Below, one piece after another: positions 1 to 64,000 of a stretch of DNA of 64,000 nt; within the stretch, counting starts at the first letter, position 1, and each line of letters begins with the position of its first letter. The stretch is taken from the NCBI RefSeq assembly GCF_003719195.1, contig NZ_CP024996.1:4960001-5024000 (forward strand), in the 5' to 3' direction. Below the pieces are notes generated by a model that saw only the letters and a program-made list of their open reading frames with translations, was not told the DNA's origin and ran no database searches. The position numbers were made by a program, and so were the translations under genes. The DNA is from Herbaspirillum rubrisubalbicans. Its GTDB lineage: Bacteria > Pseudomonadota > Gammaproteobacteria > Burkholderiales > Burkholderiaceae_D.

Positions 1-1
1 C

Positions 2-721
2 TTCACGCTGTTCCATGAGGTGATCGCCCTGCCTGCCGCACTGTCGGCCCAATTCGACTGGGCGGCGGAGGCGATCGGCGTGGCGCGCGACTGGGATGTG
101 CTGGCCACGCAAACCCTGTCGGCATTGCCGGCGGCCGAGATCGATTCGATCGACCTGGAACGGGTGCGCAAGGCAGCCTTGATCGAAGCCGGCAAGGAAC
201 ACGCGCAGGCAGTGCAGGCCGTGGCCTCGCCGCGCTACACCGCACTGGTGCTGCAGTTCAGCCGCTGGCTGTTGCAGGCGGGCTGGCGCGAGGGACTCGA
301 TGAGCACGGATTGCAAACGCTGACGCAACCGTTGTCGCGCTTTGCACACCAGATGCTGCGTCGGGATGAAAAGCGGCTCAACAAGCGCGGCGAACATCTG
401 GAAGACAGCGACCGCGCCCGCCACCGCACCCGCATCGCCGCCAAGAAGATGCGCTATGACATCGAGTTCTTCCTGGCCCTGTATGGCGAGAAGAGCAGCC
501 GCCCCTATCTGAAGGCCTTGTCCCGCCTGCAGGACCAACTGGGCCTGCAAAATGACCTGGTGGTAGCCGATGCCTTGTTGCAACAACTGCAGCACAAGCA
601 CACCAGGCTCGCCCCCAGCATCGGTTATGCGCGCGGCTATCTGGCCGGGCAGATGCGCGATGGTCACGAGCGCACGCGGCGCCTGTGGAAAAAATGGAAG
701 GCGCAGGAATTGCCACAATGA
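2..721 (+). CDS. CHAD domain protein, 5'-truncated by the window edge
   Basis: The reading frame is open from base 2 to the stop at 719-721, so the true start lies upstream of the window. The visible part, about 239 residues, is a helical, basic protein with the conserved histidine and lysine/arginine pattern of CHAD domains, for example RHRTRIAAKKMRYD around residue 140. CHAD domains bind polyphosphate, and in proteobacteria they often follow an N-terminal CYTH triphosphatase domain. Whether a CYTH domain is present here cannot be seen. An internal GTG at base 20 could be mistaken for a start, but homologous-looking sequence continues before it. No partner gene is visible downstream. Confidence 0.8.
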   Translation, partial: FTLFHEVIALPAALSAQFDWAAEAIGVARDWDVLATQTLSALPAAEIDSIDLERVRKAALIEAGKEHAQAVQAVASPRYTALVLQFSRWLLQAGWREGLDEHGLQTLTQPLSRFAHQMLRRDEKRLNKRGEHLEDSDRARHRTRIAAKKMRYDIEFFLALYGEKSSRPYLKALSRLQDQLGLQNDLVVADALLQQLQHKHTRLAPSIGYARGYLAGQMRDGHERTRRLWKKWKAQELPQ

Positions 722-1073
722 AGCGAACAGGCCAAGCTGCTCTGGCGCCTCTCTCTTGACTTGGTGTTGCAAGGAGCAAACACGAGCCCGTGAACATTCC
801 CATTCTTTCCTGACAACACGGCGCACAAAACCGGGGCATTCCGGTTGTGCCGTACTCCCCTCATCTTGCACCAAAAGGTGGCGCGCACATCAGGATCGTG
901 CGCGCTTCTGCGCCCTCCTGCGACTTGGCCACGTCGCTACCGCCGCTCTCTCGAGCTCCGCTCAGCCACCGAAAGCCCTTGCCACACAAGGACTTCGCTG
1001 CCAATAATCGTCGCCGGATGTTGTATGCCAATCTTGTATATCAGCGTGGCACACAACTTGCTGATGAGGGGTC
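722..1073. promoter_or_regulatory. Gene-free stretch upstream of the GntR regulator
   Basis: No coding region is supported here. An imperfect GC-rich hairpin at 819-852 (arms CGGCGCACAA and TTGTGCCG around CCGG/CCGG) could end transcription of the CHAD gene, but it has no T-tract. Just before the regulator start, the hexamer TTGTAT occurs twice, at 1021-1026 and 1034-1039, the second within TTGTATATCA. This resembles the TNGTNNANNA half-site pattern of FCD-type GntR operators, so autoregulation is possible. The GntR gene has a GAGGGG Shine-Dalgarno at about 1066-1072. Confidence 0.4.
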
Positions 1074-1823
1074 ATGAGCACCAATTCTTCCGTCAAGTCG
1101 TCGTCGCAGATTGCGATCCGCATCACCGAGGCCATCCTCGCCAAGCAATTGGCACCGGGGACGCGCCTGGGCGAGCAGCAACTGGCCGACCTGTTCGGCG
1201 TCTCGCGTACCCAGGTGCGCGAAGCGCTGACGCACTTGATGGCGCGCGGCATCGTCACCGTCAGTGCGCGACGCGGCTGGTATGTCATCGAACCCACGCC
1301 CGAACAGGCGCGCGAAGCCTTCGAGGCGCGCCGCGTGATCGAACTGGGTCTGCTGCGCCAGGCGCGCGTGCGGCCCATCGGCAGCGAGGCGATCCGCCAG
1401 TTGCGCGAGCACATCGCCCGCGAAGAAGCGGCCATCGCCGGAGCTGACGTGGGGGTACGCAGTTACCTGCTGGGTGACTTTCATGTCTGCCTGTGCGAAT
1501 GCCTGGGCAACTCGCTGCTTTCGGAAACCCTGCGCGACCTGACCGCCCGCACCACGCTCACTGCGATGCTGCACCAGTCGTCGGAACAGGCTGAGGATTC
1601 GTGTTCGGAACATGTATTGATCGTCGAGGCGCTGGAACGCGGCGATCTGGAACAGGCTGAGCAACTGATGCACACCCACCTGCAACATGTGGAATCAGGG
1701 CTCAACCAGGTGCGCAGCAGCGATCCGCTGGAACCGCTGCGGCAGGCGCTGGCTTCGGTCACGCGGCAGGGGGCTGCGGTCGGGACCGAAACCAAGCGCC
1801 AGGCAAGCAAAGGGCCGCAGTAA
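1074..1823 (+). CDS. GntR family transcriptional regulator (FCD type)
   Basis: This 249-residue protein has an N-terminal winged helix-turn-helix (about residues 15-75, with the recognition-helix motif GVSRTQVREAL) and a C-terminal helical FCD ligand-binding domain (about 85-225). That is the layout of FadR-subfamily repressors, which usually respond to small organic acids or amino acids. It sits 56 bp ahead of, and in the same direction as, an amino-acid ABC importer, so it probably controls that operon and itself. The ligand cannot be read from sequence. ATG 1074 is chosen because of the strong GAGGGG ribosome site just upstream. Confidence 0.88.
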   Translation: MSTNSSVKSSSQIAIRITEAILAKQLAPGTRLGEQQLADLFGVSRTQVREALTHLMARGIVTVSARRGWYVIEPTPEQAREAFEARRVIELGLLRQARVRPIGSEAIRQLREHIAREEAAIAGADVGVRSYLLGDFHVCLCECLGNSLLSETLRDLTARTTLTAMLHQSSEQAEDSCSEHVLIVEALERGDLEQAEQLMHTHLQHVESGLNQVRSSDPLEPLRQALASVTRQGAAVGTETKRQASKGPQ

Positions 1824-1879
1824 GCGCCGGCATTGCGCGCAGGGCCACTCATCAACGTCGTCAACCTAGGGAAACTGCT

Positions 1880-2662
1880 ATGAAACTGACCAAACTCCTG
1901 CTCGGCCTGCTGGCCGGCGCCATGATGTTCTCTGCTTCGGTGGCCCACGCCGACGCTCTGGACGATATCCAGAAGCACGGCACGCTGCGCGTGGCGGTGC
2001 CGGCGGATTTCCCGCCGTTCGGCTCGGTCGATAGCGACCTCAAACCGCAGGGCCTGGACATCGACGTGGCCGGCCTGATTGCCAAGAAGCTGGGCGTGAA
2101 GGTCGAACTGGTCCCGGTCTCCAGCGCCAACCGCATTCCCTACCTGACCACCAGGAAGGTCGACCTGGTCATCTCCAGCATGGGCAAGAACGCCGAGCGT
2201 GAAAAGGTGATCGATTTCACCGCCGCTTATGCCCCCTTCTTCAATGGCGTGTTCGGCCCAGCCGACCTGCCGGTCAAGAGCGCGGCCGACCTGGCCGGCA
2301 AGACCATTGCGGTGACCCGTGGCTCCGTGGAAGATCTGGAACTGAGCAAGATCGTACCGGCCTCGGCCACCGTGAAGCGCTACGAAGACAACAACAGCAC
2401 CATCAGCTCCTTCCTCTCCGGCCAGGTGCAACTGGTAGCTACCGGCAACGTGGTGGCCGCAGCCATCATCGCCAAGAACCCGCCCAAGAAGCCGGAAACC
2501 AAGTTCCTGATCAAGGATTCGCCTTGCTTCATCGGCTTGAACAAGGGTGAGAAGAAGCTGCAGGACAAGGTCGACGCCATCCTGGCCGAGGCCAAGAAGG
2601 ATGGCAGCCTCAACGCCATCTCGCAGAAGTGGCTGGGCCTGCCGCTGCCGGCTGGCCTGTAA
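1880..2662 (+). CDS. Periplasmic amino-acid-binding protein of an ABC importer
   Basis: The 260-residue protein begins with a clear signal peptide (about residues 1-24, ending SVAHA). The rest fits family 3 solute-binding proteins: DDIQKHGTLRVAVPADFPPF near the mature N-terminus, then the LDIDVAGLIAKKLG helix, and a second lobe with AGKTIAVTRGS. These proteins capture polar amino acids or related compounds in the periplasm for the two permeases and ATPase encoded next. The 3' neighbour starts 169 bp downstream, and that gap holds no gene. Substrate specificity is not predictable; cystine, glutamine or an opine-like compound are equally possible. Confidence 0.88.
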   Translation: MKLTKLLLGLLAGAMMFSASVAHADALDDIQKHGTLRVAVPADFPPFGSVDSDLKPQGLDIDVAGLIAKKLGVKVELVPVSSANRIPYLTTRKVDLVISSMGKNAEREKVIDFTAAYAPFFNGVFGPADLPVKSAADLAGKTIAVTRGSVEDLELSKIVPASATVKRYEDNNSTISSFLSGQVQLVATGNVVAAAIIAKNPPKKPETKFLIKDSPCFIGLNKGEKKLQDKVDAILAEAKKDGSLNAISQKWLGLPLPAGL

Positions 2663-2831
2663 TTTGCAATAGTCGAGCCGTATCGATGCATCGCCGGTGC
2701 GATTGCGCCCGGCACCGGCGATGCCAGCAGTACCCGTTTCATCCAGCTTCACCCGGCATCACCACGCAGCGCAGGCGCACCACCCGGCAGCACGCGGCAC
2801 AGGCAAATAAAGGCAGGGCAGACACGACATC

Positions 2832-3503
2832 ATGGCTTATCAATTCGACTTCCTTTCCACCCTTGACTACAGCGACGTCATCGTCAAGGGTGTGGCCACC
2901 ACCATCGAGCTCATCGCCATCGGCGGAGTGCTGGGTGTGGCCGTGGGCATCTTCGGTGCCTGGGCGCGCACGCAGGGACCGGGCTGGCTCAAGCCCATCG
3001 TCAGCGGCTATGTGGAGATCATCCGCAATACGCCCTTCCTGGTGCAATTGTTCTTCATCTTCTTCGGCCTGCCTTCGCTGGACATCCACATCAGCGAAAT
3101 GCAAGCCGCGATCCTGGCCATGGTGATCAACCTGGGCGCCTACAGCACCGAAATCATCCGGGCCGGCGTGCAGGCCATCCCGCGCGGCCAGATCGAGGCG
3201 GCGCAATCACTGTCGATGTCGCGTTCGCAGATCTTCCGTCACATCATCCTGCGCCCGGCATTGCAGAAGATCTGGCCGGCGCTATCCTCGCAGGTGGTCA
3301 TCGTCATGCTGGGCTCGGCGGTGTGTTCGCAGATCGCGGTGGAAGAGTTGTCCTTCGCGGCCAACTACATCCAGGGCCGCAACTTCCGCGCCTTCGAAGC
3401 CTATATCGTGGCCACCGCCATCTACCTGGTGCTGTCCATCCTGCTGCGTCAGTTGCTGCGCCTGATCGGCCACTACTTCATCACCGCCCGGAGGAATGCA
3501 TGA
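2832..3503 (+). CDS. Amino-acid ABC transporter permease (first)
   Basis: This 223-residue inner-membrane protein has about five hydrophobic segments. It carries the HisM/GlnP-type cytoplasmic EAA loop (GQIEAAQSLSMSRSQIFRHI, about residues 120-139) that docks on the ATPase. The segment EIIRNTPFLVQLFFIFFGLP is typical of polar amino-acid permeases. It forms the channel together with the next gene, which it overlaps by four bases (ATGA at 3500-3503), indicating translational coupling. It follows the binding protein after 169 bp, with only a weak purine-rich ribosome site. Confidence 0.9.
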   Translation: MAYQFDFLSTLDYSDVIVKGVATTIELIAIGGVLGVAVGIFGAWARTQGPGWLKPIVSGYVEIIRNTPFLVQLFFIFFGLPSLDIHISEMQAAILAMVINLGAYSTEIIRAGVQAIPRGQIEAAQSLSMSRSQIFRHIILRPALQKIWPALSSQVVIVMLGSAVCSQIAVEELSFAANYIQGRNFRAFEAYIVATAIYLVLSILLRQLLRLIGHYFITARRNA

Positions 3504-4156
3504 TTTCCTTTACCACCTGGGACATCGTCCGCAACCTCATGCTGGCATGGCGCTGGACCATTCTCCTGTCGCTGGTCACCTTCCTGCTCGGCGGCACGCT
3601 GGGCCTGGTGATCTTGTTCATGCGGACCTCGCGCCAGAACTGGATACGCCAGATTGCTCGGCTCTACATCGAACTGTTCCAGGGCACGCCGCTGCTGATG
3701 CAGTTGTTCCTGGTCTTCTTCGGCATCGCCCTGTTCGGCATCGAAGTGCCGGCCTGGCTGGCGGCCGGTCTGGCGCTGACATGCTGGGCCGCTTCGTATC
3801 TGGCCGAGATCTGGCGCGGCTGCGTGGAAGCCATTCCCAAGGGGCAGTGGGAAGCCTCCTCGGTACTGGCCATGGGCTACTTCCAACAGATGCGCTACAT
3901 CGTGCTACCGCAGGCCTTTCGTATTGCCATTGCACCGACGGTGGGATTTGGCGTGCAGATCATCAAGTCCACCGCAGTGACTTCGATCATCGGCTTCATC
4001 GAGTTGTCCAAGGCCGGTACCGTCATCACCAATGCCACCTTCCGCCCCTTCACGGTATTTGCCATCGTGGGTGCCCTCTACTTCGTGCTGTGCTGGCCGC
4101 TGTCCAAGTACAGCCAGTCTTTAGAAAGGAAATACAATGCCGCTCATCGCCATTGA
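3500..4156 (+). CDS. Amino-acid ABC transporter permease (second)
   Basis: This 218-residue permease is a paralogue of the preceding one, with several membrane segments, the IELFQGTPLLMQLFLVFFG motif and the EAA-like loop GQWEASSVLAMGYFQQMRYI. The two probably form a heterodimeric channel. The start at 3500 is set by the GGAGG at 3490-3494 and the ATGA overlap with the upstream stop; longer reading frames upstream lie inside the first permease gene and are not credible. Its last 20 bases overlap the start of the ATPase gene, so the three genes are translated as a unit. Confidence 0.9.
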   Translation: MISFTTWDIVRNLMLAWRWTILLSLVTFLLGGTLGLVILFMRTSRQNWIRQIARLYIELFQGTPLLMQLFLVFFGIALFGIEVPAWLAAGLALTCWAASYLAEIWRGCVEAIPKGQWEASSVLAMGYFQQMRYIVLPQAFRIAIAPTVGFGVQIIKSTAVTSIIGFIELSKAGTVITNATFRPFTVFAIVGALYFVLCWPLSKYSQSLERKYNAAHRH

Positions 4157-4871
4157 CAACGTCAAGAAACGCTTCGGCGACAACGAAGTCCTCAAGGGCA
4201 TCAACCTGGACGTCGAACCGGGTGAAGTGATCGCCATCATCGGCAAGAGCGGCTCGGGCAAGTCCACCCTCCTGCGCTGCATCAACGGACTGGAAAGCAT
4301 CGACGAAGGCAACATCAGCGTGGCCGGCGCCAAGCTGGGAGCAAGCGAACTGGAATTGCGCAACCTGCGCCTGAAGGTCGGCATGATCTTCCAGCAGTTC
4401 AACCTGTTCCCGCACCTCTCGGTGGGCCGCAACGTAATGATTGCGCCCATGATCGTCAAGGGCACGTCCGAAGCCGAGGCCATGGCTACTGCCAAGGCCA
4501 ACCTGGAGAAGGTCGGCCTGGGTCACAAGTTCGACGCTTATCCCGACCAGCTCTCCGGCGGCCAGCAGCAACGCGTGGCCATTGCGCGCGCGCTGTCGAT
4601 GAGCCCGCAGGCCCTGCTGTGCGACGAAATCACCTCGGCGCTGGACCCGGAACTGGTCAATGAAGTACTGACCGTCATGCGCGGCCTGGCCAAGGAAGGC
4701 ATGACGCTGTTGATGGTCACGCACGAAATGCGCTTCGCCCGCGAAGTCTGCAACCGGCTGGTGTTCATGCACCAGGGCAAGGTCCATGAGATCGGCCCGC
4801 CGGAAGAATTGTTCGGCAATCCCAAGACGCCTGAACTGCAGCAGTTCATCGGGATGACGCAGGGGGCCTGA
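4137..4871 (+). CDS. Amino-acid ABC transporter ATP-binding protein (GlnQ type)
   Basis: This 244-residue ABC ATPase has Walker [10 protein letters not shown] (36-44), Q-loop QQFNLF (86-91), signature LSGGQ (139-143), Walker B ending CDE (162-164) and the switch histidine in VTHEM. It powers import of the polar amino acid bound by the upstream periplasmic protein. It starts within the last 20 bases of the second permease and closes the operon. An intrinsic terminator follows at 4910-4944. All catalytic motifs are intact. Confidence 0.93.
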
Positions 4872-4909
4872 AGCCTGCGCTGGCTGCGGCGCTGTGGCTG
4901 GATGACACC

Positions 4910-4944
4910 CCAGGTCCGGAAGCTTTTCCGGGCCTGGTTTTTTT
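4910..4944 (+). terminator. Rho-independent terminator of the amino-acid ABC operon
   Basis: Arms CCAGGTCCGGAA and TTCCGGGCCTGG (4910-4921 and 4926-4937) form a GC-rich stem with one mismatch, followed directly by seven T residues. It ends the plus-strand operon before the convergent hydrolase gene. Confidence 0.85.
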
Positions 4945-4981
4945 ATTTGTACGATGGATGTGCTTCCGGCAGTATCGGCTG

Positions 4982-6112
4982 TCATCGCCGAAGCGCGTCC
5001 GGCGCTATGCGGGGCGGCAATACCAGCTCGGCGAGAGACATGAGGGCGCGCGTGGTGCGGGTACTGCCGTATAGCTGCAGCCTGAGCCAGGCCACCATGG
5101 CCGGCAGGATGCGGGGCAAGCCTTCGGCAGCGCAGTGGCTCATGCCGCGCATGAGCCAGACCTGGTGACCGGGGCGATGTGCCAGCACGGTGCTGTCTTC
5201 CTGAGGAATATATTGGTCGCGCTCCCCGTTGATCACCAGGGTCGGAATGCTTCCCGAGCGCTCCAGCAAGCCCTGGCGGCGCAGCGAGAACGGCCGCATC
5301 AGCGCGGCCAGGCTCTGTTCGTCGGGCATCCGGGTGAACCCGAGCGCGCTGGCGATGATGCCCGGCATGCCATTGGGCAGCGTGTGGACGAATGCACTGC
5401 CCGAGTCGAAGACCACGGTAGGGCCGCCGAGATCGACGGCGGCGTCCATGGCCTCCAGCAGCGCCAGTTTGGCCGCCCAGTGTCCGCCGAAGCTGACGCC
5501 CAGCACGGCTTTGCGTCCTGATGGGGCGAGTGCGTCGAGCCAGTGTTGGTACAGCTGATGGGAGTCGGCAGTGAGGGCGACGCCGCTCTCTGCGGTGCCA
5601 GGCATGTCCATGGCGGCGACACGGAAGCGGCCTGCCCGGCACAGCAGGCAGGCGAGGCGGTGCAATTCCATCTTGCCGGTATCGACACCTCCCGAGAGCA
5701 GCACCAGTGGCAGCTCTTCTGCGCGCCGTGGCGTGTAGAGATGGACCGGCGCGGTCAATGCGTTGCTGTCGCTGCACGTCAGGTATCGGCGCTCGAAGTG
5801 CACTGGAAATCCCGGTGCCGCGCGCTCGAAACACGCCACCTGCCGCTGGAGGGCATACGCCCGCAACGGTGTGGCCACGCAGGGAAAACGGGCTGCGCCA
5901 TACAGCATCGATGCCAGCAGAAAACGTCCTTTGCGCTCCGCCGCCTCGGCCTCCTGAATCCATTCACGGCACCATCCGCCAGGTCCTTCATGCCAGCAAT
6001 CGGTGATGCGCGACCGTACACGCCGGATCACCGGCCATGGGATGCCCCAACCGGCAAATTGCCGGCTGCGTTCGGCGAACAGCAGATGGGGATCAAGTTC
6101 GAAAGTCAGCAT
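4982..6112 (-). CDS. Alpha/beta hydrolase, FrsA-like
   Basis: This 376-residue protein has a helical N-terminal part (about 1-105) and an alpha/beta hydrolase fold. The nucleophile elbow GVSFGG places Ser207, with likely triad partners Asp299 (NGERDQY) and His326 (GMSHC). The oxyanion region is near VLLSGGVDTGK (137-147). The size and N-terminal helical cap resemble the FrsA/DUF1100 esterases and 2,6-dihydropseudooxynicotine hydrolase-like enzymes. The substrate is unknown. It has no signal peptide, so it is probably cytoplasmic, and it stands alone between oppositely oriented operons. Confidence 0.75.
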   Translation of the reverse strand: MLTFELDPHLLFAERSRQFAGWGIPWPVIRRVRSRITDCWHEGPGGWCREWIQEAEAAERKGRFLLASMLYGAARFPCVATPLRAYALQRQVACFERAAPGFPVHFERRYLTCSDSNALTAPVHLYTPRRAEELPLVLLSGGVDTGKMELHRLACLLCRAGRFRVAAMDMPGTAESGVALTADSHQLYQHWLDALAPSGRKAVLGVSFGGHWAAKLALLEAMDAAVDLGGPTVVFDSGSAFVHTLPNGMPGIIASALGFTRMPDEQSLAALMRPFSLRRQGLLERSGSIPTLVINGERDQYIPQEDSTVLAHRPGHQVWLMRGMSHCAAEGLPRILPAMVAWLRLQLYGSTRTTRALMSLAELVLPPRIAPDALRR

Positions 6113-6160
6113 ACGTGGCTAAAACCTGTTCACATTCAATCGGGGCGCTGAGCTGAGCCT

Positions 6161-6772
6161 TCATCGCTGCGCCAGCGCCAGCCTCACGCCCAGGACGACA
6201 AAGGCGGCGGCGAAAGTGCGGCGCAACCAAAGCATTGCTCTGTGACTGCGCAGAACGCGGTCGCGCACGGCGGCAGCGAACCATCCGTAGAGGGCGAAGA
6301 TCGCCAGGGTCATGGCCATGAACACCAGCGACATGGACAGCATGGACCACATGGGAGAGATATCGTCGCTACGGATGAACTGCGGCAGAAAAGCGAGGAA
6401 AAAGATCGAGAGCTTTGGGTTGAGAAAGTTGACCAGCACCGCATTCTGGATGATCTCGTAATAGGTCTGCGGCCGCTGCACGCGCTCGACGCTCAGCAGA
6501 TTCTTTTCCTTCATGACCAACCAGGCCATGCGAAGCAAATACAGTACGCCCGCATACTGGATCAACTCGAAACAGAAGGGGCTACTGTGCAAGACCGTGG
6601 CCAGCCCGGTGATGGCCAGCAACATGTGGGGAATGATACCCAGGGTGCAGCCCGTTGCCGCCACCATGGCCGCCCGCGTGCCATGGGAAAGCCCGGCGTT
6701 CAAGGTCACCAGCGCCCCGGTTCCGGGAGAAGCCACGACGATGAGCGATGTGATCAGGAATTCCGTGTGCAT
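6161..6772 (-). CDS. LysE/RhtB family amino-acid exporter
   Basis: The 203-residue protein is a six-segment membrane protein of the LysE superfamily, with the N-terminal signature ASPGTGALVTLNAGLSHG and the hydrophobic block LNPKLSIFFLAFLPQFI typical of RhtB-type amino-acid effluxers. ATG at 6772 is chosen because rc GGGAGG lies eight bases upstream and homology begins there; a longer frame runs back into the AraC gene. It lies 65 bp downstream of, and in the same direction as, the AraC regulator gene, which probably controls it. Confidence 0.88.
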   Translation of the reverse strand: MHTEFLITSLIVVASPGTGALVTLNAGLSHGTRAAMVAATGCTLGIIPHMLLAITGLATVLHSSPFCFELIQYAGVLYLLRMAWLVMKEKNLLSVERVQRPQTYYEIIQNAVLVNFLNPKLSIFFLAFLPQFIRSDDISPMWSMLSMSLVFMAMTLAIFALYGWFAAAVRDRVLRSHRAMLWLRRTFAAAFVVLGVRLALAQR

Positions 6773-6837
6773 GCCAGCGCCTCCCAAGGTAGATGAAGGC
6801 TGCTGCGGGCGATGGCCGGCAGCAGCCCGTGGAAGGA

Positions 6838-7704
6838 TCATGATGACCTGCACGCACGGCCAAGTCTTGAAGGAAATTGCAGGCTTTGCCGAGCGCCTGA
6901 TACCGCCCTTGCATAGGCCCCTGGCGACAGCCCGAAGCTGCGGACGAATTGACGTGTCATGTGACTTTGATCGGCAAAGCCGCAGGAGGCCGCAACGTCC
7001 CGCAAGCTGCAACCCTGCCGGATCATCTGCCGCGCTAGATGGATGCGTCTTTGCACGATGTAGGCATGAGGGGTCAGACCGGTGGCGCGGTCGAAATGCC
7101 TGATGAATTGAAACCGGCTGAGATCTGCCTCGCGGGCCAGTTCGGCCAGCGTCCAGGCATGGGCAGGCTGTTCATTGATCCAGGATTTGGCCCGCGTGAT
7201 GGCCCTCAAGTCTGCGTAACCTGGCTTGGGACAAGCCGGCCGTAAGAGGGCCTGGAGCAGCAACAGCAGGCTTTCATCGCCTGGCAAAGTCCAATCTGAG
7301 GACGATCGGGTGACGGCCTGGACATGGTGCCGAAAAATCCTGGTCAGCGCGGGATCGCGTCTGCGTGGTTGCGGGAACTCCATGCACGTACGAGGGCCGG
7401 TTTCGTTCAGATCGGCGACAGTCGCTTGCACCACTGCCACGTCAAGATAGAGCATCTGCCATGCGCGGCCCCCCTCTCCCAGAGGGGTACCGTCATGCAC
7501 TTCTTCCGGGTTGACTGTGATGATATCGCCCGCGGTAGCTTCCACCACGCCACATTGACTCGCCGATTTCTGAGCACCCCGCAAGATGAGTCCCACACCG
7601 AACTGCTCATGGGTGTGCTTGCCAAAATGGTGGTCGGTGTCCGCAAACACCATCTGCATGTCCTGTCTGGCGCACGTCAGAATTCTGAATGGAGCTTCCT
7701 GCAA
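6838..7704 (-). CDS. AraC family transcriptional regulator
   Basis: This 288-residue protein has an N-terminal cupin-like sensor (HTHEQFGVGLILRGAQ, histidine-rich, about 27-120) and a C-terminal double helix-turn-helix (about 175-275). The latter contains LAREADLSRFQFIRHFDRATG and the second recognition segment CGFADQSHMTRQFVRSFGLS. It belongs to the AraC group often found next to LysE exporters, consistent with the lysE-type gene immediately downstream on the same strand. The effector is unknown, though an amino acid is plausible from context. Confidence 0.88.
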   Translation of the reverse strand: MQEAPFRILTCARQDMQMVFADTDHHFGKHTHEQFGVGLILRGAQKSASQCGVVEATAGDIITVNPEEVHDGTPLGEGGRAWQMLYLDVAVVQATVADLNETGPRTCMEFPQPRRRDPALTRIFRHHVQAVTRSSSDWTLPGDESLLLLLQALLRPACPKPGYADLRAITRAKSWINEQPAHAWTLAELAREADLSRFQFIRHFDRATGLTPHAYIVQRRIHLARQMIRQGCSLRDVAASCGFADQSHMTRQFVRSFGLSPGAYARAVSGARQSLQFPSRLGRACRSS

Positions 7705-7895
7705 GAAGGCCTCTCATGCACAGAGAAGAAAATGGGAAGAGAATTATTTTAGTTTTCCGCCGAAAACCTTAGCAAACATTCTCTTCAAGCAACGAATCGA
7801 GAGCTCTTGGCGAACGCCCTGCCGCAAGCGCCCTTGCCAATGCAAAGCCGCGATTGAAACCGGGGCCTTGCATGACGCGAGGCAGCATGGGAGCG

Positions 7896-8441
7896 TCAGC
7901 GCTCCACTTCACATACTTTCCGGTCATTCTCATAAAACACCACCGGCCCCGTGGTGAACCGTTCCTTGGGAATAGACACCATCAAGTAATCCTTGATGCG
8001 ATAGGATGCGCCCGAAGCCGGAGTGCGATAGAGGTAGTTCAGGCGCAAAGTCCCATCGCGCAGGCGCACCGACAGGGGCGTGAAGACATGCGGACGTTCG
8101 GCCGCATCGGGGGCGCTCATGGTGCGGGCCACCACCAGGTATTGCTTGCGTTCGAAATGATCGGGCGAGGGGCCGAAGGGGCGCTTGTCGTTCATGACCG
8201 GAGCCGGCAGCATCCAGTGGTCCCATTCGGCACGACTGCGGATCAGGGCGCAGAAGACCGGCTGGCGCTGCTCATCCCAGTTCCTAAGGAAGCCCTGATA
8301 AGAGCCGCTCAGGATGGTCTTGTACGGCACCACCGTCGGGTCTTCCGCTTCGGTCCATGGCATCATCGAACAGCCGGCCGTGGTCGCCAGCATCGTGCCA
8401 CCCAACACCCACTGCATGGTACCCCTGATCATCTTGCGCAT
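7896..8441 (-). CDS. Putative lipoprotein of unknown function
   Basis: The 181-residue product begins with a basic n-region, a hydrophobic stretch and a lipobox (TTAGC, Cys at about 24), so it should be a lipid-anchored envelope protein. The mature part is mixed alpha/beta with YKTILSGSYQGF, then DHWMLPAPVMNDKRPFGPSP, and ends with a basic-acidic tail. No family is recognised. It stands alone, about 190 bp from the AraC gene and divergent from the deaminase gene; a purine-rich site precedes the ATG. No partner is apparent. Confidence 0.6.
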   Translation of the reverse strand: MRKMIRGTMQWVLGGTMLATTAGCSMMPWTEAEDPTVVPYKTILSGSYQGFLRNWDEQRQPVFCALIRSRAEWDHWMLPAPVMNDKRPFGPSPDHFERKQYLVVARTMSAPDAAERPHVFTPLSVRLRDGTLRLNYLYRTPASGASYRIKDYLMVSIPKERFTTGPVVFYENDRKVCEVER

Positions 8442-8741
8442 TCGTTTTCCCCAAGAAGCTTAGCATTTAATCATGTCTTGCCCATTGCTGGCGAGATTTC
8501 CTTGTATCTCTGCCCAAGTCCCGCCCCGCAGGACCCATGTGCGCTGCTGCTCAGAGCCTGCCGCACAGCATTGGTTCAGCCGGCTACTCGTCTTTACCTT
8601 TGTAGAGGCAGGTACAGATTTGCGTGATAATGCGGAGTCTGGAAGGCGGCCACATCGGCGCCATGACGTGTCGCACCACCTGCCGGGGATAGCCTCGGAC
8701 CCCGCCTTCCCTGTTTCCGCCATTTTTGAAGGATCGTTTCC

Positions 8742-9800
8742 ATGAGCTCAGCAGTCATTTCTCCCTCCGCCAGCGGCATCGCCCTGGACGGCTTCATCGC
8801 CGCCATGCCGAAAACCGAACTGCACCTGCACATCGAAGGCACGCTGGAACCCGAGCTGATGTTCGCCCTGGCCCAGCGCAACGGTGTCGCGCTGCCCTAC
8901 GCCTCGGTGGAAGAGCTGCGCGCAGCCTACAACTTCAGCGATCTGCAATCCTTCCTCGACCTGTATTACGCCGGTGCCAACGTGCTGCGCACCGAGCAGG
9001 ACTTCTACGACATGACGGCCGCCTACATTGCCCGTGCCCAAGCCGATAATGTGCGTCATGCCGAAATCTTCTTCGACCCGCAGACCCACACCGAACGCGG
9101 CATTGCGATGGCCACCGTGTTCGCCGGCATCGCTCGCGCCTTGCGCGATGCGCGCCGCCGCGACGGCTTTGGCAGCGTCATGATCATGTCCTTCCTGCGC
9201 CACCTTTCCGAAGAAGACGCCTTTGCCACACTGGAAGCCGCACTGCCGCTGCGCGAGCAATATGCCGACCTGTGGCTGGGCATCGGCCTGGACTCTTCCG
9301 AGCGCGGCAACCCGCCGGAGAAATTCGAACGCGTCTATGCCCGTTGCCGCGAACTGGGCTTGCGCCTGGTGGCCCATGCCGGTGAAGAAGGTCCGGCCGC
9401 CTACGTCATCGGTGCGCTGGACGTACTGCATGTGGAACGCATCGACCATGGCGTGCGCAGCGAGGAAGACCCGGCCCTGATGCAACGCCTGGCGCAACAG
9501 CGCACGCCGCTGACGGTGTGCCCGCTGTCGAACCTGAAGCTGTGCGTGGTCAAGGACATGGCCGAGCACAACCTGGCGCGCCTGCTGCAAGCCGGCCTGG
9601 CGGTGACCGTCAATTCCGACGATCCGGCCTACTTCGGTGGCTATATGAATGCCAACTACCAGGCCGTAGCCCGTTCGCTGAACCTCTCGCGCGAGCAGGT
9701 GCTGCAACTGGCGCGCAATGGCATCGATGCCTGCTTCCTCAGCGATGAAGACAAAGCCACGCTGCATCAGGAACTGGAACAGTACGCCGCTGCGCACTGA
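8742..9800 (+). CDS. Adenine/adenosine deaminase, class I metal-dependent
   Basis: This 352-residue amidohydrolase has the metal-binding pair ELHLHIEG (His28, His30), HAGEEG (His212, Glu215), IDHG (His236) and NSDDP (Asp293, Asp294). It converts the 6-amino group of a purine to oxo. The [20 protein letters not shown] start resembles the bacterial branch experimentally shown to prefer adenine (PA0148-type) rather than adenosine, so the product may be hypoxanthine. Its place at the head of a purine-degradation island supports purine salvage or use as a nitrogen source. An intrinsic terminator follows. Confidence 0.88.
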
Positions 9801-9826
9801 TTGCGCCCGTCCTGCATCACACCGTC

Positions 9827-9852
9827 CGCCCGGCCTCGCGCCGGGCGTTTTT
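9827..9852 (+). terminator. Rho-independent terminator after the deaminase gene
   Basis: The stem GCCCGGC/GCCGGGC (9828-9834 and 9840-9846) with a five-base loop is followed by five T residues at 9848-9852, 27 bp past the stop codon. Confidence 0.85.
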
Positions 9853-10243
9853 GTCTGTACACCGGTCAAGCACGCTTCTTGCATAGGTGTCCAGCGGGAT
9901 TGGCGACGCTGTTGTACGCAAATTGTCGTATCCGGTCGGTGCCCATCTCCTTCGTTTTTTCCGCAATCCCGGCACAAATTGACAACAATTTTTGGAGCGG
10001 AGATTATGCCATGCAGCATCGGTTCCACCATTGGCCCGTGGGGCAGGAAAGCGGAACAGCACTGCGTCGCAGCATCGAAATCCGGATCATTGCTGACCCA
10101 AAGAAGGACACATGCTTTTCTTTTTGGTGCAGAATGAGCCCCATTTTGTTGCAAATCACCACCCATATTGTTGACGATCAATGCGCCTCGTTGTTGACCG
10201 GCAAACCCCTCCAGAGATCAACCCCAGCCAGAGCACGAGCATC
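9853..10243. promoter_or_regulatory. Operator-rich intergenic region before the second GntR gene
   Basis: No gene is supported in these roughly 390 bp. They are AT-richer than their surroundings and contain a perfect inverted repeat AAATTG-ACAA-CAATTT (9976-9991), a looser one ATTG-N8-CAAT containing TTGTTGAC (10167-10182), and a TTGTCGTA element (9923-9930). All share TTGTC/TTGAC cores with the TTGTCGACAA palindromes at 17930 and 18085. They are plausible binding sites for the FCD-type regulator encoded immediately downstream. Confidence 0.4.
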
Positions 10244-10984
10244 ATGAACAAAGCCAACAAGACTGCCCGCTCCCCCGCCGCCCCGGCGCGCGCCAGTACG
10301 CGCGAGCGTGAAAGCACGGGAGCGGTCGAGGAAAGGATGTACCAGGATATCTACGACGCGATCATGGAACATCGCCTGCCGCCGCGTACCAAGCTGACCG
10401 AGCAGACCCTGTGCCAGATCTACGACACGGCCCGCCACACGGTGCGCAAGGTGCTTTCGCGCCTGGCCTCGGAGGGCATGGTGGACCTGGAAGCCAATCG
10501 CGGCGCCTTCATCGCCAGCCCCTCGCACGCCGAGGTGCGCGACATGTTCGAGCTGCGCAACATCCTCGAACACGCGGTGCTGGAAAAGGTCGGGCGCCAG
10601 GCCGGCACGCGCCAGATCGCCGGTCTGCGGCGCATGGTGGAAGAAGAAAGGGATTGCTACCTCAACGGCGACCGGCCGCGCTGGATCAGGCTTTCCGCCC
10701 AATTCCACCTGGCGCTGGCGGAACTGACCGGCAATGCCCTGCTGGTAGAAACCCTGCGCAAGCTGGTCTCGCGCACCACGCTGATGATTGCCAAAACGGA
10801 GGCGCCGGGCCACAACGCCTGCTCCTTCGACGAACACGAGACCGTGCTGGAAGCCCTGGAAAAAGGCGACATCGAAGCCGCCCAAGAGCATATGGCACAC
10901 CATTTGCATTTGTGCGAGGACCGGGTACGGCCGGATGCGGATGATCAATTCGATCTGCGCGCCGTACTGGGCAAGGGACTGTAA
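10244..10984 (+). CDS. GntR family transcriptional regulator (FCD type), purine island
   Basis: The product is about 246 residues from ATG 10244. It has a Ser/Ala/Pro-rich N-terminal tail, a winged helix-turn-helix (about 28-92, with IYDTARHTVRKVLSRLASEG) and an FCD domain (about 100-225, with HLALAELTGN). It lies between the deaminase gene and the NCS1 permease gene, all in one direction, so it probably regulates purine/allantoin use. A longer frame begins at ATG 10181, but the 21 extra residues look non-conserved and the region is operator-like. The ribosome site for 10244 is weak. Confidence 0.85.
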   Translation: MNKANKTARSPAAPARASTRERESTGAVEERMYQDIYDAIMEHRLPPRTKLTEQTLCQIYDTARHTVRKVLSRLASEGMVDLEANRGAFIASPSHAEVRDMFELRNILEHAVLEKVGRQAGTRQIAGLRRMVEEERDCYLNGDRPRWIRLSAQFHLALAELTGNALLVETLRKLVSRTTLMIAKTEAPGHNACSFDEHETVLEALEKGDIEAAQEHMAHHLHLCEDRVRPDADDQFDLRAVLGKGL

Positions 10985-11005
10985 CCCACAGGCCGGCGCG
11001 CAAAA

Positions 11006-11032
11006 CTAACTTTTGACATGACGAAAAGTTAG
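11006..11032. repeat. Perfect inverted repeat after the GntR gene
   Basis: CTAACTTTT (11006-11014) and AAAAGTTAG (11024-11032) form a nine-base-pair stem with a nine-base loop, 22 bp past the regulator stop. No T-tract follows on either strand, so it may be an operator for the downstream permease operon or an mRNA-stabilising hairpin rather than a terminator. Confidence 0.5.
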
Positions 11033-11201
11033 GGAATTGGAAGAAAGAACTTAGAAAAGGGCCCCGTCGCGCGGCTCATGGCAGTAATGACCGTGTGACC
11101 ACCACTATGCCGACAAGAGCATACAGGAAGTCCATCGAACTGCCCGGCCATCGCCGGGCGTGATTCGTTCCCTCAAAGCTTTCTCTCTGATGGAGATCCG
11201 C

Positions 11202-12647
11202 ATGACGACCGACTCTTCCCCCGCAGCCAGCAGCTACCACAGCGGCGCCGACGATGCGCGCCTGACCAATGAAGACCTGGCCCCGCTGAAGAAGCAAACC
11301 TGGGGCTCCTACAACATCTTTGCCTTCTGGATGTCCGACGTCCACAGCGTGGGCGGCTACGTGTTCGCCGGCAGCCTGTTCGCGCTGGGCCTGACCAGTT
11401 GGCAGGTGCTCATCTCGCTGCTGATCGGCATCAGCATCGTCTATCTGCTGTGCAACCTGGTGGCGCGTCCCAGCCAGGCGCATGGCGTGCCCTATCCGGT
11501 GATGAGCCGGCTGTCCTTCGGCGTCTTGGGCGCCAACGTGCCGGCCATGATCCGTGGCTTGATCGCCGTGGCCTGGTACGGCATCCAGACCTACCTGGCC
11601 TCGGCCGCCTTCGTGGTGGTGGTGCTGAAGTTCTTCCCCGAACTCAAACCCTATGCCGACGTCCACGTCCATTCCTTCGCCGGCCTCTCGACGCTGGGCT
11701 GGGGCGGCTTCCTGCTGCTGTGGGTGATGCAGGCGCTGGTGTTCTGGAACGGCATGGAAACCATCAAGAAGTTCATCGACTTCGCCGGCCCCGCCGTCTA
11801 TGTGGTGATGTTCATCCTGGCCGGCTGGATGATCTACAAGGCTGGCTGGCAGAACGTCGGCCTGAACCTGGGCGAGATCAAGTACAGCGGCTGGGCGGCG
11901 GTGTCGGTGATGATCACGGCCATCTCGCTGGTGGTCTCCTACTTCTCCGGGCCGATGCTCAACTTCGGCGACTTCTCCCGCTACTGCCATACCTTCGCCG
12001 ATGTGAAGCGCGGTAACTTCTGGGGCCTTCCCGTCAACTTCCTGGCGTTCTCGATTGTCACCGTAGTGACGACTTCTGCCACCATCGCCGTCTTCGGCGA
12101 ACTCATCACCGACCCGGTGGAAACCGTCTCCCGCATCGACAGCACCACCGCGGCCGTGATCGGCGCGCTGACCTTCCTGGTGGCCACCATCGGCATCAAC
12201 ATCGTCGCCAATTTCGTCTCGGCCGCGTTCGACTTCTCCAACCTCTCGCCCAGCCGCATCAGCTGGCGCGCCGGCGGCATGATCGCTGCCACGGCCTCGA
12301 TCTTCATCACGCCCTGGAACCTGTTCGGCAATCCCGAAGTGATCCACTACACGCTGGACGTGCTGGGCGGCTTTATCGGCCCGCTGTACGGCATCCTGCT
12401 GGCCGACTACTACCTGGTCAAGCAACGCCAGGTCAAGGTCGAGGATCTCTACACCCTGCGTCCTGAAGGCCGCTACTGGTACACCAATGGCGTCAACCGC
12501 AACGCGGTCAAGGCCCTGATCCTGGCCGCCGCCGTCTGCGTAGCCTGCGTGATGCTGCCGCAACTGCGCAAGGCGGCCGACTTCTCGTGGTTCATTGGCG
12601 CTGGTCTGGGCGCGGTGTTCTACCTGATGTTCGTGCGCAAGCGTTAA
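11202..12647 (+). CDS. NCS1 family nucleobase/allantoin permease
   Basis: This 481-residue inner-membrane protein has about twelve hydrophobic segments and the NCS1 signature at its start (LKKQTWGSYNIFAFWMSDVH), with SRLSFGVLGANVPAMIRG in segment 3 and GPLYGILLADYYLVK near the end. The family transports cytosine, uracil, hydantoins or allantoin by cation symport. Being directly upstream of a racemase and allantoinase, it is most likely an allantoin or purine permease (PucI/HpxP-like). ATG 11202 is preferred because of GGAG at 11192-11195; an upstream in-frame GTG at 11160 lacks such a site. Confidence 0.88.
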   Translation: MTTDSSPAASSYHSGADDARLTNEDLAPLKKQTWGSYNIFAFWMSDVHSVGGYVFAGSLFALGLTSWQVLISLLIGISIVYLLCNLVARPSQAHGVPYPVMSRLSFGVLGANVPAMIRGLIAVAWYGIQTYLASAAFVVVVLKFFPELKPYADVHVHSFAGLSTLGWGGFLLLWVMQALVFWNGMETIKKFIDFAGPAVYVVMFILAGWMIYKAGWQNVGLNLGEIKYSGWAAVSVMITAISLVVSYFSGPMLNFGDFSRYCHTFADVKRGNFWGLPVNFLAFSIVTVVTTSATIAVFGELITDPVETVSRIDSTTAAVIGALTFLVATIGINIVANFVSAAFDFSNLSPSRISWRAGGMIAATASIFITPWNLFGNPEVIHYTLDVLGGFIGPLYGILLADYYLVKQRQVKVEDLYTLRPEGRYWYTNGVNRNAVKALILAAAVCVACVMLPQLRKAADFSWFIGAGLGAVFYLMFVRKR

Positions 12648-12685
12648 GCATTCATGCAAAGAAACAGCGTCACCAAGGAAATCCC

Positions 12686-13420
12686 ATGCGCATCAAGCTG
12701 ATCAATCCCAACACCACCATGAGCATGACGGCGGCCATGACCGCCTGCGCCCGTACGGTGGCCGCACCCGGCACCGAGATCACGGGCGTCAGCCCGCAGA
12801 TGGGCCCGGCCTCCATCGAAAGCCATTACGACGAAGCGCTGGCCGTCCCCGGCCTGCTACAGGAAATCGACCAGGGCGAGCGTGACGGGTACGACGCCTA
12901 CGTCATCGCCTGCTTCGGTGACCCGGGCTTGGCAGCGGCACGCGAACTGGCCCGTGGCCCGGTGATCGGGATTGCCGAAGCTGCCATGCACATGGCCAGC
13001 CTGATCGCTCCCGCCTTCTCGGTCGTCACCACCCTGGGCCGCACCAGCGGCATGGCCTGGCATCTGGCCGAACGTTACGGAATGCAGCGTTTCTGCCGCA
13101 ACGTGCGCGCCTGCGAGATTGCCGTGCTGGAACTGGAAAACCCTGCCTCCGACGCCCGCGCGCGCATCACCGAAGAATGCCGTCGCGCGCTGGCCGAGGA
13201 TGATGCCCAAGCCATCGTCCTGGGGTGTGCCGGCATGGCTGAGCTGTGCGCGGCCATCGGGCGCGACATCGGCGCGCCGGTCATCGACGGCGTCACTGCC
13301 GCCGTGAAGCTGGCAGAATCGCTGGTGGCGCTGGGCCTGGGCACGGCCAAGCGTGGCGAGTGGGCGCAGCCCTTGCCCAAGGCTTATCATGGCTTGTTGA
13401 GCGGCTTTGCGCGCTCCTGA
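12686..13420 (+). CDS. Hydantoin/allantoin racemase
   Basis: This 244-residue protein belongs to the Asp/Glu/hydantoin racemase family. The two catalytic cysteines are visible at Cys76 (IACFGDPG) and Cys181 (LGCAGM), spaced as in the allantoin racemase HpxA. It would interconvert allantoin (or 5-substituted hydantoin) enantiomers by cofactor-independent two-base chemistry. It starts 38 bp after the NCS1 permease, with AAGGAAA before ATG 12686, and precedes an allantoinase, which supports an allantoin role over a general hydantoin role. Confidence 0.85.
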   Translation: MRIKLINPNTTMSMTAAMTACARTVAAPGTEITGVSPQMGPASIESHYDEALAVPGLLQEIDQGERDGYDAYVIACFGDPGLAAARELARGPVIGIAEAAMHMASLIAPAFSVVTTLGRTSGMAWHLAERYGMQRFCRNVRACEIAVLELENPASDARARITEECRRALAEDDAQAIVLGCAGMAELCAAIGRDIGAPVIDGVTAAVKLAESLVALGLGTAKRGEWAQPLPKAYHGLLSGFARS

Positions 13421-13490
13421 TACCGGATTTCCAAGGCAGCGCTGCTGGTGGCGCTGCGATTCTCTTTCTTGACAGCTCATCGAATATCTT

Positions 13491-14423
13491 ATGTCACAGC
13501 AATCCACCTATCCCCGCGACCTGGCCGGCTACGGCCGCAACCCGCCGCACGCGCGCTGGCCTGGCCAGGCGCGCGTGGCGCTGCAATTCGTGCTGAACTA
13601 TGAAGAAGGCGGCGAGAATTGCGTGCTGCACGGCGATGCGGCCTCCGAACAATTCCTCTCCGAGATCGTCGGTGCGGCGGCTTATCCGGCGCGGCACATG
13701 TCGATGGAGTCGATCTATGAATATGGCTCGCGGGTAGGCGTGTGGCGCATTTTGCGCGAGTTCGAGAAGCGCGGTCTGCCGATGACGGTGTTTGGCATTG
13801 CCATGGCCTTGCAGCGTTCACCGGATGTGACGCAGGCTTTCCTGGATCTGGGGCATGAGATTGCGTGCCATGGTTTGCGCTGGATCCACTACCAGAACAT
13901 CGATATCGAGACCGAGCGGGCGCATATGCGTGAGGCGGTGCAGATTTTCCGGGAGCTGACGGGGAGCGCGCCGTTGGGCTGGTATACGGGTCGGGATTCG
14001 CCCAATACGCGGCAGCTGGTGGTGGAGCATGGAGGCTTTGCCTATGACTCGGACTATTACGGGGATGACCTGCCGTTCTGGACGGAGGTCGAGACCGGTG
14101 ATGGGGTGAAGGCGCCGCATCTGGTGGTGCCTTATACGTTGGATTCGAACGATATGCGGTTTGCGACGCCACAGGGGTTCAATACCAGTGAGCATTTCTA
14201 TCAGTATCTGAAGGATAGCTTCGATGTGCTCTATGAGGAGGGCGAGGAGGCGCCGAAGATGCTTTCCATCGGGATGCATTGCCGCTTGCTGGGACGGCCG
14301 GGGCGGTTCCGGGCCTTGCAGCGATTCCTTGACTATGTGCAGTCGCATGACAAGGTCTGGATTTGCCGGCGCATTGATATTGCCGAGCATTGGAAGAAGA
14401 CGCACCCTTTTGCGGAGCGCTGA
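13491..14423 (+). CDS. puuE: Allantoinase, polysaccharide-deacetylase type (PuuE)
   Basis: The 310-residue product matches the PuuE family: FVLNYEEGGENCVLHGD near the start, the NodB-like core with MTVFGIAMAL, GHEIACHGLRW and GWYTGRDSPNTR, and IGMHCRLLGRPGR near the C-terminus. PuuE opens the hydantoin ring of allantoin to allantoate and is unrelated to the AllB allantoinases. It is the last gene of the permease-racemase-allantoinase run. No Shine-Dalgarno is obvious before ATG 13491. A terminator hairpin follows at 14477. Confidence 0.92.
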   Translation: MSQQSTYPRDLAGYGRNPPHARWPGQARVALQFVLNYEEGGENCVLHGDAASEQFLSEIVGAAAYPARHMSMESIYEYGSRVGVWRILREFEKRGLPMTVFGIAMALQRSPDVTQAFLDLGHEIACHGLRWIHYQNIDIETERAHMREAVQIFRELTGSAPLGWYTGRDSPNTRQLVVEHGGFAYDSDYYGDDLPFWTEVETGDGVKAPHLVVPYTLDSNDMRFATPQGFNTSEHFYQYLKDSFDVLYEEGEEAPKMLSIGMHCRLLGRPGRFRALQRFLDYVQSHDKVWICRRIDIAEHWKKTHPFAER

Positions 14424-14476
14424 ACACTAAGGGTTTTGGTTGTTGATACTTAGTTTTCTGTTTTTTTTAAATAAAT

Positions 14477-14508
14477 AATACCGCCTTGGTTTTTTGGGGC
14501 GGTATTTT
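14477..14508 (+). terminator. Rho-independent terminator after puuE
   Basis: Arms AATACCGCC (14477-14485) and GGCGGTATT (14498-14506) form a nine-base-pair stem leading into TTTT, which is also the first unit of the TTTTGGG array. Confidence 0.75.
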
Positions 14509-14539
14509 GGGTTTTGGGTTTTGGGTTTTGGGTTTTGGG
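14505..14539. repeat. Five tandem copies of TTTTGGG
   Basis: The heptamer TTTTGGG is repeated exactly five times (35 bp). Five G3 runs spaced by T4 satisfy a G-quadruplex pattern on the plus strand. It lies between the puuE terminator and the left dispersed-repeat copy. Simple-sequence arrays of this sort can vary in copy number. Confidence 0.9.
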
Positions 14540-14540
14540 T

Positions 14541-14845
14541 AGTCTGCACGGAAAACTTATGTGCGCTCTAGCTTAATTGTGTTCTTTCTCCGGTCAGAGC
14601 GGAGCGCCGGGGGGCAGAAGCACTGCTTCTGCCGGCAGCCGCTCACTTTTCTTGTCTCGCCAAGAAAAGTAAGCAAAAGAAGGCGACCGCTACTACCCCG
14701 CCCTCCTTCGGAGGGTCCCCGCGTCAGCGCGCATCAAAACGGGAAAAATAGAGTCGCTTCGCTCCGACTATTTTTCTGATCCGTTTTGATGCGCGCTGAC
14801 GCGGCGGGGCAGAAGCGGACGACCTAAACGGCTCGCCTTCGGCCT
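14541..14845 (+). repeat. Dispersed palindrome-rich repeat, left copy
   Basis: This block matches the reverse complement of 14968-15285 over most of its length. Shared landmarks in order are AGTCTGCACGG, GCGCTCTAGCTTAATT, CTTTCTCCGGTC, GAGCGGAGCGCCGGGGGG, the palindrome GCAGAAGCACTGCTTCTGC, a CTTTTCTTG/CAAGAAAAG hairpin, CCCTCCTTCGGAGGG, and AAAAATAGAGTCGC with its partner ACTATTTTT. It codes for nothing credible; open frames inside are shadows of the palindromes. It is probably one unit of a genome-wide intergenic repeat. Confidence 0.85.
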
Positions 14846-14967
14846 CGCCCAGTCTCCGACTCGCCTGCGGCTTCGGGTTGGGGTTCTTCAACTTCGATAC
14901 GTCGGTGCGCGACCACAGTCCGAACGGTAAATTATTTATACAAAAACAGAACATTGCCCGAAGAAAA

Positions 14968-15285
14968 ATTCGATGCCGCAGGCGAGCCGGTTATGCTTTC
15001 CCCCTTGGGGGCCAGCCGCCGCAGCGAAGTGAAAAGTGGATCAGAAAAATAGTGGGAGCGCAGCGACTCTATTTTTCCCACTTTTCGCTTCGCTGCGGCG
15101 GGAACCCTCCGAAGGAGGGCTGGCTCTTAGGGGGCCGCTTTCTTTGCTTACTTTCTTTGGCGGGCCAAAGAAAGTGAGCGGCTGCCGGCAGAAGCAGTGC
15201 TTCTGCCCCCCGGCGCTCCGCTCCGACCGGAGAAAGATAAGAATTAAGCTAGAGCGCAGGACAGCAATCCGTGCAGACTACGCCA
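14968..15285 (-). repeat. Dispersed palindrome-rich repeat, right copy (inverted)
   Basis: This is the inverted partner of 14541-14845. Reading the minus strand it shows the same order of blocks from AGTCTGCACGG to CTGATCCACTTTTC and CGGCTCGCCTGCGGC. About 120 bp of unique, AT-richer sequence (14846-14967) separates the copies. Together they could form a very large cruciform or hairpin. The block lies just past the 3' end of puuD, so both flanking genes transcribe into the repeat pair. Confidence 0.85.
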
Positions 15286-15334
15286 GACATAAAAACCAGA
15301 AAAGCCACACGCCAAGACAACCCCCATCAAAACC

Positions 15335-16561
15335 TCATTTGACAGGAGCCCCACTCTCAAACCATTTCCCGATAACAGCCCGCTCATCATCAGTAATATG
15401 GGTCAAATTCCCAAGCGGCATAGACTTCTGCACCACGGCCTGTTGATAAATCTGCTGCGCATGTTGGGAAATATGTTCAGGCGAGTCGAGCAGAACGCCC
15501 TTGCCAGGCACCGGCATAAGGGTAGGTTGAGACGAATGACACTGAATGCACCGCGCCTGAATCACCTGCTGCACCTGAGCAAACGCCCCACCGGCCTCAG
15601 CAACAGGAGCAGACGAAGCAGCAGAAGCAACAACCGGCTTAGCCTGCATAGCAGGACTCATCCAGACAATCACCGCCAGCAACAAGCCCACAGCAATCCC
15701 CGGATACCACCAGTTATAAACCCCCTTGTGCCGCAACACGAAGAACTGCCGAATCAACGCCCCCGCCGCCATGATGCACAACAACACCAGCCAGTTATGC
15801 GGCGCCGAATAAGTCATGCTGTAGTGATTGGACAGCATCGCAAACAACACCGGCAAGGTAAAGTAAGTGTTATGCACACTGCGCTGCTTACCCCGCTTGC
15901 CATGAATCGGATCAGGCACCTGCCCGGCCCGCATCGAAGCCACCATCTTGCGCTGCCCCGGAATGATCCACACCAGCACATTGGCACTCATGATAGTCGC
16001 CAACGACGCCCCGCTGATCAAGAACGCCGCCCGCCCCGAAAACAGATGGCACGCCGCCCACACCGACACCACCACCTGCAGCCCCACCAATAGATTGACC
16101 AAGCGATCCGCCCCCGGCCGATCCCCGATGGTGCTGCAGATGGCGTCATAGATCAGCCAGTTGAACACCAGGAAGGCAATCGCCGTACCCCCCGCCATCG
16201 AAGCCGACATCTCGAACACATTGGGGTCCACCAGAAACACGCTGGCATTGAACAGATACAACAGCGAGAACAAGGCAAAGCCCGACAGCCAGGTGCTGTA
16301 CGACTCCCAATAGAACCAGTGCAGATGCTCCGGCAACACCTTCGGCGCCAGCAGGTACTTCTGCGGATTGTAGAAACCGCCACCATGCACGGCCCACAAC
16401 TCGCCACCCACCCCCTTCTCCTTCAGCTCAGCATCAGCAGGCGCCACCAGACTGTTGTCCAGCCAGACGAAATAGAACGACGAACCGATCCAGGCAATGG
16501 CCGTGATCACGTGCAGCCAGCGCAGCAGCAGGTTCAGCCAATCGAGTAGGTATGCTTCCAT
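15335..16561 (-). CDS. puuD: Membrane urate hydroxylase PuuD with cytochrome c domain
   Basis: This 408-residue protein has about eight hydrophobic segments of the PuuD/DUF989 urate hydroxylase family (WLHVITAIAWIGSSFYFVW at the start, HGGGFYNPQKYLLAP in the first loop). A C-terminal cytochrome c domain carries the haem motif CIQCH (338-342) and a likely axial methionine in KSMPLGN. It oxidises urate to 5-hydroxyisourate and passes electrons through haem c. It is convergent to puuE across the repeat pair. The later enzymes 5-hydroxyisourate hydrolase and OHCU decarboxylase are not in the window. Confidence 0.92.
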   Translation of the reverse strand: MEAYLLDWLNLLLRWLHVITAIAWIGSSFYFVWLDNSLVAPADAELKEKGVGGELWAVHGGGFYNPQKYLLAPKVLPEHLHWFYWESYSTWLSGFALFSLLYLFNASVFLVDPNVFEMSASMAGGTAIAFLVFNWLIYDAICSTIGDRPGADRLVNLLVGLQVVVSVWAACHLFSGRAAFLISGASLATIMSANVLVWIIPGQRKMVASMRAGQVPDPIHGKRGKQRSVHNTYFTLPVLFAMLSNHYSMTYSAPHNWLVLLCIMAAGALIRQFFVLRHKGVYNWWYPGIAVGLLLAVIVWMSPAMQAKPVVASAASSAPVAEAGGAFAQVQQVIQARCIQCHSSQPTLMPVPGKGVLLDSPEHISQHAQQIYQQAVVQKSMPLGNLTHITDDERAVIGKWFESGAPVK

Positions 16562-16654
16562 GATGCTCCGCTCTCAAATCTTCAATCTTAAATCTCAACA
16601 AATTCAGTTCCAGCCACAGTGTAGCCAATTGCGCTCCAGCCCGAAGCACCCAAC

Positions 16655-16682
16655 AAAAATGCCGGATCCAGGGATCCGGCAT
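16655..16682 (-). terminator. Rho-independent terminator of the Tsx-like gene
   Basis: GCCGGATC (16661-16668) and GATCCGGC (16673-16680) pair with a four-base loop. Read on the minus strand, the stem runs into ATTTTTG, so it ends transcription of the Tsx-like gene 40 bp after its stop. Confidence 0.8.
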
Positions 16683-16720
16683 CGCCTTGGTGCTGCAAGC
16701 AGTCGGATCGACCGGACGGC

Positions 16721-17545
16721 TTAGAAGTGATACTCGGCGCGCACCATCGGGGTCTTGGCCAGCGAACCCGGAACGGTGTTGGGGTTGCCGAACTTGTTGC
16801 GCCAGTATTGGTATTCCAGACCCACGCGCAGCTTGTTCTTGGTCATCCCCATCGTGGTACCCAGGTCATACATGAGCTCACCGTCGAAGTTAACTTCAGG
16901 ACTGGTAGGGCCACCGAACTCGTTCTTGCCCTTGGAGGCGATGTAGTTCATGTAGCCTTCGAAGGCCCAACCGGAACCGCCCAGCGGAATACCCCAGGAC
17001 AGGTTCAGCATCGGGTGGGTGTCATAGGTATAACGGCCGGTCACGCCAATGGGCTTGTTGCTTTCGAACAGGGCCAGCACGCTCACGTTCAGGAAACCTG
17101 GGACGTCCATCATCAGGGTCGGGCCGACCACCCACATGCGCTTCTTGGAAGCGTAGCTGTTGTCGTTCTTGGTGTTCCAGTCAAAGCCCAGGGTCAGGCC
17201 CACGCCGCGCGCCGGACCGAAGGACAGGTCCTTGCCACTGATCTTGCCGATATCCAGGGTATTGCGATAGACGACGTAGAATTCGCGGGCATTGTCATCC
17301 TTGTGGTCCGACAGCAGCATGTCGATGTTGAGGAAGTTGGTGCCGTACTGGTAGCCGCTGGCGTGCTGGAAGTTGATGATGTTCTTGCTGATGTCCTGCG
17401 AGTTGAAGGGCTCGGCGAAACGGGTACCGTAACGGTAGCCGATCGAGTTGTCCGCCCAGTCCAAGGCATGAGCCGACATGCTGCTTGCCGCCGAGGCGAC
17501 AACGGCTGCCATCATCCAGTACTTCCCCTTGATACCCTTCTTCAT
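16721..17545 (-). CDS. Tsx-like nucleoside-specific outer-membrane channel
   Basis: This 274-residue protein has a signal peptide (about 1-27, ending SMSAHA) and alternating beta-strand patterns ending in the aromatic C-terminal strand VRAEYHF, as in outer-membrane barrels. The opening DWADNSIGYRYGTRFAEPF and later NFLNIDMLLSDHKDDNAREFYVVY match the Tsx (nucleoside channel) family. It would let nucleosides cross the outer membrane to the periplasmic BMP-type receptor encoded nearby. ATG 17545 has GGGAGA upstream. It is divergent from the NMT1-like ABC operon. Confidence 0.8.
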   Translation of the reverse strand: MKKGIKGKYWMMAAVVASAASSMSAHALDWADNSIGYRYGTRFAEPFNSQDISKNIINFQHASGYQYGTNFLNIDMLLSDHKDDNAREFYVVYRNTLDIGKISGKDLSFGPARGVGLTLGFDWNTKNDNSYASKKRMWVVGPTLMMDVPGFLNVSVLALFESNKPIGVTGRYTYDTHPMLNLSWGIPLGGSGWAFEGYMNYIASKGKNEFGGPTSPEVNFDGELMYDLGTTMGMTKNKLRVGLEYQYWRNKFGNPNTVPGSLAKTPMVRAEYHF

Positions 17546-17929
17546 AAGTTTCTCCCTGTGTTGCTTGTCTAAAAAATTGCTGTTGAAGCGGATCCCCGCC
17601 TGCCTCCCGTCGGCGCCTTGCACTCTCCCCGCCGTCGGGTACAACCGAAGATCTGCGTGGATTTACTCCGTCATATACGGCCTGGCACATGGCTGACAGT
17701 ACTGCCGACGCCCAAACCGACCGGACCGTTTACGCAAAGCCCGTGCCAGCCTTCCCGGCTAGCCCATCTTGCGTACCATTGCTGGCCAGCGCAGGCTTTA
17801 ACGCGAGCCTTTAACGCGAGCTCTACACCTCGAAAAAGGCAACACGCCGCCCACGCAGGGGCGCAATCCTAGCCGAGTCAAGGCGTAATCCCAAGGGCTT
17901 GTGCGCAGTTCGACACGATGTAGGAAATC

Positions 17930-17941
17930 ATTGTCGACAAT
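17930..17941. promoter_or_regulatory. Operator palindrome ATTGTCGACAAT
   Basis: This perfect 12-bp palindrome contains TTGTCGACAA, which fits the TNGTNNACNA consensus of FCD-type GntR repressors. It lies in the divergent region between the Tsx-like gene and the NMT1-like operon. Confidence 0.55.
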
Positions 17942-18084
17942 TCAAAACACCAGTCGCATCACGACAAAAAACGCCTGAAGCCGCTCTACATCTGCCTTAC
18001 AGCGCTGCAAGGTAAATTTTTTTAGTGCATTTTTTTCTACGAAGGTGCAGCGAAGCACCAAATTGTCGCAAATGAATTTTTTTA

Positions 18085-18094
18085 TTGTCGACAA
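18085..18094. promoter_or_regulatory. Second TTGTCGACAA operator palindrome
   Basis: An exact second copy of the ten-base core lies 154 bp from the first, inside an AT-rich tract that is a likely promoter. A degenerate copy, TTGTCGCAAA, lies at 18063-18072, about 21 bp away. Confidence 0.55.
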
Positions 18095-18272
18095 AAAATA
18101 CTGGCGCTGTTGATCATCCCGGGCCGTGCTTGCCGACTACCCGCCCCCGAGGTGAGCCGGCAGAGCCCGTCCAGCGCCGTGCGAGCCGCCTGCGCGCAAG
18201 TGCATGGCACATTAAATGCTTTTGCAGCGGTGGGATCTGGCATTTCAAACGAACAAGGAAGGGAAGTCCACC

Positions 18273-19304
18273 GTGTATTCCAGCAAGTTCTTCAAGATCG
18301 GCATGAGCCTTTTGCTCAGTGCAAGCTGCTCGCTCGCCGTGGCACAGGAAACCAAGATCAAGTTCCAGTTGGACTGGCGTTTCGAGGGACCGGCAGCGCT
18401 GTTCCTGGTGGCCAAGTCCAAGGGTTACTTCGCCCAGGAAAAACTGGACGTCACCATCGATGCCGGCAATGGCTCAGGCAACGCCGTCAACCGAGTGGCC
18501 TCGGGCACCTATGACATGGGCTTTGCCGACATGGCAGCCCTGATGGAATTCACGGCCAATAATCCCGATGCACCGGGCAAGCCGGTGGCGGTGATGATGG
18601 TCTACAACGACACGCCGGCAGCGGTGTTCTCGCTCAAGAAATCCGGCATCAAGAAACCTGCCGACCTGGTCGGCAAGAAACTGGGCGCGCCGGTGTTCGA
18701 TGCCGGACGCCGCGCCTATCCCATCTTCGCCAAGGCCAATGGCCTGGATGCGAGCAAGGCGCAATGGACCAGCATGGACCCGCCGCTGCGCGAAACCATG
18801 CTGGCGCGTGGTGACGTGGATGCCATCACCGGTTTCTATTTCACGTCGCTGTTGAACCTGAACGCGCGCGGCATCAAGGATGAAGACATCAACGTGATGA
18901 TGTACCCGGACTATGGGGTGCGCCTGTACGGCAATACCATCATCGCCTCCGAAGCCATGATCAAGAACAAGCCGGAGGCCATCAAGGGCTTCCTGCGCGC
19001 CTTCGCCAAGGCCAGCCGCGACGTGATGGCCAACCCGGAAGCGGCCATCAAGGTCTTGAAGGAACGTGATGGCCTAATCGATGAGAAGCTGGAACTGCGC
19101 CGCCTGAAATTGGCTATTGCCAGCGCCATTGCCACCCCGCACGCCAAGGCCGAAGGCTATGGCCAGGTCAACAGCCCGCGCCTGACATTGATGGCCTCGC
19201 AGGTCTCGGATGCCTATGGCACCAAGACCCGCGTCAATGCGGACAAGATCTGGAATGGCAGCTTCCTGCCCTCCAAGGCCGAGCTGGACGTCTTCCCCAA
19301 GTAA
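18273..19304 (+). CDS. NMT1/THI5-like ABC transporter substrate-binding protein
   Basis: The product is 343 residues from GTG 18273, chosen because AAGGAAGGGA (18255-18264) is well placed and it gives a clean signal peptide (MYSSKFFKIGMSLLLSASCS, cleavage near AVAQ). The mature start IKFQLDWRFEGPAALFLVAK and DMGFADMAAL are typical of the NMT1/SsuA-like family that delivers pyrimidine precursors, sulfonates or nucleobases. Its ATPase and permease follow. The purine context suggests a nucleobase or ring-cleavage product as substrate, but this is inference only. Confidence 0.85.
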   Translation: MYSSKFFKIGMSLLLSASCSLAVAQETKIKFQLDWRFEGPAALFLVAKSKGYFAQEKLDVTIDAGNGSGNAVNRVASGTYDMGFADMAALMEFTANNPDAPGKPVAVMMVYNDTPAAVFSLKKSGIKKPADLVGKKLGAPVFDAGRRAYPIFAKANGLDASKAQWTSMDPPLRETMLARGDVDAITGFYFTSLLNLNARGIKDEDINVMMYPDYGVRLYGNTIIASEAMIKNKPEAIKGFLRAFAKASRDVMANPEAAIKVLKERDGLIDEKLELRRLKLAIASAIATPHAKAEGYGQVNSPRLTLMASQVSDAYGTKTRVNADKIWNGSFLPSKAELDVFPK

Positions 19305-19386
19305 ATCATTTATATCATTTTCGGATTACCGGACCTGACTGGTCGCACGATGCCAGCAGGCCGGCGAGCCCCACCAGATTGCATTC

Positions 19387-20172
19387 ATGAGCGAACCCTT
19401 CGTCGATTTCCGCCACGTCTACCTGGCCTATGATGGCGCTACCGAATTTGCGGTGGAAGACATCGACCTGCAGACCCGCGCAGGCGAATTCATCGCCATC
19501 GTCGGGCCGTCTGGCTGCGGCAAGTCCACCTTCATGAAGCTGGCCACGGGCTTGAAGCAGCCCAATCGCGGCAGCGTCGTCATCAACGGCCAGCCGGTGA
19601 CCGGTCCGTTGAAGTTCGTCGGCATGGCCTTCCAGGCCCCGACCCTGTTGCCCTGGCGCACTACGCTGGAGAACGTGCTGCTGCCGCTGGAAATCGTCGA
19701 ACCCTATCGTCGTGACTTCAAGCAAAAGAAGGCCCAGTACACCGAACGCGCCCTGGCCCTGTTGAAGACCGTCGGCCTGGACGGCTATGCCGACAAGTTT
19801 CCCTGGCAACTCTCGGGCGGGATGCAGCAACGTGCGTCGATCTGCCGCGCGCTGATCCATGAACCCAAGATGCTGCTGCTGGACGAACCCTTCGGCGCGC
19901 TCGATGCCTTCACCCGCGAGGAACTATGGTGCGTGCTGCGCGACCTGTGGGCCGAGCGTCGCTTCAACGTCATCCTGGTCACCCACGACCTGCGCGAGGC
20001 GGCCTTCCTGGCCGATACCATCTACGTGATGAGCAAGCGCCCCGGGCGCATCGTGGTCAAGCGCGATAATCCACTACCGCGCCCGTGTGACCTGGAAACC
20101 ACCTATACCGATGGCTTCAATGCGCTGGTGCATGAACTGCGCGAGCACATCGGCCAGGTGCGCAACACCTGA
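19387..20172 (+). CDS. ABC transporter ATP-binding protein (SsuB/TauB-like)
   Basis: This 261-residue ATPase has Walker A GPSGCGKST (40-48), Q-loop FQAPTLLPW (81-89), signature LSGGM (141-145), Walker B LLLDEP (162-167) and H-loop VTHDLREA. The FQ.P.LLPWRTTLENV segment is characteristic of the nitrate/sulfonate/thiamine-precursor importer subfamily. It pairs with the NMT1-like binding protein upstream and the permease 28 bp downstream. No good ribosome site precedes ATG 19387. Confidence 0.9.
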   Translation: MSEPFVDFRHVYLAYDGATEFAVEDIDLQTRAGEFIAIVGPSGCGKSTFMKLATGLKQPNRGSVVINGQPVTGPLKFVGMAFQAPTLLPWRTTLENVLLPLEIVEPYRRDFKQKKAQYTERALALLKTVGLDGYADKFPWQLSGGMQQRASICRALIHEPKMLLLDEPFGALDAFTREELWCVLRDLWAERRFNVILVTHDLREAAFLADTIYVMSKRPGRIVVKRDNPLPRPCDLETTYTDGFNALVHELREHIGQVRNT

Positions 20173-20200
20173 GGCTCACCCCAACCAAGGATCAGCAGCC

Positions 20201-20980
20201 ATGCAGACATCATCGAACGGCAAACTCAACCGGGCAGCCACCACGCTGGCGCCTTGGTTCCTGCTCATCGCCATCCTGGGCGTGTGGCAATTCATCTGCA
20301 GCGTGTGGGAGGTCTCCGACTTCATCTTCCCCAGCCCGGCTTCCATCCTCCAGGCCATGGTGGAGTATGCCGGCCCCATTACCCAGCACGCGCTGTCGAC
20401 CTTTTGGGTCACCATGGTGGGTTTTGCCATCGCCGTCGGGGTCGGTGTGACGCTGGGTCTGGTGATCGGTTCTTCACCTATGCTCTATGCCGCCGCCTAT
20501 CCGCTGATGACGGCCTTCAATGCCTTGCCCAAGGCGGCTTTCGTACCGGTGCTGGTGGTCTGGTTCGGCATCGGCGCGGGGCCGGCGATCCTGACCGCTT
20601 TCCTGATTTCCTTCTTCCCCATCATGGTCAACATCGCCACCGGCCTGGCCACGCTGGAGCCGGAACTGGAAGACGTGCTGCGGGTACTGGGTGCGCGTCG
20701 TCTGGATATCCTCTGGAAAGTCGGCCTGCCACGCGCCCTGCCGTATTTCTTCGCCTCGCTCAAGGTCGCCATCACGCTCGCCTTCGTGGGCTCGACCGTG
20801 TCTGAGATGAATGCCTCCAACCAGGGTATCGGCTACCTGCTGGTGTCGGCCGGTTCCTCCATGAAGATGCCGCTGGCCTTTGCCGGGCTGGTGGTGATCG
20901 GTGCCATGGCCATGGCCATGTATGAATTGTTTGCCATCATCGAGAAGCGCACCACCGGCTGGGCGCATCGCGGAAAATGA
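20201..20980 (+). CDS. ABC transporter permease of the NMT1-like system
   Basis: This 259-residue inner-membrane protein has about six hydrophobic segments and the EAA-type loop ELEDVLRVLGARRLDILWKV, as in SsuC/TauC permeases. FNALPKAAFVPVLVVWFGIG precedes the loop, as usual for this subfamily. ATG 20201 is chosen because the protein starts there as in its relatives; the frame extends upstream inside the ATPase gene. It completes a three-gene importer; the next gene begins 148 bp later. Confidence 0.9.
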   Translation: MQTSSNGKLNRAATTLAPWFLLIAILGVWQFICSVWEVSDFIFPSPASILQAMVEYAGPITQHALSTFWVTMVGFAIAVGVGVTLGLVIGSSPMLYAAAYPLMTAFNALPKAAFVPVLVVWFGIGAGPAILTAFLISFFPIMVNIATGLATLEPELEDVLRVLGARRLDILWKVGLPRALPYFFASLKVAITLAFVGSTVSEMNASNQGIGYLLVSAGSSMKMPLAFAGLVVIGAMAMAMYELFAIIEKRTTGWAHRGK

Positions 20981-21128
20981 GATAAAGCGGGTCGGGCAGC
21001 ACGAGGTGAAGGAAAAGGCTGCAAAAGCGGTATGCGGCGCGGCCCAATTTGTCTATGATGTCGCGCGTGCGCGCCGCCTGCCCGCTGCCATACGACATGA
21101 ACACATACAACACCACAGGGAAAATCAC

Positions 21129-22679
21129 GTGAGCGCAGTTCCACTCCGTCTTGAAATCAGCCATGTGCGCAAGGCCTATCCGGGCGTGCTGGCCAACGAC
21201 GATGTCAGCCTGGCGGTGGCGCCCGGCGAGATCCACGCCGTGCTCGGGGAGAACGGCGCGGGCAAGTCCACCCTGATGAAGATCATCTTCGGCGCGGTCA
21301 AGCCCGATGCCGGCGAGATTCGCTGGAATGGCGCGGCGGTGCAGATCGCCAATCCACAGGTGGCGCGTAAGCTGGGCATTGCCATGGTGTTCCAGCATTT
21401 CTCGCTGTTCGACACGCTGACCGTGACCGAGAACATCGCCCTGGGCCTGGACGCCAAGACCGATCTGAAGGAACTGGCCGAGCGCATCACCCGCACCGGC
21501 GAGAAATACGGCCTGGAACTGGAACCGCAGCGCCACGTGCATACCCTCTCGGTGGGCGAGCGCCAGCGCGTGGAAATCGTGCGGGCGCTGCTGACCGAGC
21601 CGCAATTGCTGATCCTGGATGAGCCGACCTCGGTGCTGACCCCGCAGGCAGTGGAAAAACTGTTCGTGACCCTGCGCCGCCTGGCCGATGAGGGTTGCAG
21701 CATTCTCTATATCAGCCACAAGCTCGATGAAATCCGCGCGCTGTGCCACAGCGCCACCGTCATGCGCGGTGGTCGCGTGACCGGTAACTGCGATCCACGC
21801 AATGAGAGCAGCTCCAGCCTCTCGCGCATGATGATCGGCGATGAACTGGTACGGCTGCAGCGCGAGCGCAATCCAGAGTCGATGCGCAACGAGCGCAAGC
21901 TGCACGTCAATCGCCTGTCGCTGCCCAAGGCGCACCTGTTTGCCACCGAACTGAAGGACATCGAATGCGAAGTGCGGGCCGGTGAGATCGTCGGCATCGC
22001 CGGGGTCTCGGGCAATGGCCAGCAGGAATTGCTGGCGGCGCTGTCCGGCGAAGACCAGCGCGCCGCGCCCAACATGATCATGTTGAGCGGCAAGGCGGTA
22101 GGCGACCTCTCGCCCAATCCGCGCCGCGCCGCCGGCCTGGGCCTGGTACCGGAAGAGCGGCTGGGACGCGGCGCCGTGCCCACGCTGTCGTTGACGGCCA
22201 ATATGCTGCTGTCTCACCAGAAGGCGCCCTATGTGAAACGCGGCATGATCGATTTCGGTTTTACGCGACGCGCCGCCGCCTCCATCATCGAGCGCTTCAA
22301 GGTCAAGGCAGCCGGCCCCGATGCGCCGGCCAAGAGCCTCTCGGGTGGCAACCTGCAGAAGTTCATCGTGGGCCGCGAGATGGAACGCAAACCCGCGGTC
22401 TTCGTGGTGGCCCAGCCGACCTGGGGGGTGGACGTGGGTGCGGCCGCGCAGATCCACGGCGAAATATTGAAACTGAAACAGGAAGGTTGTGCCGTGCTGG
22501 TGATCTCGGAAGAACTTGACGAATTATTCGCATTATGTGATCGCCTGCATGTCATCGCCAAGGGCCGTCTGTCGCCCTCCATTCCCATCGAACAGGCCAC
22601 GCGCGAGCAGGTCGGCGTGTGGATGAGCGGCTTGTGGGATGAGCCCAAGGCAGCCGGTGCGGAGGTGCAGCATGGCTGA
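21129..22679 (+). CDS. BMP-type nucleoside ABC transporter ATP-binding protein
   Basis: This 516-residue protein carries two fused ABC ATPase domains. The first has Walker A GENGAGKST (40-48) and signature LSVGERQR. The second has a degenerate Walker A (GVSGNGQQE) but an intact LSGGNLQK. That asymmetry is standard for the YufO/NupA family serving BMP-type nucleoside or sugar importers. GTG 21129 follows AGGGAAAA. A tiny frame of 11 codons (ATG 21097) ends at TGA 21130-21132, overlapping this GTG, so coupling is possible. Its end overlaps the next gene by eight bases. Confidence 0.9.
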   Translation: MSAVPLRLEISHVRKAYPGVLANDDVSLAVAPGEIHAVLGENGAGKSTLMKIIFGAVKPDAGEIRWNGAAVQIANPQVARKLGIAMVFQHFSLFDTLTVTENIALGLDAKTDLKELAERITRTGEKYGLELEPQRHVHTLSVGERQRVEIVRALLTEPQLLILDEPTSVLTPQAVEKLFVTLRRLADEGCSILYISHKLDEIRALCHSATVMRGGRVTGNCDPRNESSSSLSRMMIGDELVRLQRERNPESMRNERKLHVNRLSLPKAHLFATELKDIECEVRAGEIVGIAGVSGNGQQELLAALSGEDQRAAPNMIMLSGKAVGDLSPNPRRAAGLGLVPEERLGRGAVPTLSLTANMLLSHQKAPYVKRGMIDFGFTRRAAASIIERFKVKAAGPDAPAKSLSGGNLQKFIVGREMERKPAVFVVAQPTWGVDVGAAAQIHGEILKLKQEGCAVLVISEELDELFALCDRLHVIAKGRLSPSIPIEQATREQVGVWMSGLWDEPKAAGAEVQHG

Positions 22680-23766
22680 TCGCATGAGCTTCCCGCTGCG
22701 TCTGGAATTGCGCGGCGCGCCGTCGCAAACGATGACCTATCTCTCGCCGGTGATTGCCATCATCGCCACCCTGTTGCTGGGGGCGCTGCTGTTCCTGGCG
22801 CTGGGCAAGGATCCGCTGGCCGGGTTGAAGGTCTTCCTGGTCGATCCCTTCAATGGCAAGCGCGCCATCAGTGAGCTGCTGTTGAAATCGGTGCCGCTGA
22901 TCCTGTGCGCGCTGGGGCTGGTGGTGTGCTTCCGCGCCAGTATCTGGAACATCGGCGCCGAGGGTCAGTTCACGGTCGGGGCCTTATGTTCGGGCGCCAT
23001 GCTGGTGTGGCTGGACGTGCCGGGACATGGCATCTCGGGTGGCATGGGACTGGTGCTGATGGTGCTGGCCGGCATTGTCGGCGGTGCGCTGTGGGCGGCC
23101 ATCACGGCCTTCCTGCGCGACCAGTTCAATGCCAATGAAATCCTGGTCTCGCTGATGCTGACCTATGTGGCGCAGTTGCTGTTGATGTGGGCCGTCAATG
23201 GTCCCTTGAAGGATCCCAATGGCATGAACTTCCCGCAGTCCAAGGTGTTCTCCAGCGAATTCATGTTGCCCATGCTGATGTCGGGAACACGACTGCACGT
23301 GGGCTTTGCGGTGACCCTGGTGGCGGCCGTGCTGATGGCCATCTTCATGATGCGCAGCCTGCGCGGTTTTTCGCTGATGGTGGGAGGCGTGGCGCCTCAT
23401 GCGGCGCGCTATGCGGGTTTCTCGGCGCGCTCGGCCCTGTGGGTGTCGCTGTTGATCTCGGGTGCCTTTGCCGGGCTGGCCGGCGCCTTTGAAATTGCCG
23501 GCCCGATCGGTCAGTTGCTGCCCTCGGTATCGCCCGGCTATGGCTTTGCGGCCATCATCGTGGCCTTCATCGGCCGCCTGCATCCGATCGGCGCCATCCT
23601 GGGCGGGCTCATCATGTCGCTGCTGTACCTGGGCGGCGAGCTGGCGCAGTCGCGCCTGGGGCTACCTTCGGCCATTACCGGGGTGTTCCAGGGCATGTTG
23701 CTGTTCCTGCTGCTGGCCTGCGATACGCTCATCGATTACCGCCTCGTGTGGCACAAGAAAGTCTAA
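22672..23766 (+). CDS. BMP-type ABC transporter permease (first)
   Basis: The product is 364 residues with about nine hydrophobic segments and the YufP/NupP hallmarks FRASIWNIGAEGQFTVGALC and FLRDQFNANEILVSLML. It forms half of the channel for the nucleoside importer. GGAGG at 22661-22665 sets ATG 22672, which overlaps the end of the ATPase gene (22672-22679). The second permease follows after 16 bp. Confidence 0.9.
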   Translation: MADRMSFPLRLELRGAPSQTMTYLSPVIAIIATLLLGALLFLALGKDPLAGLKVFLVDPFNGKRAISELLLKSVPLILCALGLVVCFRASIWNIGAEGQFTVGALCSGAMLVWLDVPGHGISGGMGLVLMVLAGIVGGALWAAITAFLRDQFNANEILVSLMLTYVAQLLLMWAVNGPLKDPNGMNFPQSKVFSSEFMLPMLMSGTRLHVGFAVTLVAAVLMAIFMMRSLRGFSLMVGGVAPHAARYAGFSARSALWVSLLISGAFAGLAGAFEIAGPIGQLLPSVSPGYGFAAIIVAFIGRLHPIGAILGGLIMSLLYLGGELAQSRLGLPSAITGVFQGMLLFLLLACDTLIDYRLVWHKKV

Positions 23767-23782
23767 GGATTCAGGACCGGAC

Positions 23783-24703
23783 ATGGAACAACTCGCTCCT
23801 CTCATCGCAGCCTCCATCAATGCCGGCACGCCGCTGCTGCTGGCGGCCATCGGACTGTTGATCAATGAACGCTCCGGCGTGCTCAACCTGGGCGCCGAGG
23901 GCATGATGCTGGTCTCGGCCATCGCCGGCTTCGCCGTGGGCTATACCACCAAGAGTCCGCTGCTGGGCTTTTTGGCCGGCGCCGTGTGCGGCATGTTGAT
24001 GGCCTCGCTGTTTGCCTGGCTGGCACTGCAACTGGCCACCAACCAGGTCGCCACCGGACTGGCGCTGTCGATCTTCGGCGCGGGTCTGTCGGCCTTCGTC
24101 GGCCAGCGCTTCGTGGGGCTGGCCTTGCCGGCGCAACCCAATTCGATTCCGCTGCTGGGCGACATTCCCTTCCTGGGCACGGCCTTGTTCCACCAGCATT
24201 GGATGAGTTACCTGGCCTTTGCGCTGTGCCTGGCCAGCATCTGGTTCCTCTACCGCACGCGGGCCGGGCTGGTGTTGCGCGCGGTGGGCGAGTCGCCGGA
24301 GTCGGCGCACGCGCTGGGGTATTCGGTACGGGGCATCCGCTATCTGGCGCTGCTGTTCGGAGGCGCCTGCTGCGGCCTGGCCGGCGCCTACATGTCGCTG
24401 GTCTATACGCCGATGTGGGTGGAGGGACTGGTGGCCGGACGCGGCTGGATCGCGCTGGCCTTGACCGCCTTTGCCACCTGGCGTCCGGCACGTGTCTTGC
24501 TGGGCTCGCTGCTGTTCGGCGGCGTCACCATTGCCCAGTTCTACCTGCAGGGCATGGGCGTGACCGTTCCTTCGCAGATCCTGTCGATGGCGCCTTACCT
24601 GGCCACTATCGTGGTGCTGGCGCTGATCTCGCGCAACCCCGACTGGATCCGCCTGAACATGCCTGCCTCGCTGGGCAAGCCGTTCCGCCCGGGCGCTTCC
24701 TGA
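23783..24703 (+). CDS. BMP-type ABC transporter permease (second)
   Basis: This 306-residue membrane protein has NERSGVLNLGAEGMMLVSA and LATNQVATGLALSIFGAGLS, the YufQ/NupQ-type signature repeating the pattern of the first permease. The two form a heterodimer. It starts 16 bp after the first permease and precedes the lipoprotein receptor by 62 bp. Confidence 0.9.
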   Translation: MEQLAPLIAASINAGTPLLLAAIGLLINERSGVLNLGAEGMMLVSAIAGFAVGYTTKSPLLGFLAGAVCGMLMASLFAWLALQLATNQVATGLALSIFGAGLSAFVGQRFVGLALPAQPNSIPLLGDIPFLGTALFHQHWMSYLAFALCLASIWFLYRTRAGLVLRAVGESPESAHALGYSVRGIRYLALLFGGACCGLAGAYMSLVYTPMWVEGLVAGRGWIALALTAFATWRPARVLLGSLLFGGVTIAQFYLQGMGVTVPSQILSMAPYLATIVVLALISRNPDWIRLNMPASLGKPFRPGAS

Positions 24704-24765
24704 ATTGTTTATAACGTTTTTGTAGCAGCACCTGCATTTATCCACTGACCTTGAGGGAGAACACA

Positions 24766-25905
24766 ATGAAGATTTCGCGCAGGGCATCCTTGACGATGCT
24801 CGCCACCCTGGCGGCCGCAACCCTGATCGGTTGCGGCAAGAAGGAAGAACCCGCTGCCGCCGCGCCTGCTGCTGCGCCGGCCGCAGCCGCACCGGCGACC
24901 GATCCGTTGAAGGTGGCCTTCGTCTATATCGGCCCGGTCGGTGACGCCGGCTGGACCTTCGCGCATGACAAGGGCCGCAAGGCGGTCGAAGAAAAGTTCG
25001 GCGACAAGGTCAAGACCACCTTCGTAGAAAACATTCCCGAATCCGCAGCGGACGCCGAGCGCGTCTTCCGCCAGTTGGCTACCGATGGCAACAAGCTGAT
25101 CTTCGGCACCACCTTCGGCTACATGGAAGCCATGCTGAAGGTTGCCAAGGAATTCCCGGACGTCAAATTCGAACACGCCACCGGCTTCAAGACCGCCGAC
25201 AACTTGGCGCAATACGACGTGCGCACCTATGAAGGCGCCTACCTGGCCGGCGTGGTCGCGGGCAAGATGAGCAAGTCCGGCAAGCTGGGCGTGGTGGCCT
25301 CGGTGCCGATTCCTGAAGTGATCCGCAACATCGACTCCTTCACCCTGGGTGCGCGTTCGGTCAATCCGAAGGCCACCACCGCCGTGGTGTGGGTCAACAA
25401 GTGGTTCGATCCGGGCAAGGAACGTGAAGCCGCCACCACCCTGATCGGCCAGGGCGTGGACGTGCTGATGCAGAACACCGACTCGGCGGCCGTGGTGCAG
25501 ACCGCGCAGGAAAAGGGTGTGTATGCCTTCGGTTGGGACAGCGACATGACCAGCTTCGGCCCCAAGGCCCACCTGGCGGCCTCCATGATCAACTGGGGCG
25601 TGTACTACACCGCCCGCGTGCAGGCCGTACTGGATGGCACCTGGAAGAGCAGCACCAGCTGGATCGGTCTGAAGGACAACGGCATCGACCTGGCCGCCTT
25701 CAATCCTGAACTGCCGGCCGAGGTGAAGACCCTGGTCGAAGAGCGCAAGAAGGCCATCATCGACGGCAGCGCGCCGATCTGGAAGGGTCCGATCAAGGAC
25801 AATACCGGCAAGGAAGTGCTGGGCAAGGACGCCGTGGCCGATGATGGCTTCCTGCACGGCATCAAGTTCTACGTCGAAGGCGTGGATGGCAAGGTACCGG
25901 GCTGA
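24766..25905 (+). CDS. BMP family nucleoside-binding lipoprotein
   Basis: This 379-residue protein has a lipobox (LIGC, Cys near residue 23), then a low-complexity Ala/Pro linker (about 28-45), then the basic membrane protein (BMP) fold starting KVAFVYIGPVGDAGWTFAHD. BMP receptors bind nucleosides in several bacteria, and the nearby Tsx-like channel supports that here. GAGGGAGA precedes ATG 24766. Unusually for an importer, the receptor gene is last in the order, 62 bp after the second permease. A terminator follows at 25967. Confidence 0.9.
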   Translation: MKISRRASLTMLATLAAATLIGCGKKEEPAAAAPAAAPAAAAPATDPLKVAFVYIGPVGDAGWTFAHDKGRKAVEEKFGDKVKTTFVENIPESAADAERVFRQLATDGNKLIFGTTFGYMEAMLKVAKEFPDVKFEHATGFKTADNLAQYDVRTYEGAYLAGVVAGKMSKSGKLGVVASVPIPEVIRNIDSFTLGARSVNPKATTAVVWVNKWFDPGKEREAATTLIGQGVDVLMQNTDSAAVVQTAQEKGVYAFGWDSDMTSFGPKAHLAASMINWGVYYTARVQAVLDGTWKSSTSWIGLKDNGIDLAAFNPELPAEVKTLVEERKKAIIDGSAPIWKGPIKDNTGKEVLGKDAVADDGFLHGIKFYVEGVDGKVPG

Positions 25906-25966
25906 TTCCTGGCTTGCCGACAGGCGCGGTTGAGGTCGCGCCTGTACTTTATGAAGGTTCGTGAAG

Positions 25967-26001
25967 ACCGCTGGCACCGTGAGGTGTTGGCGGTTTTTTT
26001 T
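25967..26001 (+). terminator. Rho-independent terminator of the BMP operon
   Basis: ACCGC (25967-25971) pairs with GCGGT (25990-25994) around an inner GCACC/GGTG stem, followed by eight T residues. A second GC stem lies just upstream (CAGGCGCG/CGCGCCTG, 25921-25944). This marks the left border of the accessory region. Confidence 0.8.
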
Positions 26002-26136
26002 GGGTAGGCTACGTCCAGTAATGAAGTCGCAGGTATATGCCAAGGCTCGACATGGCAAGTTGAACAATCACCTATATCCAGAATTTCGAAGGGTATCTCA
26101 GTATCTCAATCTGGTTGTCGTCACAGATGGCAACTC

Positions 26137-27378
26137 TTATGGATTTGCTGCAGACCTCGGAAGCAAAAGCATTACGTGGTCCTCAGTAGCGTCAAAGTCG
26201 GGACGGACACCGTTATCTTCTAACATTAGCGGCACGATCTTGTTGCGCACGCCCATTCCACGAGCATCCACATAACCATAATCACGCAGTACCTCTACGA
26301 TGATCGGGTTGCGTGGTGACCTCTGACCCGCAAGTACTTTCTCAACCGTCATGGAGTTCTGTAGCGCACCGGGGCTTACAACCTCAAGCCTGTCGGCATA
26401 TGACACGACTTCTACCTCCAACGCTCGGGTCCAGTCGCGGTGAGCCAACGCGTTGATGATCGACTCGCGTAGCGCTCCAGGCGGATAGTGCCAAGTCCGT
26501 TGGCGCCTCAACCCGTCTGCCAACTCGTCGTGTTCCACACTGACGAATGGTTGCATCCTGTTCATCAGGTCTTCGATCAACCCGCGTTCGATCAACTCTC
26601 TGGAGCCCCCTTGCGAACCGAAGCGACCAACGAGAGGAGCGTCCAGGATAGTGTCATCTAGCGCCCTGTAGGTCTTGTCATCCCCATCGAACGCCATCCA
26701 ACGCACACCTGCCTGCCGCAGGAAGCGACGCGGCGTGCGACCAAACAAGACTAGGCCCGCAATCGTACATACAGGGGTGGCGACGCCCGTATCAGTCATG
26801 AATCCCAAGCCAACCATGCGTCTGAGCCATGCATCATCCGTCTCAGGCAACTCGCGGTCTCCTGCCAGTGTCAACAGGTAGTCCTGCAGGCGCTCTCGAT
26901 CGAGTGCCTCGAAGGCCGCGCCAGAGACAGGTAGCATTTCGCTATGCAGCATTCCGCCGCTTTCAAACAGTCGGGCTTGCTGCTCACGGGTGGCTAGGCG
27001 TGATGTGCTGCCGACCCGCACATAGATATCTTCACGTCCATTGTGTCGGAGCACGTAGGGCTTGGACGTACCCGTAGCAATCGAGATCACGGCGACTCGA
27101 TTGCCATCATCAAAGGTGACGACCTCGTAGAACGGCAACAGCAGAGGATGAACATAGCGACCGAAAACGGTGTCCATGACCCAGGTTTCGAGGTCGCCAC
27201 GTTGAATACCGGATATAACGCCATCGTCTTCGACCCCGAGCAGAATCATGCCCCCTCGCAGATTCGCCAACGCCACGATTTCTTTGGCGAGTTGTTCTGG
27301 ACGAACGTCATCCCGTTTGAACTCCACGCCCGAGTTTTCTCCATTCGCAATGATCTCCAGAAGCTCTGTTCTCAACAT
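26137..27378 (-). CDS. AlbA_2 (Schlafen-type) domain ATP-binding protein
   Basis: This 413-residue protein has an N-terminal AlbA_2/Schlafen nucleic-acid-binding domain (about 1-130, with NSGVEFKRD and LRGGMILLGVEDDGVISG). A C-terminal GHKL-like ATPase segment contains RESIINALAHRDW, followed by GYVDARGMGVRNKI, the layout of COG2865 'RecG-like' regulators. It starts 12 bp downstream of the PHP-SMC ATPase gene and is the third gene of that operon. The region has visibly lower GC than the flanking core genes. Alternatives are a transcriptional regulator or a nucleic-acid-acting effector. Confidence 0.8.
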   Translation of the reverse strand: MLRTELLEIIANGENSGVEFKRDDVRPEQLAKEIVALANLRGGMILLGVEDDGVISGIQRGDLETWVMDTVFGRYVHPLLLPFYEVVTFDDGNRVAVISIATGTSKPYVLRHNGREDIYVRVGSTSRLATREQQARLFESGGMLHSEMLPVSGAAFEALDRERLQDYLLTLAGDRELPETDDAWLRRMVGLGFMTDTGVATPVCTIAGLVLFGRTPRRFLRQAGVRWMAFDGDDKTYRALDDTILDAPLVGRFGSQGGSRELIERGLIEDLMNRMQPFVSVEHDELADGLRRQRTWHYPPGALRESIINALAHRDWTRALEVEVVSYADRLEVVSPGALQNSMTVEKVLAGQRSPRNPIIVEVLRDYGYVDARGMGVRNKIVPLMLEDNGVRPDFDATEDHVMLLLPRSAANP

Positions 27379-27390
27379 ATCCTGTTCTCA

Positions 27391-30063
27391 CTAGAAGCCA
27401 TACTTTTCCTTGCGCTGGGAGAATGCCTCCCTCCCCCCTTCGAGAATCTCTGCGACACGCTCACGTATCTCCGGTATGTCAATGGAACCCTGAGCTTGCG
27501 TGGGCATCTCGGCGTGGGAGTCGGAAGCTGAGAAAATACCGATCCACTCTGCATCACCGAAAACCGGGATGTTTGCGTTGTGCGTGGCGAATAAGAACTG
27601 CCGCTCCGTCTTGGCGCTACGTAGTTGCGTGACGATTCGCTCGGCGATAAAAGCGTTGTCCAGATTATCCTCAGGTTGATCCATGATCAGCGGGTCGTCA
27701 TTCTCCAACAGGAGTAGGTGCAGAATGGCTGTGCATTGCTGACCAGTTGACAAATGCGTCAACGGTTTGTAAACATCGCTTTGATGTGCAATATTGAGTT
27801 CGATCAGAATGCGATCCTGAAGGTCGATTTCTTCGAGCTCGAGAACTAAGCTCCGATCTAGCCGTGCCAGGGCTTCGACGACGGAATTCTGCATACCCCA
27901 ATCCCAGGTCAATCTCCTAATGGCATCTTCGCCGTCACGAATGGCCTTTACCAGTGCGGGCACGGTCAGCTCATCTCCAACCTGTTCTATCCAAGCAAGT
28001 TTTTTCTCGCCAAGCCCCGGCACCTGTAGCAGAAACTCTTTCAATGTGTTTCGCTGCCCACCGATTTTCAGATTTAATCTAAGCTTTCCGTCGAGCTTGC
28101 GATTGAGCGCCTTGACTGCCGTCCGAAGTTCGTCACTGCGCTGGTTTCTAATACGATAGAACTCATCCAGAAGATTTCTGCGCTGGGCCTCTAACTCGGC
28201 CAAAAACTTATTTACGGTTTCCACACGCGTCTCGCTGGGCCGAATCGACTCAATCTCACGCAACAGTTCCTGATACGCGCGACCGACGTCGCGGCCAGGT
28301 TTTCCGGAAAACACCGGCAGGCTGGAAAAAACTTTTTCCAAAGACTCGGATTCCGCGCTGAGATGGCTCTTCAACTGCGCTTGATGAGCCTCAGCTACCA
28401 CGTCAGCTTCAGCGAGCAACTTGCGCAGAGCGAAAAGATGTGTAGTGAAGTCCTTGCCAAGCATGTCCAGCGTGCTACGTATGGATGCCAGAAGCGGCGC
28501 ATGTGGCAGCCCTTCCAGCGCCTTCTCACTCAGAAATGTCGTGTCCGGCAAGCTATCCTCCAGCACCGACAATCCTTCGCCGACACGCCCCATCTCTTCA
28601 CTGATCCGCCTTGAAAGCTGGCGCTCACGTTCAAGCAGCGGCACGAGCGCAAGCTTACTTTCCAGACCTAGCGATTTGAACTGTTGCACCTGTTCGGTCA
28701 ACTTAGGCAATCGTCCAACTTGGATTTGCAATTCGTCCTTCTGCCGCGTTGCAGCCAGCAGCTTATCGCGATTCTCAGTCAGTCGTTTGGCGATGGCTAC
28801 CAACTCGGTGGCCAATGAGCTACCACTAGGAAGGAACCGATTTAGAATCGCAGTCTGGCTTGCAGAATCGCGGGCCAGCTCAAAAATTTCGTTCTGACCA
28901 TAGATTTCGATGCGAGGCAACAAGTCGCGTGGGTGCAGTGTGGAGACCTGCCCCTGCTCATCCTTTACGATGGGCGGTTCGCCATAGCGACGGGAAACCA
29001 GATAGCGTCTACCATGCAACGTTCGGGAGATCACCTCCAATTCGATACGACCACCTGCACCGAGATTGGCTTTGACGATTTCATCATGTTGCCGACGAGC
29101 AGACGCCGCACGTGGTGGAACGTCCAGCACGTAACGCAGAGACTCGACCAAGGTCGATTTCCCGGTGCCGCGTCCACCAACGACTGCGTTCAGGTGCGCT
29201 GATAGCTCAATACTGATGCCATCCAGATAGCCTCCATGAAAGCGCAAGTTCTGCAGTCGGGAGTAATGCGCATCTGCCAGGGGACCAAGACGGATGCGCG
29301 ACTCGGGGTCTTTGAAAGCAGTTACGAAGCTTTCAAAACTCGGACGCGTCATCTTGATCCAGCAACTGGCGCGAGAATCAGCGATGTCCTCCGGCTTGGC
29401 GACGTCCTTTGCATTGAGTAACGCGATGCGACGACGCTCACGCAGATAGGCAGGATTCTTGTTGAAGACGATGTCTTTGTAGTTGGGTGGCAAATCCTCC
29501 GGAGGCCCCGGAATCTGGCCAGCCTTCACCAGTTCGTCGCTCTTCCAGATGTGTACCAATCCCCCCCCATCCTGATTGAGGCGCAGCAATCCATTGGAGC
29601 CAGTCATGTGCGCCGCATACCAGAAGCCACCGAGATCGAAGATGATTTTCGCCAAGTCGAGACAAGTCTTTTGCGAGGGCAATACTGTGTCATGCAAGTC
29701 CGTCAGATCAAGCTTTCCCAGATAGCGATTCAGTTGGTCTTTACTGGTGCCCTCAGGAAACAAGCACACCATATGAATTTTCTCGCTGGAGGCAATCTCA
29801 AACCCTGGAAACACGACGATGCCATGCGGCTCCAAAAAACGGCGTAAACCATCTATCGCGTCGACGCTTCCGTGATCGGCAATGCCTACGACCTTAATGC
29901 CCTGTGTCAGGCAGTGGTCGAGCAACTGCTGGTTGTAGGAGTCTTCATCAAGCCCGTGTTCGGTGCCGCGATATTTCGATTGGTAGCCCGAAGGATTTAC
30001 CTGAAGAGCGCAGCGCCAAAAGCGGGCAACGGTATAACTTGGCTGGCTCAATGTGTTGTTCAT
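27391..30063 (-). CDS. PHP-domain SMC/ABC ATPase (TrlF-like)
   Basis: This 890-residue protein joins an N-terminal PHP phosphoesterase-like domain to an SMC/RecN-like ATPase. The PHP part shows the metal-ligand pattern ADHGS (62-66), FPGFEI (Glu89), His97 and WYAAHM (His152). The ATPase part has Walker A GGRGTGKST (296-304), a coiled-coil-rich middle (about 420-680), signature LSTGQ (771-775), Walker B LIMDQPED (792-799) and H-loop FATHN. Relatives are called TrlF family ATPases, and a PHP-ATPase architecture is known among phage-defence genes (Ppl). ATG 30063 overlaps the stop of the small upstream gene (ATGA). Confidence 0.85.
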   Translation of the reverse strand: MNNTLSQPSYTVARFWRCALQVNPSGYQSKYRGTEHGLDEDSYNQQLLDHCLTQGIKVVGIADHGSVDAIDGLRRFLEPHGIVVFPGFEIASSEKIHMVCLFPEGTSKDQLNRYLGKLDLTDLHDTVLPSQKTCLDLAKIIFDLGGFWYAAHMTGSNGLLRLNQDGGGLVHIWKSDELVKAGQIPGPPEDLPPNYKDIVFNKNPAYLRERRRIALLNAKDVAKPEDIADSRASCWIKMTRPSFESFVTAFKDPESRIRLGPLADAHYSRLQNLRFHGGYLDGISIELSAHLNAVVGGRGTGKSTLVESLRYVLDVPPRAASARRQHDEIVKANLGAGGRIELEVISRTLHGRRYLVSRRYGEPPIVKDEQGQVSTLHPRDLLPRIEIYGQNEIFELARDSASQTAILNRFLPSGSSLATELVAIAKRLTENRDKLLAATRQKDELQIQVGRLPKLTEQVQQFKSLGLESKLALVPLLERERQLSRRISEEMGRVGEGLSVLEDSLPDTTFLSEKALEGLPHAPLLASIRSTLDMLGKDFTTHLFALRKLLAEADVVAEAHQAQLKSHLSAESESLEKVFSSLPVFSGKPGRDVGRAYQELLREIESIRPSETRVETVNKFLAELEAQRRNLLDEFYRIRNQRSDELRTAVKALNRKLDGKLRLNLKIGGQRNTLKEFLLQVPGLGEKKLAWIEQVGDELTVPALVKAIRDGEDAIRRLTWDWGMQNSVVEALARLDRSLVLELEEIDLQDRILIELNIAHQSDVYKPLTHLSTGQQCTAILHLLLLENDDPLIMDQPEDNLDNAFIAERIVTQLRSAKTERQFLFATHNANIPVFGDAEWIGIFSASDSHAEMPTQAQGSIDIPEIRERVAEILEGGREAFSQRKEKYGF

Positions 30064-30263
30064 TCCTTGCGCCTCATGGATGGCTGCGAGAGATTCGCTA
30101 CGGGTACATCAGCGCCTTCACGCAGCAATTTGTCGACTGCTTTACGCACCAGCCATGCCACACTCACATCTTCGCGTGAGGCGATCATTTGCAATGCATC
30201 CAGTTGCCGCTGCGGCAGCGTGACGGTCACTCGTTTAATTTCGGCGTCTACAGGGCGACTCAT
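30060..30263 (-). CDS. Small ribbon-helix-helix (CopG/Arc-like) protein
   Basis: This protein of about 67 residues reads IKRVTVTLPQRQLDALQMIA, then DVSVAWLVRKAVDKLL, matching the beta-strand plus two-helix pattern of ribbon-helix-helix DNA-binding proteins. It overlaps the PHP-SMC ATPase gene by four bases, so the two are translationally coupled, and it is probably the operon autoregulator or an antitoxin-like partner. The start is uncertain: ATG 30275 or 30263 are possible, and neither has a strong ribosome site. Confidence 0.7.
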   Translation of the reverse strand: MSRPVDAEIKRVTVTLPQRQLDALQMIASREDVSVAWLVRKAVDKLLREGADVPVANLSQPSMRRKE

Positions 30264-30439
30264 GGGAATGGGCATCAACTTGCATCAGGTTGCTTAATAA
30301 TACTGCATCTTGATTCAACTGACATAAAACGGAGACGGGGCACAGTTGCAAAGGTCACCCTCGAATCCAATTCGGCAAAGCCCCAGTAAAAATCTAATAC
30401 TTACTGTCCTGCTATTTGATCCCGGTGTTTTTGTTGTAC

Positions 30440-30715
30440 TCACGCCGTGATGCGCTCGATCACGGGACGTTCCAGCTTGCCGGCTTCATGCAGGTCGTAC
30501 TGCAACTGCATTCCGGCCCACAGCTCCGGGCTGGTCCCGAAAGCAGCAGCCAGGCGATAGGCCATGTCCGGCGAGATGCCGGCAGCGCCATTGACTATCC
30601 GTTGCAGGGTGACGCGGCTCATGCCTATATGCCTGGCCAATGCCGCAATTGAGCGGCCTTCGAAATAAGCTCTCAACACAGAACCCGGATGGGGTTGATT
30701 GAACATGCGTCGCAT
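30440..30715 (-). CDS. HigA-type antitoxin / XRE regulator, orphan
   Basis: This 91-residue helix-turn-helix protein begins NQPHPGSVLRAYFEGRSIA and has the HigA signature MSRVTLQRIVNGAAGISPDMAYRLA with a GTSPELWAGMQLQYDL tail. HigA proteins neutralise HigB mRNA interferases and repress their operon. ATG 30715 follows GAGAGGAG. The roughly 290 bp upstream, up to minC, contain no HigB-like frame, so this is an orphan antitoxin or the remnant of a toxin-antitoxin pair at the right border of the accessory region. Confidence 0.85.
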   Translation of the reverse strand: MRRMFNQPHPGSVLRAYFEGRSIAALARHIGMSRVTLQRIVNGAAGISPDMAYRLAAAFGTSPELWAGMQLQYDLHEAGKLERPVIERITA

Positions 30716-30929
30716 GGTTGCGCTCCTCTCATGCTTTGCATCGAAACGGGGTGTTGTCCGTATCGGTGACAAAAAAATCATGCAGTTGTCCCTCCCGCTG
30801 ACCTGGCTCAGGATGCATCGATATTTTCCTAAAGACAACATCATTAAACACTCCAGCTACGCCTCAAAACTTCTGCCTCGCCACTCTGAAAACCCCCGCT
30901 CCAGCGCTATCGCCGCCGCATCCTGCCTG

Positions 30930-30935
30930 TATAAT
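30930..30935 (+). promoter_or_regulatory. Probable minCDE promoter -10 element
   Basis: TATAAT lies 67 bp upstream of the minC ATG, preceded by TG. A -35 element 17 bp further up is poor (CTATCG), so this is a tentative sigma-70 promoter that relies on the consensus -10. Confidence 0.45.
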
Positions 30936-31002
30936 GCACAGCCAAACCGGGCGGAATGCTGGCTTTTTCCTTCACTTTCCGCCGCATTGAACTACAGGAT
31001 TT

Positions 31003-31788
31003 ATGCAAAAAACGCGCAAACCGATCGAGATCAAGATTTCCACTGTGGTTGCCATTTCGGCAATCCTGCACGAAACCGATCCAACTTCGCTGGAAAAAGC
31101 CCTGAAGGAAATGACCGGCGGCGTGGCCGATTTCTTCGAAGATGAATTCGCCGTGCTCGATGTGGGCACGCTGGATGCGGCAGCCGCTGCGGCCATCGAC
31201 TGGACGGCGGTGGTGGCCTTGTTCAAGCGTTTCCGCTTGAATACGGTGGCCGTGCGCAACGCGCCAGAAGAGTTGCATAGCGGCATCGTATCCCATGGCT
31301 TGGCGATCGATACCTCAGCCGTGGCCGGCGCCGGCGCGGCCAATGCGCGGGCTCAGGAAGCCGCAGCCCAGGAAGCGACTCCGGCTGCTGCACCAGCCCC
31401 TGCGCCGCAGGCAGTGCAAGCGGCTGCCACAGCACCGGCGGCACCAGCAGCCAAGACGATAATCGTCGATACCCCGGTGCGGGCCGGCCAGCGCCTCTAT
31501 GCGCGCGGCGCCGACCTGGTAGTGTTGGCGGTGGTCAACAACGGCGCCGAGCTCATCGCCGATGGCTGCATCCATGTCTATGCCCCGCTGCGCGGCCGGG
31601 CCCTGGCCGGTGCCTCAGGCAATACCGAGGCGCGCATCTTCGCGGCCTCACTGGAAGCGGAACTGGTTTCCATTGCCGGGGTCTATCGGACCTTCGAGAA
31701 CGGTCATGCACCGGAGCTGGCAGGCAAGCAGGTGCAGGTGCGCCTGCAAGGCGAACGCATCGACGTACTGCCGATGTCGGCGTCGTAA
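31003..31788 (+). CDS. minC: Septum site-determining protein MinC
   Basis: The product is 261 residues. The N-terminal MinC domain (about 1-105) contains [16 protein letters not shown] and [11 protein letters not shown]. The C-terminal beta-helix domain (about 150-255) has the family motif [20 protein letters not shown] and [12 protein letters not shown]. It inhibits FtsZ assembly away from midcell, being recruited to the membrane by MinD. The linker (about 105-150) is a long Ala/Pro/Gln-rich low-complexity stretch. First gene of minCDE. Confidence 0.96.
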
Positions 31789-31861
31789 GACTGCGGTGTA
31801 AATCATATAAACGAATCCCGCCGGAGCAAGCCGGCGTACTGTTCTTCTTAAGGAGTTTTTC

Positions 31862-32677
31862 GTGGCAAAAATCATCGTTGTGACTTCGGGTAAGGGCGGC
31901 GTCGGCAAAACGACGTCCAGCGCCAGTTTCGCATCGGGCCTGGCCATGCGCGGCCATAAGACGGCCGTGATCGACTTCGACGTCGGTCTGCGCAACCTGG
32001 ACCTGATCATGGGCTGCGAACGCCGCGTGGTCTACGACCTGATCAACGTGATCAACAAGGAAGCCACCCTGAACCAGGCCCTGATCAAGGACAAGCACTG
32101 CGACAACCTGTTCATCCTGCCGGCCTCGCAAACCCGCGACAAGGACGCCCTGACCGAAGAGGGGGTGGAGCGTGTGCTGGGCGACCTGTCCAAGATGGAC
32201 TTCGAATACATCATCTGCGACTCCCCCGCCGGCATCGAGCACGGCGCGGTGATGGCGCTGACCTTCGCCGACGAAGCCATCGTGGTGTCCAACCCGGAAG
32301 TGTCCTCGGTGCGCGACTCAGACCGCATCCTGGGCATTATCCAGGCCAAGTCGCGTCGTGCCTCCTCGGGCGGCGAGCCGGTCAAGGAACACCTGCTCAT
32401 CACCCGCTATTCGCCCAAGCGCGTGGAAGATGGCGAGATGCTGTCCTATACCGATGTGCAGGAAATCCTGCGCATTCCCCTGATCGGCATCATCCCCGAG
32501 TCGGAAACCGTGCTGCAGGCCTCCAACCAGGGTTCGCCGGCGATCCATATGAAGGATAGCGACGTTGCCCAGGCTTACCAGGACGTGGTCTCGCGCTTCC
32601 TCGGCGAGACCGTCGAACTGCGTTTCACCACCTACGAAAAGCCGGGTCTGCTGCAGCGCATCTTCGGAGGTAAGTGA
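31862..32677 (+). CDS. minD: Septum site-determining ATPase MinD
   Basis: This 271-residue ParA-family ATPase has the deviant Walker A GKGGVGKT (10-17), [14 protein letters not shown] and a C-terminal amphipathic membrane-targeting helix ([12 protein letters not shown]). It oscillates between poles with MinE and carries MinC. It begins with GTG 31862, supported by AAGGAG ten bases upstream. It lies between minC and minE and is followed by minE after one base. Confidence 0.97.
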
Positions 32678-32678
32678 T

Positions 32679-32948
32679 ATGTCTCTGCTTTCTTTCCTGT
32701 TCCCCAGCAAGCCCAAGAGTGCGGTGGCGGCGAAGGAGCGGCTGCAGATCATCATCGCCCGCGAACGCTCCAACGGCCGTCAAGGCCCGGACTTCCTGCC
32801 GGCGCTGCACAAGGAATTGATCGAGGTGATCTCCAAGTACACCAAGGTCAACGCCGACGACATCAAGATCTCGCTGGACCGCCAGGGCAACCTGGAGGTG
32901 CTGGACGTGAACGTGGTGCTGCCCGATAGCGATGTACCGGCCACCTGA
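32679..32948 (+). CDS. minE: Cell division topological specificity factor MinE
   Basis: This 89-residue protein has the N-terminal membrane-binding MSLLSFLF segment, the anti-MinCD helix ([14 protein letters not shown], about 17-30) and the dimerising topological specificity domain with [15 protein letters not shown]. It displaces MinD from the membrane and drives the Min oscillation. GGAGG within the minD 3' end serves as its ribosome site. Confidence 0.96.
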
Positions 32949-32970
32949 AACAGACCTGCCGTCACCGACA

Positions 32971-32993
32971 AGGGCAGCCCAGGCTGCCCTTTC
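32971..32993 (+). terminator. Rho-independent terminator after minE
   Basis: AGGGCAGCC (32971-32979) and GGCTGCCCT (32982-32990) pair, with TTT following partly in the stem. The hairpin is strong but the T-tract is short. Confidence 0.7.
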
Positions 32994-33034
32994 GTTCATT
33001 TGCCTTTACCTCAATATGTCTTTAGTCTGACGCG

Positions 33035-33736
33035 ATGAAAATCGGGATCATCTCTTCCGACGCCGATACCGTCACCCTGGTCACGCAACTGGCCGAGCGC
33101 CACGACACCACCGTCTATACCGGTGCCGAAGGCTTTGCCGCGGCCTGCGACGATGGCGCGCACCTGATGGTGCTGGATCTGGACGACCTGCAGCGTCATC
33201 CCCATGCGATCACCACCATCGTGCATGACCATCGACCGCCGGTCAGGAGCAAGGTGCGGCCGCTGGTGCTGCTCATCTGCACGCCGGCGCACCAGCACTG
33301 GCTGCGTAACCTGCGCCTGGCCGGCGCCGATGATTTCCTGGTCAAGCCGGTGCGGCGCCAGGAGCTGGCGCTGCGACTGGACCTGTTGCTGCTGGCGGCG
33401 CAGCCCTATGAGGCCCCGCCCAACATCGTGGAAGCAGCCGGTTTCGTGGTCGACCTGGCGCGCCTGCGCGTGACCCACCCGGCGCGCCCCGACCTGGACG
33501 CCACGCTCACCCGCAAGGAAGCCGAACTGGCACTGCTGTTCATGCAGCACCTGGGACGCCCGCTGTCGCGCGCCTTCCTGCTGGAACGCATCTGGGGCAA
33601 TGAGCAGGAAACCCCGACCCGCACCATCGATACCCACGTCTCGCGTATCCGTACCAAGCTGGGCCTGCAACCGAGCAACGGCTATCAACTGGCCACGGTC
33701 TATGGCTATGGCTACCAGCTGGAAAAGCTGGAGTAA
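33035..33736 (+). CDS. OmpR-family response regulator, orphan
   Basis: The product is 233 residues with a receiver domain (about 1-115) and a C-terminal winged helix (about 135-230, LTRKEAELALLFMQHLGRPL and DTHVSRIRTKLGL). Putative phosphorylation site Asp48 (VLDLDD), Thr83 and Lys104 (LVKP) are present. The N-terminal acidic pair is spread out as SDAD (Asp9, Asp11) instead of the usual adjacent pair. No histidine kinase gene is adjacent, so the input is unknown, and atypical phosphorylation is possible. ATG 33035 has no strong ribosome site. Confidence 0.85.
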   Translation: MKIGIISSDADTVTLVTQLAERHDTTVYTGAEGFAAACDDGAHLMVLDLDDLQRHPHAITTIVHDHRPPVRSKVRPLVLLICTPAHQHWLRNLRLAGADDFLVKPVRRQELALRLDLLLLAAQPYEAPPNIVEAAGFVVDLARLRVTHPARPDLDATLTRKEAELALLFMQHLGRPLSRAFLLERIWGNEQETPTRTIDTHVSRIRTKLGLQPSNGYQLATVYGYGYQLEKLE

Positions 33737-33858
33737 GCCGCTGCTGCCGATGAAAGTGGCTGTTGTATCCCCACCCGCCTGCATAGACCAATCCTGATCC
33801 ATATCAGAGACATCTACCGATTATCAGGAGGCGACCCAACCCGATATTGGGCGAAGAG

Positions 33859-33864
33859 TATAAT
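33859..33864 (+). promoter_or_regulatory. Candidate hemA promoter -10 element
   Basis: TATAAT stands 127 bp upstream of hemA in an AT-rich stretch. No good -35 is placed 17 bp upstream. The leader between it and the hemA ATG has no ORF. Confidence 0.4.
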
Positions 33865-33990
33865 TATTCCCAAAACCGGGGCCGAATCTGTCTGATTTTG
33901 TTCGAATTGCATTGCAACGTTCGATTTCCATTCAGTTCGCAGCCATAGAAGTGAATTTCCCAGCTTATCGGCACTGCTGCCGCGTATTCC

Positions 33991-35283
33991 ATGCATTTGC
34001 TCGCCGTCGGACTCAACCACACTACCGCGCCGCTCTCGTTGCGCGAGAAAGTGGCCTTCCCCGCTGACCAGATCGGTCAGGCGGTGGCGTCTGCGCGCGC
34101 ATGGTTTGGCGGCAATGACAAGATCGTCGCCGCCGGCGAGGCTGCCATCCTTTCCACCTGCAACCGTACCGAGCTCTATGCGGCGGCTGCCGCCGGTCGC
34201 GATGGTGTGGAATTCGCCATCGACCGCACCGCGCAATTCCTGGCCGAGTATCACCAGATTGCCTACGCCGACCTGCGCCCCTACCTATATTCGCTGCCGC
34301 AGGACAATGCGGTGCGCCACGCCTTCCGCGTCGCCTCCGGGCTGGATTCGATGGTGCTGGGCGAGCCGCAGATCCTGGGCCAGATGAAGGATGCAGTACG
34401 CCAGGCCGATGCGGCCGGAGGCCTGGGCACCTATCTGCACCAGTTGTTCCAGCGCACCTTTGCCGTGGCCAAGGAAGTGCGCACTACCACCGAGATCGGC
34501 GCGCACAGCGTGTCCATGGCCGCCGCGGCCGTGCGGCTGTCACAGCGCATCTTCGATTCGATTACCGGCCAGAACGTGCTCTTCATCGGCGCCGGTGAAA
34601 TGATTGAGCTGTGCGCCACCCACTTTGCCGCCCAGAATCCCAAGACCCTGACGGTGGCCAACCGCACCATGGAGCGTGGCGAGACCCTGGCCCATCGCTT
34701 CAGCGGCCGCGCCATCCGCCTGGCCGACCTGCCGGCGCAACTGGCCAACTTCGACATCGTGGTCTCCTGTACCGCCTCGCAATTGCCCATCATCGGGCTG
34801 GGCCTGGTGGAGCGTGCGGTCAAGGCGCGCCGTCACAAACCCATCTTCATGGTCGACCTGGCCGTGCCGCGTGATATCGAGGCCGAAGTCGGTCGCCTGG
34901 ATGACGTCTTCCTCTACACCGTGGACGACCTGGCCTCGGTGGTGCAAAGCGGCGTGGAAAATCGCCAGGCCGCCGTGGCCCAGGCCGAAGCCATCATCGA
35001 GACCCGCGTGCAATCCTTCATGCACTGGATCGACAGCCGCGCCATGGTACCGCTGATCCAGGATCTGCAAGAAACCGGCGAAGCCCTGCGCCTAGCCGAA
35101 CTGGACCGCGCCCGCCGGATGCTGGCCAAGGGCGACGATGTGGAAGCGGTGCTGGAAGCCCTCTCCAAGGGCCTGACCGCCAAGTTCCTGCATGGCCCGC
35201 AACAGGCCCTGCACCACGCCCAGGGCGAACAACGCAGCCAACTGGCTGCGCTGCTGCCGCAACTGTTCCGCGCCAAGCGTTAG
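33991..35283 (+). CDS. hemA: Glutamyl-tRNA reductase
   Basis: This 430-residue enzyme reduces glutamyl-tRNA(Glu) to glutamate-1-semialdehyde with NADPH, the first committed step of C5-pathway haem synthesis. The catalytic Cys57 lies in [10 protein letters not shown], and the Rossmann-fold NADPH site has [17 protein letters not shown]. The long helical dimerisation domain ends near [10 protein letters not shown]. It is followed by prfA after 98 bp, the conserved hemA-prfA-prmC order. Confidence 0.97.
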
Positions 35284-35381
35284 CGTTTCCCTCTCCTGTC
35301 GGCCTGCCCGGGCCGGCAAGCCCGCGCCGCTCCCTCTGGCGGCTGCCGCTGTCCCTCCTTTTTTACCGGATTCGAACACCC

Positions 35382-36461
35382 ATGAAACCCTCGATGCTTG
35401 CCAAACTCGACCAGCTCGCCGAACGGCTGGAAGAGCTCAACAGCCTGCTGGCCCAGGAAGATGCCACCGCCAGCATGGACAACTTCCGCAAGATGACGCG
35501 CGAACATGCCGAGCTGGGCCCGCTGGTGGCGCTGTACCACGACTATGTACAGGCAAATGAAGATATTCGCACTGCCCAAGAGCTGCTCTCCGACCCCGAT
35601 ATGAAGCTTTTTGCGCAGGAAGAAATCGATGCCGCCAAAGCCCGTATGCAAGCCCTGGAGCTGGACCTGCAAAAGATGCTGCTGCCCAAGGATCCCAATG
35701 ATGAACGAAACATCTTCCTGGAAATCCGCGCCGGCACGGGAGGTGACGAATCTGCCCTGTTTGCCGGCGACCTGCTGCGCATGTACACCCGCTATGCCGA
35801 ACGCCAGCGCTGGCAGGTCGAGATCGTCTCGGCTTCCGAATCCGAACTGGGCGGCTACAAGGAAGTGATCGCCCGCATCGTCGGCTTCGGCGCCTATTCG
35901 CGCCTGAAGTTCGAGTCCGGCGGCCACCGCGTGCAGCGCGTGCCGGCCACCGAGACCCAGGGCCGCATCCATACCTCGGCCTGCACCGTGGCGGTGATGC
36001 CGGAAGCCGATGAAGTCGAGGATGTCGACATCAACCCCGCTGATATCCGCATCGACACCTACCGCGCCTCCGGCGCCGGTGGCCAGCACATCAACAAGAC
36101 CGACTCGGCCGTGCGTATCACCCACCTGCCCACCGGCATCGTGGTGGAATGCCAGGACGACCGCAGCCAGCACAAGAACAAGGCGCAAGCCATGAAGGTG
36201 CTGGCCGCGCGCATCAAGGACGTGCAGTTGCGCCAACAGCAATCCAAGGAAGCGGCCACCCGCAAGTCCCTGATCGGCTCGGGCGACCGCAGCGAACGCA
36301 TCCGTACCTACAACTTCCCGCAGGGGCGCATGACCGACCATCGCATCAATCTGACGCTCTACAAACTGGACTTCATCATGGATGGCGACCTGGATGAACT
36401 GACCAATGCCCTCATCACCGAGCACCAGGCCGAGCTGCTGGCGCAACTGGGCGACGATTGA
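35382..36461 (+). CDS. prfA: Peptide chain release factor 1
   Basis: This 359-residue RF1 recognises UAA and UAG. The PAT tripeptide that defines RF1 is in [13 protein letters not shown], and the peptidyl-hydrolysis GGQ motif is in [20 protein letters not shown]. The GGQ glutamine is the substrate of PrmC, encoded two genes downstream. Length and domain order are standard. Confidence 0.97.
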
Positions 36462-36646
36462 GGCCAGCCCACCCCCTGCCCTTTAGGCCGGGTGTAAAGA
36501 CAGTCTGCCCGGCACTGCCTGTGCGGGCAGCGTGCAAGGAGGCGGGGATATCTCTACAATCGCGGGATGGCTGGATCGCCCACGCTAGCCCGCCCAAGCG
36601 CCTCAACTCTGTCCGTCCCTACTAACAAGACAATCCACCCACAACC

Positions 36647-37141
36647 ATGAAATCATCCAAACCGGTTTTCCTGCTGGTCGCGCTGGTCTGCGCCGGCCTG
36701 CTGGGCTTTGCCATGTACCTGCAGATCGTCGAAGAGATGCAGCCCTGCCCGCTGTGCGTGATCCAGCGCTACATGTTCCTGCTGGTGGGCATCTTCGCGC
36801 TGATCGGCGTGGTGCTGCCGGCCTCGGCCCGCCGCCCGAGCGCAGCCCTGGGCCTGCTGGCAGCGCTCGGTGGCGCCGGCACGGCGATCTGGCATCTGTA
36901 TGTGAAGGCGCATCCGGGCGTATCCTGCACCACCGATCCGCTGGAAACCACCTTGAATCATCTGCCCATGGTCAAGCTGTGGCCACCCATGTTTACGGCG
37001 GACGGCTTCTGCTCGGCCCCGTGGCCGCCGGTGCTGGGCCTGCAGATCCCGACCTGGTCGCTGATCTGGTTCGCGCTACTGGCTATCGTGCTGGCGGTAC
37101 AAGCTTTCAAGCGCTCCCCGCGCACCACCATCTGGAAGTGA
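36647..37141 (+). CDS. dsbB: Disulfide bond formation protein DsbB
   Basis: This 164-residue protein has four membrane helices. The first periplasmic cysteine pair is CPLC (Cys34, Cys37) in the family motif CPLCVIQRY. The second pair is in GVSC and DGFCSAPW in the second periplasmic loop. It passes electrons from DsbA to quinone, reoxidising DsbA. It is inserted between prfA and prmC and overlaps the prmC start by one base (TGATG). Confidence 0.94.
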   Translation: MKSSKPVFLLVALVCAGLLGFAMYLQIVEEMQPCPLCVIQRYMFLLVGIFALIGVVLPASARRPSAALGLLAALGGAGTAIWHLYVKAHPGVSCTTDPLETTLNHLPMVKLWPPMFTADGFCSAPWPPVLGLQIPTWSLIWFALLAIVLAVQAFKRSPRTTIWK

Positions 37142-37974
37142 TGCCAGCGCTCTCCAGCTACGCCGGCTGCACGCTGGCGACCGTACTGAAAACGGCGCCG
37201 CTGGAGCCGCTGGAGAACCGCATCCTGCTGTGCCACGCGCTGCGCCTCACGCGCGTGCAATTGATCACCCAATCCGAGCGACGCCTGGATGCGGCCGAGT
37301 CGGAGCGACTGACCGCCCTCTACGCCCGCCGTTTGCGTGGCGAGCCGATTGCCTACATCGTCGGCTGGCGCGAGTTCTATGGACTGGATTTGCGGGTCAC
37401 GCCGGATGTGCTGATCCCGCGTCCCGATACCGAACTGCTGGTGGAACTGGCCATGGAAAGATTGCCCCAGGCCGGCAGCCTGCTGGACATGGGCACCGGC
37501 TCGGGCGCCATCGCCATCGCCATCGCCCACACCAGGGCTGACGCCGCCGTCACAGCGCTGGACGCCAGCGCAGCCGCACTGGCCATTGCGCGCGAGAACG
37601 CCAGCACCCACCAGGTGCGGGTGCGCTTGCTGGAAAGCGACTGGTATGGCGCCCTCGCCAGCGAAGAACAATTCGACGTGATCGCCTCCAATCCGCCCTA
37701 TATCGTCGCCGGCGACCTGCACCTGTCCCAGGGCGACCTGCGTTTCGAACCGCTCGATGCCCTCACCGATCATGCCGATGGCCTCTGTGACCTGCGCACC
37801 ATCATCGATGGTGCCCCGGCCCACCTCAAAGCCGGCGGCTGGCTGCTGATGGAGCATGGCTACGACCAGGCCACCGCGGTGCGTGCCCTGCTGGCCGGCA
37901 CCGGCTTCACGGACGTGCAAAGCTGGCGCGACCTGGCCGGCATCGAGCGCGTCAGCGGCGCTCGCCTGGGCTGA
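37141..37974 (+). CDS. prmC: Release factor glutamine methyltransferase PrmC
   Basis: This 277-residue SAM-dependent methyltransferase has the SAM site DMGTGSGAIAIAIA and the catalytic NPPY motif (184-187), preceded by the PrmC N-terminal helical domain and the signature VGWREFYGLDLRVTPDVLIPRPDTE (written here as separate blocks VGWREFYGLDL and VLIPRPDTE). It methylates the GGQ glutamine of RF1 and RF2. ATG 37141 shares its A with the dsbB stop. Confidence 0.95.
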   Translation: MPALSSYAGCTLATVLKTAPLEPLENRILLCHALRLTRVQLITQSERRLDAAESERLTALYARRLRGEPIAYIVGWREFYGLDLRVTPDVLIPRPDTELLVELAMERLPQAGSLLDMGTGSGAIAIAIAHTRADAAVTALDASAAALAIARENASTHQVRVRLLESDWYGALASEEQFDVIASNPPYIVAGDLHLSQGDLRFEPLDALTDHADGLCDLRTIIDGAPAHLKAGGWLLMEHGYDQATAVRALLAGTGFTDVQSWRDLAGIERVSGARLG

Positions 37975-37999
37975 CCCGCCTGATCGCCCAGGCGATCGT

Positions 38000-40900
38000 T
38001 CAGGCCGCCTGCTTACCGCCTCCTTGCGGCGAATGTGAACTTTCCTTCTGCAACTGGGCCAGCAACGCGGCTTGCTTGTGCTGCGCCGCCTTGAGGTGAC
38101 GTTCCTTGACATGACCATAGCCGCGGATCTCTTCCGGGATGCGTGCCACGGCGATGACCTGCTCCAGGTTCTCAGGCGTGAGCTGCGCCAGCAGCTGCGT
38201 CAGGGTGTGGCGATAGTCCGTAATCAGGGCGCGTTCCTGCCTGCGCTCCTGGGTATAGCCAAAGGGATCGAAGGCCGTGCCACGCAGAAAGCGCAAGCGG
38301 GCCAGCACGCCAAAGACCGGCATCATCCAGCTACCGAAGGATTGCTTGCGCAGATGACCCTGCTCATCACGGCGGGCCAGCAGCGGCGGTGCCAGATGAA
38401 AGCGCAGCTTGTAATCCCCCTCGAACATGCCGGCGATCTTGGCGCGGAAGGCCGGGTCGGTGTGCAGGCGCGCCACTTCGTACTCATCCTTGTAGGCCAT
38501 GAGCTTGAACAGGTAAGTGGCCACCGCACGACTCAACTTCAGTCCGCGTCCCGCCTCGCCCAGCGCCGCTTCGCGCGCACGCACCTGCTCCACGAAGTCG
38601 CGGTAGCTGCGACCGTAAGCGGCATTCTGGTAGCCACTGAGGAAGCTTTCCCGGCGCTGCACCAGTTCCTCCAGCGTCGGCGTGCGCTTGAACGCGATCA
38701 CCTGGGCCGTCATGCCATTGCGACCCGCAGCGGCCAGCACGAAGTCCAGATCATGGGCCGCCACCCGGCCCCAGGCGAAGGCTTGCCGGTTGAATTCCAC
38801 CTGCAAGGCATTGAGCTCGATGGCCCGCAGCAGCGCCGCTTCCGACAAGGGGACCCAAGCCTTTTGCCAGGCATAGCCCAGCATGAACATGTTGGTGGCA
38901 ATGGCGTCGCCCATGAGGGCGGTGGCAATGCGTCCGGCATCGATGAGCGCGAGATTGTCGCGCCCACAGGCCTTGGCAATCTCCCCTTCGCTGAAGGCGG
39001 TAGGGAATTGCCAGTCCGGATTGCGCACGAAGGCGGCCGTGGGCAGCTGGGTCGAATTGACCGCCGCGTGAGTGCGTCCCTCGCCCATGCGCGACAAGGC
39101 ATCACGATTGGCGGTGACGATCACGTCGCAGCCGATCACCAGGTCTGCCATGCCGGTCCCCACCCGGGTGGAGTAGATATGATCGGGCGCCTCGGCCACC
39201 CGCACGTGCGACATCACCGGCCCGCCCTTCTGCGCCAGGCCGCTCATGTCCAGCACCGAACAAGCGCGCCCCTCCACGTGCGCAGCCATGGCGATGATCT
39301 GGCCGATGGTGATGACGCCGGTGCCGCCCACCCCGGTGACCAGGATGCCGTAAGGCTGGGCCAGGCCGGGCAGTATCGGCTCGGGCAACACAGGCAAGGC
39401 CGGCCCCGTGGCGGCCTTGTTGCGTGCCGGCTTCTTCAGTTGCCCACCCTCCACCGTCACGAAGCTGGGGCAGAAGCCATTGACACAGGAATAATCCTTG
39501 TTGCAGGACGACTGGTTGATCTGGCGCTTGCGGCCGAACTCGGTCTCCAGCGGTTCCACCGACAGGCAGTTCGATTGCACGCTGCAATCGCCGCAAGCTT
39601 CGCACACCGCCTCGTTGATGACGGCGCGCTTGGCCGGGTCGGGATAGGCATTGCGTTTGCGGCGGCGACGTTTTTCCGAGGCGCAGGTCTGGTCATAGAT
39701 CATGGCCGATACGCCCGGCTGCTCGCGCAGTTCGCGCTGCACGGCATCGAGTTCGCTGCGGTGGCGGATGGTCACGCCCTCGGCCCAGCGCGTGCCGGCC
39801 GGATACTTGTCCGGCTCATCGGTGACCACGATGATGGGGCTCACGTTTTCGGCGGCGAGCTGGCGCGAGATCATGGCCGGGTCCAGCGGGCCATCGAACT
39901 CCTGGCCACCGGTCATGGCGACCGCATCGTTGTAGAGGATCTTGTAGGTGATATTGACCTTGGCCGCCACCGAGGCGCGTACTGCCAGCAGGCCGGAATG
40001 GAAGTAGGTGCCATCGCCGAGATTGGCGAAGACGTGCTTTTCCGTCGTGAAGGAGGCCTGCCCGATCCAGGTCACACCCTCGCCCCCCATGTGGGTGAAG
40101 AGCTGGGTTTCGCGGTCCATCCAGGTCACCATGTAATGGCAGCCGATACCTGCCAGCCCACGGCTGCCTTCAGGCAACTTGGTGGAGGTATTGTGCGGAC
40201 AGCCTGAGCAGAAATGCGGCACGCGATCCTTGTTGGGATCGGGCTTGCTGCTGATGTTGAGGGCGGCTTCCTTGGCCTCCAGATAGGCCACGCGAGTACG
40301 CACGCGCTGCTCCACCGGATGGCCGGCGAAGTAGCGCGAAATGCGCGTGGCGATGGCGCGGGCGATCTGTGCCGGATTGAGTTCATAGCTGGCCGGCAGC
40401 AACCAGTTGCCGTGGCCTTCGCGCTGCGAACCGCTCCATTCGCCGGTGTCATCGAACTTGCCCACCACGCGCGGACGTACATCGTCGCGCCAGTTGTAGA
40501 GTTCTTCCTTCAACTGGTATTCGAGGATCTGGCGCTTCTCTTCGACCACCAGGATTTCATCCAGACCTTGCGCAAATTCGCGCACGCCCTCGGCTTCCAG
40601 CGGCCAGGTCATGCCGACCTTGTAGAGCCGGATGCCGATGTCGGCGGCCACCTGTTCATCGATGCCCAGGTCTTCCAGCGCCTGGCGCGTATCGAGATAG
40701 GACTTGCCGGCGGTGATGATGCCGATGCGCGCACGCGGGCTATCCCAGATGATGCGGTTCAACTTGTTGGCGCGCGCATAGGCCAGCGCGGCGTACCACT
40801 TGTAGTTGATCATCCGCGCTTCCTGGCCCAGCACGGTATCGGGCAGGCGGATATTCAAGCCATCGGGAGGCAGTTCGAAGTCCTGCGGAATCTGGATCTT

Positions 40901-41587
40901 CACCCGCTCGGGATCGATCATCACCGACATGCCCGACTCCACCAGGTCGGTCACGCATTTCATCGCCACCCACAGGCCCGTATAGCGGCTCATGGCCCAG
41001 CCATGCAGCCCATAGTCGAGATACTCCTGCACCGAAGACGGATAGAGCACCGGAATGCCGCAGGCCTTGAGGATGTGCTCGCTCTGATGCGCGGCGGTGG
41101 AGGACTTGGCGGCATGGTCGTCGCCCGCAATGACCAGCACCCCGCCATGTTGAGAGGTACCGGCCATGTTGGCGTGCTTGAAGACATCGCCGCAGCGGTC
41201 CACGCCCGGCCCCTTGCCATACCACAGCGAAAAGACGCCATCGTATTGCGCGCCCGGGAACAGATTGACCTGCTGCGTACCCCACACGCTGGTGGCGGCC
41301 AGGTCTTCATTCATGCCGGGGTGGAACTTGATCTGCTTGGCTTGCAGGTATTGGCGCGCCTTCTCGGCGGTCTGGTCCACCGAACCGAGGGGTGAGCCGC
41401 GATAGCCGGTGATGAAGCCAGCCGTATTCAAGCCGGCGCGTTCATCGTATTGCCGCTGCAACATCGGCAGGCGGATCAGCGCCTGGATGCCGGTCATGAA
41501 GACACGACCGCGCTCCAGCGCAAATTTGTCGTCCAGCGATACATCGTCCAGCAGCAGGCGCTGCCCAGCGGGTAGGGGTGCGTTCAT
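38000..41587 (-). CDS. Indolepyruvate ferredoxin oxidoreductase, fused alpha-beta type
   Basis: This 1195-residue enzyme combines, in order, the 2-oxoacid oxidoreductase pyrimidine-binding core, a TPP-binding core (ILYNDAVAMTGGQEFDGP), a Cys-rich segment (CSGCPHNTS at about 480; CEACGDCSVQSNC at about 690) and a C-terminal gamma-like domain beginning LVTGVGGTGVITIGQII. It oxidatively decarboxylates arylpyruvates to aryl-acyl-CoA and serves aromatic amino-acid degradation, consistent with phhA nearby. ATG 41587 with GGAG upstream is preferred over an upstream frame extension. Confidence 0.92.
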   Translation of the reverse strand: MNAPLPAGQRLLLDDVSLDDKFALERGRVFMTGIQALIRLPMLQRQYDERAGLNTAGFITGYRGSPLGSVDQTAEKARQYLQAKQIKFHPGMNEDLAATSVWGTQQVNLFPGAQYDGVFSLWYGKGPGVDRCGDVFKHANMAGTSQHGGVLVIAGDDHAAKSSTAAHQSEHILKACGIPVLYPSSVQEYLDYGLHGWAMSRYTGLWVAMKCVTDLVESGMSVMIDPERVKIQIPQDFELPPDGLNIRLPDTVLGQEARMINYKWYAALAYARANKLNRIIWDSPRARIGIITAGKSYLDTRQALEDLGIDEQVAADIGIRLYKVGMTWPLEAEGVREFAQGLDEILVVEEKRQILEYQLKEELYNWRDDVRPRVVGKFDDTGEWSGSQREGHGNWLLPASYELNPAQIARAIATRISRYFAGHPVEQRVRTRVAYLEAKEAALNISSKPDPNKDRVPHFCSGCPHNTSTKLPEGSRGLAGIGCHYMVTWMDRETQLFTHMGGEGVTWIGQASFTTEKHVFANLGDGTYFHSGLLAVRASVAAKVNITYKILYNDAVAMTGGQEFDGPLDPAMISRQLAAENVSPIIVVTDEPDKYPAGTRWAEGVTIRHRSELDAVQRELREQPGVSAMIYDQTCASEKRRRRKRNAYPDPAKRAVINEAVCEACGDCSVQSNCLSVEPLETEFGRKRQINQSSCNKDYSCVNGFCPSFVTVEGGQLKKPARNKAATGPALPVLPEPILPGLAQPYGILVTGVGGTGVITIGQIIAMAAHVEGRACSVLDMSGLAQKGGPVMSHVRVAEAPDHIYSTRVGTGMADLVIGCDVIVTANRDALSRMGEGRTHAAVNSTQLPTAAFVRNPDWQFPTAFSEGEIAKACGRDNLALIDAGRIATALMGDAIATNMFMLGYAWQKAWVPLSEAALLRAIELNALQVEFNRQAFAWGRVAAHDLDFVLAAAGRNGMTAQVIAFKRTPTLEELVQRRESFLSGYQNAAYGRSYRDFVEQVRAREAALGEAGRGLKLSRAVATYLFKLMAYKDEYEVARLHTDPAFRAKIAGMFEGDYKLRFHLAPPLLARRDEQGHLRKQSFGSWMMPVFGVLARLRFLRGTAFDPFGYTQERRQERALITDYRHTLTQLLAQLTPENLEQVIAVARIPEEIRGYGHVKERHLKAAQHKQAALLAQLQKESSHSPQGGGKQAA

Positions 41588-41886
41588 GTGGTCTCCGTGC
41601 CAAAAATCTTGTTTTTGCCTGCACATGCGTCCCGTCAACAATTCTGTCGGGATATGGAAACACCTCAGCCTTGTGGGCCGGGTTTTCTTAAAGTTGTAGC
41701 CTCAAGTTAGCACAAGGGTGAGCGCCCCGCTACGCGCGCCGCAGCAGGGTTTCCGGCCAGTTTGGGGTGATCGGGAACAGTTTTGGCAAGTCCTGCGGCA
41801 TTTAGGCCGGGACGAAGAAGAAAATGCCGGAAAGAGAAAAACAACAATATTTCCGGCTGAAAAAAAAGTCCTGGCGGCCCCTCAAG

Positions 41887-41913
41887 TGTTACAAGCACGA
41901 CGCGAATGTAACA
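41887..41913. promoter_or_regulatory. Operator-like inverted repeat TGTTAC-N15-GTAACA
   Basis: Perfect six-base arms (41887-41892 and 41908-41913) flank a 15-base spacer. They lie about 300 bp upstream of the indolepyruvate oxidoreductase start and just before the candidate small-RNA promoter. The arm spacing suits a dimeric regulator binding one helical face; the identity is unknown. Confidence 0.4.
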
Positions 41914-41927
41914 ACCAGTAAAAGCCA

Positions 41928-41956
41928 TTGGACGTGCTTTCTCACTGACGTTTAAT
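41928..41956 (+). promoter_or_regulatory. Candidate promoter of a small RNA
   Basis: TTGGAC (41928-41933), 17 bp, TTTAAT (41951-41956). The -10 matches the sigma-70 consensus at five of six positions; the -35 is weak beyond TTG. Transcription would begin near 41963 and run into the terminator ending at 42077. Confidence 0.45.
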
Positions 41957-41962
41957 AGACCT

Positions 41963-42077
41963 CACTTGAACAGCGATTGATTGGTATCCGTTACTGTGCA
42001 AGGTTCCTCCCCTCTAGTGTTGAAAGCACCACTAGCTCGCGGATCCGGCCTCCCCCTGTCGGATCCGCTTTTTTTTT
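41963..42077 (+). ncRNA. Candidate small RNA with intrinsic terminator
   Basis: About 115 nt with no ORF and no gene downstream on this strand: the next gene, phhA, is convergent. Two stems are visible: CTAGTG-N10-CACTAG (42014-42035) and a strong terminator GCGGATCCG/CGGATCCGC (42039-42047 and 42060-42068) followed by nine T residues (42069-42077). A perfect terminator with nothing to terminate on the plus strand is the main argument. The 5' end is inferred from the upstream promoter-like sequence. Confidence 0.6.
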
Positions 42078-42095
42078 GCTCCTCACCGGCCCATG

Positions 42096-42119
42096 AAAAA
42101 ACCGGACCAAGGTCCGGTT
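42096..42119 (-). terminator. Rho-independent terminator of phhA
   Basis: AACCGGACC/GGTCCGGTT (42100-42108 and 42111-42119) read on the minus strand leads into six T residues, 28 bp past the phhA stop. It faces the small-RNA terminator, insulating the two convergent units. Confidence 0.85.
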
Positions 42120-42147
42120 CAGGGTTTTGCTGAACGCGTTCCTGCGC

Positions 42148-43029
42148 TCATCGATTGGGCGGAAAATTCTGCTCTCCCGCTAGCAAGGTGCTGGCCGGCA
42201 AAGCTTCCTGCTGTTTCAGCCGTTCGTAGATAGGCGTGAAATCCGGCGCGGTATCGTTGAACAGTTGCTCGAAATCGCGGATGACGAAATAGGTTTCCTG
42301 GTAGGTGTCGATCTTGTAGAGCGTGCGCATGATGCGCTCCACCTGGAAGGGAACGCGCCGCGGCTGGCTGCTGGAGAGGCAATACTCGACCTCGCCGCCG
42401 GAAGACAGGATGCCGGCGCCATAGATGCGCAAACCGGCCTCGCTCTGGATCAGGCCGAACTCGATGGTGTACCAGTACAACCGCGCCAGGTAGGCCAGAC
42501 CATCGAGCTTCAAGGCCTTCAGACCGCCCTTGCCGTACTCCTGCAGGTGATTGGCAAAGACCGGATTGAACAGCAGCGGCACATGACCAAAGAAGTCATG
42601 GAACAGGTCGGGCTCGACGATGTAGTCGAACTCGTGCTCCTCACGCAGCCACACCGTGACCGGGAAGCGGCGATTGGCCAAGTGTTCGAAGAAGGTGTGG
42701 TCCGGCACCAGGCCGGGCACCGCCACCAATTGCCAGCCAGTGGCCTGGTAGAGCGCTTCGGTGGTGCGGTCAAAGCGGGGGATGCCTTGCGCGACATCGA
42801 GGGCCTTGAGGCTGTCGATAAAGACATCACAGGCGCGGCCGGGAATGAGCCGGGCCTGGCGTTCGTAGAGACGCCGCCACAGCGCGTGCTGGGCCGGCGT
42901 ATAGCCGTCCCAGTTCTGAGCCACCACGTAGTTGGCGTCGGCCTGGCTATAGTCGCCGCGCAAGGCTCCGCTATCGGACTTGGTGGCGACGGTGGCGAAG
43001 AAATCGTCGGTATTGGGATTGGTGCTCAT
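42148..43029 (-). CDS. phhA: Phenylalanine 4-monooxygenase
   Basis: This 293-residue bacterial aromatic amino-acid hydroxylase converts phenylalanine to tyrosine using tetrahydropterin and O2. The iron ligands are the histidines in DLFHDFFGHVPLLFNPVF and the glutamate in RLYWYTIEFGLI. There is no regulatory ACT domain, as usual for bacteria. A PhhB pterin dehydratase gene is not adjacent. The promoter region carries a palindrome overlapping a TAATAT element. Confidence 0.95.
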   Translation of the reverse strand: MSTNPNTDDFFATVATKSDSGALRGDYSQADANYVVAQNWDGYTPAQHALWRRLYERQARLIPGRACDVFIDSLKALDVAQGIPRFDRTTEALYQATGWQLVAVPGLVPDHTFFEHLANRRFPVTVWLREEHEFDYIVEPDLFHDFFGHVPLLFNPVFANHLQEYGKGGLKALKLDGLAYLARLYWYTIEFGLIQSEAGLRIYGAGILSSGGEVEYCLSSSQPRRVPFQVERIMRTLYKIDTYQETYFVIRDFEQLFNDTAPDFTPIYERLKQQEALPASTLLAGEQNFPPNR

Positions 43030-43052
43030 GGCAGCCCCGTGATCAAAGTGAG

Positions 43053-43067
43053 GCGCATATTATGCGC
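43053..43067 (-). promoter_or_regulatory. phhA promoter -10 within the palindrome GCGCAT-ATT-ATGCGC
   Basis: The perfect inverted repeat GCGCAT/ATGCGC encloses TAATAT on the minus strand, 24-38 bp before the phhA start. A weak TGACCA lies 18 bp upstream. A repressor or activator binding this palindrome would directly control phhA. Confidence 0.45.
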
Positions 43068-43109
43068 TCCCCTGTCGGGATGGTCATGTGCGCTTGCGCA
43101 AGACGCGCC

Positions 43110-43853
43110 TCAGGCCGGTGGCGATGGAGGTGGCGGGGGTGGCGCGTCCTTCTTGCGGGCGCCGATGCCAGTCACGCGTGCGCCCCATTTGAGCAAGGCC
43201 TTGAAGTTGGCCTTGACGATGTAGTCCAGCATGGCAGCCTGCTCTTCCAGGGCTTCCTGGAAGACGGTCGCCGAATTGGCCGGCTTGATCTTGAGGTAGG
43301 CATCGGCCTCGCCATAGTCGCGATGGATTTCCATGCCGGCCTTCTTGGCAATGTGCATCATCACCTTGTTGGAAGAGAGGCAGTGCATGTACAACGTATC
43401 GACGTCGGCATTGCGGCAATGCATGGCGGCCCGCATGAACAACCGCGTCCCTACCCCGAGTCCACGCGCAGCCGCACTGACGGAAACACCGAATTCGGCC
43501 ACCACCGGCTTGATGGTGGCGCCACTGATGCGCGTGGCTTCCTTCGGTGCAAAAGCCAGGTGGCCCACACCCAGCAGGCGCAGGCGGCGGTCATAAACGC
43601 CGAAGACGGTATCGCGCTCGAAGTTGATGCCTTCCACGTAGCGCGTGACCATGTCATCGGAAAGCTTGGAGCCGAAGCGCAGCAGGCGGTCCTTTTCTTC
43701 CAGCGCCAGGAAATGGCGCAGCAGGTGGCGGCGCGAGCGCGGCGAGAGTGCCTTGACGAAGACGTGCGGTTTCTCGTGCTGCTCATGCTGCCCGCCCTGC
43801 TCAGGCGGCCTGCCGCGCAGGCGTTCGATCAAACCGGAAAGGGGATGATGCAT
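43110..43853 (-). CDS. GNAT family N-acetyltransferase
   Basis: This 247-residue protein has a central GNAT fold (about 50-185). The acetyl-CoA pyrophosphate loop is in AAARGLGVGTRLFMRAAM, and LYMHCLSSNKVMMHIAKKAG is the conserved C-terminal part. The tail after about 200 ends in a lysine-rich and polyproline segment (PPPPPPSPPA). The substrate is unknown. ATG 43853 has GAGGAG upstream. It starts ten bases after the cca stop on the same strand, so the two are probably co-transcribed. Confidence 0.8.
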   Translation of the reverse strand: MHHPLSGLIERLRGRPPEQGGQHEQHEKPHVFVKALSPRSRRHLLRHFLALEEKDRLLRFGSKLSDDMVTRYVEGINFERDTVFGVYDRRLRLLGVGHLAFAPKEATRISGATIKPVVAEFGVSVSAAARGLGVGTRLFMRAAMHCRNADVDTLYMHCLSSNKVMMHIAKKAGMEIHRDYGEADAYLKIKPANSATVFQEALEEQAAMLDYIVKANFKALLKWGARVTGIGARKKDAPPPPPPSPPA

Positions 43854-43863
43854 GGTGCGCTCC

Positions 43864-45096
43864 TCACTCCTGGGCCGGCCGCTGCTGTTGAACATAGGCC
43901 GCGACCTGCTCGGTACGCGCCGCCAGGATGGCCTCGGCAATGCGTTGCGGCTGTGTCTGCTGCTGGGCAATGGCGCCGGCATCGATCTGCTGCGCAGCCT
44001 GCAGCGCGCCTTCCAGGTAGGCCGCCTGCGGGAAGGCTTGCTGTTCCAGCCCGGTACGGCCGCGATGGTCGCACTCGGACGCACGCAGCATATCGAGGAA
44101 ACGCTGCGGCTTGCGGAAGGCATCGCAGCGGGCAAAGAACTTCACCAGGGTATCGGGACGCATCTCGAAGGCGCGTCCCACATTGCCGTGCTCGCGGGCC
44201 GTCATCAGGGCCAGGTCGCGACATTCACCTGGCACCTTCAGGCGCATACAGACCTGCTCGGCCAATCGTTCACTGCGCGCTTCATGGCCATGATGACGCG
44301 GCCATATCTCGGGGGGCGTGGTGCCCTTGCCGAGGTCATGCAGCAGCGCCGCAAAGCGGATCGGTAAACTGAACGCCTGGGCGGCAGCCCAATCCACCAC
44401 CAGCATCACATGCACGCCGGTATCGATTTCCGGGTGCCATTTTTCCGGCTGCGGCACACCCCACAGCGCCGCCAGTTCCGGCAGGATGCGCTGCAAGGCG
44501 CCACAACTGCGCAGCACCTCGAACATGCGCGAGGGCTTATGCTCCATCAAGCCGCGCGCCAGTTCCTGCCAGACGCGCTCGGGCACCAGGGCATCGACTT
44601 CACCCTCCTCGACCATGCGCTGCATGAGCGCATTGGTTTCCGGGGCCACCGTGAAATCGGCGAAGCGCGCCGCAAAGCGCGCCACACGCAGGATGCGCAC
44701 CGGGTCTTCGACGAAGGCCTCAGAGACATGGCGAAACACGCGCGCCTCAAGGTCGGCGCGACCGTGATAGGGATCGACCAGGGTGCCATCCTCATCCTGC
44801 GCAATGGCATTGATGGTCAGATCACGGCGCGCGAGATCGTCTTCCAGCGTCACATCAGGCGCAGCATGAAAGGCGAAGCCCTTGTAGCCGGGCGCGGTCT
44901 TGCGCTCGGTGCGGGCCAGGGCATATTCCTCGTGGGTATCGGGATGCAGAAACACCGGAAAATCCTTGCCCACCGGACGGAAACCCAGCTCCAGCAAGGC
45001 CTGCGGCGTAGCCCCCACCACCACGTGGTCGCGGTCCTTCACCGGCAGGCCCAGCAAGCCGTCGCGCACTGCGCCGCCGACGGTGTAGGTCTTCAT
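43864..45096 (-). CDS. cca: Multifunctional CCA tRNA nucleotidyltransferase
   Basis: This 410-residue class II enzyme adds or repairs the 3' CCA of tRNA. The nucleotidyltransferase head has GGAVRDGLLGLPVKDRDHVV (GGxVRD and the DxD metal pair), followed by the neck and body regions (RRDLTINAIA, DPVRILRVARFAARF). The C-terminal HD phosphohydrolase domain has LLHDLGKGTTP. ATG 45096 is chosen since GTGAGG lies eight to thirteen bases upstream; ATG 45102 is too close to it. Confidence 0.95.
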   Translation of the reverse strand: MKTYTVGGAVRDGLLGLPVKDRDHVVVGATPQALLELGFRPVGKDFPVFLHPDTHEEYALARTERKTAPGYKGFAFHAAPDVTLEDDLARRDLTINAIAQDEDGTLVDPYHGRADLEARVFRHVSEAFVEDPVRILRVARFAARFADFTVAPETNALMQRMVEEGEVDALVPERVWQELARGLMEHKPSRMFEVLRSCGALQRILPELAALWGVPQPEKWHPEIDTGVHVMLVVDWAAAQAFSLPIRFAALLHDLGKGTTPPEIWPRHHGHEARSERLAEQVCMRLKVPGECRDLALMTAREHGNVGRAFEMRPDTLVKFFARCDAFRKPQRFLDMLRASECDHRGRTGLEQQAFPQAAYLEGALQAAQQIDAGAIAQQQTQPQRIAEAILAARTEQVAAYVQQQRPAQE

Positions 45097-45106
45097 CGGC
45101 ATGGCC

Positions 45107-45808
45107 TCACTTGTGGCCCGGAAGGATTTCCTTCTCGGCCAATGCTTCGGCAATCCAGCGCGCCACCGCCGGGTGCTGGCGCACGCGCTCGGCATAGGCT
45201 TGCAGGGCCGGCGCCAGCGGCACCTGGTAGCTCACGAAACGCATCACCACCGGGGCGTAGAAGGCATCGGCAATGGAGAAGTCACCGAAGAGGAAATCGT
45301 GATGACCGAACTGGGACAGGCATTCTTCCCATATCTCGCACACCCGCGCGATGTCGGCTTGTGCATCGGCAGTGCGGCCCTGGCCTGGGTAGCGACCACG
45401 GATGTCCATGCTCATGGCGCTGCGCAGGCCGGTGAAGCCGGAATGCATCTCGGCACAGATGCTGCGCGCGATGGCGCGGGCATCGGTGCGGACCGGCCAC
45501 AGGGCGCGATCGGGGAATTGCTCGGCCAGATATTCGCAGATGGAGAGCGAATCCCAGATGGCAATGTCGCCATCGAGCAGCACCGGCACCCGGCCCGAGC
45601 CGGTGTAGCGGGCGATCTCGCCGGCGGTCTCGGGCTGGTCCAGCAGGACGCGCACTTCCTTGAAAGGAAGGTCGAACGCCACCATCACCACCCATGGGCG
45701 CATCGACCAGGAAGAGTAATTCTTGTTGGCGATGACCAGCGTGGGCATGTGACGACCAGCTTTTTGCAGCGTTTCGGACAATACCTGGTCCAGTTCTGTA
45801 TCTTGCAT
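45107..45808 (-). CDS. Glutathione S-transferase family protein
   Basis: This protein of about 233 residues has an N-terminal thioredoxin-like domain (NKNYSSWSMRPWVVM with the catalytic serine region, then SGRVPVLLDGDIAIWDSLSI) and an all-helical C-terminal domain. The NYSSWSMRPW motif marks a bacterial GST subgroup of unknown substrate. Starts at ATG 45808 or 45748 are both possible and neither has a strong ribosome site; the extra 20 residues of the longer form precede the usual family start. It lies ten bases upstream of cca on the same strand. Confidence 0.85.
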   Translation of the reverse strand: MQDTELDQVLSETLQKAGRHMPTLVIANKNYSSWSMRPWVVMVAFDLPFKEVRVLLDQPETAGEIARYTGSGRVPVLLDGDIAIWDSLSICEYLAEQFPDRALWPVRTDARAIARSICAEMHSGFTGLRSAMSMDIRGRYPGQGRTADAQADIARVCEIWEECLSQFGHHDFLFGDFSIADAFYAPVVMRFVSYQVPLAPALQAYAERVRQHPAVARWIAEALAEKEILPGHK

Positions 45809-45852
45809 GTGAGCTCGTTTCTCGAAGATCAAGGACGCGACGACTGAACCAT

Positions 45853-46821
45853 TCAGCGTCGCGCGGTGCTGCGGAAAAAGTCGAATTGCTGTTGCGGGCT
45901 GCGCGGGGCGAGGTAGGTCGGGACCACCTCTTCCAGCGCGCGCGGCGTGAGTTGCAGCTCGGGCGCGATGGGGCCATGCAGCACATTGTCCACCCGCATT
46001 GAGGCCACGTTGTCGCGGCTCATCAGCTTGCCCGGCAGGTGTTCCAGCACAAAGGCCTGCAGCCATCCCAGCGCATCAGGCAAACCGATGATGGGGCGCG
46101 GATGGCCGCAGTACCAGCCTGACAGGCGCACCAGTTCGCGCAAGGTATATTGTTTCGGGCCGCCCAGTTCGAACACCTTGCCACCCAGGCGCGGCAGGTG
46201 CAGGGCCGCCATGAAGGCTTGTGCCACATCGCCCACATAGACCGGCTGGAAACGCGCATCAGGGCTGCCCAGCGGGATGATGGGGAACGCGCGGTTCAAG
46301 CCGGCGAACATGTTGATGAAGTGATCGCCCTCGCCGAACACCACCGAGGGTCGGAAGATGGCCACGTCCAGCGCGGCAGCGGACAAGGCTTCCTGCTCGC
46401 CCGCCGCCTTGGAGCGGAGGTACATCGACGGCCCTTGCGCATCGGCGCACAGCGCGCTCATGTGCAAGTAGCGCGGCACGCCCTGCTGCACGCAGGCGGC
46501 CACGATGCGGCGCGGCAGCAGCACGTGCTGGCGCTCGAAATCCGGGCCATAGGGGGCGCCGCCGCGCGCCGGGCGCGACTGCAGGATACCCACCAGGTTG
46601 ATGACCACGTCGGCCTCGGCCACCAGGCGCGCCAGCACGGCGTCGTCATGGATGTTGGCCTGGACCACGCCCACCACGGGCGAGACCAGCAAGTGCTTGG
46701 CGCGCTCGTAACGACGCGTGGGAACCATGACGCGATAGCCGGTACTACTGCCCAGCAACTCGATCAAGCGGGTACCGATGAAGCCGGAACCGCCGATGAC
46801 GAGGATCTTCTTGACTGCCAT
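45853..46821 (-). CDS. NDUFA9-like NAD(P)-binding epimerase-family protein
   Basis: This 322-residue atypical short-chain dehydrogenase has the N-terminal nucleotide-binding motif GGSGFIGTRLIE and a VVINLVGIL strand; SMYLRSKAAGEQ holds the YxxxK-like motif. It resembles the complex I NDUFA9 family and YbjT-like proteins, which bind NAD(P) and often act in quinone or respiratory-complex assembly. It is followed by the GST gene on the same strand after 44 bp. The function is uncertain. Confidence 0.8.
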   Translation of the reverse strand: MAVKKILVIGGSGFIGTRLIELLGSSTGYRVMVPTRRYERAKHLLVSPVVGVVQANIHDDAVLARLVAEADVVINLVGILQSRPARGGAPYGPDFERQHVLLPRRIVAACVQQGVPRYLHMSALCADAQGPSMYLRSKAAGEQEALSAAALDVAIFRPSVVFGEGDHFINMFAGLNRAFPIIPLGSPDARFQPVYVGDVAQAFMAALHLPRLGGKVFELGGPKQYTLRELVRLSGWYCGHPRPIIGLPDALGWLQAFVLEHLPGKLMSRDNVASMRVDNVLHGPIAPELQLTPRALEEVVPTYLAPRSPQQQFDFFRSTARR

Positions 46822-46880
46822 TTGTCACTCTCCGATTTCCTGTTGGCCGCCCACTGTAGTGGGCGGCGCGGGCGATGGGA

Positions 46881-48878
46881 TCAGGGCAGGTCGGTGGCGA
46901 CGTTGGAATTGGGGGCCACCGTGCCCATGCGTTGCTTCAGTGATTGCGGGCGGTTCTCGAACATGGCCGCATAGTAAGTGGCATTGGACATGACGTTCTT
47001 GACATAGCCCCGTGTTTCGTTGAAAGGAATGATCTCGGCGAAGATCGCGCCCTCCACCGGTCGCGGCAAGCTCGCGCGCCAGGTGCGCGGACGACCGGGA
47101 CCAGCGTTGTAGCCGGCCGTGGCCAGGGTTTCGGAACCATCCAGGTTGTTCAAGACCATGTCCAGGTAACTGGTGCCCAGCAGCAGATTGGTATTGATGT
47201 CGTTGACCTGGTCGACGGTGAATTCGCTCATGCCGATCTTCTTGGCGACGAACTTGGCGGTGGCCGGCATCAATTGCATCAGGCCGGAAGCGCCCACATG
47301 CGAACGGGCCGACTTGATGAAGCGCGACTCCTGGCGAATCAGGCCATAGACCCAGGCATTCTCCATGCCCAGCGGACGCGTGGCGGCGTTCATCTCGGGT
47401 AGGTGCGGAGCCGGGAAGCGCTGGGTGAAATCGAACTCGCTCTTGGTGCGGTCGGAGGTATTGACCATGCGATCCAGCACGTCATTCTGGCGGGCATATT
47501 CGGCCGCGGCCAGCAACTGGCGGTCATTCATGTTGCGCAATTCCCAGTTCCATTCGCGGATGGCTTCGAAGCGCAGGTTCAACTGGTAGAACTTGAGCGA
47601 GCGTCGGAAACCGGCATTCTGCGAATACAGCGCCACTTCACCGGCGCCAGGCGGCGTGGGGCCAGGCGGGATGCTGATCTTCTGGCCCAGTTCTTCCAGC
47701 GCCAGTTGGCCATAGAAGCTGAAGTTGGGGGCGATCGATTCGAACAGGCGACGTGCGGCTTCGGTCTGGCCTTCTTCCTTCAAGGCGCGGCCCAGCCAGT
47801 AGACCCAGGTGGTGTCGCTGCGCAGGGGCGCAGGCATGGCTTCGATGGTCTTGCGCACGGTCTTCCAGTCGCCGTCGCGCAGGGCCATACGCACCTTCCA
47901 TTGCATGGCGTCCTGCGACAGCGGCGCCTCCTTGGCGCGCCGCCAGTAGTCCGAGGCTTCCGGGACCAGCTTGTAGGACGCGGCCAGGGCGATCTGGGCC
48001 CAGCCCAGGGCGGCTTCCTGTGCCGTCAGGGTGCGTGCCTCGCTAAGGTAGGTCGCGGCCTGGGTCGGATTGCTCTTGGCAATGCGCCCCAGCGCGATGA
48101 TGTAGAGCTGATGATTGGCCGCGCCCCGGCCCGGGCCCTTGGCCAGCATCAGCGCCGGGCGCTCCATCACCTGGGTCACGCTGACGTCGCCGCTATCGAC
48201 CAGCACGGCGGCGCGGCGCGCCACGGTGGCATTACCATTCTCGGCGGCCTGGCGGATCTGGAACCAGACATCGGCGTCGCTGAACTGGCCGTTCTGGGCC
48301 AGCGTGGCGATCAGGTCGCTGCAGCCTTGGCCGTAATCCTTGGGATTGGTCAACAGGGCGCGCGCTTCCTCGGCCACGTTGGCGCCCTTCAAGGCGCGCG
48401 AATTGAGGGCGAAGCACTTGACCTGGGTATCGTCGTTGAGCACGAACTTGGGATACTGCTCATCGAACACGGTCCAGTTGCCGGTCTTGCCCAGCGCCAG
48501 CAGCCAGTCGTTGCGCAGGCGGTCGGCGATGGCCTGACCCTCCCAGCGCGCCAGGAAATCGCGGATTTCCTGTTCGCTGGCGCTGTAGTCGCGCACGCGC
48601 GGCTTCAAACGGTAGTAATCGACATAGGAGGCCAACTCGTAGCCGGACAGGCGGGACGCCAGATCTTGCGCCAGCGCGGCATTGTCGCTGGCGGCAGCCT
48701 GGCGCAGGGCCAGGAAGATATCGTCAGGCGCGGCATCCGGGGCCAGGCGCTTCTGGGCGTGGGCGGCGGGCGCCATGGTCAGCATGGCGGCACCGGCCAG
48801 CGCCAGGGGCAATGCCAAGGAGGCGGCCAGCGCGCGCAGGCGCTGGTTGAACGGATGATTCTTCGGACGCATACTCAT
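46881..48878 (-). CDS. Soluble lytic murein transglycosylase (Slt family)
   Basis: This 665-residue periplasmic enzyme has a signal peptide (about 1-38, ending APAAHA), a long helical superhelix of TPR-like repeats (about 50-480) and a C-terminal SLT domain. The catalytic Glu517 lies in GLIRQESRF, with SGLMQLMPATAKFVA and ATAGYNAGPGRPRTW. It cleaves peptidoglycan to 1,6-anhydro products. ATG 48878 has GAAGAAG upstream. It is divergent from the cyclo-ligase gene. Confidence 0.93.
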   Translation of the reverse strand: MSMRPKNHPFNQRLRALAASLALPLALAGAAMLTMAPAAHAQKRLAPDAAPDDIFLALRQAAASDNAALAQDLASRLSGYELASYVDYYRLKPRVRDYSASEQEIRDFLARWEGQAIADRLRNDWLLALGKTGNWTVFDEQYPKFVLNDDTQVKCFALNSRALKGANVAEEARALLTNPKDYGQGCSDLIATLAQNGQFSDADVWFQIRQAAENGNATVARRAAVLVDSGDVSVTQVMERPALMLAKGPGRGAANHQLYIIALGRIAKSNPTQAATYLSEARTLTAQEAALGWAQIALAASYKLVPEASDYWRRAKEAPLSQDAMQWKVRMALRDGDWKTVRKTIEAMPAPLRSDTTWVYWLGRALKEEGQTEAARRLFESIAPNFSFYGQLALEELGQKISIPPGPTPPGAGEVALYSQNAGFRRSLKFYQLNLRFEAIREWNWELRNMNDRQLLAAAEYARQNDVLDRMVNTSDRTKSEFDFTQRFPAPHLPEMNAATRPLGMENAWVYGLIRQESRFIKSARSHVGASGLMQLMPATAKFVAKKIGMSEFTVDQVNDINTNLLLGTSYLDMVLNNLDGSETLATAGYNAGPGRPRTWRASLPRPVEGAIFAEIIPFNETRGYVKNVMSNATYYAAMFENRPQSLKQRMGTVAPNSNVATDLP

Positions 48879-48912
48879 GCAAGCTTCTTCATGCAGATTG
48901 ATGGAACAGAAA

Positions 48913-49509
48913 ATGAACCCAAGCATAGCACGCGACACGCTCGCCCCGGACACGGAGACGACCCGCGCCGCGCACCACAAAACCCTGTTGCGCAAGACAT
49001 TGCTGGCGCGTCGCAAAGCCATGCAGGCCGAGGACCAGGCACGTGCCGCGGCCCTGATAGGGCAACGCGTACTGCACTGGTGCGCGCACCAGGCCATTGC
49101 CAGCCTGGCGGTCTACCAGGCGATCCGGGGTGAACCGGATCTGTCTGCGGCCTATAACGCGCTGGCCGCGCAGGGCGTGCACCTGTGCCTGCCAGTGGTA
49201 GTGGGACAAGAGGCGCCCCTGGAGTTCCGCGCCTGGCAGCCGGGCGATGTGCTGGAAAAGGATGCCCTGGGCACCCTGGTGCCCCCGGCCGGCGCGCCCA
49301 TCGTGCAGCCACAGGCCTTGCTGATCCCCTGCCTGGGTTTCAATGCCGCTGGCTTCCGGCTGGGTTATGGCGGCGGCTTCTATGACCGTACCCTGGCGGT
49401 GAACCCAAGGCCGCTGGCCGTGGGTGTCTGCCATGGCTTCGGACTGGTGGAATTCGAGGCGCAAACGCACGACATAGCGCTGGATGACATCCTCACTGAT
49501 GCTATATGA
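48913..49509 (+). CDS. 5-formyltetrahydrofolate cyclo-ligase
   Basis: The product is about 198 residues with the family core LLRKTLLARRKAM (substrate/ATP-binding basic helix), IPCLGFNAAGFRLGYGGGFYDRTL (given here as blocks IPCLGFNAAGFRLG and YGGGFYDRTL) and GVCHGFGLVE. It converts 5-formyl-THF to 5,10-methenyl-THF with ATP, feeding the one-carbon pool. The neighbour metF on the opposite strand also acts on folate. The start is uncertain: ATG 48913 has GGAA six bases upstream; ATG 48901 is possible. Confidence 0.9.
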   Translation: MNPSIARDTLAPDTETTRAAHHKTLLRKTLLARRKAMQAEDQARAAALIGQRVLHWCAHQAIASLAVYQAIRGEPDLSAAYNALAAQGVHLCLPVVVGQEAPLEFRAWQPGDVLEKDALGTLVPPAGAPIVQPQALLIPCLGFNAAGFRLGYGGGFYDRTLAVNPRPLAVGVCHGFGLVEFEAQTHDIALDDILTDAI

Positions 49510-49512
49510 ACG

Positions 49513-49540
49513 AAAAAAAAGCCGGACCATAGTCCGGCTT
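49513..49540 (-). terminator. Rho-independent terminator of metF
   Basis: GCCGGAC/GTCCGGC (49521-49527 and 49532-49538) read on the minus strand is followed by eight T residues, 17 bp past the metF stop. On the plus strand the hairpin may also serve the cyclo-ligase gene, but only TT follows. Confidence 0.85.
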
Positions 49541-49556
49541 GGGAGGCAGGCGCCGC

Positions 49557-50399
49557 CTACTTCACCAGCTGCTGCCAGATGGCCTGGGTCGGTCCGGCCT
49601 GGTTCAGTGAATAAAAATGCAAACCAGGAGCACCACCGGCCAGCAGGCGTTCGCATAGCTGGGTGACCACTTCCAGGCCGAAGGCGCGGATCGATTCCGT
49701 GTCGTCGGCATAGCTGGCCAGCTTCAGACGGATCCAGCGCGGGATTTCGGTGCCGCACATGTCGGAGAAGCGCACCAGTTGCGAATAGTTGGTGATGGGC
49801 ATGATGCCGGCGATCACCGGCACGTTCGCACCCAGCCTGGCGGCTTCATCGACGAAGCGGAAATAGGCATCCGCATTGTAGAAATACTGGGTGATGGCCG
49901 AATTGGCGCCGGCCTTGACCTTGCGCGCGAAGTTCTGCACGTCGTCCTGCGGCGAGCGGGCTTGCGGATGCATTTCCGGGTAGGCCGCCACTTCGATGTG
50001 GAACCAGTCACCGGTCTCGGCGCGCACGAACTCGACCAGCTCGTTGGCATAGCGGAATTCGCTGGACGCCTGGTCCATGGCCCCATAGCCGCTGGGCAGG
50101 TCGCCCCGCAACGCCACCAGGCGCTTGATGCCGTTGGCGCGATAGTCTTCCAGGATGGCGCGCAGGCTGGCGCGGGAGCTACCGATGCAGGACAGGTGCG
50201 GTGCGGCTTCATGGCCTTCGCCGACGATCTCCAGCACGGTGTCGCGCGTGCCTTGTTGGGTGGAGCCACCGGCGCCGAAGGTCACCGAGAAATACTTGGG
50301 CTGCAGCGCGGCCAGCTTGGCGCGGGTGGCGCGCAGTTTTTCCGCGCCTTCAGCGGTCTTGGGCGGGAAGAATTCGATACTGAAATTAGGTGTGCTCAT
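49557..50399 (-). CDS. metF: Methylenetetrahydrofolate reductase
   Basis: This 280-residue FAD-dependent TIM-barrel enzyme reduces 5,10-methylene-THF to 5-methyl-THF for methionine synthesis. Motifs include FSIEFFPPKT at the start (catalytic Glu), PKYFSVTFGAGGS and ITQYFYNADAYFRFVD. It is the last gene of the minus-strand methyl-cycle cluster metK-ahcY-(membrane protein)-metF, and its ATG overlaps the previous stop (ATGA at 50396-50399). Confidence 0.96.
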   Translation of the reverse strand: MSTPNFSIEFFPPKTAEGAEKLRATRAKLAALQPKYFSVTFGAGGSTQQGTRDTVLEIVGEGHEAAPHLSCIGSSRASLRAILEDYRANGIKRLVALRGDLPSGYGAMDQASSEFRYANELVEFVRAETGDWFHIEVAAYPEMHPQARSPQDDVQNFARKVKAGANSAITQYFYNADAYFRFVDEAARLGANVPVIAGIMPITNYSQLVRFSDMCGTEIPRWIRLKLASYADDTESIRAFGLEVVTQLCERLLAGGAPGLHFYSLNQAGPTQAIWQQLVK

Positions 50400-50749
50400 G
50401 GATTCGATCCCGATTTGAGCAACAGGGTCGAGAGCGCCCAGGAGACGATGCTATAGAGCAGCGCGCCGCCCACGGCAGACCAGAAGCCGGCTACGTGGAA
50501 GCCGCCCACCAGTTGCGCCACCACCCAGAACATCAGGCCATTGATGACCAGGATGAACAGGCCCAGCGTCACTACCGTCACCGGCAGGGTCAGCACCACC
50601 AGCACCGGGCGCACGATGGTATTGACGAAACCCAGGATGAGCGCGGCCAGCAGCGCCGAGCCCAAGCTCTCGACCTGGACCGAGTGCATCAGGTAGGGAA
50701 CGGCCAGCAAGGCCAGGGCATTGATGAGCCAGGTCAGCAGCAGGCGCAC
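50396..50749 (-). CDS. Small membrane protein, phage-holin-IV/YvlD-like family
   Basis: This 117-residue protein has four predicted membrane helices and the sequence LLTWLINALALLAVPYL followed by VNTIVRPVLVVLTLPVTVVT, the pattern of the DUF360/YvlD 'mycobacterial 4TM phage holin' family. The function is unknown and unrelated to phage lysis. GTG 50749 is chosen for AAAGGAA six bases upstream. It is translationally coupled to metF by a four-base overlap, and lies between ahcY and metF as in many betaproteobacteria. Confidence 0.8.
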   Translation of the reverse strand: MRLLLTWLINALALLAVPYLMHSVQVESLGSALLAALILGFVNTIVRPVLVVLTLPVTVVTLGLFILVINGLMFWVVAQLVGGFHVAGFWSAVGGALLYSIVSWALSTLLLKSGSNP

Positions 50750-50869
50750 GGAAATTCCTTTCGACCCCGTCGGGGCAGTAATAGACACAGCCGCAGAGCT
50801 TGCACCACCCGGTCGGGCGATGCAAGCGCTGCGCTCTGCAACAAGGCTGATACAAGGTTGATATATGCC

Positions 50870-50890
50870 AGGCCGGCGCAGCGCCGGCCT
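50870..50890 (-). terminator. GC-rich hairpin after ahcY
   Basis: AGGCCGGCGC and GCGCCGGCCT are perfect complements ten bases after the ahcY stop. No T-tract follows on the minus strand, so it may be a weak terminator or an mRNA-end hairpin allowing read-through to the membrane protein and metF. Confidence 0.45.
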
Positions 50891-50899
50891 CGGCAGCGA

Positions 50900-52327
<1,428 letters not shown>

Positions 52328-52363
52328 GCCCTCCTTTCATGTAAAAGCCAGAAAAAAAGTAAC

Positions 52364-52448
52364 GTGAGCGCGGTTGCCAGGCGACCTGCGCCTGTTCACC
52401 GCTTCAAGCCTGGCAGGGATGTCCCTGTCGCAACGCTCCTTGCAGCGG
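52364..52448 (-). promoter_or_regulatory. SAH riboswitch upstream of ahcY
   Basis: Reading the minus strand: CCGCT-G-CAAG opens stem P1 and closes with CTTG-A-AGCGG. The conserved GGAGCGTTGC follows the 5' strand of P1, and CAGGGACATCCCTG forms the inner hairpin before CCAGGC. GGCAACCGCGCTCAC supplies the CGCTC pseudoknot partner of GGAGCG. These are the elements of the known SAH riboswitch class found before ahcY in beta- and gammaproteobacteria. Seven T residues follow within a dozen bases. The ligand should raise ahcY expression. Confidence 0.85.
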
Positions 52449-52527
52449 TGAGGCATTGTGAGGTTTCGCATACCAGGCGCAATGCCAACGTCGGTACGGG
52501 TCGTGACCTGAAAGCCACGGGAACAGC

Positions 52528-52555
52528 ATTGTAGCGCGGGACGGGCGTTAGTCAA
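52528..52555 (-). promoter_or_regulatory. Sigma-70 promoter of ahcY
   Basis: On the minus strand TTGACT, 16 bp, TACAAT. Both hexamers match the consensus at five of six positions. Transcription would start near 52521, giving a leader of about 195 nt that contains the riboswitch. Confidence 0.75.
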
Positions 52556-52609
52556 TCCTCCGAACAAGCGGTGAATTTCCACCACCCGGCCCGCGCCGGA
52601 TGGGCTGGA

Positions 52610-53773
<1,164 letters not shown>

Positions 53774-53890
53774 GCAAGCCTCGAACTGTAAACGATTTAG
53801 CAAATGTCGCGGCCCATCGTTAGTCGTGCCTGCGACGCTTTAGCGATATTTGTACCCCGTCTCGCAAGTTGTCATTAACTCGACGGCTTG

Positions 53891-53950
53891 TGCTATTTTA
53901 CGCCTCTTGCATTTTTCTGCAATTTGACGGCGGAGCAACTCCGCCTTTTT
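53891..53950 (+). promoter_or_regulatory. Promoter and terminator-like leader before the acyltransferase pair
   Basis: An extended -10 (TGC-TATTTT, 53891-53899) would start transcription near 53906. The RNA then folds as TTGCA-N6-TGCAA (53907-53922) and a strong stem GGCGGAG-CAA-CTCCGCC (53929-53945) followed by five T residues. The gene start at 53964 is only 14 bp beyond, so the hairpin should act as an attenuator, or release an RNA of about 45 nt. On the minus strand no T-tract follows, so it is not a metK element. Confidence 0.55.
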
Positions 53951-53963
53951 GTTATCGGCAAGT

Positions 53964-54809
53964 ATGCTCGTTTCTTTATTCCGCCTGCTCTCCTTCCTGC
54001 CGTTGCCGGCCTTGCACGCCATCGGCGTGGCGGTAGGCTGGCTGGTGTTCCTGCTCTCGCCCGCCTATCGCCGCCGCCTGACCGACAACATCACGCTGGC
54101 CGGCCACCGCAGCAGTCTGTTGAAGGCCGTGGGCGAAGCCGGCAAGGGCATGTTCGAACTGCCCTTCATCTGGTGCGCCAACCCCAAGCGGGTGCTGCGC
54201 ACCGCCCGCATCGTCAACTGGGAGCTGGTCCAGCAGGCGCTCGATGCCAAGGCCGGCATCGTCTTTCTGACCCCGCACCTGGGTTGCTTCGAAATCTCGG
54301 CGCAGTCGGTGGCGCGCCACAGCAGCCTGAGCGTGCTATACCGCCCGCCGCGCAAGGCCGCGCTCAAGCCCTTGATCGAAGGCGCGCGCGCCCGCGCCAA
54401 CCTGCACCTGGCGCCGGCCAACCTGGCCGGTGTGCGCATCCTGCTCAAGGCGCTCAAGAATGGCCAGGCCATCGGCCTCTTGCCCGACCAGGTGCCGCAA
54501 AACGGCGAAGGCGTATGGGCCGACTTCTTCGGCAAGCCGGCCTATACCATGACCCTGCCGGCCAAGCTGCAACAGATGAGCGGCGCCCCCATCATCCTGG
54601 CCTATGCCGAGCGCCTGTCCTGGGGCCGTGGCTATGCGATCCACTTCGTACCCTTCGAGGGCGAGCTGGGCGACACGCCCGAGCAACAAGCGCGCGCCAT
54701 CAATTCCGCCATGGAAAAGCTGATCGCCCGCTGCCCCGCGCAATACATCTGGAGCTACAACCGCTACAAGACGCCGCGCGGCGTCACCCCGCCGGGAGCG
54801 GCACAATGA
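53964..54809 (+). CDS. Lipid A biosynthesis acyltransferase (LpxL/HtrB-like), first
   Basis: This 281-residue inner-membrane-associated protein has one N-terminal hydrophobic helix (LVSLFRLLSFLPLPALHAIG), the H-x4-E acyltransferase motif in TPHLGCFE (about 93-100) and LLPDQVPQNGEGVWADFFG. It would add a secondary acyl chain to lipid A precursors. ATG 53964 follows the terminator-like leader; no good ribosome site is seen. It overlaps the second acyltransferase gene by four bases. Confidence 0.88.
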   Translation: MLVSLFRLLSFLPLPALHAIGVAVGWLVFLLSPAYRRRLTDNITLAGHRSSLLKAVGEAGKGMFELPFIWCANPKRVLRTARIVNWELVQQALDAKAGIVFLTPHLGCFEISAQSVARHSSLSVLYRPPRKAALKPLIEGARARANLHLAPANLAGVRILLKALKNGQAIGLLPDQVPQNGEGVWADFFGKPAYTMTLPAKLQQMSGAPIILAYAERLSWGRGYAIHFVPFEGELGDTPEQQARAINSAMEKLIARCPAQYIWSYNRYKTPRGVTPPGAAQ

Positions 54810-55690
54810 GGGCGCTGATCGGGCTGATGTGGCTGCTGCATTGGTTGCCACTGCCCATCCTGGGGCGGCTGGGTGAGGCGCTGGGCTGGCTGCTCTATAT
54901 GTATATGCGGCCGCGCCGGCGCATCACCCTGATCAACTTGCGCCTGTGCTTTCCCGAAAAGACCGAACAGGAACGCCGCCGGATCGCGCGCCGCCATTTC
55001 CAGGCCTATGCCCGCAGCGCCCTGGAACGCGGCATCCTGTGGTGGGCGCCGGAGTCGCGCTTGAAGCGCCTGATCCAGGTCGAGCCCGGCATCCCCTTCG
55101 AAACGCTCGACAAGGGCCCCACCATCCTGCTGTGTCCGCACTTCGTCTGCCTGGAAATCCCCGGCATCGCGCTGGTGCTCAATTCGGACTATTCGGTCTG
55201 CACCATCTACGCCCGCCAGCAGAACGAGGTGGTGGACCAGGCCCTGCTCAAGGGCCGCTCGCGCTTTCGCCCGGTAACGCTGCTGGCGCGCGAAAAGGGC
55301 GTCAAGCCCATCATCCGCGCCATGCGCGAAGGCCTGCCCTTCATCATGCTGCCCGACATGGACTTCGGCACCCGCGATGCCGAGTTCGTGCCCTTCTTCG
55401 GCGTGCCGGCCTCCACCCTCACCGCCACCGCCCGCATCGCTGCGGCCACCGGCGCCTCGGTGGTGCCGGTGATCACCACCTTCCTGCCCGACTATCGCGG
55501 CTGGAAGACCACCTTCTATCCGGCCTGGGACGACTATCCGGGCCAAGACATCGTGGCCGCCACCCGCCGCATGAATGCCTTCATCGAAGAACGCGTGCTG
55601 GAAGCCCCGACCGAATATTTCTGGGCGCACAAGCGTTTCAAGAACCGCCCGCCGGGCCAACCGGACGTCTATCGCAAGGGCCAGCAATGA
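54806..55690 (+). CDS. Lipid A biosynthesis acyltransferase (LpxL/LpxM-like), second
   Basis: This 294-residue paralogue of the preceding protein has an N-terminal hydrophobic segment, the H-x4-E motif in CPHFVCLE and LPDMDFGTRDAEFVPFFG. The tandem pair probably supplies two different secondary acyl groups. ATG 54806 is coupled to the upstream stop (ATGA). dapF follows after 48 bp with its own promoter-like element. Confidence 0.9.
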   Translation: MRALIGLMWLLHWLPLPILGRLGEALGWLLYMYMRPRRRITLINLRLCFPEKTEQERRRIARRHFQAYARSALERGILWWAPESRLKRLIQVEPGIPFETLDKGPTILLCPHFVCLEIPGIALVLNSDYSVCTIYARQQNEVVDQALLKGRSRFRPVTLLAREKGVKPIIRAMREGLPFIMLPDMDFGTRDAEFVPFFGVPASTLTATARIAAATGASVVPVITTFLPDYRGWKTTFYPAWDDYPGQDIVAATRRMNAFIEERVLEAPTEYFWAHKRFKNRPPGQPDVYRKGQQ

Positions 55691-55726
55691 CCACCCCGCC
55701 GCCCTGTGAATCGGGCGCGGCGTACT

Positions 55727-55732
55727 TATAAT
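55727..55732 (+). promoter_or_regulatory. Consensus -10 element immediately before dapF
   Basis: TATAAT ends six bases before the dapF ATG at 55739, so initiation at the usual distance would give an mRNA beginning at or next to the start codon. The -35 region 17 bp upstream (CTGTGA) is weak. No Shine-Dalgarno is present. Confidence 0.45.
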
Positions 55733-55738
55733 GATGTG

Positions 55739-56602
55739 ATGAAAATCAAATTTACCAAGATGCATGGCGCCGGCAACGACTTCGTCGTGCTCGATGCCGT
55801 CAACCAGGCCATTTCGCTCACCCCCGCCCAGTGGCAATTCATCGCCGACCGCCGTTTCGGCATCGGCGCCGACCAGATGCTGGTGGTGGAGAAAGCGCAA
55901 GGTGCCGGAGTCGATTTCCGTTACCGCATCTATAACGCCGATGGCGGCGAAGTCGAGCAATGCGGCAACGGCGCACGCGCCTTCGTGCGCTTCGTCACCG
56001 AGAAGGGCTTGACCGACAAGCGCGCCATCCGGGTGGAAACCATGTCGGGCGTGATCGAGCCGCGCCTGGAAGAAGATGGCCAGATCACCGTGGACATGGG
56101 CGCGCCCATCCTGACCCCGGCCGAGGTGCCCTTCGACAGCCGCAACCTGCAACATCGCCAGCAAGCCGATGACACGCTGTGGCCGCTGGAGGTGGCCGGC
56201 AAGACCACCTGGATCTCGGTGGTGTCGATGGGCAACCCCCATGCGGTGCAGGTGGTGGAAGACAGCGAAGCTGCCCCGGTGCTGGTGGAGGGTCCGCTGA
56301 TCGAACACCATGCGCGCTTCCCCAAGCGCGTCAATGCCGGCTTCATGCAGGTGCTCGACCGTCATCACATCCGTCTGCGCGTCTACGAACGCGGTGCCGG
56401 CGAAACCCTGGCCTGCGGCACCGGTGCCTGTGCTGCGGTGGTGGCGGGCATCCGTCGCGGCCTGCTGGATTCGCCGGTGGCGGTGCAGACCCATGGCGGC
56501 CTGCTCAACATTGCCTGGGCTGGGCCGGGCGCGCCGGTGATGATGACCGGTCCGGCGGTGACGGTGTTCGAAGGCGAGATCGAATTGCCGGATCAGCTTT
56601 GA
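55739..56602 (+). CDS. dapF: Diaminopimelate epimerase
   Basis: This 287-residue enzyme interconverts LL- and meso-diaminopimelate for lysine and peptidoglycan synthesis. The two catalytic cysteines are Cys75 ([10 protein letters not shown]) and Cys226 ([11 protein letters not shown]), and the opening [14 protein letters not shown] is typical. The start is fixed by this conserved N-terminus. A consensus -10 directly upstream and the absence of a ribosome site suggest a leaderless message. A long perfect hairpin follows. Confidence 0.96.
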
Positions 56603-56609
56603 GGCGAGG

Positions 56610-56645
56610 AAAACTTAGAGATCAGAGCTCTGACCTCTAAGTTTT
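56610..56645 (+). terminator. Long perfect hairpin terminator after dapF
   Basis: AAAACTTAGAG (56610-56620) and CTCTAAGTTTT (56635-56645) flank the palindrome CAGAGCTCTG. The stem runs straight into TTTT. Being nearly symmetrical, it can work in both directions. Confidence 0.75.
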
Positions 56646-56675
56646 GATATCAGACTCAGATGTAAAACCCAGATG

Positions 56676-56714
56676 TAAAAACACGGCTTGCTGGTTAGCT
56701 CCAGCAAGCCGTGT
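56676..56714 (-). terminator. Rho-independent terminator of the Sel1-repeat gene
   Basis: ACACGGCTTGCTGG (56681-56694) and CCAGCAAGCCGTGT (56701-56714) form a 14-bp perfect stem. On the minus strand it ends in TTTTT (counting the last base of the stem), 30 bp past the Sel1-gene stop. Just beyond it the element CAGATGTAAAA occurs twice (56658-56680). Confidence 0.85.
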
Positions 56715-56743
56715 CCGTTTCTATGCCAGCGATGCCGTGGAAC

Positions 56744-58348
56744 TCAGGCCGCCAGTCCCTGCTCTTGCGCCTCATCCTCTTCTTGCGACTGCGGCAGCAC
56801 GGTCTTGAGACGATACAGCCGCTGGCGGTAATTACCCTCCGGGCCGCTGGGGCCGCAATCCATATCCTCGAACAGGCGGCCGATGCGGTTGAGCGCGCCG
56901 CGCTGCTCGCCGGTCTCGACCATGATCAGGCGCCGCTTGCTGCGGGCGTACTGGCTGCGGATATCGACCACCAGACAATGTCCGCAATCGGCCTGCTTGA
57001 GGTCGATCAGCAGGGCTTCCGGCCGGGTCAGGCCGAACAGCGCTGCCAGTTCGATGCGCGCCGCCAGGAAAGGATGAGCATTGATCTGCTCGCGGCTCAG
57101 TTGGGCCCGCGCCTGCACTGCCCAGGAGGCGGCCTGGGGGCGGTCGGCCACCTTGTCCAACAAGGCTTGCGCCTGTGAGGCGCCTTGCGTGGCAGCCTTT
57201 TGCAGCCAGTACAGGGCGCGCACGTCATTGGCCGGATCATCGCGCCGATTGCGCCAGGCACCCACCCCGCATTCCAGTTGTGCTTCCACATGCCCCATCT
57301 CGGCGGCGCGCTCCAGGTAATGCTGCACATCGGCAAGATTGCGCTGGGAAAATTCCGGCTTGAGGTAGATCCGCGACAGCACGTACCAAGCCGCAGCCAT
57401 CCCCTGCTCGCCGGCCAGGGTCAGCCAGCGGATGGCCTTCTTGTAATTGGCCGAACCTTGGCCGGCAAAGCGCCGCGTACCGGAAGCATCGACCCTGCCA
57501 TAGAGCAGGCCCAGCGCCAGTTGCGCATCGCGGTCGCAGGCCAGCGCGGCCAGCTCCAGCAATTGCTGGGCGTACAACAGGTCGGGGCGCTTGTCGGCCA
57601 GTTGCACCTCGGCCAGGCGCCGCAGCAACTGGATATTCTGCGCGCCCAAGGCCGCGGCCAGCGCCTCGGAGGGCGCATTGAGCTGGGCCACCAGGGCTTC
57701 GTGCTGGCGCAACATGGCATCGGCCAGCGGCTGGGCGCGCTGACCAAACGCGGCGAAGTCGGACTGCTGCCAGGCACGATCGGCCAGCGCATGTTGGGCT
57801 TGCTCGATGCCGGCGTCGGCAGCCTTCTGGGTCCATTGCTGCAAGGCGTCGGCCGCAACCACCCGCGCGGGCGCCGGTTCGCTGGCCGAGGCGACGGGGG
57901 CATGTTTGAACATTCGTTCAGCTTGGCGCGCCAGCAGCCACTGGGCATCCGGGTCGCCCTCGCGGGCGACGGCTTCCAGCGCGCGGATGGCTTTTTCCTT
58001 CATATCGGCGCTAGCCACCGCCGCACCGGCCGGGTGCTCCAGCACCAGGCGGGCATAGACCAGGCCGGCTGGGGTGAGGCCGGCATCAAAGGCGCGTTCA
58101 TACCACTGTGCGGCCTCGTGCGGCTGGGCCAACGAGGTCACGACTTCATAGGGAATATGCTGGGCAATGAGCATCCAGGCATCGGCCAACCCTTGGCGGG
58201 CTGCCCGCTCCAGCCAGTGCAAGGCGGTGCCCGCACTTTGCGGCAAACCGTTGCCGCCAAAGAGGTAACGCTTGCCCAGGGTCAACTGCGCCTGGGCCTG
58301 TCCGGCACGCGCTGCGCGGATGATTGCAAGATCCTCGCGAGTGGCCAT
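56744..58348 (-). CDS. Sel1-like repeat (TPR-type) protein
   Basis: This 534-residue protein is built from Sel1-like helical repeats, for example AQLTLGKRYLFGGNGLPQSAGTALHWLERAARQG (blocks AQLTLGKRYLFGG and ALHWLERAARQG), GSANYKKAIRWLTLAGEQG and DVQHYLERAAEMGHVEAQLE. A non-repeat C-terminal part of about 110 residues contains DCGHCLVVDIRSQYARSKRR. There is no signal peptide, so it is probably a cytoplasmic scaffold or regulator. The partner is unknown. It lies between dapF and a porin and interrupts the usual dapF-DUF484-xerC order. Confidence 0.8.
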   Translation of the reverse strand: MATREDLAIIRAARAGQAQAQLTLGKRYLFGGNGLPQSAGTALHWLERAARQGLADAWMLIAQHIPYEVVTSLAQPHEAAQWYERAFDAGLTPAGLVYARLVLEHPAGAAVASADMKEKAIRALEAVAREGDPDAQWLLARQAERMFKHAPVASASEPAPARVVAADALQQWTQKAADAGIEQAQHALADRAWQQSDFAAFGQRAQPLADAMLRQHEALVAQLNAPSEALAAALGAQNIQLLRRLAEVQLADKRPDLLYAQQLLELAALACDRDAQLALGLLYGRVDASGTRRFAGQGSANYKKAIRWLTLAGEQGMAAAWYVLSRIYLKPEFSQRNLADVQHYLERAAEMGHVEAQLECGVGAWRNRRDDPANDVRALYWLQKAATQGASQAQALLDKVADRPQAASWAVQARAQLSREQINAHPFLAARIELAALFGLTRPEALLIDLKQADCGHCLVVDIRSQYARSKRRLIMVETGEQRGALNRIGRLFEDMDCGPSGPEGNYRQRLYRLKTVLPQSQEEDEAQEQGLAA

Positions 58349-58715
58349 CCACCCTCCACATCAGGTCAGAAAGCCAAAATTATGCCCCACAATCGAATTT
58401 TTTTTAAAAAACACTCGAAAAGATTCGAAATGCATCGTTTTAACAACATCACTACGGGCGATACGCAACGGATCAAGTTTCGCGCTGCCATGCCGTTAAG
58501 AAGGGAGAGGCTGCAAGCCTAAATTTGTCTGTCAGGCATTGACGGGCAGGAAAGCGTTTGAAAAAAACAACACTCCTCCAGCGGATTGACGCTTTCAACC
58601 AAAATTCCGCCCTCCACGTGACCAATCTACGGCCACGCCAAATGAGAACCCTTAATGTCTCACCATCCGACCAGAAGTACGGATCCTCAAGACTATTTTT
58701 ATAGAAGGATGTCAA
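58349..58715. promoter_or_regulatory. Gene-free divergent region between the Sel1 gene and the porin
   Basis: No coding region is supported. The stretch is AT-richer than its surroundings and must hold the promoters of two divergent genes. TTGACG occurs at 58539-58544 and 58586-58591, but neither has a convincing -10 at the right distance. The porin has a good ribosome site (GAAGGATG) at 58704-58711. Confidence 0.4.
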
Positions 58716-59978
58716 ATGAAAAAATCTCTGCTGGCACTGGCCGTCCTCGGCGCGTTCGCAGGTGCTGCTCAAGCACAAAGCTCCGTTACTATCTACGGTA
58801 TCGTTGATACTGGTATCACCTACACCAGCAAGGTTGCTACCGGCACCGGCACCAACACCGGCAGCAAGTTTGCAGTGAACTCCGGCAACATCCAAGGTTC
58901 GCGTATCGGCTTCAAGGGCGTTGAAGATCTGGGCGGCGGTCTGTCGGCCGTGTTCCAACTGGAAACCGGCTTCACCAACGACAACGGCGGCCTGCAAGGC
59001 TCCGACTCCGTGACCTCCTCCAACCTGTTCCGTCGCAAGTCCGTGGTTGGTCTGTCGGGTGGCTTCGGTACCGTGCTGCTGGGTCGTCAAACCGACTTCG
59101 CTGACACCATCTCCGCCTACACCTCCGTCAACGACTTCGGTGGCGTGACCGGCAACGTCGGCCACAACCTGAACCGTCTGGAAGGTACCCGCACCAACAA
59201 CTCGATCAGCTACACCACCGCTAACCTGAACGGTTTCACCGGTAACCTGATCTACGGCTTCGGCGAAACCGCTGGCAAGACTTCGGCTGGCCAATCGTTC
59301 GGCCTGGGCGCGAAGTACGACAACGGCCCGCTGGGTCTGGGTGCCAACTACTACCAATCCAAGCAAGGCACTACTCCTAGCGACACTTCGCTGATCCAAG
59401 GTGTGGCTCCGGCAACAACTGCAAGCGCCAACACGCAACTTCAATACGGTGTCGCTACCGGTCTGAATACCGCCAATGCAGGTAACACCGCACTGAAGGT
59501 GTTCAACCTGGTTGCCAGCTACCAGTTTGGCCCGGCACGTGTGTACGGTAACTGGTCGCGCGTCAAGCAAGACCTGAACACCGCACTGAACGTTTCTGGT
59601 CTGCGTGCCACCATCTCGGGCACCACTGTTACCCTGAACCCGCTGACCGCAGCTAACCGTGCCGCTGCCGCAACCCTGGGCCTGGCTAACAAGGCTGACA
59701 TCTACGAACTCGGTACTGCTTACTCGCTGAGCCCGTCCCTGAAGCTGCTGGCTGCTGTGGAATACACCACCGCTAGCTTCGACGGTCTGAACGGCAAGGG
59801 CAAGCTGACTCAGTACAACCTGGGTGCTGACTACTGGCTGTCCAAGCGTACCGACCTGTACGCTTTCGTGTCGAACCTGCGTGCCAAGGACATGAAGAAC
59901 CCGGGCGTGTATGGTGACTCCACCGGCAACGATGCTAGCCAAACCGCTGTTACCGTTGGCGTTCGTCACAAGTTCTAA
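58716..59978 (+). CDS. Gram-negative porin (Burkholderiales type)
   Basis: The product is 420 residues with a clean signal peptide (1-20, MKKSLLALAVLGAFAGAAQA). A 16-strand trimeric-porin pattern begins SSVTIYGIVDTGITY and includes GSRIGFKGVEDLGGGLSAVF and SRKSVVGLSGGFGTVLLGRQ-like strands, ending with the terminal phenylalanine (VGVRHKF). It forms a general diffusion pore. Codon use is strikingly restricted (GGT, CGT, AAC, CTG), as expected of a very highly expressed gene. Confidence 0.95.
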   Translation: MKKSLLALAVLGAFAGAAQAQSSVTIYGIVDTGITYTSKVATGTGTNTGSKFAVNSGNIQGSRIGFKGVEDLGGGLSAVFQLETGFTNDNGGLQGSDSVTSSNLFRRKSVVGLSGGFGTVLLGRQTDFADTISAYTSVNDFGGVTGNVGHNLNRLEGTRTNNSISYTTANLNGFTGNLIYGFGETAGKTSAGQSFGLGAKYDNGPLGLGANYYQSKQGTTPSDTSLIQGVAPATTASANTQLQYGVATGLNTANAGNTALKVFNLVASYQFGPARVYGNWSRVKQDLNTALNVSGLRATISGTTVTLNPLTAANRAAAATLGLANKADIYELGTAYSLSPSLKLLAAVEYTTASFDGLNGKGKLTQYNLGADYWLSKRTDLYAFVSNLRAKDMKNPGVYGDSTGNDASQTAVTVGVRHKF

Positions 59979-60042
59979 TTCATGGATTCAAAACCGATGT
60001 GAAAACATCGGTTCGAACCTGAGTTAAATTTGAGTCGTACCG

Positions 60043-60085
60043 AAAGAGGCCTGCGTGAGCAATCATGCAGGCCTCTTTCATTTTG
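60043..60085 (+). terminator. Rho-independent terminator of the porin gene
   Basis: AAAGAGGCCTGC (60043-60054) and GCAGGCCTCTTT (60067-60078) form a 12-bp stem followed by CATTTTG. A smaller stem, AACCGATG/CATCGGTT, lies upstream at 59992-60013 and may protect the mRNA 3' end. Confidence 0.8.
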
Positions 60086-60200
60086 CTCCACCCCAACGGC
60101 GCCGATGATTGTCAGGGTGTCCGATAGCGAGGATAATCTCGCGATATTTCCGGTACGCTACGTCTTGTGCGGCCGGCACACCAACACAGACCTCGCGACG

Positions 60201-60869
60201 ATGACCACCGAACTGGATTCCAGCCTGATTGCCGACTACCTGCTCGATCACCCGCATTTCTTCGAAGAGCACGCGGAACTGCTTTCCACGGTCAAGCTGA
60301 CCAGCCCGGTCATGGGCCGTGCCGTGTCCTTGCAGGAGCGTCAGATGGAAATCCTGCGCGAGAAGATCCGCGTGCAGGAGCTGCGCATGGCCGAGTTGAT
60401 GCGCATCGCCCAGGAAAACGATGAAATCACCAACAAGTTCCAGGCCTGGAGCCGCGCCCTGCTGTTGACGCGCGATGCCGCCGACCTGCCGCGCGTGCTG
60501 GTGACGCAGTTGCAGGAGATCTTCCACGTGCCGCAAGTGACGGTGCGCCTGTGGAACCTGACTGACACGCACATGGACAACTGGGCGACCCAGGAAGTCT
60601 CGGAGGATGCCCGCATCTTCGCCAATGGCTTGTCCACCCCCTTCTGCGGTCCCAACAAGGAGTTCGAAGCCGCTTCCTGGCTGGATGATGCCGCCTCGGT
60701 GAAGTCGGTGGCGATGTTGCCGCTGCGCGTGGGTGCAGCGCCCGAAGCCTTCGGTTTGCTGGTGCTGGGTTCGCCCGACCCGAACCGCTTCACCATCGAT
60801 ATGGGCACCGATTTCCTGACCCGCATCGGCGAAACTGGCAGTGCCGCCCTGGCCTGCCTGCTACGCTGA
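60201..60869 (+). CDS. DUF484 family protein (GAF-like)
   Basis: This 222-residue protein has an N-terminal helical segment (IADYLLDHPHFFEEHAELL) and a coiled stretch (SLQERQMEILREKIRVQELR) before a GAF-like C-terminal domain (about 90-220). DUF484 genes are typically found directly before xerC, often after dapF, as in the E. coli dapF-yigA-xerC order. The function is unknown. ATG 60201 is chosen at the conserved MTTELDSSLIADYLL start, although its ribosome site is weak. Confidence 0.88.
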   Translation: MTTELDSSLIADYLLDHPHFFEEHAELLSTVKLTSPVMGRAVSLQERQMEILREKIRVQELRMAELMRIAQENDEITNKFQAWSRALLLTRDAADLPRVLVTQLQEIFHVPQVTVRLWNLTDTHMDNWATQEVSEDARIFANGLSTPFCGPNKEFEAASWLDDAASVKSVAMLPLRVGAAPEAFGLLVLGSPDPNRFTIDMGTDFLTRIGETGSAALACLLR

Positions 60870-60920
60870 TCCATCGCCTGCGCTGATCCGGTCAGCGCTG
60901 CCAGCACTAGGAGTCGACCC

Positions 60921-61922
60921 ATGGATGCTGCGGCCTCTTCCCTGATCGGACGCTATCTTTGCTTCCTGCGCAGCCAGCGCAAGCTCTCGCCGCATACGCT
61001 GGAAAACTACGGGCGCGACCTGCAGGAACTGCGTGCCCTGCTGGCGCCAGCGGACGACCACGACGGTGTTGCCGACACCACCCTGCCACACGTCAGCCAG
61101 CCCCAGATCCGCAAATGCGCCGCCCGCCTGCACGCACGCGGCCTCAACGCCCGCTCGATCTCGCGCAAGCTGTCGGCCTGGCGCGGATTCTTTGCCTGGC
61201 TGGCGCTGGAAGAGGGAATGGCATTGCCGGCCAACCCGGTCGACGGCGTCAAGCCGCCCAAGAAAAGCAAACCCCTGCCCAAGGCGCTGGCTGCCGATGA
61301 TGCCATCCGCCTGGTGTCGCACGCCGATCCGGCGCGCGATCCCGCCTCTACGCTAGCGGCCTGCAACCGCGCCATGTTCGAGCTGCTCTATTCCAGCGGT
61401 TTGCGGGTTTCCGAACTGGTGGGTATCGACCTGGCCGATGTCCGTGAAGGCCGTTATGAATCAGCCGGCTGGATCGACCTGGCCGAAGCCGAGGTCACGG
61501 TCACCGGCAAGGGCGGCAAGAAGCGCAAGGTGCCGGTAGGAAAAGCCGCCCTGCAGGCCATCCAGGATTGGCTGCCCTTGCGCGCCGGCCTGGTCAGGGC
61601 CGATGGCGGGCCGGATGGGCACGCGCTGTTTCTCAATGAACGCGGGGCACGCATGTCGCCCCGGGTCACCCAGTTGCGCCTCAAGGCCCATGGCAAAGGT
61701 GTGGAAATGGCCACCGACGTGCATCCGCACATGCTGCGCCACTCGTTTGCCTCGCACGTGCTGCAAAGCTCAGGCGACCTGCGGGCGGTCCAGGAAATGC
61801 TGGGCCACGCCTCCATCAGCGCCACCCAGGTCTATACCGCACTGGACTTCCAGCGCCTGGCCCAGGTCTATGACCAGGCCCATCCGCGCGCCCATAAAGG
61901 CGGCAAAGGCGACAACAAATAG
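60921..61922 (+). CDS. xerC: Tyrosine recombinase XerC
   Basis: This 333-residue site-specific recombinase resolves chromosome dimers at dif with XerD. The N-terminal SAM-like core-binding domain starts FLRSQRKLSPHTLENYGRDL. The catalytic domain has the arginine in SSGLRVSELVGIDL, H-x-x-R in HMLRHSF (His270, Arg273), and the nucleophile Tyr305 in TQVYTALDF. AGGAG lies eight to thirteen bases before ATG 60921. It is a housekeeping recombinase, not evidence of a mobile element. Confidence 0.94.
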   Translation: MDAAASSLIGRYLCFLRSQRKLSPHTLENYGRDLQELRALLAPADDHDGVADTTLPHVSQPQIRKCAARLHARGLNARSISRKLSAWRGFFAWLALEEGMALPANPVDGVKPPKKSKPLPKALAADDAIRLVSHADPARDPASTLAACNRAMFELLYSSGLRVSELVGIDLADVREGRYESAGWIDLAEAEVTVTGKGGKKRKVPVGKAALQAIQDWLPLRAGLVRADGGPDGHALFLNERGARMSPRVTQLRLKAHGKGVEMATDVHPHMLRHSFASHVLQSSGDLRAVQEMLGHASISATQVYTALDFQRLAQVYDQAHPRAHKGGKGDNK

Positions 61923-62039
61923 CCAACCCGCCGTCACGCTGGCGAAGGCCTTGCCTGCATGGGCTAAAATAGGGCTATCCGCACACTTGGTGCTGACGTT
62001 TTCTTCAGCCAGTCATCCTGGCGACCTGTGATCCTGCCC

Positions 62040-62612
62040 ATGCCGACCATGAAAGCCAAAGCCGCCCTTCCTCCTTCCGCAGACACCGCCGCGCAAGCCG
62101 CCACGGTGACCGCGCTGGCCGAGGCGCAGTTGCGCGAGGCCGGGGTGCGCGTGACGCAAGCCCGGGTCAATGTGCTGGGGGCGTTGCTGGAAACCCGCAG
62201 CGCGGCGTCACACCAGGATATCCAGGACCGCTTTGCCGACATGGACCGGGTCACCCTCTACCGTGCTCTGGATTGCCTCACCGAAGCCGGCCTGGCCCAC
62301 AAGATCTCCAGCGATGACCGCATCTTCCGCTACAGCGCTGGGGCCGATCACCCCGAGCATGGCCTGCACGACCATTCCCAAGGCAAGCAGCACCAGCATG
62401 GCCACTTCAAGTGCACCCGCTGCAACCGGGTATTTTGCCTGGATGCCAGCGATGGCACCGACTTCCTGGCCACCGTCCTGCCCGAGGCCGAACGCCACCA
62501 GTCCACCGCCGCGCAATTGCAATCGGCACTGCGCAAGACCCTGGGCAAGGGTTTCCAGAGTCACGAAGTGGAACTGACCATCAAGGGCTGGTGCGCCGAT
62601 TGCGCCGACTGA
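62040..62612 (+). CDS. Fur-family metalloregulator
   Basis: The product is about 190 residues with a winged helix (about 30-100, GVRVTQARVNVLGALLE and DMDRVTLYRALDCL) and a Fur dimerisation/metal domain. The structural zinc cysteines are CTRC (with FC shortly after) and CADC at the C-terminus. A histidine-rich loop (HDHSQGKQHQHGH) is unusual and may bind zinc or nickel, suggesting Zur-like sensing. No metal transporter is adjacent. GTG 62028, ATG 62040 or ATG 62049 are all possible starts, none with a clear ribosome site. Confidence 0.85.
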   Translation: MPTMKAKAALPPSADTAAQAATVTALAEAQLREAGVRVTQARVNVLGALLETRSAASHQDIQDRFADMDRVTLYRALDCLTEAGLAHKISSDDRIFRYSAGADHPEHGLHDHSQGKQHQHGHFKCTRCNRVFCLDASDGTDFLATVLPEAERHQSTAAQLQSALRKTLGKGFQSHEVELTIKGWCADCAD

Positions 62613-62632
62613 TTTCGGTAGACTTCTTCACT

Positions 62633-63370
62633 TCAACGCAGCGCTCCTAGCGCCACAAGCCGTCGCGGCAACTGCCGCACTGAACGAACCTTCACATCGA
62701 CATAAGCCGGCAAGCGACTCAGCACCCGCTGCCCGCCGATAGGCCCCAGCAGCGCCTGACTGCCGCGCAGGTACTGGGTCACCCAGGCCGTGCGCACGCC
62801 CAGTTCGCGGGCGCTGCGCAGATTGTCCACCGTATCCTCGACCAGGATGCAGCGCCGCGGCGCCACCTTGTGTCGTGCCAGCAGCTTGCGCAGCAGGAGG
62901 CGCGAGGGCTTGGGCCGTAATTGCCGATGCACGTGCATGGATTCGATGGAAATGTGATGCGAGAAATGCCGCTGCAGCCCCAGATGACGCACCAGCTCGC
63001 GCGAATAACGACGCGGCGCATTGGTCAGCAGGATCTTTTGCCCCGGCAACTGCGACAGCCAGCGACCGATGCCACGCTCGGCGCGCACCATGCCGGGCAG
63101 GTCGTCGAAGAGATGCGCCTCGTGCAGGAATTCATCCACCCCCAGGCCGTGATGGCGCACCAGGCCCAGCAGGGTGGCGCCGTACAGCTTCCAGTAATGC
63201 CGCCGCAAATAATTGACCGCCGCTTCGTCGCTGGGCTGGCCATCATGGTCCAGCACCCGCTTGATGATGCGGTTCATATTGGTATTGATGGCCGGGAAGA
63301 TAGCGTGCGAGGCGTTGTGCAGGGTGTTGTCGAGATCGAATAGCCAGAGCGGTGTAGTATTGGGCGCCAT
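62633..63370 (-). CDS. Pyrimidine 5'-nucleotidase-like HAD hydrolase
   Basis: This 245-residue HAD-superfamily phosphatase has the nucleophile motif WLFDLDNTLHNA at the N-terminus, motif II ILLTNAPRRYSR and motif IV CILVEDTVDNLR. It resembles the Phm8/SDT1-type pyrimidine 5'-nucleotidases. It converges on the Fur-family gene and is divergent from the TraB-like gene. ATG 63370 is taken from the family start; ATG 63400 has a somewhat better ribosome site. Confidence 0.88.
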   Translation of the reverse strand: MAPNTTPLWLFDLDNTLHNASHAIFPAINTNMNRIIKRVLDHDGQPSDEAAVNYLRRHYWKLYGATLLGLVRHHGLGVDEFLHEAHLFDDLPGMVRAERGIGRWLSQLPGQKILLTNAPRRYSRELVRHLGLQRHFSHHISIESMHVHRQLRPKPSRLLLRKLLARHKVAPRRCILVEDTVDNLRSARELGVRTAWVTQYLRGSQALLGPIGGQRVLSRLPAYVDVKVRSVRQLPRRLVALGALR

Positions 63371-63438
63371 AAATGAGACCGGCGCGCCCGCCACGACCAT
63401 GGACGCGCCTTGAACAAGCAAGGAAAGAAAGGCCAGCA

Positions 63439-64000
63439 GTGACCGGATTGATGCAACGTTTGATTATAGTGAGTTTGACCTGGCTGTCCTGCTTTAACTT
63501 CCTGGCCCCGGCCCGGGCGGCCACTACCGCCGACACGGTCCAGCCGGCGCCACCGCGTGGCGCGCTCTACCAGGTCTCCGATGGCCGTCACACGCTGCTG
63601 CTGTTCGGCACCATCCACGTAGGCGCCCCCGACTTCTATCCGCTGGAACCGCGCCTGACCCGCGCCCTGGCCGCCGCCCCCGTCCTGGCGCTGGAGCTTG
63701 ACCCAGCGAACACCGGCGCCATGCAAAGCGCAGTGCAGCGCCATGGCCTGTACCCTGCCGGCGAACACCTGCTGGACCAGCTCGACGCCCCCTTGCGCGA
63801 GCGCACCGAGTCAGCCTTGCAAGGTCTGGGCATGGTGCCGGCATCGGTACAGCAACTGCGCCCCTGGATGCTGGCCATGGTCTTGTCCGTGCAGCAATAC
63901 GTGCGCCACGGCTACCGCACCGACCTGGCCGTGGACAGCCACCTGGCCGCAACCGTGCGCGCCCATGGCGGCAAGGTGGTCGAACTGGAAAGCGCCGAGC
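63439..64000 (+). CDS. TraB/GumN family protein, 3'-truncated by the window edge
   Basis: The frame is open from GTG 63439 to the end of the window (about 187 codons). It starts with a signal-peptide-like hydrophobic segment (LIIVSLTWLSCFNFLAPARA) followed by GALYQVSDGRHTLLLFGTIHVGA. The GTIHVG motif and following ALELDPAN are hallmarks of the TraB/PrgY/GumN family of putative metalloproteases. AAAGG six bases upstream supports the GTG; ATG 63451 is the alternative. The C-terminal half is outside the window. Confidence 0.85.
   Translation, partial: MTGLMQRLIIVSLTWLSCFNFLAPARAATTADTVQPAPPRGALYQVSDGRHTLLLFGTIHVGAPDFYPLEPRLTRALAAAPVLALELDPANTGAMQSAVQRHGLYPAGEHLLDQLDAPLRERTESALQGLGMVPASVQQLRPWMLAMVLSVQQYVRHGYRTDLAVDSHLAATVRAHGGKVVELESAE

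Follow-up and report, generated by a model that had tools for sequence, protein, structure and literature searches.

A three-gene cassette of about 4.1 kb in Herbaspirillum rubrisubalbicans, consisting of genes for a ribbon-helix-helix (RHH) regulator, a TrlF-family ATPase and a Schlafen-type AlbA_2 protein, is real, selected and mobile. Our preferred reading, which we hold at just under even confidence, is that it arrived by horizontal transfer and may serve in defence under its own regulator, with a TrlF–Schlafen pair at its centre that acts by abortive infection through RNA cleavage.

A compact cassette in low-GC DNA

All three genes were confirmed as real, and all lie on the minus strand of the window, by which we mean the whole stretch of 64,000 nucleotides that was analysed. 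The features of the cassette are as follows.

30060-30263, minus strand: RHH gene, encoding a CopG-like regulator of 67 aa counted from its ATG; first gene of the cassette
27391-30063, minus strand: TrlF-family ATPase (PHP-SMC) gene, 890 aa, with a divergent N-terminal PHP domain and an SMC/Rad50-like ATPase with coiled coil
26137-27378, minus strand: AlbA_2 gene, 413 aa, with Schlafen-type AlbA_2 and GHKL (HATPase_c_4) domains
30276-30292, minus strand: candidate operator, a palindrome (CAACCTG-ATG-CAAGTTG, one mismatch) lying 12 bp upstream of the RHH start codon
30297-30302, minus strand: possible −10 element TATTAT, close upstream of the palindrome, as read from the sequence
26004-30422, no strand: approximate extent of the inserted segment, from comparison with genus relatives

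The mechanical open reading frame (ORF) of the RHH gene begins further up than the ATG that gives the 67-aa protein. The RHH and ATPase genes overlap in ATGA, which holds the stop codon of the former and the start codon of the latter, and a gap of 12 bp separates the ATPase gene from the AlbA_2 gene; both details, together with the gene positions, had been given in an earlier note on this DNA and were borne out. Its claim of lower GC held as well, with 0.545 in the trio against 0.614 and 0.636 in the 10 kb on either side. The cassette is bordered by a BMP-type lipoprotein gene on one side and by higA and min genes on the other, names that come from a reading of the ORF list except for the NCBIfam-supported higA, and the named flanking genes include no defence systems. 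The higA-type antitoxin gene (30440-30712, minus strand) scores 81.9 bits against a cut-off of 47.7, and no higB-sized ORF is visible upstream of it.

The cassette is acquired and maintained by selection

Comparison with relatives in the genus revealed empty sites. In two of them (L132 and L133), the sequence matching window positions 25997-25999, at the end of the lipoprotein-gene region, joins directly to higA (window 30423-30440) and the trio is absent, so that the higA region occurs there without it; four others (L130, L131, L134 and L135) have neither the trio nor higA. The minC-like and lipoprotein genes are kept in genus relatives that lack the trio. The 20 listed genomes of the same genus gave no match; within the family, matches were found in 3 of 294 genomes, a figure that counts the window's own genome and one match consisting of a 100-residue piece only. 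We infer that the trio entered this lineage fairly recently, as an insert distinct from higA.

This distribution bears on whether the genes form a DNA repair or housekeeping operon without a role in defence. Such an operon would suit an SMC/Rad50-like ATPase, and some TrlF entries at NCBI carry a GO term for double-strand-break repair; however, the scarcity within the family, the low GC, the empty sites in relatives, and the presence of relatives on plasmids and inside BREX and restriction loci make this explanation highly improbable.

An alignment of 17 TrlF sequences, used to scan public genomes, returned at least 580 confirmed relatives, and the locus counts given here cover the best 80 of these, a set that leans to the window's branch. 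The order RHH-TrlF-AlbA_2 is found in the window and in three of the 80 best loci, which come from a proteobacterial metagenome-assembled genome (MAG; L039), an Aquabacterium MAG (L040) and Paraburkholderia aspalathi (L041). The window TrlF is 78–83% identical to those of the three other genomes. Nucleotide similarity to the window is confined to a region running from 26168–26228 through 30303–30310, which takes in the three genes plus roughly 45 bp ahead of them, with no similarity in the flanks over the 0.5 to about 3 kb compared on each side. In each of the four trio loci, RHH and TrlF overlap by 1–11 bp. Purifying selection acts on all three genes (pN/pS 0.12–0.26, pS 0.53–0.79, pN 0.08–0.20), the RHH gene with its orthologues in L039, L040 and L041 included (pN/pS 0.15–0.26). 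Because pS reaches 0.53–0.79 at a pN/pS of 0.12–0.26, the trio is, by this measure of divergence, an old association maintained by selection, and the shared order in three genomes, the restriction of similarity to the cassette and the purifying selection together place it beyond chance. The earlier proposal that the three genes form a unit thus stands in so far as they are conserved together and acquired, as seen from the four genomes, the confined similarity and the empty sites; as to how widely the joint conservation extends, the pair of large genes is conserved, whereas the full trio is rare (3/80 best loci plus the window).

Transposase-like ORFs follow the AlbA_2 gene in two of the trio loci, 75 bp downstream in L041 (13979-15013, a sequence reading) and about 550 bp downstream in L040 (5242-5679, Pfam DUF772). 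They represent a possible route of cassette movement.

The ATPase belongs to the TrlF family

The ATPase matches the TrlF model NF045780 over residues 13-889 at 537.2 bits, above the cut-off of 350, and its trio relatives score 550–560 bits. It had previously been filed with Ppl, a placement that the scores overturn: against the Ppl model NF042955 it reaches 160.2 bits where the cut-off is 1000, which rules out Ppl membership, and against the PADLOC Ppl model 112.8 bits. We found no published function under the TrlF family name in the open-licence literature.

The SMC-like part of the protein is supported by Pfam matches to AAA_23/AAA_21 and by SMC/Rad50/MukB/Jet/RecF/RecN-type heads in the Foldseek top 50 of an AlphaFold2 model (mean pLDDT 89.6), a search that did not show the PHP domain. 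When 80 sequences were combined in a profile, its ATPase part matched Rad50/SMC structures, and its positions 37-128 matched three PHP proteins of solved structure (E 2e-5 to 4e-4). The PHP assignment rests on these three profile matches and NCBIfam; the window ATPase has no Pfam PHP match at E 0.01, its first 250 residues alone have no match in the PDB at E 10, and a single-sequence PDB search with the N-terminal piece of the relative L006 returned no match.

Across 89 aligned TrlF sequences, the window's included, K302, H64, E89 and D220 are invariant, and H152 (88), H97 (85) and D63 (82) nearly so. The Walker A lysine K302 and the D63/H64 pair are located where the earlier note had placed them.

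A TrlF–Schlafen pair underlies the trio and recurs in defence loci

TrlF is immediately followed on its own strand by an AlbA_2 gene (−120 to +250 bp) in 63/80 best loci, and in 61 of the 75 that have at least 1.3 kb of sequence to the right. The distances of TrlF and the Schlafen protein are strongly correlated (Mantel r = 0.94, n = 57; close subset r = 0.79, n = 45; 0/5000 permutations each), a result to be taken as co-inheritance and not as contact, since the permutation ignores shared descent. The core unit is TrlF plus the Schlafen protein, a deeper association than the trio. TrlF occurs without an adjacent AlbA_2 gene in the remaining 17/80 best loci (14/75 with room), some of them about 50% identical, and adjacency was seen in 2 of 12 plasmid regions that were opened. 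With 17/80 best loci and 10/12 plasmid regions lacking the neighbour, TrlF can work without the Schlafen protein.

To survey partner systems, we used 25 seed proteins and scored matches of at least 60 bits within 6 kb on the same strand. By these rough counts, for which many of the seeds were drawn from these very loci, each of them then counting by construction, a defence partner lies near TrlF in 29/80 best loci and none is detected with these seeds in 51/80; where 6 kb is available on both sides, the figures are 19/43 and 24/43. The 29 loci comprise 11 BREX, 7 DUF1156/DUF499/SNF2, 5 type I-like, 3 type III-like and 3 Wadjet-like, and among them all three type III-like loci (L043, L044 and L113), two of the three Wadjet-like loci (L074 and L083) and several others match their own seeds; the labels of these loci rest on Pfam. 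L113 was detected solely through its methylase, L083 solely through an SbcC-like ATPase, and L062 through a BrxL match of 64 bits. AlbA_2 is adjacent in 25 of the 29 partner-bearing loci.

Annotated examples include HsdM-HsdS-TrlF-AlbA_2-HsdR on an IncC plasmid and PglX-TrlF-AlbA_2-PglZ-BrxL on a Vibrio plasmid. The relatives L027 and L050 lie embedded in restriction loci, and the window copy does not. The occurrence of relatives of the two large genes inside defence loci supports the earlier note's reading of a defence module.

Further neighbours emerged from Pfam scans of 38 hand-picked proteins, 14 of which gave no match at all. XhoI-type and FokI-type proteins neighbour TrlF in L059 and L108, respectively, both without AlbA_2. 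The operons that contain TrlF-AlbA_2 in L074 and L076 also encode a DUF2397 protein and an SbcC-like ATPase (by Pfam in L074, by sequence cluster in L076), and we take these operons to be Wadjet-like. An HsdS remnant upstream of TrlF in L069 is weakly supported at 46 bits, and similar remnants considered at L010 and L090 were dropped, the ORF having no Pfam match.

Carriage by phages was considered and rejected for the close TrlF branch: seven phage records are each below 60% identity, with the full-length ones at about 25%, and of five viral contigs two nearly full-length ones are 22–23% identical and the shorter ones 25–45%. The AlbA_2 protein likewise has 21 phage records, those listed being 22–27% identical. 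A megablast search for E. coli copies of the Citrobacter TrlF-AlbA_2 pair gave no match. Among open-licence papers, we found none that names the TrlF–Schlafen pair or uses TrlF in this sense; two contain the word TrlF, under titles on other subjects, and PMC10952713 makes no mention of PHP, Schlafen, Ppl, PrrC or AlbA.

The Schlafen-type protein is the likely effector

The AlbA_2 protein matches PF04326 (SLFN_AlbA_2) at 67.6 bits, with a cut-off of 25.3, and also matches HATPase_c_4. Its putative catalytic triad is conserved in 69 sequences including the window's (E14 in 68, E19 in 68, D51 in 66), and the three residues align to E205, E210 and D248 of rat SLFN13. Because the three carboxylates of Schlafen tRNases are retained, we consider this protein the likely effector, although the activity could instead reside in the GHKL part. 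The earlier note had cast it as an accessory, which is probably the wrong way round given the retained RNase triad and its position downstream of TrlF in most of the best loci.

A divergent PHP domain makes a nuclease role for TrlF doubtful

The HxH and DxH motifs of PHP domains provide metal ligands. The window protein carries QVN at residues 21–23 and D220-V-A in their places. Among the 89 aligned sequences, the first motif reads QxN in 79, HxH in 7, QxH in 2 and HxN in 1, while the last reads DxA in 44 (the window counted), DxH in 5 and otherwise in 40; the seven HxH sequences rank with the most divergent rows, in which the alignment is least certain. HxH and DxH occur together in L005, L006, L007, L009 and L037. 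Four of these (L005, L006, L007 and L009) reach 486–614 bits against the Ppl model but 595–636 bits against the TrlF model; they are, on these model scores, TrlF members nearer to Ppl than the window is, and not Ppl. The motif change and the presence of AlbA_2 are not strictly linked, as L007, L009 and L012 combine HxH with an AlbA_2-type neighbour.

With QxN and DxA replacing HxH and DxH, a DNA-cutting role of the window PHP domain appears doubtful, and the earlier suggestion that it serves as a sensor-nuclease is weakened. The same residues bear on the strongest alternative to our preferred reading, a Ppl-like exonuclease acting at DNA ends, in which the TrlF PHP domain would degrade invading DNA at low nucleotide pools and the AlbA_2/GHKL protein would be a regulator only. 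The sequence kinship with both Ppl models, the near-invariance of H64, E89, D220, H152 and H97, and the best loci in which TrlF has no AlbA_2 partner are all in its favour. The lack of HxH in most sequences and of DxH in the window tells against it, in a motif comparison among the 89 aligned sequences; none of 369 genomes held a Ppl sequence over its cut-off. We judge this alternative to have a minor but real chance of being correct.

The RHH protein is a probable local autorepressor

The RHH protein matches PF07878 (RHH_5) at 30.3 bits (cut-off 26) and PF01402 (RHH_1) at 24.9 bits (cut-off 20.5). The palindrome in front of its gene is recognisable in all four trio loci, beyond which the upstream sequence is unalignable; counted by hand, its arms are perfect in L039, differ by one mismatch in the window and L040, and by two in L041. 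The adjoining −10 candidate reads TATTAT in L039 and TATCAT in L041 and is absent from L040. An exact match to the palindrome occurs once in the 5.6-Mb genome. A wider RHH regulon was rejected, as we observed no surplus of operator-like sites elsewhere: at up to two mismatches there are 8 genome matches, its own site counted, against 23 for a reversed control pattern. The conserved palindrome, its single exact occurrence and the lack of a surplus elsewhere fit local autoregulation, and the RHH protein is probably an autorepressor acting at the candidate operator. The switch role assigned to it earlier is therefore probable too, the gene being the first of the cassette, overlapping TrlF in all four loci and lying behind a conserved palindrome.

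RHH proteins are common antitoxins. A toxin-antitoxin-like addiction module, in which the RHH protein would be antitoxin and repressor and TrlF and/or the Schlafen protein the toxin, would account for a small first gene that overlaps the next, and the BrnA antitoxin model gives 17.2 bits, far below its cut-off of 60. However, an RHH gene accompanies only 3/80 best loci against 63/80 for the pair, and other small DNA-binding proteins precede TrlF elsewhere, namely HTH_17 in L046 and L084 and HTH_73 in L075, so we regard an addiction module as decidedly unlikely. The RHH gene is an add-on of the window's clade and not part of the core. On plasmids, RHH relatives number 17 records, all below 60% identity. 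The HTH_73 protein of L075 (9624-9929) belongs to an ORF cluster also present in L082, L085, L088 and L027; such a protein stands ahead of TrlF in loci of Photorhabdus and Shewanella, and ahead of HsdM in the type I locus of Citrobacter.

No BREX or type I host is detected in the window's genome

At E 0.001, the window's genome gave no match for PglZ, in a search that was positive in 2 of 14 controls, and none for an HsdM-type PF02384 methylase, in a search positive in 13 of 14 controls. With no BREX or type I partner detected, the cassette appears to need no such host here. Among the trio genomes, PF02384 is absent from L039 and L040, both MAGs, and present once in L041. The sole N6_N4 methylase match in the genome (L127 1435-2346) sits between hisC- and hisD-like genes and was set aside as an orphan. 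A C5 methylase with a convergent 361-aa ORF (L128 351-2595), 2.8 Mb from the cassette, is possibly a type II restriction pair.

These searches also address the idea that the cassette is a guardian of a restriction system like PrrC, detached here and watching a resident system in trans. The C5 methylase and its convergent ORF could provide such a system, and relatives found between HsdS and HsdR, or inside BREX, resemble the position of prrC, embedded in a type IC locus, as given in PMC12707154. On the other side stand the missing PglZ and PF02384 in this genome, the his-like surroundings of its one N6_N4 methylase and the absence of PF02384 from two of the other trio genomes, and we consider a guardian acting in trans unlikely.

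Proposed mechanism and meaning

Under our preferred reading of a self-regulated TrlF–Schlafen defence cassette, the SMC/Rad50-like TrlF would sense a consequence of infection, which may be DNA ends, altered nucleotide pools or the loss of a protecting enzyme. For its PHP domain, ligand binding or no more than weak activity is the probable role. Once triggered, TrlF would license the Schlafen/GHKL protein, whose three-carboxylate site may cut tRNA or other RNA, and this cutting would stop cell growth before phage release. Bound to the promoter palindrome, the RHH protein would hold the operon low until it is needed. In favour of this reading are the frequency and correlated divergence of the pair, its presence in defence loci, the retained Schlafen triad, the QxN motif, the four-genome trio with its palindrome and the empty sites. 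Against it count the best loci in which no partner system was detected, the TrlF genes that lack an AlbA_2 neighbour, the loose link between the PHP change and AlbA_2, the possible activity of the GHKL part, the named neighbours of the window copy, which are not defence systems, and the confinement of RHH to four loci.

More tentatively, we raise the possibility that the TrlF–Schlafen dyad is a guardian that plugs into many unrelated defence systems, with BREX, type I, type III, BREX-related and Wadjet-like systems each having taken it up as a suicide back-up. The window version would then be host-free, with an RHH repressor replacing the lost link, and would form a complete stand-alone immune system. 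If a single sensor-effector pair does fit chemically unrelated defence systems, these would share a common failure signal, and the stand-alone 4.1 kb version, present in four genomes, would offer a compact means of finding that signal with neither a BREX nor a type I system as host. The cassette also lets the Schlafen domain, which is related to vertebrate tRNases, be tested as a bacterial suicide effector.

Comparison with known systems

PrrC contains an ATPase part and offers one point of comparison. In PMC12707154, it is a restriction guardian embedded in the type IC locus EcoprrI, with a tRNA anticodon nuclease in one protein. A relative of the TrlF–Schlafen pair is similarly embedded, flanked by the HsdS and HsdR genes of a type I locus; PrrC is a single protein, whereas the window pairs two proteins, has a Schlafen-type domain and lacks neighbouring restriction genes.

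Ppl combines PHP and ATPase domains and is called a single-gene system in a review (PMC12904381), according to which E. coli Ppl is a 3'-5' ssDNA exonuclease that is set free when nucleotides are depleted. The window TrlF shares partial sequence kinship with Ppl but lies in a three-gene operon.

Closest to the AlbA_2 protein are the published Schlafen-GHKL proteins, which have the same Schlafen/GHKL domain order as the window and relatives in BREX and DUF499/DUF1156 neighbourhoods. The main text describing them contains no word starting with 'PHP', and no TrlF-like partner was seen in it, whereas the window version stands alone with an RHH gene. DIP2311 (PDB 3lmm), at 20–23% identity, was deposited as uncharacterized. 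With respect to the TrlF family itself (NF045780), the window ATPase is a full-length match over the curated cut-off, distinguished by an RHH gene of its own and a palindrome.
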